Translations under genes and position numbers: made by a program | NCBI GenBank assembly: GCA_900469625.1 | Contig: UBXV01000049.1 | Span: 1 to 49,449, forward strand | Origin: Hyphomicrobiales bacterium | Lineage (GTDB): Bacteria; Pseudomonadota; Alphaproteobacteria; Rhizobiales; Rhizobiaceae | DNA: 49,449 nt | Direction: 5' to 3' | Shown here: one piece after another, positions 1-49,449 of the stretch | How positions within the stretch are numbered: position 1 is the first letter of the stretch | Layout: each line of letters opens with the position of its first letter | The notes under the pieces: generated by a model | Told to the model about the DNA's origin: nothing | What the model saw: only the letters and a program-made list of their open reading frames with translations | The model's database searches: none

Positions 1-308
1 AATGACACTTTTCTGACAAAGCCCACAAATCCGGGCTTTCTTCCGCAAAAAAAGTTTGGGGAGGCCTCCGGCGGCCTGTGGAGACACATTTTGGCCCTCA
101 CTTCTTCACAATCCGCCGTTCTAAGCGAATTCATCGGCGTGTCACGCGGGGGCGCACGAGGGTCCGCGAATGCACATATATAGGGCTGTGCACTCCCCTC
201 CCCTTTCCCCCCGGCGGATTTGACTCCCGTGTGTGAAAGATGCACATCTTCGCGCAACGTATCGCCTGCAAGAATACGGCAAGAGAAATCAGGGGCCCCC
301 AGCTCGGA
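1..308. other. Intergenic region upstream of the M23 peptidase gene
   Basis: I see no convincing gene here. A 7-bp inverted repeat (AAAGCCC / GGGCTTT, 18-39) could be the terminator of a gene lying left of the window, although no good T-run follows. A GC hairpin (AGGCC...GGCCT) lies near 62-77, and an isolated TATATA stretch lies near 177-182. TTGACT at 220-225 is a possible -35 box, but no clear -10 box follows at the right distance. Confidence 0.4.
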
Positions 309-2264
309 ATGATCACCGACAAGAAAATGGTCCGGTCGCTCGGCGACCAACCGCCGATCCTTGCGGACGGCCGGCGCGCGCCAGACAGGCGCGAGATCTC
401 GTTGCGCTGGCTTTCCGGCACGTTCCTGACCGGCATCACGTCCAGTCTTCTTATGGGCGTCGCCCTCTTCGCAGCGCTCGACGGCCGCCAGCAGCTGGCA
501 ATCCCGGCCGAAGCCTATGCAGCACTCGACGCCTCGAATGGCGGAACCGCCCCTGTCAATGCCAAGCGCGGCGACCGCATCCTTTCACCCAACATCGTTG
601 CCAAGCCGGCCGACAAGACCGTCATGGAAGTCTCGACGATGATCCATGACGGCGAGAAGGAAGTGGTGCGCAAGCAGCCCTTCGTTCACGTCAAGATGGC
701 GCTTGCCGCCAACCACCAGGTTTCCGACAGCTATCCGGACTTCGATCCGCTGGCGATCTTTTCCACCGACGACGCCGATGCCGAGCCGCAGGTCGCGCGC
801 ACCGGCACGCTCTATGGCTCCAATGTCGATTCCGAGGTGGCGCTGAAGACGGTCGATTTCCCGATCAATGGCTCCAACCTCACCTTCGACAGCTCGATGT
901 CGCTCGACGAAGTCGAAGAGAATGTGCGCACCAACGGTTCGGTCCTGACCGAAGGCAGCACCCAGGTCGCTTCGCTGTTCTATGTCGACCCGCAACGCTT
1001 CGCCTCCGACAGCGACGGCCTCGACCTGCTTCAGGGCCTGACGGCGCGCATCGTCGAGCAGAACAAGAGCGATGCGGCCTATGAGAGCATCAACGAGCAA
1101 AGCACCGAATATGCCGACGACATCATTCCGGTGCGTCGCAAGACCGACATCGCCGCCGTCATGGTCAATGCCGGCTATGCCAAGGCGCAGGCCGAAGACG
1201 CGGCCGGCTACATCGGCGACGCGCTCGGCGCCAAGGAGCTGAACGACGGCGACGTTTTGCGCATCGGCATCATCCAGAAGGGCGAGGAGGCGCGCATCGT
1301 TCGCGCCACCATCTATTCGCGCAACCGCCATGTGCTGACGATGGCCGTCGACGACGGCGGCCGCTTCGTGCCGGGCGCCGAACCGGCCAAGCTCGATGCC
1401 GTCGCAACGGCGTTCGACGACAACGGCACCCCGACGATCACCAGCACCCACGATCTGCCGCGCGTCTATGACGGCATCTACCGCGCAGCGCTCTCCTATG
1501 GCATGAGCGCCGACATGGTCGGTCTCGTCGTCAAGCTGCTCGCGAGCAATGTCGACTTCCAGGCGCAGCTGAAGCCGACGGACTCGCTCGAAGCCTTCTT
1601 CTCCGTCACCGATGATCGCGGCATGGCAACGGCGGAATCCGAGCTGCTCTATGTCCGGGCGAAATTCGGCGACGCCGAGACGACGTTCTATCGCTTCCAG
1701 GATCCCGACGACAATTCGATCGACTACTTCAACAGCGAAGGCAAGAGCATCCGCCAGTTCCTGCTGCGCAACCCCGTGCCAAACGGCCACTTCCGTTCCG
1801 GCTTCGGCATGCGTCGCCACCCGATCCTAGGCTTCTCGCGCATGCACACCGGCGTCGACTGGGCGGCCCCCCGCGGCACGCCGATCATCGCTGCCGGCAA
1901 CGGCACGGTGGAAAAGGCAGGCTGGGATTCCGGCGGATACGGCAACCAGACGCTGATCCGTCATGCCAACGGCTATGTCTCGTCCTACAATCACCAGAGC
2001 GCGATCGCCAAGACCGTCAAGGCCGGCTCGAAAGTGGTCCAGGGCCAGGTGATCGGTTGGGTCGGCACGACAGGTCTTTCGACCGGTCCGCACCTGCACT
2101 ACGAGCTGATCGTCAACGGCAACAAGGTCGACCCGCTGCGCATCCGCCTGCCGGGTGGCAAATCGCTCGACGGCGACGCGCTCGCGAAGTTCGAGAAGGA
2201 ACGCGACCGCATCGACGAACTCTTGAACAAGGACGGCAACGGCAGCGAAGTCGCCAGCAAGTAG
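309..2264 (+). CDS. M23 family metallopeptidase (LytM/peptidoglycan endopeptidase)
   Basis: Cell-envelope zinc metallopeptidase of the LytM/lysostaphin class, expected to cut peptidoglycan cross-bridges or to act as an amidase activator. The chain is about 651 residues. One N-terminal membrane segment (around TGITSSLLMGVALFAAL) anchors it facing the periplasm. A long, mainly linker-like middle follows, and the M23 domain lies in the last 150 residues. The zinc site appears complete: HTGVDW supplies His and Asp, and HLHYE supplies the paired histidines. I chose the ATG at 309, with AGGGG about 13 nt upstream. An in-frame ATG at 240 would add 23 residues but has no ribosome-binding site. The gene converges on clpB across a shared terminator. 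The family call is firm; the exact peptidoglycan bond is unknown. Confidence 0.85.
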   Translation: MITDKKMVRSLGDQPPILADGRRAPDRREISLRWLSGTFLTGITSSLLMGVALFAALDGRQQLAIPAEAYAALDASNGGTAPVNAKRGDRILSPNIVAKPADKTVMEVSTMIHDGEKEVVRKQPFVHVKMALAANHQVSDSYPDFDPLAIFSTDDADAEPQVARTGTLYGSNVDSEVALKTVDFPINGSNLTFDSSMSLDEVEENVRTNGSVLTEGSTQVASLFYVDPQRFASDSDGLDLLQGLTARIVEQNKSDAAYESINEQSTEYADDIIPVRRKTDIAAVMVNAGYAKAQAEDAAGYIGDALGAKELNDGDVLRIGIIQKGEEARIVRATIYSRNRHVLTMAVDDGGRFVPGAEPAKLDAVATAFDDNGTPTITSTHDLPRVYDGIYRAALSYGMSADMVGLVVKLLASNVDFQAQLKPTDSLEAFFSVTDDRGMATAESELLYVRAKFGDAETTFYRFQDPDDNSIDYFNSEGKSIRQFLLRNPVPNGHFRSGFGMRRHPILGFSRMHTGVDWAAPRGTPIIAAGNGTVEKAGWDSGGYGNQTLIRHANGYVSSYNHQSAIAKTVKAGSKVVQGQVIGWVGTTGLSTGPHLHYELIVNGNKVDPLRIRLPGGKSLDGDALAKFEKERDRIDELLNKDGNGSEVASK

Positions 2265-2342
2265 CCTCTGGCAAGGAGCCCGCGCAAATGTGGGCGGCCC
2301 CTCCCCCGCAGACCGACGCCTCAATCTCAACCGCATAACGCA

Positions 2343-2368
2343 AAAGGCCGCCCCGAAGGGCGGCCTTT
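2343..2368. terminator. Bidirectional terminator between the M23 gene and clpB
   Basis: Perfect 11-bp stem AAAGGCCGCCC / GGGCGGCCTTT with a CGAA tetraloop. A/T runs at the two ends suit termination on both strands. It lies between the convergent stop codons at 2264 and 2382. Confidence 0.85.
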
Positions 2369-2381
2369 CGATTTTCGCGCC

Positions 2382-4988
<2,607 letters not shown>

Positions 4989-5004
4989 GTCTTACCTCCG
5001 TAGC

Positions 5005-5107
5005 CCAACAGGCCCGCGTCGCGGCACCCGCTGGTGTTTCAGGATCAGGCTCCCGCATTCGGCGAGCCTGTCATCGGGCGTTGACCCGCACCTTGCGCGG
5101 GATCAAC
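5005..5107 (-). promoter_or_regulatory. Structured clpB 5' leader with three stem-loops
   Basis: Between the predicted transcription start (about 5113) and the clpB ATG (4988) the minus strand can form three successive hairpins. Hairpin 1 (5080-5107) pairs GTTGA-CCCGC with GCGGG-TCAAC around one bulge. Hairpin 2 (5046-5070) pairs CAGGCTC with GAGCCTG. Hairpin 3 (5005-5034) pairs CCAGCGGG with CCTGTTGG through two G-U wobbles and ends about 8 nt before the GGAGGT ribosome-binding site. A role in temperature control of translation or in mRNA stability is possible but only inferred. Confidence 0.45.
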
Positions 5108-5120
5108 ACGTCCGAAGCGA

Positions 5121-5149
5121 ATATGGGGCAGCGGTTTTGGAAATTAAAG
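5121..5149 (-). promoter_or_regulatory. RpoH (sigma-32)-type heat-shock promoter of clpB
   Basis: On the minus strand, CTTTAA (RC of 5144-5149) is followed after 15 nt by CCCCATAT (RC of 5121-5128). TCATCC precedes the -35 box. This matches the sigma-32 consensus CTTGAA-N13-17-CCCCATnT with one mismatch in the -35 hexamer. It places transcription start near 5113, about 125 nt upstream of clpB. Confidence 0.75.
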
Positions 5150-5191
5150 GGATGATTGCATGTCGCAAATAGGAAATCTTCCCAACTGACG

Positions 5192-5226
5192 AGACGACCA
5201 CGCATGAACATCATGCGTGGTCGTCT
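5192..5226. repeat. Perfect 16-bp palindrome with 3-nt loop
   Basis: Starting with AGACGACCACGC and ending with GCGTGGTCGTCT, the arms pair over 16 bp around an ACA loop. It lies 65 nt past the dehydrogenase stop codon and about 43 bp upstream of the clpB -35 box. No T-run follows on either strand, so it is not a standard intrinsic terminator. It may insulate clpB from upstream transcription or bind a dimeric regulator. Confidence 0.6.
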
Positions 5227-5290
5227 GCAGCCGGATCGGTGGCATCGCGGCCTCGGCCCGGGACGCGCTGCCCGGGCGGCGGACGAAAGC

Positions 5291-6298
5291 TCAGTGGCCG
5301 GCAAACGTCGTGCCGAACTCCTTCATCCGCGAGACATAATAGGCGGGCTCGATCAGCACTTCCGGCAGGTAAAGACCCGCCTTCGGCGGCTCGCCGCCGG
5401 CAAGGCCGAGCATGCGTTCGACCGCGAGCGCCACACCGAGCGCCGTCAGCGGCGCCTGGCCTTCAGGGTGCACGATCTCATGCCTGCGCACTACCTGCTC
5501 CCCGGTCTTCGACCGCCCCTCGATTTCGAGCGCGATTTCTGTCGAGAACGGCTCGCCGCGCCGACGGCTGGCGGAAACGCTGTAGGCCATATCCAGGCGG
5601 ATTTCCTTGGCACCGGTTCTGGCGGCGAGCGCCATGACGTCAAAGGGCGAATAGGCCACGGCATCGAGTTCGACGCCGTCGACGCTGGTGTAGCGTGCGT
5701 TCGCCTCCTGCCCGCTCACCCAGTGCAGCTTGCCGTCCTTGACCGTGAGCGAGGCCGGCGCGGTTCCGGTAATGCGGTTGTAATCGGCAAGTGCTGCCGG
5801 CCCGCCCATGTCCTCTTCGTCAAGGAGCACGCCGATGCGGATCGCGTCGACGGTCTCGTAGGATGAAAGCGCTTCGAGCACCGGGAAGATGGCGGCACCT
5901 GCCAGCCAATGGCTGGCGAGCAGGATCGGGGCCTTGTCCGGCGCATGGATATACTGCGCGACCTCGGGCCCGATCTCGAATGTTCCGCTGGAGACACTGA
6001 CATAGGGGATGCCCTTTTGCTGGGCGTAACGCATCGAGGTCAGCCTCTCGTCCTTGACGAAGATCACCACGGCGCTGAAGGCCGCATCGGCGGCAAGGCC
6101 GAGATCGGCGCGGTCGAGATCGATCCGCACACCATTCGCCCCGCCAACTTCGCTGGCGATCGCCTGCGCCCGGCCAAGATCCCGGCCGCCGATTGCCAGC
6201 GGCAGATCGGGGTACAGCCGGCGGATCGCCTTGGCCGCCTGCGACCCGACGACGCCGGAACCGCCGATGATCAGGACGGGTGAGAACTTGCTCGACAT
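5291..6298 (-). CDS. Saccharopine dehydrogenase-like NAD(P)-dependent oxidoreductase
   Basis: Probable cytoplasmic oxidoreductase with an N-terminal Rossmann fold. The dinucleotide loop GGSGVVGSQ lies within the first 25 residues and is followed by GGRDLGRA, as in the saccharopine dehydrogenase NADP-binding domain. The remaining roughly 220 residues match no specific enzyme I can name, so the substrate is unknown. AGGAG sits 8 nt before the ATG at 6298; the ATG at 6304 (two residues longer) would be too close to it. It is divergent from a TetR regulator across a short region with a candidate operator, so it is probably that regulator's target. Confidence 0.7.
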   Translation of the reverse strand: MSSKFSPVLIIGGSGVVGSQAAKAIRRLYPDLPLAIGGRDLGRAQAIASEVGGANGVRIDLDRADLGLAADAAFSAVVIFVKDERLTSMRYAQQKGIPYVSVSSGTFEIGPEVAQYIHAPDKAPILLASHWLAGAAIFPVLEALSSYETVDAIRIGVLLDEEDMGGPAALADYNRITGTAPASLTVKDGKLHWVSGQEANARYTSVDGVELDAVAYSPFDVMALAARTGAKEIRLDMAYSVSASRRRGEPFSTEIALEIEGRSKTGEQVVRRHEIVHPEGQAPLTALGVALAVERMLGLAGGEPPKAGLYLPEVLIEPAYYVSRMKEFGTTFAGH

Positions 6299-6335
6299 GT
6301 TCATATCTCCTAGACGGGAAGGAGGTCGGCTTTCA

Positions 6336-6370
6336 TTACCAACCTACTAATGGTAAGTTACTAACAGTAG
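6336..6370. promoter_or_regulatory. Candidate TetR operator between the divergent dehydrogenase and tetR genes
   Basis: Two overlapping dyads occupy the centre of the 147-bp divergent region. One is TTACCA-N9-TGGTAA (6336-6356). The other is CTACT-N17-AGTAG (6344-6370). The first has the half-site size and spacing common for TetR dimers. The location, between a TetR gene and its divergent neighbour, is the usual arrangement for local autoregulation. Confidence 0.5.
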
Positions 6371-6445
6371 ATAAGTGGTGAAAATGCCGCGTCAAGGGCC
6401 TTTGATATTTTATCAGGGGACGTGGACGACCGAGGAGTGCAGCCG

Positions 6446-7027
6446 ATGGCCAAGACGGCGATCAGGAAACTACCCAAACCCGAACGACGAGCCCAGCTCA
6501 TCGAAACGGCCAAGGAAATCCTGAGGGAATGTGGTGCGGATGCCCTGACCCTCGGGCACCTTGCCGAGCGCGCCGGCGTCAGCAAACCGATCGCCTATGA
6601 GCACTTTGGCACCCGCGAAGGACTGCTGATCGCGCTGTCGCACGAGATCGAGGAGCGTCATACGACGAAGCTGAAGAAGGCGCTGTCGCAAACGCCGGCA
6701 GACCTCCCGTCGATCGCCGGTATCATCGCTGCCACCTACATCGAATGTGCGGCCGAAAACGGATCGGAATGGCAGGCAATGTCGAGCGCGCTGCGCGGCA
6801 ATGCCGAGATGGACCGTGTGCAGCAGGAACTTGCCGACGACTATGTCGCGCTCATTGCCGCAGCCGTCGCTCCCCACTCCCGGCTCGCCGAGAGCGACCT
6901 GCGCCTACGCTGTGCCGGCATTGCCGGCGCTGCGGAAACCATTGCGCGTGAATTCGTGCGTGGCAGGGCAACCGAAAGCGATGCGGCGGTCAATCTCGCG
7001 GCGCTAATCGTCAACGGCTTCGCGTGA
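6446..7027 (+). CDS. TetR/AcrR family transcriptional regulator
   Basis: One-component repressor of 193 residues. The N-terminal helix-turn-helix is clear: LIETAKEILRECGADALTLG, then LAERAGVSKPIAYEHFGTRE, with the usual Y-x-H-F recognition segment. The C-terminal half is a helical ligand-binding and dimerisation domain of unknown ligand. I chose the ATG at 6446, which has GAGGAG 8 nt upstream; a GTG at 6422 would add eight residues without a better site. It probably controls itself and the divergent dehydrogenase gene. Confidence 0.85.
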   Translation: MAKTAIRKLPKPERRAQLIETAKEILRECGADALTLGHLAERAGVSKPIAYEHFGTREGLLIALSHEIEERHTTKLKKALSQTPADLPSIAGIIAATYIECAAENGSEWQAMSSALRGNAEMDRVQQELADDYVALIAAAVAPHSRLAESDLRLRCAGIAGAAETIAREFVRGRATESDAAVNLAALIVNGFA

Positions 7028-7080
7028 GGCAAAGCCTGGCGCCGGCAAGCCTTCGCACCCGGTCGAATGCAGGGCAACAA

Positions 7081-7111
7081 AAAACCCGGCCGCAAGGCGG
7101 ACCGGGCTTTT
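7081..7111. terminator. Bidirectional terminator between tetR and the DUF4167 gene
   Basis: Interrupted GC stem: AAACCCGG and CCGC pair with GCGG and CCGGGCTTT around an AAG loop with a single bulged A. T/A tracts lie at both ends. It sits between the convergent genes ending at 7027 and 7154. Confidence 0.75.
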
Positions 7112-7153
7112 ATCGCTGCTTCCACAGGGCCGCAATCGCGGCCCTTCGAAACC

Positions 7154-7819
7154 TTAGTCGGACTCGGCCAGTGCCGGAGCTTCCGGAGGCGTTTCGCCCT
7201 CGCCAGCTGCGTCATCGCCTGCAGTGCGACGCGGACGGCGCGGGCGCGGGGCGCTGCGGCGACGCGAAGCCGCACGGCCGGAGGCGGCAGGCGTTTCTTC
7301 TTCCATCGCCACTTCGGCCGGTGTGCCTTCTATGACGGGCTGCGGACCCGAACCGTCGATCACCGGCTGATGTTCGACAACCACGGGCGCGGGCTGAGCT
7401 GCGACCGGAGCAGGTGCTTCGTCGGCGTAGCCCTGATCCAGATCGTCCTGATCCTGGTCCTGGTCGTTGCCATCCTGGCCGCGGAAATCCTGGCGCTCTT
7501 CGCGCTGGAAGCGATCCTGCATCTGCGCCTGTGCGGCGGCAATGATGCGGTTGTAGTGTTCTGCATGCTGAAGATAATTTTCAGCGATAACACGGTCACC
7601 GGAGCTCTGCGCGTCACGCGCAAGTGCCGAATACTTCTCGGCGATATGCTGCGCAGTACCGCGAATCTTCACGTCCGGACCTGAACTATCATAGGTCCGT
7701 GTCAGGGGGTTGGATCCCTTGCGGTTATGATTGTTGTTGTTTCCGTTGTTGTTACTGTTGTTGTTATTATTATTGTTATTCCGCCCGCGGCCGCGCTTGT
7801 TTTGCTGTCCTGGCCTCAT
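7154..7819 (-). CDS. DUF4167 domain-containing protein with Asn-rich tract
   Basis: Conserved alphaproteobacterial protein of unknown function, 221 residues. It starts MRPGQQNKRGRGR and runs into a stretch of mostly asparagine with a few S, G and H (about residues 14-33). A short conserved segment follows (NPLTRTYDSSGPDVKIRG, then a helix through the YSALARDAQ and ENYLQHAEHYNRI regions), which is the DUF4167 core. The rest is disordered, with an acidic D/Q-rich part and an Arg-rich C-terminus. Basic RGR and RRR patches suggest nucleic-acid binding, but that is inference. The start is chosen at the conserved MRPGQ; the frame stays open for 50 codons upstream without support. It follows prmC on the same strand after a 332-bp gap. 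Confidence 0.85.
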   Translation of the reverse strand: MRPGQQNKRGRGRNNNNNNNNSNNNGNNNNHNRKGSNPLTRTYDSSGPDVKIRGTAQHIAEKYSALARDAQSSGDRVIAENYLQHAEHYNRIIAAAQAQMQDRFQREERQDFRGQDGNDQDQDQDDLDQGYADEAPAPVAAQPAPVVVEHQPVIDGSGPQPVIEGTPAEVAMEEETPAASGRAASRRRSAPRPRRPRRTAGDDAAGEGETPPEAPALAESD

Positions 7820-8151
7820 AGTACATTCACCCGAATTCTCTTGATAATGATGATCATGTGGTTTCGTCTTCCGGCCGGATATGTCCGCGCCCGACACAGC
7901 GCACGCCGGTGAGCCCGCACATTTGGCGGCTTCGGCGCCGACTGGCGTCAAATTAACAGCTACCTGCACAAGGCACTGTTGAACCCTAGCAACTCTTTCT
8001 TGAGAGCAATCCCCGTGGCCAGGTCATACCGGAACGAATCTTAGGTCCATGACCATCTGCCCAGTGCGCGGGCAAACTAGCCCGCTTCCTCTGGGATTCC
8101 AAGCCCTTTCTTTGCGTCCGCAAGAAAGAAGATGCGCTATTGCAGCATTTT
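7820..8151. other. Intergenic region between prmC and the DUF4167 gene
   Basis: No gene is evident. A hairpin CTTTCTT(T)GCG / CGCAAGAAAG at 8106-8128 lies 24 nt past the prmC stop. A GC hairpin GCGGGC-AAACTA-GCCCGC lies at 8068-8085. Neither has a U-run downstream on the minus strand, so they are weak terminators at best. The remainder should hold the DUF4167 promoter; I could not fix its boxes. Confidence 0.4.
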
Positions 8152-9021
8152 TCAACGCTCGGAGCGACGCTCGAAGATCAGCACCCGGTCGTTACCGCCC
8201 AGATCCTTGGCTTCTTCGCGCAAACGGAAGTTCTCGGCATGAAACAATGCCGTAACTGCCTCTCTCTGATCGAAACCGATTTCCAAACCTATCACGCCGT
8301 TTGTCTCAAGATGATGACCGGCATGAAGGGCGATGGCACGATAGGCATCAAGGCCGTCGTCTCCGCCATCGAGCGCTGCGGCTGGATCGTGCAATCGCAC
8401 TTCCGGCTCTAGCTCTGCGACAACACTGGACCTTATATAAGGCGGATTTGAGACGATCGCGTCGAAGCGACCCTCCACCTTCTCGAACCAGTTGCTGCTA
8501 AGCGCTTGGAAGCGCTCCGAAAGACCGAGCGCCTCGGCATTCGCGCGCGCCGTCGCCAGCGCATCGTCGGATATATCGGTAGCCGTGCCGCGCGCGTCAG
8601 GGACGTTCGCAAGCAGCGCCAGGACGATTGCGCCGGTCCCCGTCCCGAGGTCCAGGATCCGGCAGCTGCCCTTGGCCGCAACGGTCCGGCGCAGGTACGG
8701 GATCATGCGATCGACGAGCGTCTCGGTATCCGGCCGCGGCTCGAGCGTTTCGCGCGACAGCTTCAGCGGCAGACCGAAGAATTCCCGCTCGCCGAGAATG
8801 CGATAGACCGGCTCTCGCGCGATCCGCCGCTCGACAGCGGCGCCGACCCTGGCGATATCCGCCTCCGACACCACGTCCCTGCCCCGGGTCACGACATCGG
8901 TCAGCGAAAGCCCGAGCAGGCCCGAAATCAGATGGCGCGCATCGAGCGCCGCATGCTCGATGCCGGCCGCCGTCAGGCGGTCCCGGCTCTCGGATACGAG
9001 GCGCGCGAGCGTTGATGCCAT
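8152..9021 (-). CDS. prmC: Peptide chain release factor N5-glutamine methyltransferase PrmC (HemK)
   Basis: SAM-dependent enzyme that methylates the glutamine of the GGQ motif in release factors, tuning translation termination in the cytoplasm. The 289-residue chain has the N-terminal helical domain that docks the release factor (about 1-110), then the Rossmann methyltransferase domain with SAM loop DLGTGTG at 124-130 and catalytic NPPY at 192-195. It begins 5 bp after the stop codon of its own substrate gene, prfA, the classic bacterial pairing, and is surely co-transcribed with it. Confidence 0.95.
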   Translation of the reverse strand: MASTLARLVSESRDRLTAAGIEHAALDARHLISGLLGLSLTDVVTRGRDVVSEADIARVGAAVERRIAREPVYRILGEREFFGLPLKLSRETLEPRPDTETLVDRMIPYLRRTVAAKGSCRILDLGTGTGAIVLALLANVPDARGTATDISDDALATARANAEALGLSERFQALSSNWFEKVEGRFDAIVSNPPYIRSSVVAELEPEVRLHDPAAALDGGDDGLDAYRAIALHAGHHLETNGVIGLEIGFDQREAVTALFHAENFRLREEAKDLGGNDRVLIFERRSER

Positions 9022-9026
9022 CGCGA

Positions 9027-10109
9027 TCAGCCTCGCTGCTCGCCCAGGAGCGCCAGCTGGCTCGCCTGATAGTCGGCCAGGAGCGCATCCACGACTTCGT
9101 CGATTTCGCCCATCATCATCCGGTCGAGCTTGTAGAGCGTCAGGTTGATGCGGTGATCGGTGATGCGGCCCTGCGGGAAATTGTATGTGCGGATACGCTC
9201 GGAACGATCGCCGGAACCCACCTGGCTCTTGCGGTCGGCCGAACGCTCGCTATCGGCGCGCTGGCGCTCCATGTCGTAGAGCCGCGACCGCAGAACCTGC
9301 ATCGCCTTGGCGCGGTTCTGGTGCTGCGACTTTTCCGAACTGGTGACGACCAGGCCGGTCGGAAGATGGGTGATGCGTACCGCGGAGTCGGTCGTGTTGA
9401 CGTGCTGTCCGCCGGCACCCGACGAGCGCATGGTGTCGATGCGGATGTCCTCGGGGCGAACCTCGATGTCGATCTCCTCGGCTTCGGGCAGTACGGCGAC
9501 GGTTGCCGCCGACGTGTGAATACGGCCGCTCGCCTCGGTTTCCGGCACCCGCTGGACGCGGTGCACGCCGGATTCGAATTTCAGCCGCGCGAACACGCCG
9601 CGACCGGAGACGGTGGCGATGATTTCCTTGAACCCGCCGGCTTCACCTTCGCTGGATGACAGCACTTCGACCTTCCAGCCCTTGCCAGCCGCGTAGCGCT
9701 CGTACATCCGGAAGAGATCGCCGGCAAAAAGCGCCGCCTCGGACCCGCCGGTTCCGGCGCGAATTTCAAGGATTGCGCTCTTCTCGTCGGCCGCATCCTT
9801 CGGCAGAAGCAGGATCTGGATTTCCTGTTCAAGCTGCTCGATTGTCTCGAGCACGTCAGGCTTTTCCATTTCCGCCAGGTCGCGCATGTCCTTGTCGGTC
9901 GTCCTGTCGGCCAACATGGCGTTGATATCGGCAAGCTCCGCCGTCGCCTTCTCGTAGGCGCGGATCTTCGTCACGACAGGCTGCAGCTCGGAATATTCCG
10001 ACGCCAGCTTCACATAGACGTCGGCCGCCGGCCCCGCGGACATGCGTGCCTCGATCTCGCTGAACCGACGTTCCAGTTCGCGCATTTTTTCGATGGGAAG
10101 CTTTGCCAA
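9027..10109 (-). CDS. prfA: Peptide chain release factor 1 (RF1)
   Basis: Class I release factor that reads UAA and UAG stop codons and triggers peptidyl-tRNA hydrolysis on the ribosome. The 360-residue length is standard. The GGQ motif is at 233-235, and the stop-codon-reading tripeptide is PET at 189-191 (RF1-type P-x-T, not the SPF of RF2). The protein starts with a TTG codon at 10109, preceded by GGAGTGA at good spacing, giving the MAKLP N-terminus usual in rhizobia. It sits between ptsP (71-bp gap) and prmC (5-bp gap) in one transcription unit. Confidence 0.97.
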
Positions 10110-10180
10110 GTGTCACTCCAAATGCGCTTCGCCTCGCCCGGATCATAGCCCGGACGAGCACAAAAACGCTTCAAATCTAT

Positions 10181-12448
10181 CTAAACCGGGATGCCGTTCG
10201 CCGCAGCGAAATCGATCAGGATCTGGCGAACCGGCGTCTGGTCGCGCGTGTCGTCGAGGGCGGCGTTCAGGGCCTCGCTGAGCTTGCCGGCGTCGAGGGC
10301 GAGGAGCATCGCCTTGATCGGCCCGACCGCCGTCGGCGACATCGACACCGAGCGATAGCCGAGACCGAGCAGCGCCATGGCGGACAACGGCTTGCTCGCC
10401 ATCTCGCCGCACAGGGTCACGGGCGTCTGGTGGCGCTCTCCACCGCGCACGATGTCGCGCAGGATCCGCAGAAACGGCCGCCCGAGCACATCGAAACGAT
10501 CGGAGACGCGGGCATTGCCGCGGTCGACCGCCATGGCGAACTGGAACAGATCGTTCGAGCCGACGGAAACGAAATCCACTTCGCTCATCAGTTCGTCGAG
10601 TTGCCAAAGCAGCGCCGGCACCTCGAGCATGGCGCCGAACTGCAGCTTGCGCGGCAGCTGTTCGCCGAGCTTCGACTGGCGCTCGATTTCCTTTTGCAGG
10701 AGCTCGCGCGCTTCCTTCAGCTCCGAGACTTCCGTCACCATCGGCAACATCAGCTTCAGCTCGAGGCCGGCCGCCGCACGCAGCATGGCGCGCAGCTGGG
10801 TGCGCAGCAGTCCGGGCCGGTCGAGAGAAAGGCGGATCGCCCGCCAGCCGAGCGCCGGATTTTCCTCTTCTGCGGCACGGAAGTAAGGAACCACCTTGTC
10901 GCCGCCGATATCGAGCGTGCGGAAGGTGACCGGCTTGTTGCCGGTCTGCTTCAGGACGCTGCGGTAGAAGGCTTCCTGCTCTTCCGCCTTCGGCATGGTC
11001 GAGGCGATCATGAACTGCAGCTCGGTGCGGAAAAGGCCGATGCCTTCGGCGCCCGCTTCGTTGAGATGCGGCAGGTCGACCAGAAGGCCGGCATTCATCT
11101 GCAATGTGATGCGCTTGCCGTCCTTGGTCAGCGGCTCGACGTCCTTCAGCGCCCGGAACTGGGCCTGGCGGCGGGCGCGGAAGCGCACTTTTTCCTCATA
11201 GGCGCGCTGCAAGTCGGCCAGAGGGCGCAAGTGCACCTTGGCGTCGTCGCCATCGATGATGACGGCGTCGCGATTTTCGGCAAGCGCGACGACACCCGCT
11301 GCCTGGCCGACGACCGGAATGCCCATGGCACGGGCGACGATGACCACATGGCTGGTGACGGCGCCTTCTTCGAGGACCAGGCCGCGAACGTTTTCGCGCG
11401 GGTAATCGAGAAGTTCGGCGGCACCCATGGCACGGGCGACGACGACCGCATCGGTCGGGAAATCGCTTGCGGAAAGCTTGGCGCCATAGCCCGACAACTG
11501 GCGCAGGAGCCGGTTGGCGAGGTCGTCGAAATCATGCATCCGCTCGCGCAGATACGGATCCGTCAGCCGGATCATACGCGCCTTGGTCTCGCTCTGCACC
11601 CGCTCGACCGCAGCCTCGGCGGTCAGGCCGTTGCGGATCGCCTCTTCGAGTTTCCGCACCCAGCCGCGGTCATGGGCGAACATCCGATAGGTCTCGAGCA
11701 CCGCGCGGTGCTCGCCCTCCATCGACACTTCGCGCCGCGACAGCATGTCGTCGATCGAGATCCGGAGCGATCCCAACGCCTCGGCCAGCCGCTGCAGCTC
11801 CTGGTCCGTATCCTCGTTCAGAAGATTGGTGACGACGATCCTCGGTTCGTGCAGCACGACATAGCCAAGGCCGATGCCTTCGCCGTAGCTGTTGCCGTCG
11901 ATCGAAACCGGGCGGGACAGGTCGAGCTCGAGGCCGGGCTTGGTGATCTTCTTCAGCTCGCCGGTCGCGACCATTTCGGCCAGAACCATGGCGGTGGTTT
12001 CCAGTGCCTCGACCTCGTCTTCCCTATAGTTGCGCTGCGCCTTGTTCTGTACGACCAGAACGCCGAGCGCGCGCCCGGTGCGCAGGATCGGCACGCCGAG
12101 GAACGAGTGATAGATCTCTTCGCCGGTCTCCGGCAGGTAGGTGAAGGCGGGATGCGCCTGGGCGTCGGACAGATTGAGCGGACGCGCGGAGGCGGCAATG
12201 GTGCCGACAAGGCCCTGGCCCATCTTCAACTGCGCCAGGTGGACGGCGGTCTTGTTCAGACCTTCGGTCGCGTAGAGTTCGAGCACCCCGTCGGAACGCA
12301 GCACATAGACCGAACACACTTCCGCGACCATGTTCTGTGCGATCTGGCGCACGATCCGGTCAAGGCGCTCCTGTGGCTCGAGCGGTTCCGCCATCAGTTC
12401 GCGCAACCGCTTGAGGAGAACGCGCGGACCTGCGGAAAGGTCTCTCAT
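10181..12448 (-). CDS. ptsP: Phosphoenolpyruvate-protein phosphotransferase PtsP (EI-Ntr)
   Basis: First enzyme of the nitrogen-related PTS: it autophosphorylates from PEP and passes phosphate to NPr and then EIIA-Ntr, a regulatory relay rather than a sugar transporter. The 755 residues hold an N-terminal GAF sensor domain (about 15-165), which in this family senses the glutamine/2-oxoglutarate balance, then the swivelling phosphohistidine domain with TSH at 365-367 (His367 the likely phosphorylated residue), and the PEP-binding TIM barrel ending with TLCGEMAS. The loop before TSH reads EEGAV rather than the common GGR/GGx. It lies between lysC and prfA. Confidence 0.95.
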   Translation of the reverse strand: MRDLSAGPRVLLKRLRELMAEPLEPQERLDRIVRQIAQNMVAEVCSVYVLRSDGVLELYATEGLNKTAVHLAQLKMGQGLVGTIAASARPLNLSDAQAHPAFTYLPETGEEIYHSFLGVPILRTGRALGVLVVQNKAQRNYREDEVEALETTAMVLAEMVATGELKKITKPGLELDLSRPVSIDGNSYGEGIGLGYVVLHEPRIVVTNLLNEDTDQELQRLAEALGSLRISIDDMLSRREVSMEGEHRAVLETYRMFAHDRGWVRKLEEAIRNGLTAEAAVERVQSETKARMIRLTDPYLRERMHDFDDLANRLLRQLSGYGAKLSASDFPTDAVVVARAMGAAELLDYPRENVRGLVLEEGAVTSHVVIVARAMGIPVVGQAAGVVALAENRDAVIIDGDDAKVHLRPLADLQRAYEEKVRFRARRQAQFRALKDVEPLTKDGKRITLQMNAGLLVDLPHLNEAGAEGIGLFRTELQFMIASTMPKAEEQEAFYRSVLKQTGNKPVTFRTLDIGGDKVVPYFRAAEEENPALGWRAIRLSLDRPGLLRTQLRAMLRAAAGLELKLMLPMVTEVSELKEARELLQKEIERQSKLGEQLPRKLQFGAMLEVPALLWQLDELMSEVDFVSVGSNDLFQFAMAVDRGNARVSDRFDVLGRPFLRILRDIVRGGERHQTPVTLCGEMASKPLSAMALLGLGYRSVSMSPTAVGPIKAMLLALDAGKLSEALNAALDDTRDQTPVRQILIDFAAANGIPV

Positions 12449-12538
12449 CGCGTGGGGTCCCCCGAAAAAGAGTAGACGACGGCGGCGGAAGAATTCGCAG
12501 CCAAAACTGCTGCGAATCCCAAATCAGTCACCTCAGAA

Positions 12539-13813
12539 TTAACTCTTATCGAGACCGTAGGCGGAATGCAAAGTGCGAACGGCCAATTCCGCATAGGGTC
12601 CGTCGATCAGGATGGAGATCTTGATTTCGGAGGTGGTGATCGCCTTGATGTTGATGCCCTTGTCGGCAAGCGCCCGGAAGGCCGAGGCGGCAACGCCGGC
12701 GTGGCTGCGCATGCCGATGCCGATCACCGAGACCTTGACGAGGCCCGCTTCCGACTGGATCACGTCGTAGCCGATCTTGTCCTTGTTGTCGCCGAGCACG
12801 CGCAGCGCCTTGTCGACGTCGCCGGAGGGAACGGTGAAGGTCATGTCGGTCTTCGAACCGTCTTCCGAGATGTTCTGGACGATCATGTCGACATTGATAT
12901 GGGCTTCGGCCAGCGGCCCGAAGATCGCCGCGGAAACGCCCGGCCGGTCGGAAAGACGGCGCAGCGAAATCTGGGCTTCATCCTTGGCATAGGCAATGCC
13001 GGTTACGACTTCCTGTTCCACGATTTCTTCCTCATCACAAATCAGCGTGCCGGGCGGATTGAGAAGGTCACCCATGCCCGGCGCATCGGGATCCTCGAAA
13101 GACGAGCGCACGAAGGTGCGAACCTTGTGCACCATGGCAAGCTCGACCGAGCGCACCTGCAGCACCTTGGCGCCGAGCGATGCCATTTCCAGCATTTCCT
13201 CGAACGCGATCTTCTTCAGACGCCGCGCCTTCGGCTCGATGCGCGGGTCGGTCGTGTAGACGCCATCGACGTCGGTATAGATGTCGCAACGGTCGGCCTT
13301 GACGGCTGCCGCGATCGCGACCGCCGACGTGTCGGAGCCGCCGCGACCGAGCGTCGCCAGGCGGTTGTCCGGGCCAAGACCCTGGAAGCCGGCGACCACG
13401 GCCACCTGGCCCTCGCCCATGCGGCGGATGATCTCGGCGCCCTCGATGTCGAGGATGCGTGCGGCGCCATGGGCGTTGTCGGTGCGGATCGGGATCTGCC
13501 AGCCCTGCCAGGAGCGCGCATTGATGCCCATGGACTGCAGCGCGATCGCCAGAAGCCCAGACGTCACCTGCTCGCCCGAGGCGACGATGGCGTCATATTC
13601 GCGCGCGTCGTAGAACGGCGCGTTGCTGCCGGCGACCTTGGGCATGTTCTGCACCCAGCCGACCAGCTCGTTGGTCTTGCCGGACATGGCGGAAACGACG
13701 ACCGCGACCTCGTGGCCGGCATCGACTTCACGTTTCACATGGCGGGCAACGTTGTGAATGCGGTCCAAATCAGCGACGGAAGTTCCGCCGAATTTCATCA
13801 CGATGCGTGCCAT
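12539..13813 (-). CDS. lysC: Aspartate kinase
   Basis: Catalyses ATP-dependent phosphorylation of L-aspartate, the first step toward lysine, threonine, methionine and diaminopimelate. The 424-residue chain has the amino-acid-kinase fold starting KFGGTSVAD near residue 7, a GRGGSDTSA nucleotide loop in the middle, and two C-terminal ACT domains (from about residue 265) that normally bind lysine or threonine for feedback inhibition. This single-function length is typical of alphaproteobacteria. GAGG lies 6 nt before the ATG. A small hairpin upstream (13869-13885) may be part of its leader. Confidence 0.96.
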   Translation of the reverse strand: MARIVMKFGGTSVADLDRIHNVARHVKREVDAGHEVAVVVSAMSGKTNELVGWVQNMPKVAGSNAPFYDAREYDAIVASGEQVTSGLLAIALQSMGINARSWQGWQIPIRTDNAHGAARILDIEGAEIIRRMGEGQVAVVAGFQGLGPDNRLATLGRGGSDTSAVAIAAAVKADRCDIYTDVDGVYTTDPRIEPKARRLKKIAFEEMLEMASLGAKVLQVRSVELAMVHKVRTFVRSSFEDPDAPGMGDLLNPPGTLICDEEEIVEQEVVTGIAYAKDEAQISLRRLSDRPGVSAAIFGPLAEAHINVDMIVQNISEDGSKTDMTFTVPSGDVDKALRVLGDNKDKIGYDVIQSEAGLVKVSVIGIGMRSHAGVAASAFRALADKGINIKAITTSEIKISILIDGPYAELAVRTLHSAYGLDKS

Positions 13814-14128
13814 TTCGCCTCTACCGGTACCGAATGTTTGCGCGTGAGCGCGTGACAGGAAAACGCCCCCGTCGGCGCCCGACGGTCAAAAAGCTTGGGA
13901 GACTTCTCGGACATCGGCCAATCACCGCTTCGGGGAGCGGAAAGTCGCGGCGTCTCTTAGCGGATCGGGGGGCGAGGCGCAATGGCAAGAAGGCAGGAAT
14001 AAGGCTCGCCGAGCACGTAAGGCCAGCAGCGCCGGATGGTCGATGTTCAATCCGGACGGCCAACATTTGCGACTTGAAATTGCAGCGTCGCCAGCTAGGC
14101 TGCTCGCATCTTCGGAGAGGGTCCGCTG
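13814..14128. other. Divergent intergenic region between lysC and the outer-membrane gene
   Basis: A 7-bp hairpin CCGTCGG-CGC-CCGACGG at 13869-13885 falls in the presumed lysC leader, about 60 nt from its ATG. TTGAAA near 14075, then TAGGCT about 17 nt later, is a weak promoter candidate for the rightward gene. No gene is seen. This is the left edge of the putative accessory block. Confidence 0.35.
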
Positions 14129-14965
14129 ATGCAGCCATCGCTGAGCCATGCCGCCGCGCGACACGCGCGCCGGATCTTCCTTGCAACCGCCGTCCTCCTC
14201 GGCGCAACGGTCGCAGCCGGCGCCGCCGATTTCGACTTGCAGCGCATGGCGCCGGATCGCGACTGGACGGTGATCGTCAGCCCCTATGTCTGGGCAGCCA
14301 GCCTGAAGGGAAGCGCCTCGCTTGCCGGCTTCGATACCGACGTCGACGTCCCCTTCTCCGACACGTTGGAACACCTCGATCTCGCAGCCATGGGCAATAT
14401 CGAGCTGACCAACGGTCAATGGGGCGCCTATTTCGATGGCCAGTATGTGCGCACCAGCCAGGACGAGCAGGTGCAAGCCCATGAGATCGGCCTCGATATC
14501 CGCATGACCTGGCTGGCAGCCGGCGTCTTCTACAAAGCCTACGAGGCCGAGCTTGGCGGCGACACTGTGTTCGGCAAGCCCCGCACCTTTTCGATCGAGC
14601 CGACCGTCGGCCTGCGTTGGACCAAGCTCGAAGCCGACGTTTCGGCCTTCGGCCTCAAGGCGACCAAAAGCGCCAACTGGACGGACCCCTTCGTCGGCGT
14701 TCGCTTCAACGGCGATCTGGATGAGCGCTGGAACCTGGTCGGCGAGGTCGATGTCGGCGGCTTCGACGTCGGCTCCAAGCTGAGCGTCAACGCCCAGGCC
14801 TATCTCGGCTACCGGACCGACATGCTAGGGCATCCGACGATCCTGCGCGGCGGCTATCGCATGCTCTATCAGGATTACGAGAACGACGACTTCACCGGCG
14901 CCAACAAGTTCCGCTGGGATGTCAATGAACACGGGCCGGTGCTCGGCTTCTCGATGCTGTTCTAG
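14129..14965 (+). CDS. Outer-membrane beta-barrel protein, function unknown
   Basis: Predicted outer-membrane protein of 278 residues. It has a Sec signal peptide (Arg-rich start, hydrophobic FLATAVLLGATVAAG, likely cleaved after GAA or AGA near residue 33) and then alternating amphipathic strands with many aromatic residues. It ends in LGFSMLF, whose terminal Phe is the usual Bam-complex signal. I do not recognise a named porin family. GGAGAGG lies 8 nt before the ATG. It is followed after only 26 bp by a secreted amidase, so the two are likely co-transcribed. Confidence 0.7.
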   Translation: MQPSLSHAAARHARRIFLATAVLLGATVAAGAADFDLQRMAPDRDWTVIVSPYVWAASLKGSASLAGFDTDVDVPFSDTLEHLDLAAMGNIELTNGQWGAYFDGQYVRTSQDEQVQAHEIGLDIRMTWLAAGVFYKAYEAELGGDTVFGKPRTFSIEPTVGLRWTKLEADVSAFGLKATKSANWTDPFVGVRFNGDLDERWNLVGEVDVGGFDVGSKLSVNAQAYLGYRTDMLGHPTILRGGYRMLYQDYENDDFTGANKFRWDVNEHGPVLGFSMLF

Positions 14966-14991
14966 AGCGCCATCCGCATAAGGAGTGAAGC

Positions 14992-16065
14992 ATGACCATC
15001 AAGGCCATCCGCACCGCCAAAGCCCTTGCTACCACTGCCCTTGCATCCCTGCTCGCGCTTGCCCAGCCGGCGGAGGCCTGCACCCGCTTCGTCTATCTCG
15101 GCCCCAACGACAACATCATCACCGCGCGGTCGATGGACTGGAAAAGCGATGTCGCGACCAATCTCTGGGTGCTGCCGCGCGGCATCAAGCGCAACGGCCA
15201 GGCAGGCCCCAACTCCTTCGAATGGACGGCGAAATACGGCAGCGTCGTTGCAACGGGATACGACGTTTCAACCACCGACGGCGTCAACGAGGCCGGCCTC
15301 AACGCCAATCTCCTGTGGCTGGTGGAATCCGAATATCCGAAATTCGATCAGTCGAAACCGGGCCTGACGATCGCCGCCTGGGCGCAATACGTGCTCGACA
15401 GTTTCGAAACCGTGGAAGAGGCGGTGGCCGCGCTCGATAAGGAGCCTTTCACCATCGTCACCGACAACGTGCCCGGCGAAAACCGGCTGACGACGCTGCA
15501 CCTCTCGATCTCCGATCGCACCGGTGATAGCGCGATCGTCGAATATATCGGCGGCAAGCAGGTGATCCATCACGACCGCAAGTATCAGGTCATGACCAAT
15601 TCTCCGACCTTCGACCAGCAACTCGCTCTCAACAGCTACTGGAAGCAGATCGGCGGCACCGTCATGTTGCCGGGGACCAACCGCGCCTCCGACCGCTTTG
15701 CGCGTGCATCGTTCTACGTCAACGCCATTCCCAAGGAAGAGGATGCCAACCGAGCCCTTGCCAGCGTCTTCAGCGTGATCCGCAACGTCTCGGTGCCTTA
15801 CGGCCTCAATACGCCAGAGGAGCCGAACATTTCTTCGACCCGCTGGCGCACCGTCGTCGATCACAAGCGAAAGCTCTATTTCTTCGAGTCGGCGCTGACC
15901 CCGAACACCTTCTGGGTCGACCTCAACAAGATCGACTTCTCCGAAACGACCGGCAAGGTGATGAAGCTCGACCTCGGAGACAACCAGGATCACACCTATT
16001 CCGGTGACGCCACCGTCGACTTCAAGCAGGCCGAACCGTTCAAGTTCCTTGGCCTGCAGATGTAG
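14992..16065 (+). CDS. Linear amide C-N hydrolase, choloylglycine hydrolase / penicillin V acylase family (Ntn hydrolase)
   Basis: Periplasmic N-terminal-nucleophile hydrolase acting on linear amide bonds. The signal peptide ends PAEA, and the next residue, Cys30 of CTRFVYL, becomes the catalytic N-terminal nucleophile. The following segments (ARSMDWKSD; GVNEAGLNANLLWL; later NSPTFDQQ) match the family active-site regions. Family members cleave bile salts or penicillin V. Gram-negative relatives, including one from Agrobacterium, have been reported to act on acyl-homoserine lactones, which is plausible here but not visible in the sequence. AAGGAGTG lies upstream of the ATG. It forms an apparent operon with the outer-membrane barrel gene. 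Confidence 0.85.
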   Translation: MTIKAIRTAKALATTALASLLALAQPAEACTRFVYLGPNDNIITARSMDWKSDVATNLWVLPRGIKRNGQAGPNSFEWTAKYGSVVATGYDVSTTDGVNEAGLNANLLWLVESEYPKFDQSKPGLTIAAWAQYVLDSFETVEEAVAALDKEPFTIVTDNVPGENRLTTLHLSISDRTGDSAIVEYIGGKQVIHHDRKYQVMTNSPTFDQQLALNSYWKQIGGTVMLPGTNRASDRFARASFYVNAIPKEEDANRALASVFSVIRNVSVPYGLNTPEEPNISSTRWRTVVDHKRKLYFFESALTPNTFWVDLNKIDFSETTGKVMKLDLGDNQDHTYSGDATVDFKQAEPFKFLGLQM

Positions 16066-16457
16066 CGGCAGACCGTCGGGCTCGACGTGTCCTCTTGAAA
16101 GCGACACGCACCGATGGTAAGTACGCAGCGCAACTCGATTGTGAAAGGAGGGCTGCGTTGTGATGACATTTTTCCGGCACCACCGCCAGCGTGGCCCCGT
16201 CAACGCCCTGCAGATGCGTTTGCAGGGCTGACCGGTACAATCGCTTCGCGTCTTCGCGAACCTTATCCCTGGTCTGCCCCAGTGTGGTGCGGCTGAAAAC
16301 CGTTTTGGTTTGAACGCCCGCGCCGTGTTTCCATACCGAGCTTACGTGGCCCGAAGACTGCGCGATATCGTGCATCGGGTCAGACACTCCGCCCAACCCG
16401 GCACATGCTTGCCGCCCGTGGATGTCAGCCGTCGCTCGCGCAGACCAGAGAACGACC
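16066..16457. other. Intergenic region upstream of the ABC-F gene
   Basis: I see no supported gene. Two inverted repeats stand out: GCCCTGCA-N8-TGCAGGGC (16205-16228) and TTCGCG-TCT-style TTCGCG...CGCGAA (about 16244-16260). Neither is followed by T residues, so terminator function is doubtful; they could form a leader structure for the ABC-F gene. Confidence 0.35.
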
Positions 16458-17990
16458 ATGGCCTTGATCAATATCCGCAACCTCGGCGTCACACTCAGCA
16501 CGTCGCTCTTTTCCAATCTCAATCTTTCGATTGCCGCCGGCGATCGCCTCGGCATCGTCGCCGCCAATGGCCGCGGCAAGTCCACCCTGCTGCGCTCGGT
16601 CGGCGGCAGCTTCGAGCCAACGGCAGGCGAGATCACCCGCTCGCGCGGCCTGACCGTCGGCCATGTCGAACAGAACGTGCCGACAGCGCTTTTGCCGTTG
16701 TCGTTCCACGAGGCGGTCCTGTCGGCGCTGTCGAGCGAGCAGGCCGACAGCGAAAGCTGGCGCGTCGATATCGTGCTCGACGATCTCGCGGTGCCAGACG
16801 CGCTTCGCCAGCGCCCGGTCGCCGAGTTGAGCGGTGGCTGGCAGCGGCTGGCGCTCATTGCCCGCGTCTGGGTGACCGATCCCGATGCCCTGCTTCTGGA
16901 CGAGCCGACCAACCATCTCGACCTTGCCAAGATCGGACGGCTCGAATCCTGGCTGAACGCTCTACCGCGCGATGTGCCAGTGCTGATCGCCAGCCACGAC
17001 CGCGCCTTCCTCGACGCCACCACCAACCGCACTCTGTTCCTGCGCCCTGATCAGTCACCGGTGTTTGCACTGCCCTATTCGCGTGCACGAGATGCGGTCG
17101 ATGAGCTCGATGCATCGGAGGAGCGGCGCTACCAGCGCGACATGAAGGTGGCGCAGCAACTGAGAAGGCAGGCAGCCAAGCTCAACAATATCGGCATCAA
17201 CTCCGGCAGCGATCTCTTGACCGTGAAGACCAAGCAGCTGCGCCAGCGCGCCGACCGATTGGAGGATGCGGCCAAGCCCGCCCACCAGGAGCGTTCGGCC
17301 GGAGCCATCCGGCTCGCCAATCGCGGGACGCATGCCAAAATTCTCGTCACGCTCGACGATGTCCAGGTGGAAACACCCGATGGAATCCCGCTTTTCCGCA
17401 CCGGAAAACGCTGGATCTGCCAGAGTGACCGCATCGTCCTGCTCGGCGAGAACGGCGCCGGCAAGACACGGCTGGTCAATCTCATTCGTGCTGCCATTGA
17501 GGACCCGGCACGCGCGCCCGAAACGTTGAAGGCCACGCCTTCCCTGGTGCTCGGCTATAGCGACCAGGCGCTTGCGGGACTTTCGGACAAGGAAAGCCCG
17601 CTTGCCGCCCTCTCCCGCCGGTTCTCGCTGAGCGACCCCAAAGTGCGTTCGCTGCTCGCCGGCGCCGGCGTCGGCATCGACATGCAGGACAAGCCGGTCG
17701 GCAGGCTGTCGGGCGGCCAGAAGGCGCGGCTGGCGATGCTGGTGCTGCGCCTGCGCGAGCCCAACTTCTACCTGCTCGACGAGCCGACCAACCATCTCGA
17801 CATCGAGGGCCAGGAGGCGCTCGAGGACGAGCTGATGAAGAACGAGGTCAGCTGCCTCCTGGTGTCCCACGACCGCAGTTTCGTGCGCAACGTCGGCGAT
17901 CGTTTCTGGCTGATCGAGAAGCGAAAGCTCGTCGAGGTCGAAGATCCCGAGGATTTCTTCGCGGCAGCCGCGCAGGCAGACCCCGCCTGA
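16458..17990 (+). CDS. ABC-F family ATP-binding cassette protein
   Basis: Soluble twin-ATPase of the ABC-F family, which acts on the ribosome (translation rescue, antibiotic protection or assembly) rather than in transport. The 510 residues contain two complete cassettes without membrane segments. Walker A motifs are AANGRGKS at 35-42 and GENGAGKT in the second half. Each signature LSGGW / LSGGQ is followed by a Walker B LLDEPTNHLD. A charged linker with many Arg and Gln separates the cassettes. The ATG at 16458 starts at the conserved beginning; an upstream in-frame ATG at 16422 would add 12 residues of unlike composition. Which subfamily it belongs to is uncertain. Confidence 0.88.
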   Translation: MALINIRNLGVTLSTSLFSNLNLSIAAGDRLGIVAANGRGKSTLLRSVGGSFEPTAGEITRSRGLTVGHVEQNVPTALLPLSFHEAVLSALSSEQADSESWRVDIVLDDLAVPDALRQRPVAELSGGWQRLALIARVWVTDPDALLLDEPTNHLDLAKIGRLESWLNALPRDVPVLIASHDRAFLDATTNRTLFLRPDQSPVFALPYSRARDAVDELDASEERRYQRDMKVAQQLRRQAAKLNNIGINSGSDLLTVKTKQLRQRADRLEDAAKPAHQERSAGAIRLANRGTHAKILVTLDDVQVETPDGIPLFRTGKRWICQSDRIVLLGENGAGKTRLVNLIRAAIEDPARAPETLKATPSLVLGYSDQALAGLSDKESPLAALSRRFSLSDPKVRSLLAGAGVGIDMQDKPVGRLSGGQKARLAMLVLRLREPNFYLLDEPTNHLDIEGQEALEDELMKNEVSCLLVSHDRSFVRNVGDRFWLIEKRKLVEVEDPEDFFAAAAQADPA

Positions 17991-17998
17991 TCGACCTG

Positions 17999-18051
17999 TG
18001 GCGCGCGGCAATCGTCGCGCGCCACCATTTGACGGCGGCGCCTTCGCCGCC
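17999..18051 (+). terminator. Tandem hairpins after the ABC-F gene
   Basis: Two GC stem-loops follow the stop codon at 17990: TGGCGCGCG / CGCGCGCCA with an 8-nt loop (17999-18024), and GGCGGCG / CGCCGCC with a CCTT loop (18034-18051). Only a short ATTTG follows the first. They likely terminate or attenuate transcription before the molbindin gene, though not as a textbook U-rich terminator. Confidence 0.5.
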
Positions 18052-18083
18052 TAACCTTCCGCTTCCACATGGAGGAAGCCCGC

Positions 18084-18293
18084 ATGAAAATCAGCGCCCG
18101 CAATCGCTTCAAGGGTAAGATCGTCGATGTCGTCAAAGGGGCGACGACCGCGCATGTGCGCATCGATCTCGGTGGCGGCGCCATCGTCACGGCCTCCATC
18201 ACCAATGAGGCTGTCGACGAACTCGGCCTCAAGGTCGGCGGCGACGCCTATGCCGTCATCAAGGCATCCGACGTGATGGTCGCGATCGACTGA
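18084..18293 (+). CDS. Molbindin: TOBE/Mop domain molybdate-binding protein
   Basis: Small cytoplasmic protein of 69 residues made of a single TOBE (Mop) domain: the start MKISARNRFKGKIVDV, then GATTAHVRIDLGGG, SITNEAVDELGL and VIKASDVMVAI follow the Mop repeat pattern. Mop proteins assemble into oligomers that store or buffer molybdate or tungstate, so this is a metal-homeostasis protein. GGAGG 8 nt upstream fixes the ATG at 18084. Its stop codon is only 4 bp from that of the convergent trmO, the last gene of an importer operon with a Mo-box-like site upstream. That placement suggests the two units serve the same metal. Confidence 0.88.
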   Translation: MKISARNRFKGKIVDVVKGATTAHVRIDLGGGAIVTASITNEAVDELGLKVGGDAYAVIKASDVMVAID

Positions 18294-18297
18294 GCGC

Positions 18298-18822
18298 TCA
18301 CGCCTTCTTGCAATAGTGGGCGGTGCCCGTGTCCCCGGTCTCGAAATCGCCCGGCTGCGGCGGCGCGATCGGCTTGAACAGCGTGCGGTCGGGCTTCAGG
18401 TCGAGGAGCGGCGTGCCGTCGAGGCAATCGAGCCCGCGCACCAGCAGCACATTGCCCTGGACGGCTTCCAGCTTGACGATCGACGTCCCGATCGGGTTCG
18501 GCCTAACCGGCGAGCGCAGGGCAAAGGTGCCGTGCGTTTCACCATTGTTGGCCGGGCTCTGCAGCACGAGGTCGCGGCGCGACCGGTCCAGCCAATAGAG
18601 AATTTCCAGCCGTTCGAAGCGCTCGACACCCTTCAGCGCCTCGACCCACGGCGCAAAGATCTCGATCCGGCAGATCGGACCGTCATGGCGTCCCTGGCGC
18701 GGGCAACCAAGCCGTGAGACCCATGGTGTCGAAATGTGACCGATGAAGGTCAGCCCCGCGTCGGTCGCCTCGGGTGGCGTGATCGAGACTTCGTTTTCCC
18801 GGATTTCATTTTCGCGAACCAT
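18298..18822 (-). CDS. trmO: tRNA (N6-threonylcarbamoyladenosine(37)-N6)-methyltransferase TrmO (TsaA/YaeB family)
   Basis: Family that transfers a methyl group from SAM to t6A37 next to the anticodon of certain threonine tRNAs, improving decoding. The 174-residue protein has the TsaA-like beta-barrel core, with conserved GRHDGPICRIEIF, LRSPVRPNPIGTSIVKL and LDLKPD. AAAGGA lies 7 nt upstream of the ATG. It starts 15 bp after the ATPase gene on the same strand, so it is the fourth gene of an importer operon. It could equally be a TsaA-domain protein with a metal-related role, since such genes often sit beside metal transporters. Confidence 0.75.
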   Translation of the reverse strand: MVRENEIRENEVSITPPEATDAGLTFIGHISTPWVSRLGCPRQGRHDGPICRIEIFAPWVEALKGVERFERLEILYWLDRSRRDLVLQSPANNGETHGTFALRSPVRPNPIGTSIVKLEAVQGNVLLVRGLDCLDGTPLLDLKPDRTLFKPIAPPQPGDFETGDTGTAHYCKKA

Positions 18823-18837
18823 GCCGCAGTCCTTTCG

Positions 18838-19614
18838 TCAGGTCTTGTTTCGTGGTGCGCAGAGGCGTGCGTCGCTGCCGGCAAGGGTGCCGATCACCAC
18901 ATCGATGTCATAAAGTTGCTTGAGCGCGTCGGCTGTCAGCACCGCTTCGGGTGGACCAAGTGCCGCGATCCTGGATTGGAACACCAACGCCACCCGGTCG
19001 GCCACCCGAAACGCGTGGTCGGGATTGTGGGTCGACAGGACGATCGAGACGCCCTCGCCGGCTAGCTCGCGCACCCGGTCGAGCACCCGCATCTGGTGGC
19101 CGTAGTCGAGGCTCGCCGTCGGCTCGTCCATGACCAGGATGGACGGCTCCTGCGCGAGCGCCCGGGCGATCAGCGCAATCTGGCGTTCGCCGCCGCTGAT
19201 CTCGGTATAGGCACGGCTTGCCAGGTGGCCGATGCCGAGCCGTTCCAGCGTGGCCGCAGCCACCTCGCGATCCCGGCGGCCGGGCGTTGCAAACAGGCCG
19301 ACATGCGGCGCACGGCCCATCAGTACGAGATCTTCGACCGTGAAGGGAAAAAGGGCTGCATGGGCCTGCGGCACATAGGCGATGCGCGACGCCCGCTCAC
19401 GGCCAGACCAGGCGCCGATCGGCCGGCCGTCGAGACGGATTGTTCCAGCGCGCAAGGGAACGAGCCCGAGCAAGGTCTTGAACAACGTCGTCTTGCCGGC
19501 GCCGTTCGGCCCGAACAGCACCAGCACCTCGTTTTCCTCGAGTGTGAAGCTGATGTCCTGGCCGACCAGGCGGCCGCCATAGCCAAAGGCGATCTGGTCG
19601 ACATCCAGCCTCAT
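18838..19614 (-). CDS. ABC transporter ATP-binding protein (FecE/BtuD type; possible molybdate/tungstate importer)
   Basis: Cytoplasmic ATPase of a type II metal-chelate importer, 258 residues. Walker A GPNGAGKT at 35-42, Q-loop VPQAHAAL, signature SGGERQ, Walker B ILVMDEPTA and the H-loop STHNPDH are all present. The ATG at 19614 overlaps the permease stop codon by 4 nt (ATGA), showing translational coupling. Annotation by homology alone would say iron/siderophore. The Mo-box-like site upstream of the operon and the molbindin gene at its end favour molybdate or tungstate, an inference explained in the findings. Confidence 0.88.
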   Translation of the reverse strand: MRLDVDQIAFGYGGRLVGQDISFTLEENEVLVLFGPNGAGKTTLFKTLLGLVPLRAGTIRLDGRPIGAWSGRERASRIAYVPQAHAALFPFTVEDLVLMGRAPHVGLFATPGRRDREVAAATLERLGIGHLASRAYTEISGGERQIALIARALAQEPSILVMDEPTASLDYGHQMRVLDRVRELAGEGVSIVLSTHNPDHAFRVADRVALVFQSRIAALGPPEAVLTADALKQLYDIDVVIGTLAGSDARLCAPRNKT

Positions 19615-20639
19615 TGCCAGCCCTTTCGCCCTGACGCGAGCAGAAAGAGGAAGAACGGCGCACCGACGGTCGCCGTCAGTATACCGAGTGGCACCTCGAT
19701 CAGCGCGATGCTGCGCGCCAGCATGTCGGCAACCAGCAGATAGGCGGCACCCAGCGCCATCGAGACCGGCAGGAGCCGGACAAAATCCGGGCCGACGATG
19801 AGGCGCGCCACATGCGGGATGACGAGGCCGATCCAGCCGATGATCCCGGTGATCGAAACGGCGGCAGCCGTGATCAGCGTTGCCGCAAGAACCAGTACCA
19901 CGCGCAGCCGTCCGGTATCGATGCCGAGAGCCTTTGCCTCTTCCTCGCCGAGGGTCATGACATTCATCCGCCAGCGCAGGAGAAACAGCGCGATGATGCC
20001 GACGACAAGCGCCGGAAGGATGGAGATGATGTCGCCTGACGTGACCGATGCCAGGCTGCCGAGCAGCCAATAGGTGATGGCCGGCAGCTGATCGTAGGGA
20101 TCGGCGAGGATCTTGATCAGCGATATGCCAGCGCCGACGAGCGCACCGACGGCGATGCCCGCAAGCACGAGGACGAGCACGGGATCGCGGTTGCGGATCG
20201 CTGCGGCCACGGCATAGGCCGACAGGACGGCAATCAGCCCGCCGGCGAAACTCAGCAACTGGATGACGCCGACCGGCAGCGACAGAAAGATGCCGACCAC
20301 GGCGCCGAAGCTCGCGCCGGCGGAAACGCCGAGGATATCGGGCGAGACCAGCGGATTGCGAAACAGGCCCTGATAGGTGGCACCGGCCGCCGCAAGGGCC
20401 GCGCCGACAAGAAGACCGGCGAGCACTCGCGGCAGGCGGATGTGCCAGAAGACCGTCGCCACCGTCTCATCCGCCGGCGCACCGCCAAGCCATGCCCGGA
20501 TCTCGGTAAAGAGATCCGAGAGGCCGGCGTCGAACTTGCCGATGGTCATCGACAGAACGGCGAGTGCCAACAGCCCGGCGATCGCAAGCAGAAACGACGG
20601 GCCGAGCGATCGGCGCCTCGATATCCTGCGTTGCGTCAT
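19611..20639 (-). CDS. ABC transporter permease (FecCD/BtuC family)
   Basis: Inner-membrane permease of 342 residues with about ten hydrophobic segments, as in BtuC and the molybdate permease MolB. Family landmarks include RLPRVLAGLLVGAALAAAG, YQGLFRNPLVSPDILGVSAGA and, near the C-terminus, FIGLVIPH-like GWIGLVIPHVARLIVG (the coupling region). It overlaps both neighbours by 4 nt, so binding protein, permease and ATPase are translated as a coupled unit. Presumably a homodimer, since no second permease gene is present. Confidence 0.9.
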   Translation of the reverse strand: MTQRRISRRRSLGPSFLLAIAGLLALAVLSMTIGKFDAGLSDLFTEIRAWLGGAPADETVATVFWHIRLPRVLAGLLVGAALAAAGATYQGLFRNPLVSPDILGVSAGASFGAVVGIFLSLPVGVIQLLSFAGGLIAVLSAYAVAAAIRNRDPVLVLVLAGIAVGALVGAGISLIKILADPYDQLPAITYWLLGSLASVTSGDIISILPALVVGIIALFLLRWRMNVMTLGEEEAKALGIDTGRLRVVLVLAATLITAAAVSITGIIGWIGLVIPHVARLIVGPDFVRLLPVSMALGAAYLLVADMLARSIALIEVPLGILTATVGAPFFLFLLASGRKGWQ

Positions 20640-21673
20640 TGCGTCGCCGGCAGGGCGCCCTTGAGCAGCGCCGCCAGTTGCGCGTCGTCAAGGTCCACCT
20701 GGTAGAAGAGCCTGTAGAACGCCCGCGTCTCGGCCTTCAGGTCCCCCTTGTAGTGATCGCCGTAAAGCAACGCCTCGAGCCAGCGGATGCCGATCAGGCG
20801 GTTGATGCCCGGCGGTGAATCGAACCAGCCGAAGGGCAGCGACGGCGCGTTGAACACCTGCCCCTTCGCGACCGCCTCAACCTTGCTCCACACCGGATCG
20901 GCCGCAACAGACCCGGCGAACTTCGGGCTTGCGGCGATGACCACCTCCGGGTTCCAGGCGAGCACCTGTTCCGGCGACACCTGGGTCAGACTGCCTTTCC
21001 CGGCGGCGGCGGCGACATTGACGGCACCGGCGGCCTCGAGAATTTCGAGATTGATCGAGCCGGCAAGGCCCGTCTCCAGGCCGTCGGGACCGCGGCCGTA
21101 ATAGACCCGCGGGCGCTTGTCCGCCGGCACCGCCGCCAGGGTGTCGCCCAGCTGCTTCAGCGTCTCGTCGGCATAGTCGGCAAGCTTGCCAGCCCGCTCC
21201 TCGGCACCGAGCATCACGCCGAGGCTGCGCAGGGTCTCGGCGCTCTTGCCGAAGGAACCGTCGATCAGCACATAGGGAATGCCGGTCTGGCTCTGCACCT
21301 TGTCGGCAAGCGAGGCATAGGTCGCATCCACCGTGCCGACGTCGATGATGACGTCGGGCTTGGCAGCCAGCACCGCCTCGATGTTCGCCGTTCCACCCTT
21401 GCCCGTCAGCCGGCCATAGGTCGGCAGGCCGCGCACCGCCTCGATCAGATAGGGCTTTTCGTCCGCCTTCAGCTCGCGCACCCAGCCCGCCAGTTTTTCC
21501 GGCGCAATCGCATAGATCAGCACCGATGCCGGCGGACCGGCCGCCAGCACCTTGCCGATATGATCGGGAAGCTCGACCGTGCGGCCGGCGGCATCTGTGA
21601 ACGGTTTCGCCTCGACGCCAAATGGTATCAGGGCAAGAAGGGCGCCGATGGCGCCGGCGAGGTATCTGTTCAT
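20636..21673 (-). CDS. ABC transporter substrate-binding protein (FepB/BtuF class III; possible molybdate/tungstate binder)
   Basis: Periplasmic binding protein of 345 residues. Signal peptide MNRYLAGAIGALLALIPFGVEA is expected to be removed before KPFTDAAGR. Two lobes joined by a rigid helix are implied by the FepB/BtuF fold: a first lobe through PDVIIDVG and a second through WNPEVVIAASP, with SPPGINRLIGIRWL near the end. The class includes iron-siderophore, haem, B12 and molybdate (MolA) binders, and the sequence alone does not settle the ligand. It is the first gene of the operon and has a ModE-like dyad 57 bp before its ATG. Confidence 0.85.
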   Translation of the reverse strand: MNRYLAGAIGALLALIPFGVEAKPFTDAAGRTVELPDHIGKVLAAGPPASVLIYAIAPEKLAGWVRELKADEKPYLIEAVRGLPTYGRLTGKGGTANIEAVLAAKPDVIIDVGTVDATYASLADKVQSQTGIPYVLIDGSFGKSAETLRSLGVMLGAEERAGKLADYADETLKQLGDTLAAVPADKRPRVYYGRGPDGLETGLAGSINLEILEAAGAVNVAAAAGKGSLTQVSPEQVLAWNPEVVIAASPKFAGSVAADPVWSKVEAVAKGQVFNAPSLPFGWFDSPPGINRLIGIRWLEALLYGDHYKGDLKAETRAFYRLFYQVDLDDAQLAALLKGALPATQ

Positions 21674-21729
21674 GGTTGAAGCCTGTTCATGGAGGTGCGG
21701 ACGGTGGTTCGGGGGCGACTATGGCACAG

Positions 21730-21753
21730 CGTTATATCCGTGGGAATATCTCG
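21730..21753. promoter_or_regulatory. Mo-box-like dyad (candidate ModE operator) upstream of the importer operon
   Basis: CGTTATAT at 21730-21737 and ATATCTCG at 21746-21753 form a 24-bp dyad with an 8-bp centre. The left half is identical to the half-site I recall from the E. coli modA operator, and the right half keeps ATAT and CG (6 of 8 positions of the mirror ATATAACG). Total length also equals that operator as I remember it. On the minus strand TATAAC within it could be the -10 box of the importer operon, so a bound repressor would block transcription when molybdate is plentiful. Confidence 0.45.
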
Positions 21754-22013
21754 ATTGATACCCTCGCTCAGGGGCCAAGCTCTTTGCAGCGGATGCGAAC
21801 CTTGACTGGCAGGCCCGATCGGGCGATATCGGGGGCATGTGCGAACATGACGTCCATATCGTTGCGCGTTCGGCCGGCATCCCAACAGGCGGGATGCAGG
21901 GCGATAGAGCACGCTGACGAAAGAGCGTTCGCGCACCTGCAGCCTCGCCGGAAACGGACGGGGTTCTTCTTTTGACGGGTGCGCCGTCCATCGGCATTTT
22001 GATGGAGAATGAA

Positions 22014-22742
22014 ATGGCACAGAACATCTACGACAAACCGGAATTTTTCGAAGGCTACAGCCAGCTCGGTCGATCCGTGCATGGCCTTGACGGTGCGGCC
22101 GAATGGCCTGCGATCCGCGCCGTCCTGCCGGATCTGGCAGGCAAGCGCGTGGTCGACCTCGGCTGCGGCTTCGGCTGGTTCTCGCGCTTCGCACGCGAAC
22201 AGGGTGCCGCCCGCGTCCTCGGGCTCGACCTGTCGGAAAACATGATCGCCCGCGCCCGGCGCGACACCACTGATCCGGCAATCGGATACGGCATTGCCGA
22301 TCTCGACCAACTGACGCTCGAACCGGGCGCCTTCGACATCGCCTACAGCTCGCTCGCCTTTCACTATGTGGAAGATTTTGACCGACTGGTCCGGGCTATC
22401 CATGCAGCACTCGTGCCGGGTTCGCACCTGGTTTTCACCATCGAGCACCCGATCTACATGGCCTCGCTCACGCCGGGCTGGCAGATTGGCGAAGATGGTG
22501 GCAAGCGCTGGCCGGTGGATCACTATTCCGTCGAGGGACGGCGCACGACGGACTGGCTCGCCAAGGGCGTCGTCAAGTATCACCGCACCATCGGCACGAC
22601 GCTCAACGCCCTGATCAATGGCGGCTTCGCCATCCGCCATGTCGAGGAATGGCGCCCGACATCGGCACAGATCGAAGCCAATCCGGACCTTGCCGAAGAG
22701 ATGGAACGGCCGATGATCCTGATCGTCGACGCCCAGAGATAA
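22014..22742 (+). CDS. Class I SAM-dependent methyltransferase
   Basis: Cytoplasmic methyltransferase of 242 residues with a standard Rossmann fold: SAM loop VVDLGCGFGWFSR, acidic residue in LGLDLSENMI, then AYSSLAFHYVEDF and VFTIEHPIYM. The small-molecule substrate cannot be read from the sequence; relatives methylate diverse metabolites. GGAG 6 nt upstream supports the ATG at 22014; in-frame ATGs at 21972 and 22002 are less likely. It stands alone between the importer operon and a reductase gene. Confidence 0.8.
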   Translation: MAQNIYDKPEFFEGYSQLGRSVHGLDGAAEWPAIRAVLPDLAGKRVVDLGCGFGWFSRFAREQGAARVLGLDLSENMIARARRDTTDPAIGYGIADLDQLTLEPGAFDIAYSSLAFHYVEDFDRLVRAIHAALVPGSHLVFTIEHPIYMASLTPGWQIGEDGGKRWPVDHYSVEGRRTTDWLAKGVVKYHRTIGTTLNALINGGFAIRHVEEWRPTSAQIEANPDLAEEMERPMILIVDAQR

Positions 22743-22750
22743 AGGGCGGC

Positions 22751-22784
22751 AGCCCGGGCCGGCGACGTGCCCGGGCTTCTTTCT
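22751..22784 (+). terminator. Rho-independent terminator after the methyltransferase gene
   Basis: Stem AGCCCGGGC / GCCCGGGCT (9 bp, 9-nt loop) followed by TCTTTCT, beginning 9 nt past the stop codon at 22742. Confidence 0.75.
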
Positions 22785-22975
22785 GTGCCACTGCGCGCCT
22801 TCATGCCGGGCGACCTGTCCGCGACCAGCCGATCGCCCGACTTCGCTGTCTATCGACTCGGGGCTTATCGATGGCCTCGACGCTGCACCGACTTGCCATC
22901 AGACGCACATCAATCCGGCCAGTGATGCTGACGCCTGTCGACGTTCGGAGCGCCTGCAGTTATTGGTATCATAAT

Positions 22976-23008
22976 AAAACCACTTGCAAACTAAAACCAG
23001 TATTGCAA
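22976..23008. repeat. AT-rich imperfect direct repeat upstream of the reductase gene
   Basis: AAAACCA-N1-TTGCAA at 22976-22989 is repeated as AAAACCA-N3-TTGCAA at 22993-23008. The stretch around it is AT-rich in an otherwise GC-rich region. It lies 60-92 bp before the ATG at 23068, a good place for a promoter and regulator site. Confidence 0.4.
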
Positions 23009-23067
23009 TGATCCGTCCATCGACGAAACTCGCCACAACGGGCGGCACGCGAAATAAGGAGACGGCA

Positions 23068-23616
23068 ATGCGCAAGGTCATCATGTGGGATATGGTCAGT
23101 GTCGACGGTTTCTTCGAGGCACCGGGTCACGACATCAGTTGGTTCGTCTTCGAGGACGAGCTTGCAGCCTATATCGGCGAGACCCAGCGTGAAGGCGATA
23201 CGCTGCTATTCGGTCGGGTGACTTACGAAATGATGGCATCCTATTGGCCATCGGCCGAAGGCGAAATCGCCACCTACATGAACGGCGCCGAGAAATACGT
23301 CTTCTCCCGTTCATTGAAGAGCGCCGACTGGCGCAATACCACCCTCGTATCCGGCGATGCCATAGCGCAGGTCGAACGGCTGAAGGCGCTCGACGGCGGA
23401 ACGATCTTCGTCTTTGGCAGCGCAGATTTTGCCGCAGGACTGGTCGAAAAGGGCCTCGTCGACGAGTATCGCCTTGGCATCAATCCCGTGCTGCTTGGCA
23501 GCGGCGTCCCGCTTTTCCAATCCGTGCCGAAGCGCACCAGCCTCAAGCTCACCCATGCACGGCCGCTCAAATCCGGCGTCGTCATCCTGCATTACCAGCC
23601 GCAGGCGGACGCCTGA
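23068..23616 (+). CDS. Dihydrofolate reductase family protein (RibD C-terminal domain-like)
   Basis: NADPH-dependent reductase fold, 182 residues, of the RibD_C/YyaP group rather than true FolA. Seen: MWDMVSVDGFFEAP at the N-terminus, LLFGRVTYEMMASYWP, then IFVFGSADFAAGLVEKGLVDEYRLGINPVLLGSG, which is the classic family core. The physiological substrate is unknown; members are often annotated only as dihydrofolate reductase-like. AAGGAG lies 8 nt before the chosen ATG; an upstream in-frame ATG at 22984 falls in the AT-rich promoter region and is unlikely. Confidence 0.85.
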   Translation: MRKVIMWDMVSVDGFFEAPGHDISWFVFEDELAAYIGETQREGDTLLFGRVTYEMMASYWPSAEGEIATYMNGAEKYVFSRSLKSADWRNTTLVSGDAIAQVERLKALDGGTIFVFGSADFAAGLVEKGLVDEYRLGINPVLLGSGVPLFQSVPKRTSLKLTHARPLKSGVVILHYQPQADA

Positions 23617-23746
23617 GCAAATGCACCCGGCCACGCGGTGAACGCGGGGACATCCTTGCCCCATGCGCTGTTGTGGCCACGGTACGCCTCTTGACATCCC
23701 TGCCCGATCGTCCGACTTCATCAGGCAGAATGAAGGAGACGGCAGC

Positions 23747-24493
23747 ATGAGCGAGACAGCGCGCACGACGATCGACCAGAGCGAGGTAGACCGCTTTTCG
23801 GCCATGGCTGCCGAGTGGTGGGACCCGACGGGGAAGTTCCGGCCGCTGCACAAGTTCAACCCGGTGCGCCTCGCCTATATCCGCGACCGGGTCGCCGAGC
23901 ATTTCGGACGCGATCCCAGGGCGCCGCAGCCGCTGAAAGGCCTGCGCCTGCTCGATATCGGTTGTGGCGGTGGCCTGCTGTCGGAGCCGATGGCACGCAT
24001 GGGCGCCGACGTCGTCGGCGCCGACGCCTCGGAAAAGAACATCGGCATTGCCAAAACCCATGCGGCCGGCAGCGGCGTTGCCGTCGATTATCGCGCTGTC
24101 ACCGCCGAAGCCCTTGCCGAAGCGGGCGAAAGTTTCGACATCGTCCTCAACATGGAAGTGGTCGAGCATGTCGCCGACGTCGACTTCTTCATGACCACCT
24201 GCGCCCATATGGTCCGCCCCGGCGGAATGATGTTCGTCGCCACCATCAACCGCACGATGAAGGCGGCCGCACTTGCGATCTTCGCCGCTGAAAACGTGCT
24301 GCGCTGGCTGCCGCGCGGCACCCATCAATATGAAAAGCTGGTGCGTCCCGAGGAACTGGAAAAACCCCTTGTGGCAAGCGGCCTCGAAGTCACCGAGCGC
24401 ACCGGCGTGTTCTTCAACCCGCTGTCCAACCAGTGGAACCTGTCGAAGGACATGGACGTCAACTACATGATCGTCGCCAAGCGCCCGCTTTGA
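23747..24493 (+). CDS. ubiG: Ubiquinone biosynthesis O-methyltransferase UbiG
   Basis: Catalyses both SAM-dependent O-methylation steps of ubiquinone biosynthesis at the inner membrane surface. The 248-residue protein begins with the family segment [26 protein letters not shown], then SAM motif [31 protein letters not shown], and [13 protein letters not shown]; the end VNYMI is also typical. GAAGGAGA 7 nt upstream fixes the ATG at 23747. From memory, ubiG is normally divergent from and adjacent to lysC in rhizobia and Brucella; here the two lie about 10 kb apart. Confidence 0.96.
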
Positions 24494-24534
24494 CGGCCGG
24501 AAAGCCAGACGCGCAAAGAGCGGCTGACAGTCAG

Positions 24535-24572
24535 AAACCCTCCCGCGAAGGACATCGCCGGAGGGTTTTTCG
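24535..24572. terminator. Terminator between ubiG and the GNAT gene
   Basis: AAACCCTCC pairs with GGAGGGTTT around a 16-nt loop and is followed by TTTTTCGTTTT on the plus strand. It serves ubiG and probably the convergent acetyltransferase gene too. Confidence 0.8.
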
Positions 24573-24590
24573 TTTTGCCCAAAGGCAGCC

Positions 24591-25157
24591 TCAGGCAATC
24601 GCCGGGCGCACCTGCCATTCGTGCGTGAGCAGCGCGTAAATGTATTCGTCGCCCCACTGGCCGTTGAAAAGGTCGTTCTGGATGAGATGGGCTTCGCGGC
24701 GCATGCCCAGACGCTCAACGACGCCGACTGAGCCGGCATTGAGGGGGTCAAGACGCGCGAAGATCCGGTGGAAGTCGAGCCGGCGGAAGCCGAGATCGAG
24801 CGCTGCCCGCATCGCCTCGGTCGCATAGCCCTTGCCCGCGAATGCCGGGCTGAAGATGTAGCCGGTTTCGGCCTGCCGCGCCGCCTTGCTGGCGAGTTTC
24901 AACAGCACCTCGCCGACGAGCGCGCCATCCTCGACGCGTTCGACGGCAAAGACCGCGACGTCTCCGTCCTCGTCGAGACGCGGGTTGCTCGCCTTTGCAA
25001 ATTTTGCGCGGGCGCCTTCTTCGTCGAGCGGATCGGCATAGAGATAACGATAGACCTCCGGCAGGCGGTGATAGGCATAAAATCCATCGAAATCTTCAGG
25101 CCTAAAATGCCGGATCACCAGGCGATCGGTGGAAAGTCGGGTATCGGAAAGATCCAT
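24591..25157 (-). CDS. GNAT family N-acetyltransferase (RimJ/RimL-like)
   Basis: Acetyl-CoA-dependent N-acetyltransferase of 188 residues. The RimJ/RimL-type features are visible: LSTDRLVIRHFRPEDFDGFYAY at the start, then GYIFSPAFAGKGYATEAMRAALDLGF, where Gly-Lys-Gly-Tyr-Ala-Thr forms the acetyl-CoA pyrophosphate loop, and NAGSVGVVERLGMRREAHL. Substrate (a protein N-terminus or a small amine) is unknown. It is monocistronic, convergent with ubiG, with about 130 bp separating it from the DUF1178 gene upstream. Confidence 0.85.
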   Translation of the reverse strand: MDLSDTRLSTDRLVIRHFRPEDFDGFYAYHRLPEVYRYLYADPLDEEGARAKFAKASNPRLDEDGDVAVFAVERVEDGALVGEVLLKLASKAARQAETGYIFSPAFAGKGYATEAMRAALDLGFRRLDFHRIFARLDPLNAGSVGVVERLGMRREAHLIQNDLFNGQWGDEYIYALLTHEWQVRPAIA

Positions 25158-25285
25158 TGCTCATAAAATCCCGTATTGCAAAGACCGGGAAATGGGAAGC
25201 AAGGACCTGTTATTAAAGGGTCTTTCCCGAATTTTGTCTGGGGAGAGCGGATCAGATGGCACAGGCGGGCGTTTCGGCCCGTCGC

Positions 25286-25714
25286 TCAGTTGACCTCGTC
25301 GGGCAGAACCGGCAGGGGCGCGATCGCGATCCCCTCCTCGAGCAGCGCCACCGCCTCCTCCACCGTTGCCTGGCCGATGAGGCCGCGCTCATCCGCCTCG
25401 CCGTAGTGGATCTTGCGCGCCTCTTCGGGAAAGCGGGTGCCGACATCCTCGGCATTGTCGCGTACCGTTTTGACGAGCTCGCGGATCTTGGCGATGGTTT
25501 CCTTCTGCGCCTGGTCCATGACCAGCGCCCGCGTCGCTTCCTTCTTGCGCGCCGTTGCCACAGATGGCGCCATCAGTTGCTTGGCGACGGAGGTGGAATT
25601 GCAGGTCGGGCAGGAGACGAGCTTGCGCTCGACCTGACGGTCGAAATCGTCACTCGACGAGAACCAGCCTTCGAAGGCATGGCCCTGATCGCAGGAAATC
25701 GTATAGCGGATCAA
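25286..25714 (-). CDS. DUF1178 family protein
   Basis: Conserved proteobacterial protein of 142 residues with no established function. The start MIRYTISCDQGHAFEGWFSSS and the zinc-finger-like CPTCNSTSVAKQLMAP are typical; together Cys8 with His12 and the CPTC pair could bind zinc. The C-terminal part is helical and acidic. Translation starts at a TTG (25714) that overlaps the amidase stop codon by 4 nt, with GGGAGG upstream, so the two genes are translationally coupled. Confidence 0.85.
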   Translation of the reverse strand: MIRYTISCDQGHAFEGWFSSSDDFDRQVERKLVSCPTCNSTSVAKQLMAPSVATARKKEATRALVMDQAQKETIAKIRELVKTVRDNAEDVGTRFPEEARKIHYGEADERGLIGQATVEEAVALLEEGIAIAPLPVLPDEVN

Positions 25715-26568
25715 GCGGCAACGCCTCCCTTGCCGGCGGGCAGGACATGATCCAGCGCAAAGCTGCGGGCATTCCTGAGGTTCGGGATCTTGGCGCGGGC
25801 CGCATGCACGGCAGCGACATCGATATCAGCAAGCACGATGCCTTCGCCGGCAGCACCGGCGGCGGCAAGCACCTTGCCCCAGGGGTCGACGATCATCGAA
25901 TGACCGAAGGTTTCGCGCCCATCCTCATGAACGCCGCCCTGTGCGGCGGCAATGACGAAGAAGCCGTTCTCGATGGCCCGTGCGCGCAAAAGGATTTCCC
26001 AATGCGCCTCGCCGGTCTGGCGGGTAAAGGCTGCCGGCACCGACATGACCTCGACCCCTGCGACCGCCTGCTGGCGAAACAATTCGGGAAAGCGCACGTC
26101 GTAGCAGATGGCAAAGCCGAGCTTGCCGAAATCGAGTTCCGCCAAACGCGCGGTTGCGCCCGGCGTGTAGGCGGCACTCTCGCGCCAGCTCTCGCCATTG
26201 TCGAGATCGACGTCGAACATGTGGATCTTGTCGTAGTCGCAGATCTTGGTTCCATCCGGACCAAACAGGAAGCCGCGATTGGCGATCTTGCCATCGGCAA
26301 GCCCAATGGCTGTGGAGCCGACATGCAGATGAATGCCGAGTTCGCGCGCAAGTCCTGCCGCTTCGCCGACGATGAGGTCGTTCGCCTCGTCCTTGAGCAC
26401 GGCCCGCAGGCCGGCGCGATCACGCTGCAGCGCTCCGGTCATCTCCGGGGTCTGGATATAGGTGGCGCCATGGCTTGCGGCCTCGCGCACCAGCCGCGCC
26501 ATCGTCTCGGCGTTTCTCGCCGGATCGACACCGGAACACATCTGGATGGCGGCGGCCTTGAAGGTCAT
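25711..26568 (-). CDS. Carbon-nitrogen hydrolase (nitrilase superfamily, Nit/omega-amidase type)
   Basis: Thiol amidase of the nitrilase superfamily, 285 residues. The Glu-Lys-Cys triad is visible: Glu42 in QTPEMTG, Lys in YDKIHMFDVDL, and Cys in GFAICYDVRFPELFR. These flanking motifs are closest to the Nit1/Nit2 branch, which hydrolyses deaminated glutathione or alpha-ketoglutaramate. The genes next to it fit thiol metabolism: a glutaredoxin gene lies directly upstream, which would suit a glutathione-repair role. AAGGAG lies upstream of the ATG. Confidence 0.87.
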   Translation of the reverse strand: MTFKAAAIQMCSGVDPARNAETMARLVREAASHGATYIQTPEMTGALQRDRAGLRAVLKDEANDLIVGEAAGLARELGIHLHVGSTAIGLADGKIANRGFLFGPDGTKICDYDKIHMFDVDLDNGESWRESAAYTPGATARLAELDFGKLGFAICYDVRFPELFRQQAVAGVEVMSVPAAFTRQTGEAHWEILLRARAIENGFFVIAAAQGGVHEDGRETFGHSMIVDPWGKVLAAAGAAGEGIVLADIDVAAVHAARAKIPNLRNARSFALDHVLPAGKGGVAA

Positions 26569-26685
26569 TGCAGTCGGGCTCCTTGGAGCGTCCCCGGGGC
26601 AAGGCCGACGCGGCTTTCCGTCAGGGAATTCTGAGCGATACGCGGATGGAGCGCTTCTGCCGCTCCGTCCACGGCGAAAACGGGC

Positions 26686-26943
26686 CTAAGCGGCGAGCAT
26701 CTCGTCGAGCTTTCCCGCCCGCTCGAGCGCATGCAGATCGTCGCAACCACCGACATGAATTTCGTCGATGAAGATCTGCGGGAACGTCGTGCCGCCATGC
26801 GATTTCTCGATCATCTTCTGGCGCACCTGCGGATCGTAGGTGGCATCGTGTTCGAGGAACGAGACGCCCTTGGTTTCAAGAAGCTTTTTGGCAGCCGAGC
26901 AATAGCCGCAGAACTGACGCGTATAAATAACGACCGAAGCCAT
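26686..26943 (-). CDS. grxC: Glutaredoxin 3 (dithiol, class I)
   Basis: Small cytoplasmic dithiol oxidoreductase of 85 residues that reduces disulfides at the expense of glutathione. Active site CGYC at 12-15, cis-Pro in GGTTFPQIFI, and the glutathione-binding VGGCDDLHAL near the C-terminus are all in place. The ATG at 26943 gives MASVVIYTRQF with CAGGAAAC just upstream; a longer frame upstream has no support. It lies 48 bp downstream of comF and 117 bp upstream of the amidase gene, all in one direction. Confidence 0.93.
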   Translation of the reverse strand: MASVVIYTRQFCGYCSAAKKLLETKGVSFLEHDATYDPQVRQKMIEKSHGGTTFPQIFIDEIHVGGCDDLHALERAGKLDEMLAA

Positions 26944-26991
26944 GTTTCCTGACCGCTCCTTATACCGGCAACGATGCCGGTGTTTCATTTG

Positions 26992-27768
26992 TCATATAAG
27001 ATCCGACATGGCTCTTGCAAAGGTTAAAACCGTAACGTGCCCTGCCCCTGCCCTCTTCAGGGCGCGGGTCGCCGCCGAAACGGTGGCCCCGGTGGTATAT
27101 ACGTCGTCGACGAGAACGATGCGCTTTCCCATGAGACTTTGCTTGCCGCTTTCGGCAACGGCAAACGCGCCGCGAACATTATCTTCGCGTGCCTTGGCGC
27201 CGAGCCCCACCTGCTTTGCCGTCCGCCGGATACGGTAAAGCGTTGCCGGAAGATAGGCGCGGCCGGACAGCGCCGCCACGGCACGGGCAAGCTCTGCCGC
27301 CTGGTTGTACTTGCGTCCCCACAGCCGAAAGGCATGCAGCGGCACCGGGATGATCGCATCGGCGGATGCAACGGCGCCATCGCTCGCCCGGATCATCCAT
27401 TGCGCCATCATCGACGCGAGGTCGGTGCGATCACGATACTTCAATCCGTGCACGAGATCGCGCGCGATGCCGTCGTGAACGGCAACCGAGCGCAGGCGGT
27501 CGAAAGCGGGTGGATTGGCGATCGCCGCGGGCGAAACCGTCCCCTCGCCATGATCATGGGCAAACGGCAGGCCGAGGATTTCGCAGTAAGGCCTTTCGAT
27601 CAGATGAAGCGTCGACCAGCAGGGCGCGCACACCGCCCGGTGACGGCCCATCAGCCGTCCGCAGCCGCAGCAGACCGGAGGATAGACGACATCGACGACG
27701 TCGTTGCCGACCCGCCGCAAAAGCGCGAGACAATCCGCCAGTCCAAATTGCCGCTCTTGCCGGTTCAC
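26992..27768 (-). CDS. ComF family phosphoribosyltransferase-like protein
   Basis: ComF-like protein of 258 residues. An N-terminal zinc-binding region carries CCGCGRLMGRHRAVCAPC, and the C-terminal type I PRTase domain has the PRPP loop RIVLVDDVYTTGAT. In competent bacteria ComF helps in DNA uptake; in others, including rhizobia, its role is unknown. Translation appears to start with GTG at 27768, since no ATG lies between the upstream stop and the conserved region. It is divergent from a methyltransferase gene. Confidence 0.87.
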   Translation of the reverse strand: MNRQERQFGLADCLALLRRVGNDVVDVVYPPVCCGCGRLMGRHRAVCAPCWSTLHLIERPYCEILGLPFAHDHGEGTVSPAAIANPPAFDRLRSVAVHDGIARDLVHGLKYRDRTDLASMMAQWMIRASDGAVASADAIIPVPLHAFRLWGRKYNQAAELARAVAALSGRAYLPATLYRIRRTAKQVGLGAKAREDNVRGAFAVAESGKQSLMGKRIVLVDDVYTTGATVSAATRALKRAGAGHVTVLTFARAMSDLI

Positions 27769-27939
27769 GAGGTTGACTTTGCCGTCATGGAGGTTTCTTT
27801 GCAGGCGCTGGAACCAGCCACTGCGCCGCGCGCCGTTTCAACTGCGCTGATGTCGCCGTAGCCCTTTGAATATCGGTATGATCCCCTCCTGGCCCGTTTC
27901 CGATCCATTGAGCCATCATGCCGCCGGAGCTAAAGTATC

Positions 27940-28818
27940 GTGGAAATCATCTTTGACCAGAGCCTTGTCGAGGCACACCGTCGCCGGGCGCTCGCCAACG
28001 CCGATCCCAAGGCAGCCTTCCTCCTCGATATCGTCGCACAGGAACTGGCCGACCGCGTCAGCGTGGTCGAGCGGCAGTTCGACAGGGCGATGGAATTGCA
28101 CGGCTATACCGGTGCGACGGCCCTTCGCCTTCTGGAGACCGGCAAGGTCGGCGCGGTCGAGCGGGTCGAGACCGATCACGGTTTCGCCACCGCCTCCACG
28201 CCGGTCGTGATCGCGCCGCTCGAGCGCGTCCCGGCCGAGCCCGAGAGCCTCAACCTTCTCGTCTCTCCGCTGTCGCTGCATCTGACCAACGATACGCCCG
28301 GCGCCTTCATCCAGGCGCGCCGATCGCTGAAACCCGACGGGCTGTTCCTGGCGGCAATCCCCGGCAACGGAACGCTGAACGAACTGCGCGAGGCGCTGCT
28401 TGCGGCAGAAGCCGAGCTGACCGGTGGCGCAAGCCCACGCGTCATTCCCTTTGCCGACGTTCGCGACATGGGCGCGTTGCTGCAGCGGGCGGGCTTTGCC
28501 CTGCCGGTGGCGGACGCGGAAACCTATACGGTGCGCTACGATTCTCTCTTCGCCCTGATCAGAGACTTGCGCGCAATGGGGATGACCAACCCGCTCCAGG
28601 CCCGCAGCCGAACCCCCGTCTCCCGGCGCTTTTTCCTGAGGGCCGCGGAAATCTATGCCGAGCGCTTTTCCGACCCGGACGGCCGCATCCGCGCGACCTT
28701 CTCGATCGTCTATCTCTCGGGTTGGGCGCCGCATGAAAGCCAGCAGAAGCCGCTGAAGCCGGGGTCGGCGAAGCAGCGGCTGTCGGAAGCTCTGGGGACG
28801 AAGGAAAGACCGGTCTGA
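27940..28818 (+). CDS. SAM methyltransferase-fold protein, NDUFAF5/BioC-like
   Basis: 292-residue protein of the group related to mitochondrial complex I assembly factor NDUFAF5 and to BioC. It begins MEIIFDQSLVEAHRRRALAN and has LLVSPLSLHLTNDTPGAFIQARRSLKPDGLFLAAIPG, typical of that branch. The canonical glycine-rich SAM loop is degenerate: the expected position reads LLETGKVGAV rather than D-x-G-x-G-x-G. The NDUFAF5 branch is reported to hydroxylate an arginine rather than methylate. Start is a GTG at 27940 with GGAGC upstream. Its stop lies 17 bp from that of the convergent pilin gene. Confidence 0.75.
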   Translation: MEIIFDQSLVEAHRRRALANADPKAAFLLDIVAQELADRVSVVERQFDRAMELHGYTGATALRLLETGKVGAVERVETDHGFATASTPVVIAPLERVPAEPESLNLLVSPLSLHLTNDTPGAFIQARRSLKPDGLFLAAIPGNGTLNELREALLAAEAELTGGASPRVIPFADVRDMGALLQRAGFALPVADAETYTVRYDSLFALIRDLRAMGMTNPLQARSRTPVSRRFFLRAAEIYAERFSDPDGRIRATFSIVYLSGWAPHESQQKPLKPGSAKQRLSEALGTKERPV

Positions 28819-28835
28819 CGGGGCGCGAGCCTGGC

Positions 28836-29018
28836 TTAAGGCTTGGTGCCCCAGGCGGCGGCGATCGTATCCGTTATGTAGTTGAGCAAAACCAGCAGGG
28901 AGTCTGAAAACGCCTGCAGGCCGATGAGCAGTATCCCGGAGATAACGCCGGCGATCACGCCGTATTCGACCGCGGTCGCCGCACTTCTATCGCGAAAGAG
29001 TCGCTTCAACGTGTCCAT
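28836..29018 (-). CDS. Flp family type IVb pilin, isolated
   Basis: Short pilin-like protein of 60 residues: a positively charged leader MDTLKRLFRDRS, the motif AATAVEYGVIAGVISGILLIGL and a hydrophobic stalk through the membrane. Flp pilins are cut by a TadV/CpaA prepilin peptidase, normally after a Gly directly before ATAxEY. Here that position is Ala (SA|ATAVEY), an oddity. No tad/cpa assembly genes lie in this window, so it is an orphan copy; the machinery could be elsewhere. GGGGAAC lies before the ATG. Confidence 0.82.
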   Translation of the reverse strand: MDTLKRLFRDRSAATAVEYGVIAGVISGILLIGLQAFSDSLLVLLNYITDTIAAAWGTKP

Positions 29019-29091
29019 AGGTTCCCCGGCCGGTTGGAATTCATGTCCCGACCAAGAAGCGCGCAAGGACCAGTCCGATGCGCAGCCCCGA

Positions 29092-29370
29092 TCAGCATCC
29101 GCTCTTGCTGCCATCGGCATCGATGATGCAGACGGCGCCCGGCATTTCCTGCAGCACGCTGCGGCGCACGGTGTAGCGCTTGGTGGTGCCGTTCGAAGGG
29201 ATAGAGCCGGTCGAAATATTGTCGTAGTCCACCGGCGTGTTCGCCAGCATGCGCTTGTCCGTCTTCGAGGACAGCATCGGTGTCAGGATGAGCGTCAGCG
29301 CGATCACGGCCGTTCCAAACAGCAGCGACAGATTGAGCACACCTGTCCGGCGGGACTGGCTTGTGACCAT
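29092..29370 (-). CDS. Conserved small membrane protein, unknown function
   Basis: 92-residue protein with one N-terminal hydrophobic segment (VLNLSLLFGTAVIALTLILT) and a soluble part after residue 40 that faces the periplasm by the positive-inside rule. Two cysteines are present (in GAVCIIDADG and at the C-terminus SKSGC), which might pair. I recall similar proteins in rhizobia but no function. AGGAGAAGG lies right before the ATG at 29370. The gene is co-oriented with the Flp pilin gene 73 bp downstream. Confidence 0.65.
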   Translation of the reverse strand: MVTSQSRRTGVLNLSLLFGTAVIALTLILTPMLSSKTDKRMLANTPVDYDNISTGSIPSNGTTKRYTVRRSVLQEMPGAVCIIDADGSKSGC

Positions 29371-29593
29371 GTCCTTCTCCTGAACCGTCCTCCAGAAATC
29401 GTCTTCTACCATCCCAGCCTCACAAACGCATAAGGTGCGGCGAACGGGAGCATCCTTCCCAAGCCTCGTTCCGCCGCATTGCCCGAAACCGATACGCCGT
29501 TTTCTGAACGCTACGCATCGAAACTGAATTGAGGCTATCTTTGCGGGAGGGAGATAAACGATCGATTAATAATCGGCCAGTTTTCGGGTAGGT

Positions 29594-30007
29594 TCAGAGC
29601 AAATCCATGAGAAATGGGATGAGCGGCTCATCGGCGGGAGGCATCGGATAGTCCCGCAATGCCTTCGAGCGCACCCATTTGATGGCCTGGCCCTCACGCC
29701 CGGTCGGCACGCCTTCGTAGCGACGGCAGACATAGAGCGGCATCAGGAGGTGGAAATCGTCGTAGGTGTGGCTGGCAAAGGTCAACGGCGCCAGGCAGGC
29801 GACCTTGGTCTGGATACCAAGCTCTTCCTCCAGTTCGCGGATCAGCGTTTCCTCCGGCGTCTCGCCGGGCTCCACCTTGCCGCCGGGAAATTCCCAGAGG
29901 CCGGCAAGCGACTTGCCCTCCGGGCGCTGCGCCAGCAGGATCCGGCCATCGGAATCCACCAACGCGCAGGCAGCGACGAGGACGATCTTCTTTCCCCCGG
30001 CGTCCAT
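29594..30007 (-). CDS. mutT: 8-oxo-dGTP diphosphatase (MutT/Nudix)
   Basis: Nudix hydrolase of 137 residues that removes oxidised dGTP from the nucleotide pool, preventing A-C and G-A type mutations. The Nudix box GX5EX7REUXEEXGU is complete at residues 43-65 (from GKVEPGE through RELEEELGI). The LWEFPGGK lead-in and the later AHTYDDFHL-like SHTYDDFHLLMPLYVC are typical of MutT. It starts 3 bp after the acetyltransferase stop codon, so the two genes form an operon. Confidence 0.92.
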   Translation of the reverse strand: MDAGGKKIVLVAACALVDSDGRILLAQRPEGKSLAGLWEFPGGKVEPGETPEETLIRELEEELGIQTKVACLAPLTFASHTYDDFHLLMPLYVCRRYEGVPTGREGQAIKWVRSKALRDYPMPPADEPLIPFLMDLL

Positions 30008-30010
30008 CGC

Positions 30011-30829
30011 TCAGACCTTCGGCGTGCGGTAGAGGTAGGTGTAGACGTCGCGGAAGCCCGCGCTGCGGTAAAGCGCCAGTGCCGCCTCGTTGTCGGCCTC
30101 CACCTGCAGCCAGACCTTCTTGGCGCCGCGCAGGCGCGCCCAGCGTAGCGAAACGTCGAGCATGGCCTTGCCCAGTCCCTGTCGGCGAAAACGCTCGTCG
30201 ACCGCAAACAGCATGATGCCGGCGAGATCGTTGTCCTGGACCACCAGCGACACGGCCGTCGGCCCGCTTTCCACGTCCTCGAACAGGAACAGACCGGTTT
30301 CCGGCTTGATCGCGTTGATGATCTCGGCAAGCGCCGCCTTGGTTTTCGCGTCGTCCCCGCCGATGCGGATGCGCGCATCGACGAAGCGGCCGACATCCTT
30401 GATCGGCAGATGGTCGATGCCGTCGCCGAAGTCGCGCTCGGCGATATCGGCCATCATGACGATGCTCTGGGAAAAGGCGGTCCAGCCTTCGCCGTCCATG
30501 TGGGCAATCAGTTGCGGCGGCGTCAGCGGCGTCTGCCTGACGGTCAGCGGACGGCCGTAATCGGCAAAGCGCCGGGCTGCCTTTTCCAGGCGAACGGGAA
30601 TGTCGCGGTAGTCGGACGGATCGAGCGGATTGACCGAGTTGAGACGCTTGGAATCGTGGCCGGCGTTCAGCCGGATGAGCCAGCTGCCATCATAATGGAC
30701 CGACGCCGCCGGCCATGCGCGAAAGCCAACCGCTTCAAGCCGCCGCACGCTCGGAAGATCAACCATCCGCTTGTCCTTGTCTTCAGCCCCAGCGTCGCCT
30801 GCGCGCGCCGGTTTATCGTTCGATGTCAT
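30011..30829 (-). CDS. GNAT family N-acetyltransferase
   Basis: 272-residue protein with an N-terminal domain of unclear role (about 20-140, including PSVRRLEAVGFRAWPA) and a C-terminal GNAT fold. The acetyl-CoA loop is FRRQGLGKAMLDVSLRWA, followed by VWLQVEADNEAALALYRSAGFRDVYTYLY, a typical GNAT ending. Substrate is unknown. GGGGGTGA lies before the ATG. It is between argJ (90 bp upstream, with a tandem repeat) and mutT (3 bp downstream). Confidence 0.87.
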   Translation of the reverse strand: MTSNDKPARAGDAGAEDKDKRMVDLPSVRRLEAVGFRAWPAASVHYDGSWLIRLNAGHDSKRLNSVNPLDPSDYRDIPVRLEKAARRFADYGRPLTVRQTPLTPPQLIAHMDGEGWTAFSQSIVMMADIAERDFGDGIDHLPIKDVGRFVDARIRIGGDDAKTKAALAEIINAIKPETGLFLFEDVESGPTAVSLVVQDNDLAGIMLFAVDERFRRQGLGKAMLDVSLRWARLRGAKKVWLQVEADNEAALALYRSAGFRDVYTYLYRTPKV

Positions 30830-30861
30830 CCGTTCACCCCCAACAGGCCAAACTGGTACGC

Positions 30862-30899
30862 GGCGCCGTAAGCAGCCCCGGGCGCCGTAGGCGGCCCCG
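30862..30899. repeat. 19-bp tandem duplication between argJ and the GNAT gene
   Basis: Two adjacent 19-nt copies (30862-30880 and 30881-30899) of GGCGCCGTARGCRGCCCCG differ at two positions (A/G each). They fill almost half of the 90-bp spacer and may change transcript folding between the two genes. Confidence 0.7.
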
Positions 30900-30919
30900 C
30901 GCAGCTGCTCGCAAAGGCG

Positions 30920-32161
30920 TCAGCTGCGGTAGTCGCCGTTGATCTCGACATATTCCTTGGTGAGGTCGCAGGTAAACACCGTCGCGCGCCCGGAACCAAG
31001 CCCGATTTCGACGCGGATCGGGATATCCTGCGCCTTCATGACAGCGGTGGCAGCCGCCTCCGAATAGGTGGCATCACGCTCGCCGTCGACGGCAACGCGT
31101 ACATCGCCGAACCAGATCGCCAGACGATCGCGCTCGGCCATCTCGCCGGCCTTGCCGACGGCCATGACGACGCGTCCCCAGTTGGCGTCCTCGCCGGCGA
31201 CCGCCGTCTTGACCAGGGGCGAATTGGCGATCGACAGCGCGATGCGCTTGGCCGCCGCATCGTTCTCGGCACCTTCAACGGTGACCGCGACCATCTTGCG
31301 CGCGCCCTCGCCGTCGCGAACCACCTGGAGAGCCAGATCGCGCAGGAGGTCGTTGAGCGCCGTGCGGAAGGCATCGAGCTTCGGATCGGAAGCGTCGGTC
31401 ACCGTCTGCTGGCCATCGGCAGCCGCAGCACCGGTCGCAAACAGCATCAGCGTATCCGATGTCGAGGTGTCGCTGTCGACGGTGACGGAATTGAACGTCG
31501 GCCCGACGCCTGCCGAAAGCAGCGCCTGAAGAGCTGCCGGCGCGATGTCGGCGTCGGTGACCACGAAGGAGAGCATCGTCGCCATGTCGGGCGCGATCAT
31601 GCCCGCACCCTTGGCGATGCCGTTGATCGTCACCTTGACGCCCTCGATCGTCGCACTGCGGGTGGCGACCTTCGGATAGGTGTCGGTTGTCATGATCGCC
31701 TTGGCCGCCTCGAACCAGAAATCTTCCGTCCCGGCAGCGGCGAGGTCATCGAGAACGCCTGCAAATTTCGTCGCATCCAGCGGTTCACCGATGACGCCGG
31801 TCGAGGCGAGAAAAACCTCGCTCTCGGCGCAACCGACGGCCTTCGCCGCCGACTTCCCGGTCAGTTCCGTCGCATCGCGGCCCTTCTTGCCGGTAAAGGC
31901 ATTCGCATTGCCGGAGTTGACGACAACGGCGCGCGCAACGCCGCCACCCAGGTTCTGGCGGCAGAAATCGACCGGCGCCGACGGGCACTTGGAGCGCGTG
32001 AACACGCCGGCGACGGCTGCCGGCTTGTCGAAGACAATCATCAAAACGTCGGTTCGGTTCTTGTACTTGATGCCGGCAGCGGCAGTCGCCATGCGCACGC
32101 CACGCAGCGCGGGCATTTCGGCAAAGGTTTTCGGAGCGAGCGGAGAAACGGAACCGGACAT
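30920..32161 (-). CDS. argJ: Bifunctional glutamate N-acetyltransferase / ornithine acetyltransferase ArgJ
   Basis: Recycles the acetyl group in arginine biosynthesis, moving it from N-acetylornithine to glutamate (and, in bifunctional forms, also using acetyl-CoA). The 413-residue precursor cuts itself between Ala194 and Thr195 in the [16 protein letters not shown] segment; Thr195 is then the nucleophile. [12 protein letters not shown] and VEINGDYRS at the end are family landmarks. The ATG at 32161 gives the usual [10 protein letters not shown] start; an open frame upstream of it has no ribosome-binding site. Lies 134 bp downstream of ppiC. Confidence 0.96.
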
Positions 32162-32295
32162 GGCAAACCTGCGTGAAGACGGTGGGGGACTAAGGTGGAG
32201 TTGCGACAATGCCCGAGCGGCGTTGCGGCCGTCGGGCATCGACAAGAACCAATGATCGGCGGGCCGGCCCGTGAGCCTGACCCGCCGGTCGAAAA

Positions 32296-33153
32296 TTACT
32301 TGGCTTCCTGCGCCTTGTTGGCCTCGTCATAGGCCTTCTTCAGCGCCGGGTCGGAGATCTCGACGCCAGCGTCCTTCTTCGCAGCAGCAAGCAGCTCGAC
32401 ATACTTGTCGCGCATGACAAGCTGACGAACCTGCGGCTCGACCTGCTCCAGCGTCGGCGGGGCCTGCGGCCGCTTGTCCTCGACGAGGATCACATGGTAG
32501 CCGAACTGGGTCTTGACCGGCGTCTTGGTGTAGGTGCCCTTGTCGAGCGTGAACACCACCGCTTCGAATTCCGGAACCATGCGACCCTTGGTAAAGTAGC
32601 CGAGATCGCCGCCATCGCCCTTGTTCGGATCGGAGGACTTGGCCTTGGCCAGCTCGACGAAGCTCTTGCCGGCGTCGAGTTCCTTGATGATCTCCTTGGC
32701 TTCATCCTCGGTCTTGACGAGGATATGGCGTGCCTTGACTTCTTCCTGAACCGGAACGGCAGCAATTTCCTTGTCGTAGCGCGCCTTCACCTCTTCCTTG
32801 GTGATGGCGTCCACCACGTGCTTCTTGAAGAAGGCGTTGTGCAGTTCGCGTTCGGTCAGGTAGGCGAGGCGCTGCTTGAATGTCGCATCGTCCTGAAGGC
32901 CTTCCTTCTCGGCGGTCTTCGACAGAAGCTTGACGTCGATGACGGCCGACAGCGCGGCAGCGCGCTTCTGCTCTTCCGGCATCTGCTGCAGCTGCGGATC
33001 AAGACCGCCAAGGGCGAGAGTGAGCTCGGACTGGCGCACGTCCTCGCCACCAACCGTGGCAACGACCGGGTCCGCATCTTCAGCGCGCGCCACACCATGA
33101 ACGGCGATCGCCGCAACCAGGGCCGCAGCGGCCAGGGTCTTAAACTTCGACAT
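32296..33153 (-). CDS. Parvulin-type peptidyl-prolyl cis-trans isomerase (PpiC/SurA-like, periplasmic)
   Basis: Secreted folding helper of 285 residues. Signal peptide [24 protein letters not shown], then a SurA_N-like helical region, then a rotamase domain: [46 protein letters not shown] and [15 protein letters not shown] follow the parvulin pattern. A Lys-rich tail ends the chain. AAAGG 8 nt before the ATG. It is divergent from secA across 245 bp, and a Sec-exported foldase beside the Sec motor gene is a sensible pairing. Confidence 0.9.
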
Positions 33154-33260
33154 GCTCGTAACCTTTCACCTTTGGCCGTCAACGCGATTGCGTCGGGCTC
33201 GTGGCGGCTGAACACCACCAGAATGTGGCGGTTCTGTAGCCGTCCGGCCACGCAAGTGCG

Positions 33261-33289
33261 TTGACATAATTCGACCCCCCTCTTATCTG
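33261..33289 (+). promoter_or_regulatory. Sigma-70 type promoter of secA
   Basis: A perfect -35 TTGACA at 33261-33266 is followed after 16-17 nt by TTATCT/TATCTG (33283-33289). It lies 110 bp upstream of the secA ATG and points rightward. Confidence 0.6.
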
Positions 33290-33398
33290 TCACGCAACCT
33301 CGCGTCCAGAACAGTTTCCGGGCGTTTCACGGCATTGCGCGGTTTTGGACAGTGCGGCCAGTGGAACCCAAGGCAACAAAAAAGAAAGGACCATTCGT

Positions 33399-36113
33399 AT
33401 GGTCAGTCTCGGCGGCCTAGCCCGCAAGTTGTTTGGCTCCTCCAACGATCGCCGTGTGCGTGGCTACAAGGCCAGAGTGGAAGCCATCAACGCTCTTGAA
33501 GCCGACATGAAGGCTTTGTCGGACGAGGCCCTCGCCGCCAAGACCGTGGAATTCCGCAAGGAATTCGCTGACGGCAAGACGCTGGACGATCTCCTGGTGC
33601 CGGCCTTTGCCGTTGTCCGCGAGGCGGCCCGCCGCGTGCTCGGCCTGCGTCCCTTCGACGTCCAGCTGATCGGCGGCATGATCCTGCACGAGCGTGCCAT
33701 TGCCGAAATGAAGACCGGCGAAGGCAAGACGCTGGTCGCGACCCTGCCGGTCTACCTCAACGCGCTCGCCAGCAAGGGCGTGCACGTCGTCACCGTCAAC
33801 GACTACCTGGCCCAGCGCGACGCCGCCACCATGAACCGCATCTACAGCTTCCTCGGGCTGACGACCGGCGTCATCGTTCATGGCTTGACGGATGAGCAGC
33901 GCAATGCGGCCTATGCCTGCGACATCACCTACGCGACCAACAACGAGCTCGGCTTCGACTATCTGCGCGACAACATGAAGTACGAGCGCAGCCAGATGGT
34001 TCAACGCGGCCACTTCTTCGCCATCGTCGACGAAGTGGATTCGATCCTCGTCGACGAAGCCCGCACGCCGCTGATCATCTCCGGTCCGCTCGACGACCGC
34101 TCCGATCTCTACAACACGATCAACGAGTTCATCCCTCTGCTTTCGGCCGAGGACTACGAGATCGACGAGAAGCAGCGCTCGGCCAACTTCTCCGAAGAAG
34201 GCACCGAGAAGCTGGAAAACCTGCTGCGCGAGGCGGGCCTGCTGAAGGGCGAATCGCTCTACGACATCGAAAACGTCGCGATCGTCCACCACGTCAACAA
34301 CGCGCTCAAGGCCCACAAGCTGTTCCAGCGCGACAAGGACTACATCGTTCGCAATGGCGAGATCGTCATCATCGACGAATTCACCGGCCGCATGATGCCC
34401 GGCCGCCGCTATTCCGAAGGCCAGCACCAGGCGCTGGAAGCCAAGGAAAAGGTGCAGATCCAGCCCGAGAACCAGACGCTGGCATCGATCACCTTCCAGA
34501 ACTATTTCCGCATGTATTCCAAGCTCGGCGGCATGACCGGCACGGCCTCCACCGAAGCGGAAGAATTCGGCAACATCTACGGCCTGGAAGTCATCGAAGT
34601 TCCGACCAACCTGCCGATCAAGCGTATCGACGAGGACGATGAAGTCTATCGCACCCAGGGCGAAAAGCTGAAGGCGATCATCGACGAGATCAAGTCGGCG
34701 CATGAGCGCGGCCAGCCGATGCTCGTCGGCACCACGTCGATCGAGAAGTCCGAACAGCTTGCCGATCAGCTCACGAAGTCCGGCTTCACCAGCTTCCAGG
34801 TGCTGAACGCCCGCTACCACGAGCAGGAAGCCTTCATCGTGGCGCAGGCTGGCGTGCCGGGTGCGATCACGATCGCCACCAACATGGCCGGTCGCGGTAC
34901 CGACATCCAGCTCGGCGGCAACGTCGACATGCGCATTCAGCAGGAACTGTCCGAAGTCGAGCCCGGCCCGGAGCGCGAACAGCGCGAACAGGCGATCCGC
35001 GCCGAAGTACAGCAACTGAAGGAAAAGGCGCTGGCCGCCGGCGGGCTCTACGTTCTCGCCACCGAGCGCCACGAAAGCCGCCGCATCGACAACCAGCTGC
35101 GCGGCCGTTCCGGCCGTCAGGGTGACCCGGGCCGCTCCAAGTTCTACCTGTCGCTTCAGGACGACCTGATGCGCATCTTCGGCTCCGACCGCATGGACGG
35201 CATGCTGCAGAAGCTCGGCCTCAAGGAAGGCGAGTCGATCATCCATCCCTGGATCAACAAGGCGCTCGAGCGTGCCCAGAAGAAGGTCGAAGCCCGCAAC
35301 TTCGACATCCGTAAAAACCTTCTGAAATACGACGACGTGCTCAACGATCAGCGCAAGGTCATCTTCGAGCAGCGTATCGAACTGATGGACGCTGTCAGCG
35401 TCACCGATACGGTGAACGACATGCGCACCGAGGTCATCGAGGACATCGTTTCCAAGCGTATCCCCGAGCGCGCCTATGCCGAGCAGTGGGACGTCGAAGG
35501 CCTGAAGGCCGACGTGCAGCAATACCTCAATCTCGACCTGCCGATCGTCGAGTGGGCCGCCGAGGAAGGCATCGATGAGGCCGACATTCTCGAGCGTGTC
35601 ACGGCGGCAACCGAGAAGGAAGTGGCCGACCGTGCCGAGCGTTTCGGGCCGGAGATCATGCGTTATGTCGAGCGCTCGGTCATCCTGCAGACGCTCGACC
35701 ATCTCTGGCGCGAACACATCGTCAACCTTGACCATCTGCGTTCGGTCATCGGCTTCCGCGGCTATGCGCAGCGCGACCCGCTGCAGGAATACAAGTCCGA
35801 AGCCTTCGAACTGTTCCAGGCCCTGCTCGGCAACCTGCGCCAGGCCGTGACGGCCCAGCTCATGCGTGTCGAACTGGTGCGCGAGGCGGCCGAAGCGCCG
35901 CAGCCCGTACCGCCGCAGATGGTGGGCCACCATATCGACCCGTTGACCGGCGAAGACGATTTCGGCGGCGGCGCCGGTTCGCTGCTCGCGGTCGCCCCGG
36001 CAAACCGCAACCCGGCCGATCCGTCGACCTGGGGCAAGATCTCGCGCAACGAGGCCTGCCCGTGCGGCTCCGGCAAGAAGTACAAGCACTGCCACGGCAT
36101 CTACGAAGCCTGA
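33399..36113 (+). CDS. secA: Preprotein translocase ATPase SecA
   Basis: Motor of the general secretion pathway: drives unfolded preproteins through SecYEG with ATP. The 904-residue protein has the DEAD-like first ATPase domain with MKTGEGKTL and [19 protein letters not shown], the preprotein cross-linking domain, the second ATPase domain with [13 protein letters not shown] and [12 protein letters not shown], and a helical scaffold. The C-terminus keeps the zinc-binding SecB tail [23 protein letters not shown] lies 8 nt before the ATG at 33399; an 18-residue upstream extension is unlikely. Confidence 0.98.
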
Positions 36114-36117
36114 TCTG

Positions 36118-36150
36118 AAAATGCCGCCTCAGGGCGGCATTTTTGTTTTC
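36118..36150 (+). terminator. Rho-independent terminator after secA
   Basis: Perfect stem AAAATGCCGCC / GGCGGCATTTT (11 bp) with a TCAG loop, followed by TGTTTT, starting 5 nt after the secA stop codon. Confidence 0.92.
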
Positions 36151-36371
36151 GGTGGCCGAAGGACATGCCGGCGCGCCGGCGTGTTTCGGATGGCGAACCC
36201 CACCACGACACGGCCCGTTTCAGAGGGCTGAAAGGGCTTGTTGCGGCCACTGTGCCGGACCGATCCGGGCGATCGGATCGCCGGTCCTGCGGCCTCGGTT
36301 GAACCGTTTGTTAACGCTGATCTGGCACAACCAAACCCTGTATTGCGTAATCTCAGGGTGTTCTCGTGTTC

Positions 36372-37793
36372 ATGGCGGTATGTCAATCGGCCGGACGAAT
36401 GCTGCCGTCGGCGCTGCGACACCGCCTGTCTCCGCTGATCGGCGCGCTGGTCGCCGCATTGAGGCAACAGGACCCGAAGAACACGGCGCGCCGCATGGCG
36501 CTGGTCGCCTTCGCCATCCGCATTCTGAGCGCCGCCATCGCCTTTCTTTCGCAGATCATTCTCGCGCGCCTGATGGGCGAGTTCGAGTATGGCATCTTTG
36601 TCTTCGTCTGGGTGCTGGTGATCCTGTTCGGCAACCTGTCCTGCGTCGGCTTCCATTCCGCCGTGATCCGGTTCTTGCCCGAGTACCAGGCCGCATCGGC
36701 GCTCGCGGAAATTCGCGGACTGACAACCACCGCCCGGGTTTTTGCCCTGCTCTCGGCAAGCGCGGTCGCCGTTGCCGGATTTCTCGGCCTCTGGTTTTTT
36801 GGCGAGCTGATCGAGGGTTACTACCTCGTGCCCCTCTATCTCGGCCTGTTCATCCTGCCGATGATTGCGCTCGGCGACGTCATGGACGGCACCGCCCGCG
36901 CCCATGGATGGCCGCTTTCGGCCATGAGCCCGACCTTCATCATAAGGCCGCTTCTCGTGCTCGCCTTCATGCTGCTGGCGACGATGGCGGGGGAACCGCA
37001 CACCGCCCGCACCGCCATGGCCGCAGCGATGGCGGCCGTCTACGTCACCACCGTCAGTCAATTCCTCGTTCTGACCTGGCGGCTGCGATCGCGCTACGTC
37101 AGGGGGCCGTTGCGCATCGAGATGGGCCGATGGCTCACGGTGGCCGTGCCGATCTTCCTGATCGACGGCTTCGGCTTCCTGCTGACCAATTCCGACGTCG
37201 TCATCGTCGGTTTCTATCTGAAGCCGGATGATGTCGCAGTCTACTTTGCCGCCGCCAAGACGATGGCGCTGGTGCACTTCGTCATGTTCTCGGTCAAAGC
37301 CGCCGCAGGCCCGCGGATTGCCGGCGCCATGGCCGCGCACGACCGCAGGCAGCTGGCCGATATCGCGATCGAAAGCGCCCGATGGGCGTTCTGGCCGTCG
37401 CTGGTGCTCGGGGGCCTGGTGCTGGCTGCCGGCCCGTTGCTGCTTTCGCTGTTCGGCGCCGCTTTCGTCGGCGGCTGGCCGTTGATGGCGATCCTCTTTG
37501 CCGGCATCATGGCCAAGGCATTCATCGGCCCGGCCGAAATCCTTTTGACGATGGCCGGCCAGCAGACGCTCTGCGTCACCCTCTATGCGGCGGCGCTGGT
37601 GGCAAACATTGCCCTCAACCTGAGCCTCATTCCTGTTTTCGGATTGACCGGTGCTGCATTTGCAACCGCCGGTGCTATGTTCGTGGAGGCAATGCTGCTG
37701 CACTTCGCCGTCAGGCGCACTTTCGGCTTCGCGCTGTTTGCCTTTGCGGGCGCGGGGCCGGGCAACGACAACAACGGGACGACGCATCCATGA
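36372..37793 (+). CDS. Polysaccharide biosynthesis / oligosaccharide flippase family membrane protein
   Basis: Multi-pass membrane protein (about 473 residues, roughly 12 hydrophobic segments) of the MVF/PST (Wzx-like) superfamily, which flips lipid-linked oligosaccharides across the inner membrane. RILSAAIAFLSQIILARLMGEFEYGIF near the N-terminus is the best-conserved piece (cf. LARLLGP-x-EYG). The start is not certain: GTG at 36366, ATG at 36372 or ATG at 36399, none with a good ribosome-binding site. It ends ATGA-overlapping the acyltransferase gene. No glycosyltransferase gene lies near, so the glycan is unknown. Confidence 0.82.
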   Translation: MAVCQSAGRMLPSALRHRLSPLIGALVAALRQQDPKNTARRMALVAFAIRILSAAIAFLSQIILARLMGEFEYGIFVFVWVLVILFGNLSCVGFHSAVIRFLPEYQAASALAEIRGLTTTARVFALLSASAVAVAGFLGLWFFGELIEGYYLVPLYLGLFILPMIALGDVMDGTARAHGWPLSAMSPTFIIRPLLVLAFMLLATMAGEPHTARTAMAAAMAAVYVTTVSQFLVLTWRLRSRYVRGPLRIEMGRWLTVAVPIFLIDGFGFLLTNSDVVIVGFYLKPDDVAVYFAAAKTMALVHFVMFSVKAAAGPRIAGAMAAHDRRQLADIAIESARWAFWPSLVLGGLVLAAGPLLLSLFGAAFVGGWPLMAILFAGIMAKAFIGPAEILLTMAGQQTLCVTLYAAALVANIALNLSLIPVFGLTGAAFATAGAMFVEAMLLHFAVRRTFGFALFAFAGAGPGNDNNGTTHP

Positions 37794-39064
37794 TCGGCAA
37801 CATCAATCTTCCCGGCGACGCAGAAGACAGAGCGACACGCATGCTCGGCGGACTGGTGCCGACCGACTACGCGCATCCCCAGGCCGAGCACATGCTTGCC
37901 GTGGGTCGCCCCGGGCGCCACCTTTTCATCTATCCGGCCAAGGCCGGCTACGAGCTGCAGCGGGAACTCGACTACCTGTCGAACCGGGCTGTCGAGCCGA
38001 ACGTGTTCTTCACCGGTCGCTTCCTGGCACCGGCCATGCCGCGGCTCGAGGAACGGGTGATCCGCCTCGCGATCATCCGCGACGACAACGAGCGTCGCAG
38101 CCGCATGCGCTTCCTGATGCCGTTCTCGATCGAAAAGCCGGGATTCTCGATCGGCGCGCCGATCATCCGCGCCTGGTCCAATCCGTTCGGCCCCCTCGGC
38201 GTTCCGCTCCTCGATGCCGAGGACGCCGCCGAAACGATCGACAACCTGTTCGAGGCGCTGACCAATCCGATGGCCAGCCTGCCGCCGGTGCTGGTGCTTC
38301 CCGATGTCCGCCTCAAGGGCAAGTTCGCCCAGCTGGCACGCGCCGTCGCGATCGGGCGCAACCTGCCGCTCACCGTGACGGATACGTTCAGCCGGCCAAT
38401 GCTCGAAAGCCTGGCCGACGGTCCGACCTACCTGAAGAAAGCCATCAGCCCGGGGCATTTCCGCGAGCTGCGGCGCCAGTGGAACCTGCTGGAAAAACAA
38501 GGAAAACTGGCCTATTCGGTCGCGCGCCAGCCGGGCGAGATCCGGATCCGCATGGAAGAGTTCCTTGCGCTGGAAGCGTCCGGTTGGAAGGGCCGCGAGC
38601 GCAGCGCCATGGTGCTCGACCGTTTCCGCGCCGCCTTCGCCCGCGAGGCGGTCACCAACCTCGCCGAAGCCGACAGCGTGCGCATTCACACGCTTGACCT
38701 GAACGACAAGGCGATTGCCTCCATGGTCGTGTTCATGATGTCTGGCGAAGCCTACACCTGGAAGACGGCCTATGACGAAAGCTATGCGCGGTTTTCGCCG
38801 GGCAAGCTGCTGCTGGCACAGCTGACCGAATGGCATCTCGACGACGCCAACATCGCCCGCTCGGATTCCTGCGCCGTGCCCGACCATCCGATCATGAGCC
38901 GCTTCTGGCAGGAGCGCGAAGAGATGGGAACGCTGGTGATCGGCCTGCAGCAGACGCGCGACCGCGACGTCCGCCAGGTCGCGGCGCAATTGCACCTCTA
39001 CCGCAACACCCGGAACATGGCCCGGCTGCTGCGCGAAAAGATCAAGGCGCTGGCCGGGCGCTGA
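37790..39064 (+). CDS. GNAT-fold acyltransferase (FemAB/CelD-BcsL type)
   Basis: Soluble protein of 424 residues in the Acetyltransf_6 (CelD/BcsL, FemAB-like) family. The C-terminal half has the diagnostic FLALEASGWKGRERSAM, then a GNAT core with LNDKAIASMVVFMMSGEAYTWKTAYDESYARFSPGKLLLAQL. Such proteins acylate polysaccharides or their precursors. It overlaps the flippase stop codon by 4 nt, so the two products are made together. This implies acyl modification of the glycan the flippase moves. Confidence 0.8.
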   Translation: MIGNINLPGDAEDRATRMLGGLVPTDYAHPQAEHMLAVGRPGRHLFIYPAKAGYELQRELDYLSNRAVEPNVFFTGRFLAPAMPRLEERVIRLAIIRDDNERRSRMRFLMPFSIEKPGFSIGAPIIRAWSNPFGPLGVPLLDAEDAAETIDNLFEALTNPMASLPPVLVLPDVRLKGKFAQLARAVAIGRNLPLTVTDTFSRPMLESLADGPTYLKKAISPGHFRELRRQWNLLEKQGKLAYSVARQPGEIRIRMEEFLALEASGWKGRERSAMVLDRFRAAFAREAVTNLAEADSVRIHTLDLNDKAIASMVVFMMSGEAYTWKTAYDESYARFSPGKLLLAQLTEWHLDDANIARSDSCAVPDHPIMSRFWQEREEMGTLVIGLQQTRDRDVRQVAAQLHLYRNTRNMARLLREKIKALAGR

Positions 39065-39073
39065 CCCCCAGCC

Positions 39074-40720
39074 TCAGGCGGGTGCGTGCGGCGGCTCCAG
39101 GGCCGCCCGCTCGCGCAGGAACCGCCTGATGACCTTGCCCGACGTCGTCAGCGGCAGGCTGTCGACAAAGGCAATCTCGCGGGGATATTCGTGCATCGAC
39201 AGGCGCGTCTTGACCCATTCGCGGATCGACGCGGCGGCCCGTTCGTCTCCGGCAACACCCGGCCTCAGGACGACATAGGCCTTGACGATTTCCGTCCTCA
39301 GCGCATCGGGCTTGCCGACTGCGGCGGCAAGCTGAACATCGGGGTGGCCGGCCAGGCAGTCCTCGATCTCTCCGGGGCCGATGCGATAGCCTGAGGATGT
39401 GATGACATCGTCGTCGCGTCCGAAGAAGGTGAAATAGCCTTCGCCATCGATCACGCCCTGGTCGCCCGTGGTCATCCAGTCGCCGATGAACTTGGCCCTG
39501 GTCGCGCCGTCGTTGTTCCAGTAGCCGAGAAACATCACCGGATCCGGCCGCCGGATCGCCACCTGGCCAACGGTTCCAGCCGGCAGTTCCCTGCCCTCGC
39601 CGTCGATGATCGCGACACGATGCCCGGGTGCAGCCTTGCCCATCGAACCCGGTTTCACCACGCCGAGATCGGCGGCCGACGAGATGACGATGTTGCACTC
39701 CGTCTGGCCGTAGAATTCGCTGACGTCGAGGCCGAGGGCGCCCCTCGCCCATTCGAAGGTTTCGCGCCCGAGCGCCTCCCCCGCCGAGCCGACGGTCCTC
39801 AGGTTGAGACGGTAACGCTCGCGTGGCCGCTCGACTGCCTTCATCAGCCGGAGTGCCGTCGGCGGAATGAAGGCATTGCGCACATCCATCTCTTCCAGAA
39901 TGCGGAAGGCCGTATGCGGATCGAACTTCTGCGCCGGCGACGACACCACGGGTACGCCGAGCAGCAGCGAGGGCAAAAGCGCGTTCAGCAGGCCGCCGGC
40001 CCAGGCCCAGTCGGCGGGCGTCCACATCCGGTCGCCCGGTTGCGGCAGGAAATGGTGATGAAACTGAAAGCCCGGAAGATGGCCGAGCAGCACCCGGTGG
40101 CCATGCAACGCACCCTTGGGCGGTCCGGTCGTCCCCGAGGTGTAAATCATCAAGGCGGGGTCATCGGGCGTCGTGTCGGCGGCAACAAAACCTTCCGCAT
40201 CGCTCCGGGCAAGTGCCGCGAAATCGACCGCTCCGGGCGTTGCCTCGGCACCGGAGAGCACGACGAGCCGCAGATCCGCAAGCCGGTCGCGGATGGCGGC
40301 AAGCCGTTCCTGGCCGAAGGCGTTGGTGACGATGGCGGCGGCGCCGGCGTCGAGCAGGCGATACTCCAGGGCCTCCACCCCGAACAGGAGGGCAAGCGGC
40401 AGGGCGATTGCACCGAGCTTATAGATGCCGGCATGCGCAATCGCCGCCTCGAACCCCTGCGGCAACAGGATCGCAACCCGGTCGCCAGGCTTGATGCCCT
40501 CACGCTCGAGCCCGCGGGCAAAGGCGGAGGACTGCCGGGAGAATTCGCCATAGCTCAGCGCGCCGTGTGCGCCATCCGGGCTGAAGTGCTGAAGACAGAT
40601 ACGCTCGGGCTCTCTTTCCGCCCAGGCATCACTGACGGCCACGCCGATATTGAATTTTTCAGGGATCTGCCACTCGAACGCGCGGTAGAGTTCGTCGTAG
40701 TTCTCGATTGTCGGTAACAT
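39074..40720 (-). CDS. AMP-dependent acyl-CoA synthetase (medium-chain/acetate-like)
   Basis: ATP-dependent acid:CoA ligase of 548 residues. Motifs seen: P-loop YTSGTTGPPKGA, A4/A5-type EFYGQTECN, adenylate-binding DWMTTGDQGVIDGEGYF, hinge GRDDDVITSSGYRIGPGEIED and the catalytic lysine in TTSGKVIRRFLR. The layout is like medium-chain or acetyl-CoA-synthetase-related enzymes (MACS type); the acyl substrate is not clear. It stands alone, its stop 9 bp from that of the convergent acyltransferase gene, with a TetR gene downstream. Confidence 0.87.
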   Translation of the reverse strand: MLPTIENYDELYRAFEWQIPEKFNIGVAVSDAWAEREPERICLQHFSPDGAHGALSYGEFSRQSSAFARGLEREGIKPGDRVAILLPQGFEAAIAHAGIYKLGAIALPLALLFGVEALEYRLLDAGAAAIVTNAFGQERLAAIRDRLADLRLVVLSGAEATPGAVDFAALARSDAEGFVAADTTPDDPALMIYTSGTTGPPKGALHGHRVLLGHLPGFQFHHHFLPQPGDRMWTPADWAWAGGLLNALLPSLLLGVPVVSSPAQKFDPHTAFRILEEMDVRNAFIPPTALRLMKAVERPRERYRLNLRTVGSAGEALGRETFEWARGALGLDVSEFYGQTECNIVISSAADLGVVKPGSMGKAAPGHRVAIIDGEGRELPAGTVGQVAIRRPDPVMFLGYWNNDGATRAKFIGDWMTTGDQGVIDGEGYFTFFGRDDDVITSSGYRIGPGEIEDCLAGHPDVQLAAAVGKPDALRTEIVKAYVVLRPGVAGDERAAASIREWVKTRLSMHEYPREIAFVDSLPLTTSGKVIRRFLRERAALEPPHAPA

Positions 40721-40845
40721 GGCCCCGCCGCAACAGTCTTCTGCTGCACTGCACCTAACACCTTCGCCGACTACAGTTCAATCACCGGTGCGACACACGC
40801 TGTCCATCGGCAGCTTCGCCCTTGCCGCGACCGCAGCCGCGCAGC

Positions 40846-41433
40846 TCAGCGCGACGGCTGTTCGGCAAGCAGCATCCGGATATGGCCGAAGATACGTCGG
40901 AAGCCACCGATCCCGCCGCCACCGCGGGCGATCAGCACGCCGCCCTGCCATGCGGCGGTGACGATCGCGGCACGCGAGGCCGCCTGCGCCGGCGCCCAGC
41001 CCATTTCCTCGAGATTGCGCGCCAGCATGCTCTCGATGTCCGCAAGCAGTGCCGTCGCCAGTTCGCGCATCGTTTCGGTTGATGTCACCGGGTCGACCAT
41101 CGTCTGCCCGACCGGGCAGCCGATGATCTCCCCTTGCGTGGCGTAGAAGGTCTCGATGCGGAAAAACACCCGTTCGATCCGCTGTAGCGGCGAAAGCTCG
41201 GGCGCCTCGAAGATTGGCAGCGTCTCCTTGCGAAAATGCGCCACCGCCTGTTCGAACAGCGCTTCGAACAGCGCTCCCTTGCTTGGAAAGTGATGGGTGA
41301 TCTTGCCGGTCGAGATCCCGAGCGCGGCAGTGATGTCGGAAAAGGAAGACGCCGCATAGCCGCGAACGAAGATCAGCGGCCCGGCAGCCTCGAGGATTTC
41401 TTCGCGCGTGCGCAGCCCTTTTTCATAACCCAT
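40846..41433 (-). CDS. TetR/AcrR family transcriptional regulator
   Basis: 195-residue repressor: LRTREEILEAAGPLIFVRGYAASSFSDITAALGISTGKITHHFPSKGALF is split here by family structure into the first helix and the helix-turn-helix with its H-H-F-x-S-K-G end. The C-terminal domain has IIGCPVGQTMVDPV, like the AcuR/YcdC branch, whose ligand is unknown. It starts 6 bp after the DUF3817 stop and is the last gene of a three-gene operon. A 9-bp inverted repeat at the operon's promoter (42207-42230) is a likely binding site, implying autoregulation. Confidence 0.87.
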   Translation of the reverse strand: MGYEKGLRTREEILEAAGPLIFVRGYAASSFSDITAALGISTGKITHHFPSKGALFEALFEQAVAHFRKETLPIFEAPELSPLQRIERVFFRIETFYATQGEIIGCPVGQTMVDPVTSTETMRELATALLADIESMLARNLEEMGWAPAQAASRAAIVTAAWQGGVLIARGGGGIGGFRRIFGHIRMLLAEQPSR

Positions 41434-41439
41434 GATGTC

Positions 41440-41748
41440 TCACCCCGCAGACGCGATCGAGCGGCGGAAGAACCAGAAGGTGCCGCCCGGCACGAAGCTG
41501 AAGACCATCGCCTTGAAGGCCCAGCCGCGTGGCTTGTCGCCCAAGGATAACTCGTTGATGACGGCCCAGATATAGGTGAGGAAGGCAAGTCCGTGCACGG
41601 GGCCGAGGAAACGAGTGACCTCGCCGTAGCCGAGACCGTGCTTCAACGGCACGCCGACAAACACGAGAAGCAGCAAGGTCGTGCCCTCGGCGATGGCGGC
41701 GTAGCGCAGCAGGCGGGAGACCGTCGGAGCGATGCGATGTTCGGACAT
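41440..41748 (-). CDS. DUF3817 family membrane protein
   Basis: Integral membrane protein of 102 residues with three predicted helices (around AEGTTLLLLVFVGVPLKH, LGPVHGLAFLTYIWAVIN and FKAMVFSFVPGGTFWFFRR). YAAIAEGTTLL and GPVHGLAFLTYI are the DUF3817 signature (formerly YdzA-like). Function is unknown. It sits 8 bp downstream of the HemJ-like gene and 6 bp upstream of the TetR gene, clearly one operon. Confidence 0.85.
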   Translation of the reverse strand: MSEHRIAPTVSRLLRYAAIAEGTTLLLLVFVGVPLKHGLGYGEVTRFLGPVHGLAFLTYIWAVINELSLGDKPRGWAFKAMVFSFVPGGTFWFFRRSIASAG

Positions 41749-41756
41749 GGGCAAAC

Positions 41757-42194
41757 CTATTTGATGACGGCGATGAAGACGATGGCGGCAGTGAGCGCCA
41801 GACCGGTGAGTTGCAGCCCGCGGATGCGGGCGGCCGAAACGGTGCCCCGACGCAGGGTGCCGACCGTCGAGGCGATAGCGCCATGCAGCGCGGTCATCGC
41901 GACGATGCAGACAAGCTTGGCCTGAAACCAGCCCTCGCCCAGCGTCTCCGGTCCGCGCAGGAAAAACAGTGTCGCGCCCAAGAGGAACGTCGCCAGCATC
42001 GCCGGATTGACGACCTGCCTCAGGCAACGCTGCTCCACCTCCCTCAAGAGGTCGGTGTTACCGCCCCTCACCAACGCCTGCCGATGGCTGGCGAGCTGAA
42101 CGACCAGGATGCACTGCCCGCCGAGCCAGACAACCACCGAGACGACATGGGCGGCCTTGACCCATAGGTAATAGGGAAAAATCAGATCGAGCAT
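41757..42194 (-). CDS. HemJ/CopD-like integral membrane protein
   Basis: 145-residue, four-helix membrane protein. The pattern YLWVKAAHVVSVVVWLGG, CLRQVVNPAMLATFLLGATLFFL and WFQAKLVCIVAMTALHG matches the HemJ/UPF0093 pattern, in which a His in the first helix (KAAH) and a Lys in AKL are conserved. HemJ oxidises protoporphyrinogen IX, but many homologues are only called CopD or DUF2269-like, so enzymatic function is unproven here. ATG at 42194 is preferred to a TTG at 42206. It heads an operon with DUF3817 and TetR genes. Confidence 0.7.
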   Translation of the reverse strand: MLDLIFPYYLWVKAAHVVSVVVWLGGQCILVVQLASHRQALVRGGNTDLLREVEQRCLRQVVNPAMLATFLLGATLFFLRGPETLGEGWFQAKLVCIVAMTALHGAIASTVGTLRRGTVSAARIRGLQLTGLALTAAIVFIAVIK

Positions 42195-42206
42195 CGTCGA
42201 ATCCAA

Positions 42207-42230
42207 AAAACAGAAAGATCATTCTGTTTT
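42207..42230. promoter_or_regulatory. Candidate TetR operator at the HemJ-like/DUF3817/tetR operon
   Basis: A perfect 9-bp inverted repeat, AAAACAGAA-AGATCA-TTCTGTTTT, lies 12 bp upstream of the operon's first ATG. Its size and symmetry suit a TetR dimer, and the operon encodes a TetR protein. On the minus strand, GATAAAA at the far edge could be the -10 box. Confidence 0.6.
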
Positions 42231-42371
42231 ATCGGAATCGATCGAGAAGTCACTGCGACAAATCGGCTGCGGCCGATTTCGCGGGAAACAACGAGAAAGG
42301 AACGAGCGGCTGTTACCGGCGCCCGGCCAATGCCGAGGGCTTTCGTCAGAATGCGGGAAAAGCTTGAGTGG

Positions 42372-42456
42372 TGGTGCCCCATGCCGGGGTCGAACCAGCA
42401 CTCCTTTCGGAACTCGATTTTGAGTCGAGCGCGTCTACCAATTCCGCCAATGGGGC
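42372..42456 (-). tRNA. tRNA-Leu (anticodon CAA)
   Basis: On the minus strand a complete 85-nt class II tRNA folds: acceptor GCCCCAT / ATGGGGC, D-arm GCGGAATTGGTAGACGC, anticodon stem CTCGA / TCGAG enclosing loop CTCAAAA (anticodon CAA, reads UUG), a variable arm of GTTCC...GGAGTGC type, T-arm ending GGTTCGACCCC, discriminator A, and encoded CCA at 42372-42374. The long variable arm confirms leucine type. Confidence 0.96.
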
Positions 42457-42674
42457 TCAGGGATATAAGATATCAGCGGCTCGGATTTACACGAAGGTTT
42501 TTGCCGCGGTCAACCATCATTTTCAACTTGCTCCGCAACAATCACGAAAGCGTGCAAAGGTGACGCAGGCGAGGCGATTTACAGCGCGCGCCGGCGCACC
42601 TAAGAAGGCCATCATTCAGTTGCAATGCGGCATATACGGACCCTGATCCCTATGCTTTCCAGCGTGAGGTACGC

Positions 42675-43184
42675 ATGATCGACGCTTCCACCGCTTCCCG
42701 CCATCACCTCGTCATCGCCGTTCTCCTAACGCTCGGCATGGCGGCGACCGTCGGCGGCGCGCTCGGTTTCGAGCATATCGGCGGGTATATTCCCTGCGCC
42801 CTCTGCCTGTTGCAGCGCGATCCCTATTATTACGGCATTCCGCTCGGCGTCCTCGCCGTCGCCACCAGCGCCCTGAAGCTGCCGGCCTGGACCACCCGCA
42901 CCCTGCTTCTGGCGATCGGCATCCTGATGCTCGTCGGCGCCGGCATGGGCGTCTATCACTCGGGCGCCGAATGGGGCTTCTGGGAAGGACCGTCGACCTG
43001 CGCCACCACGGCGCAGGGCGTGTCGTCCAATGTCGGCGACCTCCTCAGCGACCTCGATTCCAAGCACGGCCCGTCCTGCACCGAGGCATCCCTTCGGGTG
43101 CTCGGCCTTTCCTTTGCCGGTTGGAACGTGATTGCCAGCCTGATCTTTGCAGCCATCGCGCTGCGCGGCGCCGCCAAGGCCTGA
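42675..43184 (+). CDS. dsbB: Disulfide bond formation protein B (DsbB family)
   Basis: Inner-membrane protein of 169 residues that re-oxidises DsbA and passes electrons to quinones. Four membrane segments; the first periplasmic loop has Cys41-Ala-Leu-Cys44 directly before QR, and the second loop has Cys109 (GPSTC) and Cys135 (GPSCTEA). Both redox pairs are thus present. GAGGT lies upstream of the ATG. Its dsbA partner is not in the window. Confidence 0.9.
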   Translation: MIDASTASRHHLVIAVLLTLGMAATVGGALGFEHIGGYIPCALCLLQRDPYYYGIPLGVLAVATSALKLPAWTTRTLLLAIGILMLVGAGMGVYHSGAEWGFWEGPSTCATTAQGVSSNVGDLLSDLDSKHGPSCTEASLRVLGLSFAGWNVIASLIFAAIALRGAAKA

Positions 43185-43216
43185 TCTCACCGGTAAAATA
43201 CCCCGTCGAAAAGACA

Positions 43217-43245
43217 AGGCCGCGTGATGACTTATCACGCGGCCT
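43217..43245. terminator. Bidirectional terminator between dsbB and the HNH nuclease gene
   Basis: Perfect 12-bp stem AGGCCGCGTGAT / ATCACGCGGCCT with a 5-nt loop (GACTT), between convergent stop codons at 43184 and 43303. GGCTTTC follows on the plus strand. Confidence 0.75.
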
Positions 43246-43302
43246 GGCTTTCAGTGTTCTGGCCTCGGGCCATCTCCTGCTCGAGGCAATCGCCAGAGCG
43301 CC

Positions 43303-43860
43303 TCAGGGCTGCAGTTCGACATCCCAGTAGAGATAGTCCATCCAGCTTTCATGCAGGTGGTTCGGCGGGAAGAGCCGGCCATTGTTGTGCAGGTCCTGCA
43401 CCGTCGGCTGGTAAGGCTTCTGGTGCGGGACCATGCCCGCTTGCTTCGGCAGCTTGCTGCCCTTGCGCAGATTGCACGGCGAGCAGGCGGCAACGACGTT
43501 TTCCCAGGTGGTCTGGCCGCCATGGGCGCGGGGCACCACATGGTCGAAGGTCAGATCATCGGGCGTGCCGCAATACTGGCATTCAAACTTGTCTCGCAGG
43601 AAGACGTTGAACCGGGTGAACGCCGGGTGGCGGGACGGCTGCACATAGCTTTTGAGGCAAACCACGCTCGGCAGCCGCATCGAGAAGCTGGGCGAGGAAA
43701 CCGAGTGCTCGTATTCCGCCAGGATAATCACACGGTCAAGGAAGACCGCCTTGATCGCGTCCTGCCAGGACCAGAGCGACAAGGGGTAATAACTCAGCGG
43801 CCGATAGTCAGCGTTCAAGACGAGCGCGGGTAAGGCCTGCGGTGAGACTGCAATCGTCAA
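43303..43860 (-). CDS. HNH endonuclease family protein
   Basis: 185-residue protein with a compact HNH motif: Cys94-x2-Cys97 in CQYC, Asp106-His107 in FDHVVPRAHGG, Asn121 in TWENVV, and Cys126-x2-Cys129 in CSPCN, so both the structural zinc site and the metal-binding catalytic centre are intact. The conserved N-terminus NADYRPLSYYPLSLWSWQ marks a chromosomal HNH group common in many bacteria with no known role. The start is a TTG at 43860 with AGGAGAA 8 nt upstream; no ATG fits. Confidence 0.85.
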   Translation of the reverse strand: MTIAVSPQALPALVLNADYRPLSYYPLSLWSWQDAIKAVFLDRVIILAEYEHSVSSPSFSMRLPSVVCLKSYVQPSRHPAFTRFNVFLRDKFECQYCGTPDDLTFDHVVPRAHGGQTTWENVVAACSPCNLRKGSKLPKQAGMVPHQKPYQPTVQDLHNNGRLFPPNHLHESWMDYLYWDVELQP

Positions 43861-43937
43861 GCGTATTCTCCTGATCGATTCGGCATCTGCACCTTCTATA
43901 TTAGGCCCGTTGCAACAGGATTGTGAAGCAGGAAAGA

Positions 43938-43964
43938 AAAAAGCGAACAATGGATTCGCTTTTT
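43938..43964. terminator. Terminator after the AlkA-like gene
   Basis: AAAAAGCGAA pairs with TTCGCTTTTT (10 bp, 7-nt loop) immediately past the stop codon at 43968; on the minus strand it ends in a run of six T. Confidence 0.85.
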
Positions 43965-43967
43965 CCT

Positions 43968-44615
43968 TCAAGGCGTCACGGGAACAGCATCCTTTCGCAT
44001 TTCCTGGGCGTAGTAGGCCCAGAACAGACGGGCCGCGACACTGCGCCAGGGCGCCCAGGATGCGGCGAGCGAATCGATCTCCCGCGCGCTCGGGCGCAGC
44101 TCCAGGCCGAGCCCGTGGCCGATGGCGTTTTGAAGTGCCACGTCGCCGGACGGAAAGACATCCGGATGCCCGGCGCAGAACAGGAGATAGACCTCCGCGG
44201 TCCACCGTCCGACGCCCTTGATCGTCGTCATCTCGCGGATCGCGTCGAGCGCCTCGACATTGCAGATCGCGTCGAGATCGATGTCGCCGGCAACGACCGC
44301 CTGAGCCACGCGCCTGAGCGCGTCGGCTTTGGCGCGGGAAAGCCCGATCGCCCGGCAATCTTCGTCACTGAGGCCAAGGGCTGCCGGCGCGGTGATCTCG
44401 CCGAGCGATGCCTCCATGCGTTTCCAGATCGCGGCAGCGCTCGCCTTCGACACCATCTGCGACACGATGATGCTGGCAAGGCCGCGATAGCCGGGGTCGG
44501 TCCGCCGGAGCGGGACCGGCCCGGCCCTCGCCACGACGTGTTCGAGTCGGGCGTCGAGCATCACCAGGCCGGCAAGTCCCGCCTCGATGTCCTCATGTGT
44601 GCGAATGATCCGCAT
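43968..44615 (-). CDS. DNA-3-methyladenine glycosylase II (AlkA-like, HhH-GPD)
   Basis: Base-excision repair enzyme of 215 residues that removes alkylated purines. The helix-hairpin-helix reads TTIKGVGRWTAEVYLLF, and the catalytic Asp follows in PDVFPSGDVALQNAIG. It is a compact form without the extra N-terminal domain of E. coli AlkA, as common in alphaproteobacteria. GGAGG precedes the ATG at 44615; a longer upstream frame is unlikely. It is divergent from gluQ across just 54 bp. Confidence 0.88.
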   Translation of the reverse strand: MRIIRTHEDIEAGLAGLVMLDARLEHVVARAGPVPLRRTDPGYRGLASIIVSQMVSKASAAAIWKRMEASLGEITAPAALGLSDEDCRAIGLSRAKADALRRVAQAVVAGDIDLDAICNVEALDAIREMTTIKGVGRWTAEVYLLFCAGHPDVFPSGDVALQNAIGHGLGLELRPSAREIDSLAASWAPWRSVAARLFWAYYAQEMRKDAVPVTP

Positions 44616-44669
44616 GGCGCCTCCAAAAAGCGGATGATTTTTATACCGCTTCCGTGCCAAAGGGAAACG

Positions 44670-45560
44670 ATGGCAATGACGTCATCCGCTCAACCCGTTT
44701 TCCGCTTCGCGCCGAGCCCGAACGGTCTTTTGCATCTGGGCCACGCGCTCTCGGCGATCCTCAATCACGACATGGCGCAGGCCTCCGCCGGGCGGTTCCT
44801 TCTGCGCATCGAGGATATCGACCAGACGCGCTGCCGCCCTGAATTCGAGGCCGCCATCTTCGATGATCTCGCCTGGCTCGGCCTTGAATGGGAGCGGCCG
44901 GTGCGCCGTCAATCGGACCATCTCGCGCTCTATGCATCGGCCCTGAAGCGGCTCGACGACATGGGCCTCGTCTACCCGTCCATCCTGTCGCGCGGCGAGA
45001 TCAAGGCGGCTGTGGCCGACGCAGAGGCCGGTGGCGATGACTGGCCGCGCGATCCCGATGGCGCGCCGCTCTACCCCGGACGCGAGCGCGATCTGGGCTT
45101 TGAAGCGCGCAACGCCATGATCGCCGGCGGCAAGCCCCATGCCCTCAGGCTGGACATGAAGAAGGCGGTGCTCTCTGTCGGGGCCCCTCACCTCACCTGG
45201 CAGGAAACCGGCAGCGGCCCGGCTGGAGAGACAGGCATCATTACCGCCGACGCGGCCGCCTGGGGCGACGTCATCCTGTCACGCTCCGATGCGCCGTCGA
45301 GCTACCATCTGTCCGTCGTCGTCGACGATGCGTTGCAGGGAGTGACCCATGTGGTGCGCGGTCGCGATCTTTATCACGCAACATCAGTGCATCGCCTGCT
45401 GCAACAGCTGCTCGGCCTGCCGCAGCCAGTCTATCACCATCACCGGCTGCTTCTGGGCGCCGACGGGCGCAAGCTGTCCAAGAGCAATCGCGACACCGGC
45501 ATCCGGGCCTTCCGCGAGGCCGGTCGCACGCCAGCCGACATTCGCGCCCTGATCCTCTGA
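44670..45560 (+). CDS. gluQRS: Glutamyl-Q tRNA(Asp) synthetase
   Basis: Paralogue of the glutamyl-tRNA synthetase catalytic core that attaches glutamate to queuosine 34 of tRNA-Asp. The 296 residues include HLGH at 22-25 (HIGH-type signature), the ERxxxHL region and KLSKS near the end, but no anticodon-binding domain, which separates it from GltX. The zinc-binding cysteines known in E. coli YadB appear replaced (YPSILSR where the E. coli protein has CxC). AGGG 5 nt before the ATG at 44670; the ATG at 44676 is an alternative. Confidence 0.87.
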   Translation: MAMTSSAQPVFRFAPSPNGLLHLGHALSAILNHDMAQASAGRFLLRIEDIDQTRCRPEFEAAIFDDLAWLGLEWERPVRRQSDHLALYASALKRLDDMGLVYPSILSRGEIKAAVADAEAGGDDWPRDPDGAPLYPGRERDLGFEARNAMIAGGKPHALRLDMKKAVLSVGAPHLTWQETGSGPAGETGIITADAAAWGDVILSRSDAPSSYHLSVVVDDALQGVTHVVRGRDLYHATSVHRLLQQLLGLPQPVYHHHRLLLGADGRKLSKSNRDTGIRAFREAGRTPADIRALIL

Positions 45561-45565
45561 AGTCG

Positions 45566-46447
45566 TCAGTCCTCGGTTGCGCGCAACCCCTGGAAGCTGC
45601 GCCGCACCATGCGCTTGACGCGATATTTAAGGATTGCGGCGTTGATTTCCGCCCCGATGATGAAGATCGCCGCGACCATGTAGAGAAACACCAGCACGAT
45701 CATGATCGAGGCGAGACCGGCATAGGTCGAGACATAGGTGGCAAAGGTCGACAGATAGTAGGCGAAGGTGTAGCCGCCGATCGTCCAGCACAGGAGCGTC
45801 AGGAAAATGCCGGGCAAAACGTCGATCACCTTGCGGTGGCCGTCCGGCAGCCACAGATGCGACATGAAGAGCCCGCCCGTGACCACCACCAGCGCCAATG
45901 GCAGGCTCCAGTTGTCGACCGTCGCCAGCACCCCGTCGAGCCAGGGCAGCCATTCGCCGGCATAGCGCAGCGCCAGCGGCACGGCGACGAGGATGATGCT
46001 GAGGGCGGCGAGGATCAGCACGCCGGCGATCACGAACCCCAGGCTCGCCAGCCGCGTCACGTACCAGTAGCGGCTTTCGGTCACCCGGTAGGCGCGGTTG
46101 AGCGACACCCGCAGTGCCTCGACACCATTCGAGGCGAAATAGGCGGCCGCCAGCACAGAGACGGTCAACAGCCCGCCGCGGGGAATGGTCAGCACCTGGA
46201 CGATCTCGTTGGCGATCGGGGTGGCGATCGATTCCGGCCAGGCATCGAAAATGAGGTGGACGGCAGTCTCGGCAAACTGGTCGGCACCCAGAAAACTGCC
46301 GAGCGCCGTACCGAAAATCAGGAAGGGAAACACGGCAAGCAGCGACGAAAGGGCCACATGGCTCGCCATCGCCCAGCCGTCATCCAGGCTGAAATGCCAT
46401 AGCGCATCGAAGACGACTTTCCAGGTGATGCGAATAAACGACAGCAT
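45566..46447 (-). CDS. YihY/virulence factor BrkB family membrane protein
   Basis: Integral membrane protein of 293 residues with about six hydrophobic segments. The pattern DDGWAMASHVALSSLLAVFPFLIF, SNGVEALRVSLNRAYRVTESR and FATYVSTYAGLASIMIVLVFLYMVAAIFIIGAEINA is characteristic of the YihY/BrkB family (once annotated as RNase BN). Its role is still unclear, perhaps transport or envelope integrity. GGAGTGG precedes the ATG at 46447; a longer frame upstream runs against composition. Its stop is 5 bp from that of gluQ. Confidence 0.87.
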   Translation of the reverse strand: MLSFIRITWKVVFDALWHFSLDDGWAMASHVALSSLLAVFPFLIFGTALGSFLGADQFAETAVHLIFDAWPESIATPIANEIVQVLTIPRGGLLTVSVLAAAYFASNGVEALRVSLNRAYRVTESRYWYVTRLASLGFVIAGVLILAALSIILVAVPLALRYAGEWLPWLDGVLATVDNWSLPLALVVVTGGLFMSHLWLPDGHRKVIDVLPGIFLTLLCWTIGGYTFAYYLSTFATYVSTYAGLASIMIVLVFLYMVAAIFIIGAEINAAILKYRVKRMVRRSFQGLRATED

Positions 46448-46628
46448 TTCCACTCCGACCCGGTGGCGCCGCGGTCGCCTGCTTTCGCATGCCCCGCCCC
46501 GCGCCATGTCTTGGCATTGGCGCTGACCCGACCGCGACACGCTGGGCGGGTTCGGGCTCGCGCAATTCAATTGTATCCCGCCGATGAATATGGGAAACGG
46601 GGGCAGGATTTCTATAGGAATCGACAGG

Positions 46629-47462
46629 ATGGCCGATCGCCCCACAATCATTGTCACCGGTTGTTCATCCGGGATCGGCGCCCATTGCGCCCGCGCGCTG
46701 AAAGCTGACGGCTGGCGCGTCTTTGCGACCGTGCGCCGCGAAGAAGACCGAAGCGCCCTTGAAAACGAGGGCATCGAAACCTTGCTGATGGACTATACCA
46801 GGCCGGAAACGATCGCCGCCCTGGTCGAGGCGGTGATGGCGCGCACGGGCGGGCGCATCGATGCGCTGTTCAACAACGGCGCCTACGGTCAGGCCGGCGC
46901 CGTCGAAGACCTGCCGACCGAAGCACTCCGGCTGCAGCTGGAAACCAACGTCATCGGCTGGCACGACCTGACGCGGCGGGTGATCCCGGCGATGCGCGCG
47001 CGCGGGCATGGCCGCATCGTGCAATGCTCATCGATCCTCGGCATCGTGCCCTATCGCTGGCGCGGCGCCTACAATGCCTCGAAATTCGCGATCGAGGGCC
47101 TTTCGCTGACCTTGAGGATGGAACTCGCCGGCAGCGGCATCGAGGTCAGCCTGATCGAGCCTGGACCGATCACCTCGCGGTTCACCGCCAATGCGGTGAC
47201 CTATATCGAGCGCTTCATCGACCTGAAGAATTCGGTGCACCGGGTCGAATACGAACGGCAACTTCGTCGGCTGAAAGGCGAAAGCAAGCCGGCCGCCGGC
47301 AAGCTCGGCCCGGAGGCCGTCTATGCCGTGCTCAAGCATGCGCTGACGGCAAAAAGACCCAAGCCGCACTATATTGTAACCATGCCCGCAAGACAGGGAG
47401 CGCTCCTGAAGAAGCTCCTGCCGGCGGCCCTGTTCTACCGCATTATCGGCCGGCTCGGCTGA
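46629..47462 (+). CDS. Short-chain dehydrogenase/reductase (SDR)
   Basis: NAD(P)-dependent classical SDR of 277 residues. Dinucleotide loop TGCSSGIG, NNGAYGQ (NNAG-like, A replaced by G), catalytic Ser in CSSILGIV and the YNASK pair are all present; PGPITSRF follows as usual. The substrate is unknown; similar proteins act on steroids, lipids or sugars. ATG at 46629 has TAGGAA about 10 nt upstream. It is followed after 24 bp by the HIG1-domain gene. Confidence 0.87.
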   Translation: MADRPTIIVTGCSSGIGAHCARALKADGWRVFATVRREEDRSALENEGIETLLMDYTRPETIAALVEAVMARTGGRIDALFNNGAYGQAGAVEDLPTEALRLQLETNVIGWHDLTRRVIPAMRARGHGRIVQCSSILGIVPYRWRGAYNASKFAIEGLSLTLRMELAGSGIEVSLIEPGPITSRFTANAVTYIERFIDLKNSVHRVEYERQLRRLKGESKPAAGKLGPEAVYAVLKHALTAKRPKPHYIVTMPARQGALLKKLLPAALFYRIIGRLG

Positions 47463-47486
47463 TCGTAAACGCAAGGAATTCTTTCG

Positions 47487-47690
47487 ATGTCCAGTTTCTT
47501 CACCGGCCTGACCCTGCTTGTCATGGGCCTGGTCGTCATCGTCCTGATCCGCGGCCTGGTGAACATGGCCAGGGGCGGCAGCGGCAACACCTCCAACAAG
47601 CTGATGCAGGCCCGCGTCCTGTTGCAGGCGATCGCGATCGCCCTGATCATGCTGACGCTGTGGCTCACCGGCGGCGGCCGCCCGTCCTAA
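47487..47690 (+). CDS. HIG1 domain twin-transmembrane protein
   Basis: Small inner-membrane protein of 67 residues with two hydrophobic helices (LTLLVMGLVVIVLIRGLVNM and LLQAIAIALIMLTLWL) joined by a polar loop SGNTSNKLMQARV. The loop and spacing match the HIG1 domain, which in mitochondria and alphaproteobacteria is linked to assembly of cytochrome oxidases. That role is only inferred here. AAGGAATT lies upstream of the ATG. It sits 16 bp before the adenosyltransferase gene. Confidence 0.72.
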   Translation: MSSFFTGLTLLVMGLVVIVLIRGLVNMARGGSGNTSNKLMQARVLLQAIAIALIMLTLWLTGGGRPS

Positions 47691-47706
47691 GGAACGTGAC
47701 GACACC

Positions 47707-48285
47707 ATGGTCAAGCTCAACAAGATCTACACCCGGACGGGCGACAACGGCACCACCGGGCTCGTCTCCGGTCCGCGCCGTCTGAAGAGCGATCTCCGGG
47801 TCGACGCCTATGGCGCCGTCGACGAGACCAACGCCTTCATCGGGCTCGCCCGACAGCACACTGTCGGTATCGCTGATCTCGATGCCATCCTGATGCGGAT
47901 CCAGAACGATCTCTTCGACCTCGGCGCCGATCTCGCCACGCCTGACACCGGGGAGAAGCCGGAATACGAGCCGCTGCGCATCGTCGCAACCCAGGTCACC
48001 TGGCTCGAAACCGAAATCGACCGACTGAACGCCGACCTCGAGCCCCTGCGTTCCTTCGTGTTGCCCGCCGGCAGCGCCGCATCTGCCAGCCTGCACGTCG
48101 CGCGCACTGTCGCTCGCCGCGCCGAGCGACAGATGGTGGCCCTTGCCCAGGTGGAAACGGAAATCGTCAGCCCCGAGGCGATCGCCTATATCAACCGTCT
48201 CTCGGATTTCCTGTTCGTCGCCGCGCGCTTCGCCAACGACAAGGGCCATGCCGACGTCCTTTGGATTCCCGGCAAAAACAGATAA
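47707..48285 (+). CDS. Cob(I)yrinic acid a,c-diamide adenosyltransferase (PduO type)
   Basis: Forms adenosylcobalamin from ATP and cob(I)alamin; cytoplasmic homotrimer. The 192-residue chain has the ATP-binding N-terminus IYTRTGDNGTTGLVSG, YGAVDETNAFIGLAR, LFDLGADLATP, RSFVLPAGSAASASLHVARTVARRAERQ and INRLSDFLFVAAR, all PduO-family landmarks. AAGGAACG precedes the ATG. It shares a rightward cluster with the HIG1 and rhomboid genes, and rhizobia need B12 for methylmalonyl-CoA mutase and ribonucleotide reductase. Confidence 0.95.
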   Translation: MVKLNKIYTRTGDNGTTGLVSGPRRLKSDLRVDAYGAVDETNAFIGLARQHTVGIADLDAILMRIQNDLFDLGADLATPDTGEKPEYEPLRIVATQVTWLETEIDRLNADLEPLRSFVLPAGSAASASLHVARTVARRAERQMVALAQVETEIVSPEAIAYINRLSDFLFVAARFANDKGHADVLWIPGKNR

Positions 48286-48348
48286 CGTGCCCTACGCTGA
48301 GCGCGCGCCCAGGGCGCCGCTCTGCAGAACAGCGCTTCGGGAGACTGC

Positions 48349-49143
48349 ATGTTCATACCGCTTCACGATAAGAACACCCTGAAGCACATCAAGGTTCAGT
48401 ACGTGACGATCAGCCTGATCGTCATCAACATTCTTGTCTGGCTGATCACCGGCCCCATCGCCACCGAGGAATTCGCCAACGCGACGCTGCTCGGCTTCGG
48501 CTACATCCCTGCACTCATCTTCGACTACGCCCAGCTCGATCCGTCGCTGATCATCGTGCCCGATGGCTTCACCTTCATCACCTACTCCTTCCTGCATGGC
48601 GATTTCATGCATCTGGCGATGAACATGCTGTTTCTCTGGGTGTTCGGAGACAATGTCGAGGATGCGCTCGGGCACTTTCGCTTCCTCATATTCTATCTCG
48701 CCTGCGCCGCTGCCGGCGCTCTGGCGCACGGCCTGCTCGACCCCGCATCTGAAGCGCCGCTGATCGGCGCATCGGGCGCGATCTCAGGCGTGGTCGCCGC
48801 CTACTTCCTGCTGCACCCGAAGGTGCGGGTCTGGGTTCTGGTGTTTTTCCGCATCCCCTTGCCGCTTCCGGCGGCCATTCCGCTCGCCTTCTGGATCGGC
48901 CAGCAATTCTTCATGCTGGTGGTCGATCCGGGCAGCGGTGTGTCGTGGAGCGCCCATGTCGGCGGCATCGTCGCAGGCCTCGTGCTGGTGGTCGTTTTGC
49001 GACGTCGCGGCGTCCCGCTATTTGACCGCACGATCGTCACGCCGCGCGCCGTCGCGCACAAGATCGAGTCCGTCGCCGTCACTCCGCAACCGGCGCCGGA
49101 AACCCGCAAGCCGCCGACACCCTGGGGACGCCCGACCGCGTGA
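48349..49143 (+). CDS. Rhomboid family intramembrane serine protease
   Basis: Membrane protease of 264 residues that cuts transmembrane substrates. Six core helices are visible. H88-x3-N92 in HLAMN lies in helix 2, nucleophile Ser142 in GASGAISG starts helix 4, and the general base His203 in SAHVGG lies in helix 6, so the active site is complete. The cytoplasmic C-terminus is Pro-rich (QPAPETRKPPTP). GGGAG lies before the ATG. Substrates are unknown. Confidence 0.92.
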   Translation: MFIPLHDKNTLKHIKVQYVTISLIVINILVWLITGPIATEEFANATLLGFGYIPALIFDYAQLDPSLIIVPDGFTFITYSFLHGDFMHLAMNMLFLWVFGDNVEDALGHFRFLIFYLACAAAGALAHGLLDPASEAPLIGASGAISGVVAAYFLLHPKVRVWVLVFFRIPLPLPAAIPLAFWIGQQFFMLVVDPGSGVSWSAHVGGIVAGLVLVVVLRRRGVPLFDRTIVTPRAVAHKIESVAVTPQPAPETRKPPTPWGRPTA

Positions 49144-49267
49144 GGCACCGCAGCTTGCCGTTCCTCAGCCCGTGTTTACACGCGATTTCAAAGGCTTGCC
49201 GCTGACGTGACGGAGGCGGGAATGCCTTCATGCCGCATCTGCGAAGAAGCCTTGCCAGGGTGCTTTC

Positions 49268-49281
49268 TTACGTGTACGTAA
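49268..49281. promoter_or_regulatory. Palindrome upstream of etfB (candidate MerR/LiuR-type operator)
   Basis: TTACGT-GT-ACGTAA, a perfect 6-bp inverted repeat with 2-nt centre, lies 150 bp before the etfB ATG and is followed by AACGTT. MerR-family LiuR regulators of branched-chain and fatty acid catabolism bind ACGT-n2-ACGT-type dyads as I recall, and etf genes belong to their regulons. Confidence 0.4.
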
Positions 49282-49431
49282 ACGTTATTCCAATTCTCGG
49301 GGTTATATCGATTTAGCGCCATGCACAGTGATTGTAATTGGAGAAAAAACGCGTATCGATGTCGCCAACCGACAATCAGGCGGCTCCGTTAAGGCGCATT
49401 TTCCTGCGAAAGCTCTTGGAGGGAAGAATCC

Positions 49432-49449
49432 ATGAAAATACTTGTGACG
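49432..49449 (+). CDS. etfB: Electron transfer flavoprotein subunit beta (5' end only, cut by window edge)
   Basis: Only six codons (MKILVT) are inside the window, preceded by GGAGGGAA at normal spacing. MKILVxVKRV is the standard start of bacterial EtfB, and in rhizobia etfBA follows a rhomboid and pduO gene, as here. EtfB with EtfA carries electrons from acyl-CoA dehydrogenases to the quinone pool. The identification rests on six residues plus gene order. Confidence 0.6.

Follow-up and report, generated by a model that had tools for sequence, protein, structure and literature searches.

The stretch of DNA analysed here (the window, 49,449 nt), from a soil bacterium of the Ensifer group, raises the question of why a gene annotated for a tRNA methyltransferase should end a row of genes for an iron-type ABC transporter, beside a molbindin gene and behind a dyad resembling a ModE operator (Mo-box). 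The reading that we hold to be quite probable, drawn from sequence comparisons, is that of a Mo-regulated, MolBCA-like importer operon together with a Mo-specialised class VIII methyltransferase, the latter probably not acting on t6A37.

The row lies on the minus strand. The molA-like gene (nt 20636–21673) encoded a periplasmic binding protein (SBP, Peripla_BP_2) of 345 aa; the molB-like gene (nt 19611–20639) encoded a FecCD/BtuC permease of 342 aa (PF01032, 285.9 bits) and overlapped molA by 4 nt; and the molC-like gene (nt 18838–19614, ATG at 19614), overlapping molB by 4 nt, encoded an ATPase of 258 aa (PF00005), whose top NCBIfam model was a corrinoid-type ATPase with a score under the cut-off of that model. 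A gap of 15 nt separated the ATPase stop from the final gene (nt 18298–18822), which encoded a short TrmO-type (class VIII) methyltransferase of 174 aa (PF01980, 103.4 bits; TIGR00104, 109.4 versus a cut-off of 93.25). On the plus strand, mop (nt 18084–18293, in a frame open from 18069) encoded a single-TOBE molbindin (PF03459, 65 bits; TIGR00638, 85.4 versus a cut-off of 55) and ended 4 nt from the trmO stop; being convergent, it adjoins the operon and is not part of it. The dyad, the two 4-nt overlaps, the trmO-like gene 15 nt on and the molbindin gene ending 4 nt from it (18293 versus 18298) were all found where the initial annotation had placed them. No sigma-70-type promoter was detected by consensus search around the operon, and molABC-trmO are presumably transcribed together.

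The dyad, CGTTATAT-N8-ATATCTCG (nt 21730–21753, no strand assigned), was located 56 nt upstream of the SBP ATG. Scored over 16 arm positions against the reference pattern CGTTATAT-N8-ATATAACG, it matched at 14, whereas none of 400 simulated windows (first-order Markov copies of the window) reached 14/16 and five reached 13/16. The genome of 6.54 Mb contained five sites with at most 3 mismatches, versus 2 for a reversed-pattern control; the best was the modA promoter (15/16, followed 42 nt on by one of 13/16) and the second-best was the operon site, these two places being the only ones in the whole genome with at least 14/16. Two more ModE-like sites, each with 3 mismatches, were observed in C50 and C55. 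Before mop, no Mo-box of at least 12/16 was found in the window. The arms and N8 spacing of the operon site agree with the Mo-box consensus quoted as ATCGCTATATA-N6-TATATAACGAT (PMC2700814), and the palindrome CGNTATAT-N8-ATATAACG occurred before Mo genes above chance and recurrently in relatives. The ModE-like operator proposed initially was borne out both by the simulations and by the genome scan, which supports in silico that the operon belongs to the Mo regulon.

As for the regulator, a search of the genome found both modABC and modE. The ModE match (C62:44446–44691), adjoining modABC, scored 85.5 bits, under the curated cut-off of 98.5, and was the only convincing one in the genome. It had 130 aa and consisted of the HTH DNA-binding domain alone, the C-terminal TOBE/Mop sensing domains of full-length, molybdate-sensing ModE being absent. 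The earlier proposal that molybdate-loaded ModE turns the operon off is therefore not upheld in that form. In A. tumefaciens, a short ModE is reportedly tied to cofactor status and not to direct molybdate sensing. We infer that the short ModE would repress the operon at the Mo-box, and that expression would occur under scarcity of molybdenum or of the cofactor.

Occurrence of the FecCD permease, a single ATPase and the Peripla_BP_2 SBP in one gene row corresponds to the MolBCA-type component set. All three component families are identical to those of MolBCA (HI1470-1472), the type II molybdate/tungstate importer of H. influenzae, and the SBP is related to MolA by sequence and fold; the window differs in having a Mo-box before the operon, a methyltransferase gene at its end and a mop gene alongside. 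By sequence, MolA (3psa) was the second-best match of the SBP. By fold, 4pag, 4ovk and 4hn9 were nearer than MolA, and the ferric YiuA had a Z score nearly equal to that of MolA; the nearest of these, 4pag, carries no named ligand. With the SBP fold about equally near to ferric-chelate binders (YiuA) and to MolA, the case for specificity is built on regulation and on the neighbouring genes. Of the interpretation in the initial annotation, the MolA-like SBP and the adjacent mop were upheld; a clear contrast with iron transporters was not obtained.

Among 43 related molABC loci, a Mo-box of at least 13/16 preceded molA in 10 (Ensifer, Rhizobium, Mesorhizobium and two other Rhizobiales) and was missing in 33, including those of Methylobacterium. 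Mop stood beside molABC in 10 of the 43, as did TrmO in 10, and ModE or ModA adjoined molABC in L012, L016, L017, L039 and L040. An Indioceanicola locus comprised TupA-like, ModA, trmO, MolABC and TOBE genes, and a Ketogulonicigenium locus had the order moeA-DUF2478-trmO-molABC. It is improbable that the transporter carries a chelate of iron (or another metal), as automatic annotation has it, with the Mo-box incidental or serving cross-talk: Mop, ModA, ModE and TupA-like neighbours recur in relatives, Mo-boxes recur before molA, and an Irr-type palindrome was absent from the window in a scan that, among iron regulators, covered Irr only. The operon probably imports molybdate or tungstate, and this is the substrate to which we would assign the transporter.

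In H. influenzae, MolBCA is described as a low-affinity molybdate system alongside ModBC-A, and molB is reported to undergo molybdate-dependent repression by a factor not known there (PMC4031551). The importer of the window would supplement modABC. The mop product, a single TIGR00638/TOBE domain known from sequence, resembles single-TOBE storage proteins (Mop molbindins, Tub), of which Tub of Eubacterium limosum is reported to bind tungstate (PMC11980592); the convergent mop may buffer the imported molybdate or tungstate.

A survey of 26 Rhizobiaceae trmO places, own locus left out and with a threshold of at least 13/16, bears on whether the trmO-like gene is itself a member of the regulon. 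A Mo-box was present at 17 of them, preceding either trmO itself or a mop or molA gene that runs into it, and lay within 200 nt of trmO in 13; the other nine had none. In the 314 kb concerned, 25 Mo-boxes were observed versus 0 matches of the reversed-pattern control, with one of the 25 (L276) standing apart. In L264, L265, L266, L268 and L273, a Mo-box was located 11–32 nt upstream of the called trmO start, and the 6 kb around trmO held no recognised gene for Mop, MolAB or a Mod transporter. Elsewhere trmO was divergent from modA with two Mo-boxes (L194, L261 and L267) or one (L263) in between, or adjoined Mop-ModABC-ModE (L197). The gene thus recurs with Mo-boxes beside two unrelated Mo transporters, MolABC and modABC, and also by itself, closely preceded by a Mo-box. 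Close relatives often keep it under the Mo switch even without a transporter, which suggests that its true function is connected with molybdenum.

Two wider draws gave 87 loci that were read, 10 of which had Mop/Mol/Mod neighbours; these were 10 of 33 loci with window-like TrmO (at least 150 bits) versus 0 of 54 others. The 150-bit cut was picked after the data had been seen and the rows are related, so that the p values, 7e-5 to 2e-3 at other cuts, overstate the association. The trmO-like gene would be a mere bystander, sharing the operon through an accident of gene order, only very improbably. Relatives of molABC are often without trmO (33 of 43 loci, some of which stop at contig ends), and eleven Bradyrhizobium-like methyltransferase relatives (L198–L208) stand alone with no recognised Mo neighbours and no Mo-box; yet a Mo-box is often kept whether trmO follows molC, precedes molA (as it also does in Paracoccus), diverges from modA, adjoins mop or stands alone, and a distant Comamonas homologue sits ahead of modABC. 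On these comparisons the trmO-like gene is a recurrent member of the predicted Mo regulon and not a passenger, in agreement with its placement under Mo control in the initial annotation; in contrast to the ModE regulon as known, that of many of these bacteria takes in a TrmO-type gene.

The same annotation had supposed that TrmO modifies t6A37 and so adjusts translation. The window protein shares with TrmO/YaeB (COG1720) and with RPA0152, its nearest solved structure (3okx, 2e-61), the N-terminal domain and the AdoMet residues: R, D and K (R92, D125 and K136 in E. coli numbers) were aligned in 52 of 52 rows, and the column of Gln (E. coli Q25) fell in a gap of this alignment, the PRQ of the window protein aligning with E. 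coli PRQ in a separate one. Unlike E. coli TrmO, the 174-aa protein lacks the C-terminal DPRxxY domain, which was present in 1 of the 52 rows, E. coli TrmO itself. This domain is reported to be necessary for m6t6A in E. coli, and the same study doubts m6t6A formation by short archaeal homologues (PMC4132733). The translation link is thus unproven, and the case for a tRNA substrate is weak.

It appears rather unlikely that the protein is a functional TrmO able to methylate t6A37 of tRNA-Thr in the absence of this domain, with Mo scarcity shifting threonine decoding. This reading would fit the TIGR00104 equivalog score over the cut-off, the kept residues, the real linkage to Mo-boxes and the single copy, this gene giving the only TrmO_N match in its genome; against it stand, besides the missing domain and the doubted archaeal homologues, the lack of a TrmO_N match in 256 of 289 alphaproteobacterial genomes (one match, in G003, was broken and below the cut-off), the presence of a second, unlinked short TrmO together with the Mo-linked copy in three genomes (G438, G436 and G411), and a fusion of TrmO_N to a lyase domain in an apparent biosynthetic cluster. 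We favour instead a short AdoMet-dependent class VIII enzyme that may be specialised for molybdenum metabolism and most likely acts on something other than t6A37. A K-P-D-R-x2-F-x-P-x-A tail recurs in its clade, including Bradyrhizobium-like rows without Mo linkage.

In the records of relatives, the transporter is labelled 'iron ABC transporter' and the methyltransferase 'tRNA methyltransferase TrmO'. If the reading of a Mo-regulated importer and methyltransferase is true, both labels are misleading for a group of soil and plant-associated bacteria that in many cases rely on molybdenum to reduce nitrate or fix nitrogen. A physiological setting would also be gained for an AdoMet enzyme whose relative RPA0152 has a solved structure, which makes the substrate of the enzyme directly testable. 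Searches of the open literature found no work linking TrmO with molybdate and an ABC transporter and, among the matches listed, none linking tsaA with modABC or molybdate.

As to what the enzyme might methylate, one possibility, which we regard as tentative and on the unlikely side, is a ligand of chelated molybdenum, either a chelator, taken up or made by the cell, or an intermediate of the cofactor, whose methylation would serve in loading, releasing or recycling the metal; under Mo scarcity, ModE would then allow a TonB receptor (in some relatives), the BtuCD-type importer and the class VIII enzyme. In L013, L014, L102, L145 and L273, a TonB receptor gene lies in one Mo-box region together with molA or trmO, a hint of chelated molybdenum; a search of the own genome at 1e-80 found no member of the L273 TonB receptor family. 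The cluster with the lyase-TrmO_N fusion contains genes annotated as MoeB-like and MoaD/ThiS-like and one for a Peripla_BP_2 binder, and a related TrmO adjoins a peptide/nickel-type ABC importer.

The SBP gene (nt 20636–21673), encoding a molA-like periplasmic binding protein, the FecCD permease gene (nt 19611–20639) and the ATPase gene (nt 18838–19614), here molABC, were located on the minus strand with 4-nt overlaps between successive genes, followed after 15 nt by trmO (nt 18298–18822, minus strand), which encoded a TrmO_N protein of 174 aa; the coordinates of the initial annotation were thus confirmed. The gene for a single-TOBE Mop protein, ending at nt 18293, 4 nt from trmO, is a neighbour of the operon and not a member, since it runs in the opposite direction. 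Gene order was conserved as far as the ABC-F and choloylglycine-hydrolase genes in Ensifer oleiphilus and E. adhaerens, the nearest named relatives at the locus (90% to 91% identity in SBP). The window is located on contig C64 of a genome of 6.54 Mb.

The dyad preceding the SBP gene (nt 21730–21753) matched the ModE-type operator (Mo-box) CGTTATAT-N8-ATATAACG, which agrees with the ModE consensus as quoted in PMC2700814, at 14 of 16 arm positions; 400 first-order Markov copies of the window gave none at 14 matches and five at 13. With up to 3 mismatches, five sites were found in the genome versus two for the backwards pattern used as control, the best two being the modA promoter (15/16) and the dyad, with a third (13/16) adjoining the modA site. 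The other two, G000:C50:369695 and G000:C55:254269 (3 mismatches each), are probably chance matches, since the control also gave two. Of 43 loci with a related SBP, all in named genomes, 10 had a Mo-box of at least 13/16 in the stretch reaching from 300 nt before the match to 60 nt inside it; these came from Ensifer, Rhizobium, Mesorhizobium and two further Rhizobiales. None was present in that stretch in the remaining 33, including those of Methylobacterium. ModE-type control of this operon for a probable molybdate/tungstate importer is well supported in silico.

A search of the genome for modE and modABC found both, side by side. The one convincing ModE (C62:44446–44691), of 130 aa, matched the DNA-binding part of ModE models alone (85.5 bits, short of the 98.5 cut-off) and lacked a TOBE domain; thus, direct repression by molybdate-loaded ModE, as initially proposed, is not what the sequence suggests. 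The short ModE of Agrobacterium tumefaciens reportedly responds to molybdenum-cofactor status.

The strongest test of trmO as a Mo-box target came from 199 Rhizobiaceae genomes drawn separately; 27 of these, our own included, carried trmO of the window type (1e-40). Leaving out our own, 17 of 26 trmO places had a Mo-box of at least 13/16, at most 200 nt upstream of the called trmO start in 13 and before a mop or molA gene leading into trmO in four (the molA of locus L274 being a remnant). The 26 loci (314 kb) contained 25 such boxes, one of them, in L276, away from trmO, versus none with the reversed pattern. In L264, L265, L266, L268 and L273, the box lay 11 to 32 nt before trmO, with no recognised Mop, MolAB or Mod transporter within 6 kb; in L194, L261 and L267, trmO and modA were divergent and two boxes lay between them, and in L263 one. 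A 13/16 box preceded trmO by 59 nt in L275, where codirectional genes for an ABC importer lay further downstream. Nine places (L270, L272 and L278–L284) had no Mo-box of at least 13/16; among these, L281–L283 were more distant (150–159 bits to the window protein), and L278 and L284, the latter cut by a contig end, still adjoined Mop. These findings support well the view that TrmO is a recurrent Mo-regulon member in Rhizobiaceae, of which no report was found in the open literature. The importers in line with trmO in L275 (nt 795–5195, minus strand) and L272 (nt 3101–5902, plus strand) had permeases weakly similar to ModB and ATPases weakly similar to ModC, and in L273 an XdhC/CoxI-type molybdoenzyme maturation factor (nt 6511–7383, minus strand) ended convergently with the Mo-box-controlled trmO.

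In broader draws, 33 of 289 alphaproteobacterial genomes had a TrmO_N match, which scored above the cut-off in 32. At E 1e-18, a limit leaving standard full-length TrmO mostly outside, 57 of 397 genomes of the phylum encoded relatives of the window protein. All places of both draws, except our own locus and that of genome G003 (a broken match below cut-off), were inspected for about 6 kb on each side, less at contig ends. Mop, Mol or Mod neighbours were found at 10 of these 87 loci, that is, 10/33 at 150 bits or more to the window protein and 0/54 below (Fisher 2e-5; 7e-5 to 2e-3 at other cuts), the 150-bit cut having been picked afterwards and the rows being related to one another. A quick tree of 97 rows placed 24 of the 25 labelled Mo-linked together, in a group of 47 with a support of 89 (not starred); only a Comamonas homologue located before modABC fell outside. 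Proportions in this tree are not unbiased, its rows comprising both draws, loci found via SBP and hand-chosen plasmid hits. Rows below 60 bits were left out apart from five added ones, which included Comamonas and E. coli, as were six rows that were duplicates, degenerate, fused or fragments. The 11 Bradyrhizobium-like copies (L198–L208) had no Mo-box and no recognised Mo neighbour, and Mo linkage was absent from the annotated stretches around a Ti-plasmid copy and an R. leguminosarum plasmid copy adjoining a short ATPase gene. In L214, a trmO copy (nt 5881–6327) that has a Mo-box of 14/16 and is divergent from modA looks degenerate, having a deleted segment and an in-frame stop; that genome has a second short TrmO.

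The window TrmO, the sole one in its genome, scored over the NCBIfam equivalog cut-off and kept the AdoMet residues, and lacked the C-terminal domain with DPRxxY, a motif present in one of 52 compared rows, that of E. coli TrmO itself. In PMC4132733, the Asp and Arg of DPRxxY are reported necessary for m6t6A in E. coli, and other targets are considered possible for archaeal short homologues. With this domain missing, the metal-linked change in translation envisaged earlier is not supported, though it may still occur. A second, unlinked short TrmO coexisted with the Mo-linked type in genomes G411, G436 and G438, the Mo-linked copy of G436 being degenerate. On Salmonella plasmid NZ_CP022016.1 (L158:3615–5414, plus strand), one gene joined TrmO_N with a Lyase_1 domain. 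The surrounding cluster also encoded another lyase, an ELFV dehydrogenase, a Peripla_BP_2 binder and proteins whose annotation is MoeB- and MoaD/ThiS-like, and looks like one for small-molecule biosynthesis, perhaps of a metallophore. On a Phaeobacter piscinae plasmid (L154:5953–11406, plus strand), a related short TrmO gene preceded an SBP_bac_5 ABC importer, of peptide/nickel type by model scores below cut-offs, with a vanadium-dependent haloperoxidase gene nearby; L238 was arranged similarly, with two trmO copies alike in aligned segments. The missing domain, the coexisting second short TrmO, the lyase fusion cluster and the nickel-type importer context are hints that favour a metal-connected small molecule over tRNA as the target.

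One family of TonB-dependent receptors, rare in Rhizobiaceae (3 of 199 genomes at 1e-80, two with no 13/16 Mo-box near the receptor gene) and unmatched in our own genome at that limit, was encoded divergently from molA or trmO in L013, L014, L041, L102 and L273 (nt 3559–5727, minus strand, and 5700–5980) and beside ModE in L012. All six had Mo-boxes of at least 13/16 inside the shared region or bordering it; none was found in the receptor regions of L259 and L260, which had further matches, nor with the Rhizobiaceae homologues L286 and L287. The Mo-box-associated receptors, that of L145 included, matched siderophore and B12 receptor models below cut-off only. Since they share Mo-box regions with molA or trmO, uptake of molybdenum as a chelate is suggested in some of these bacteria, and these proteins are possible receptors for chelated molybdenum. 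In Paracoccus, a different TonB receptor was found, with a 13/16 Mo-box before trmO-molABC. In L145, a TonB-dependent receptor likewise shared a Mo-box-bearing region with molA or trmO.
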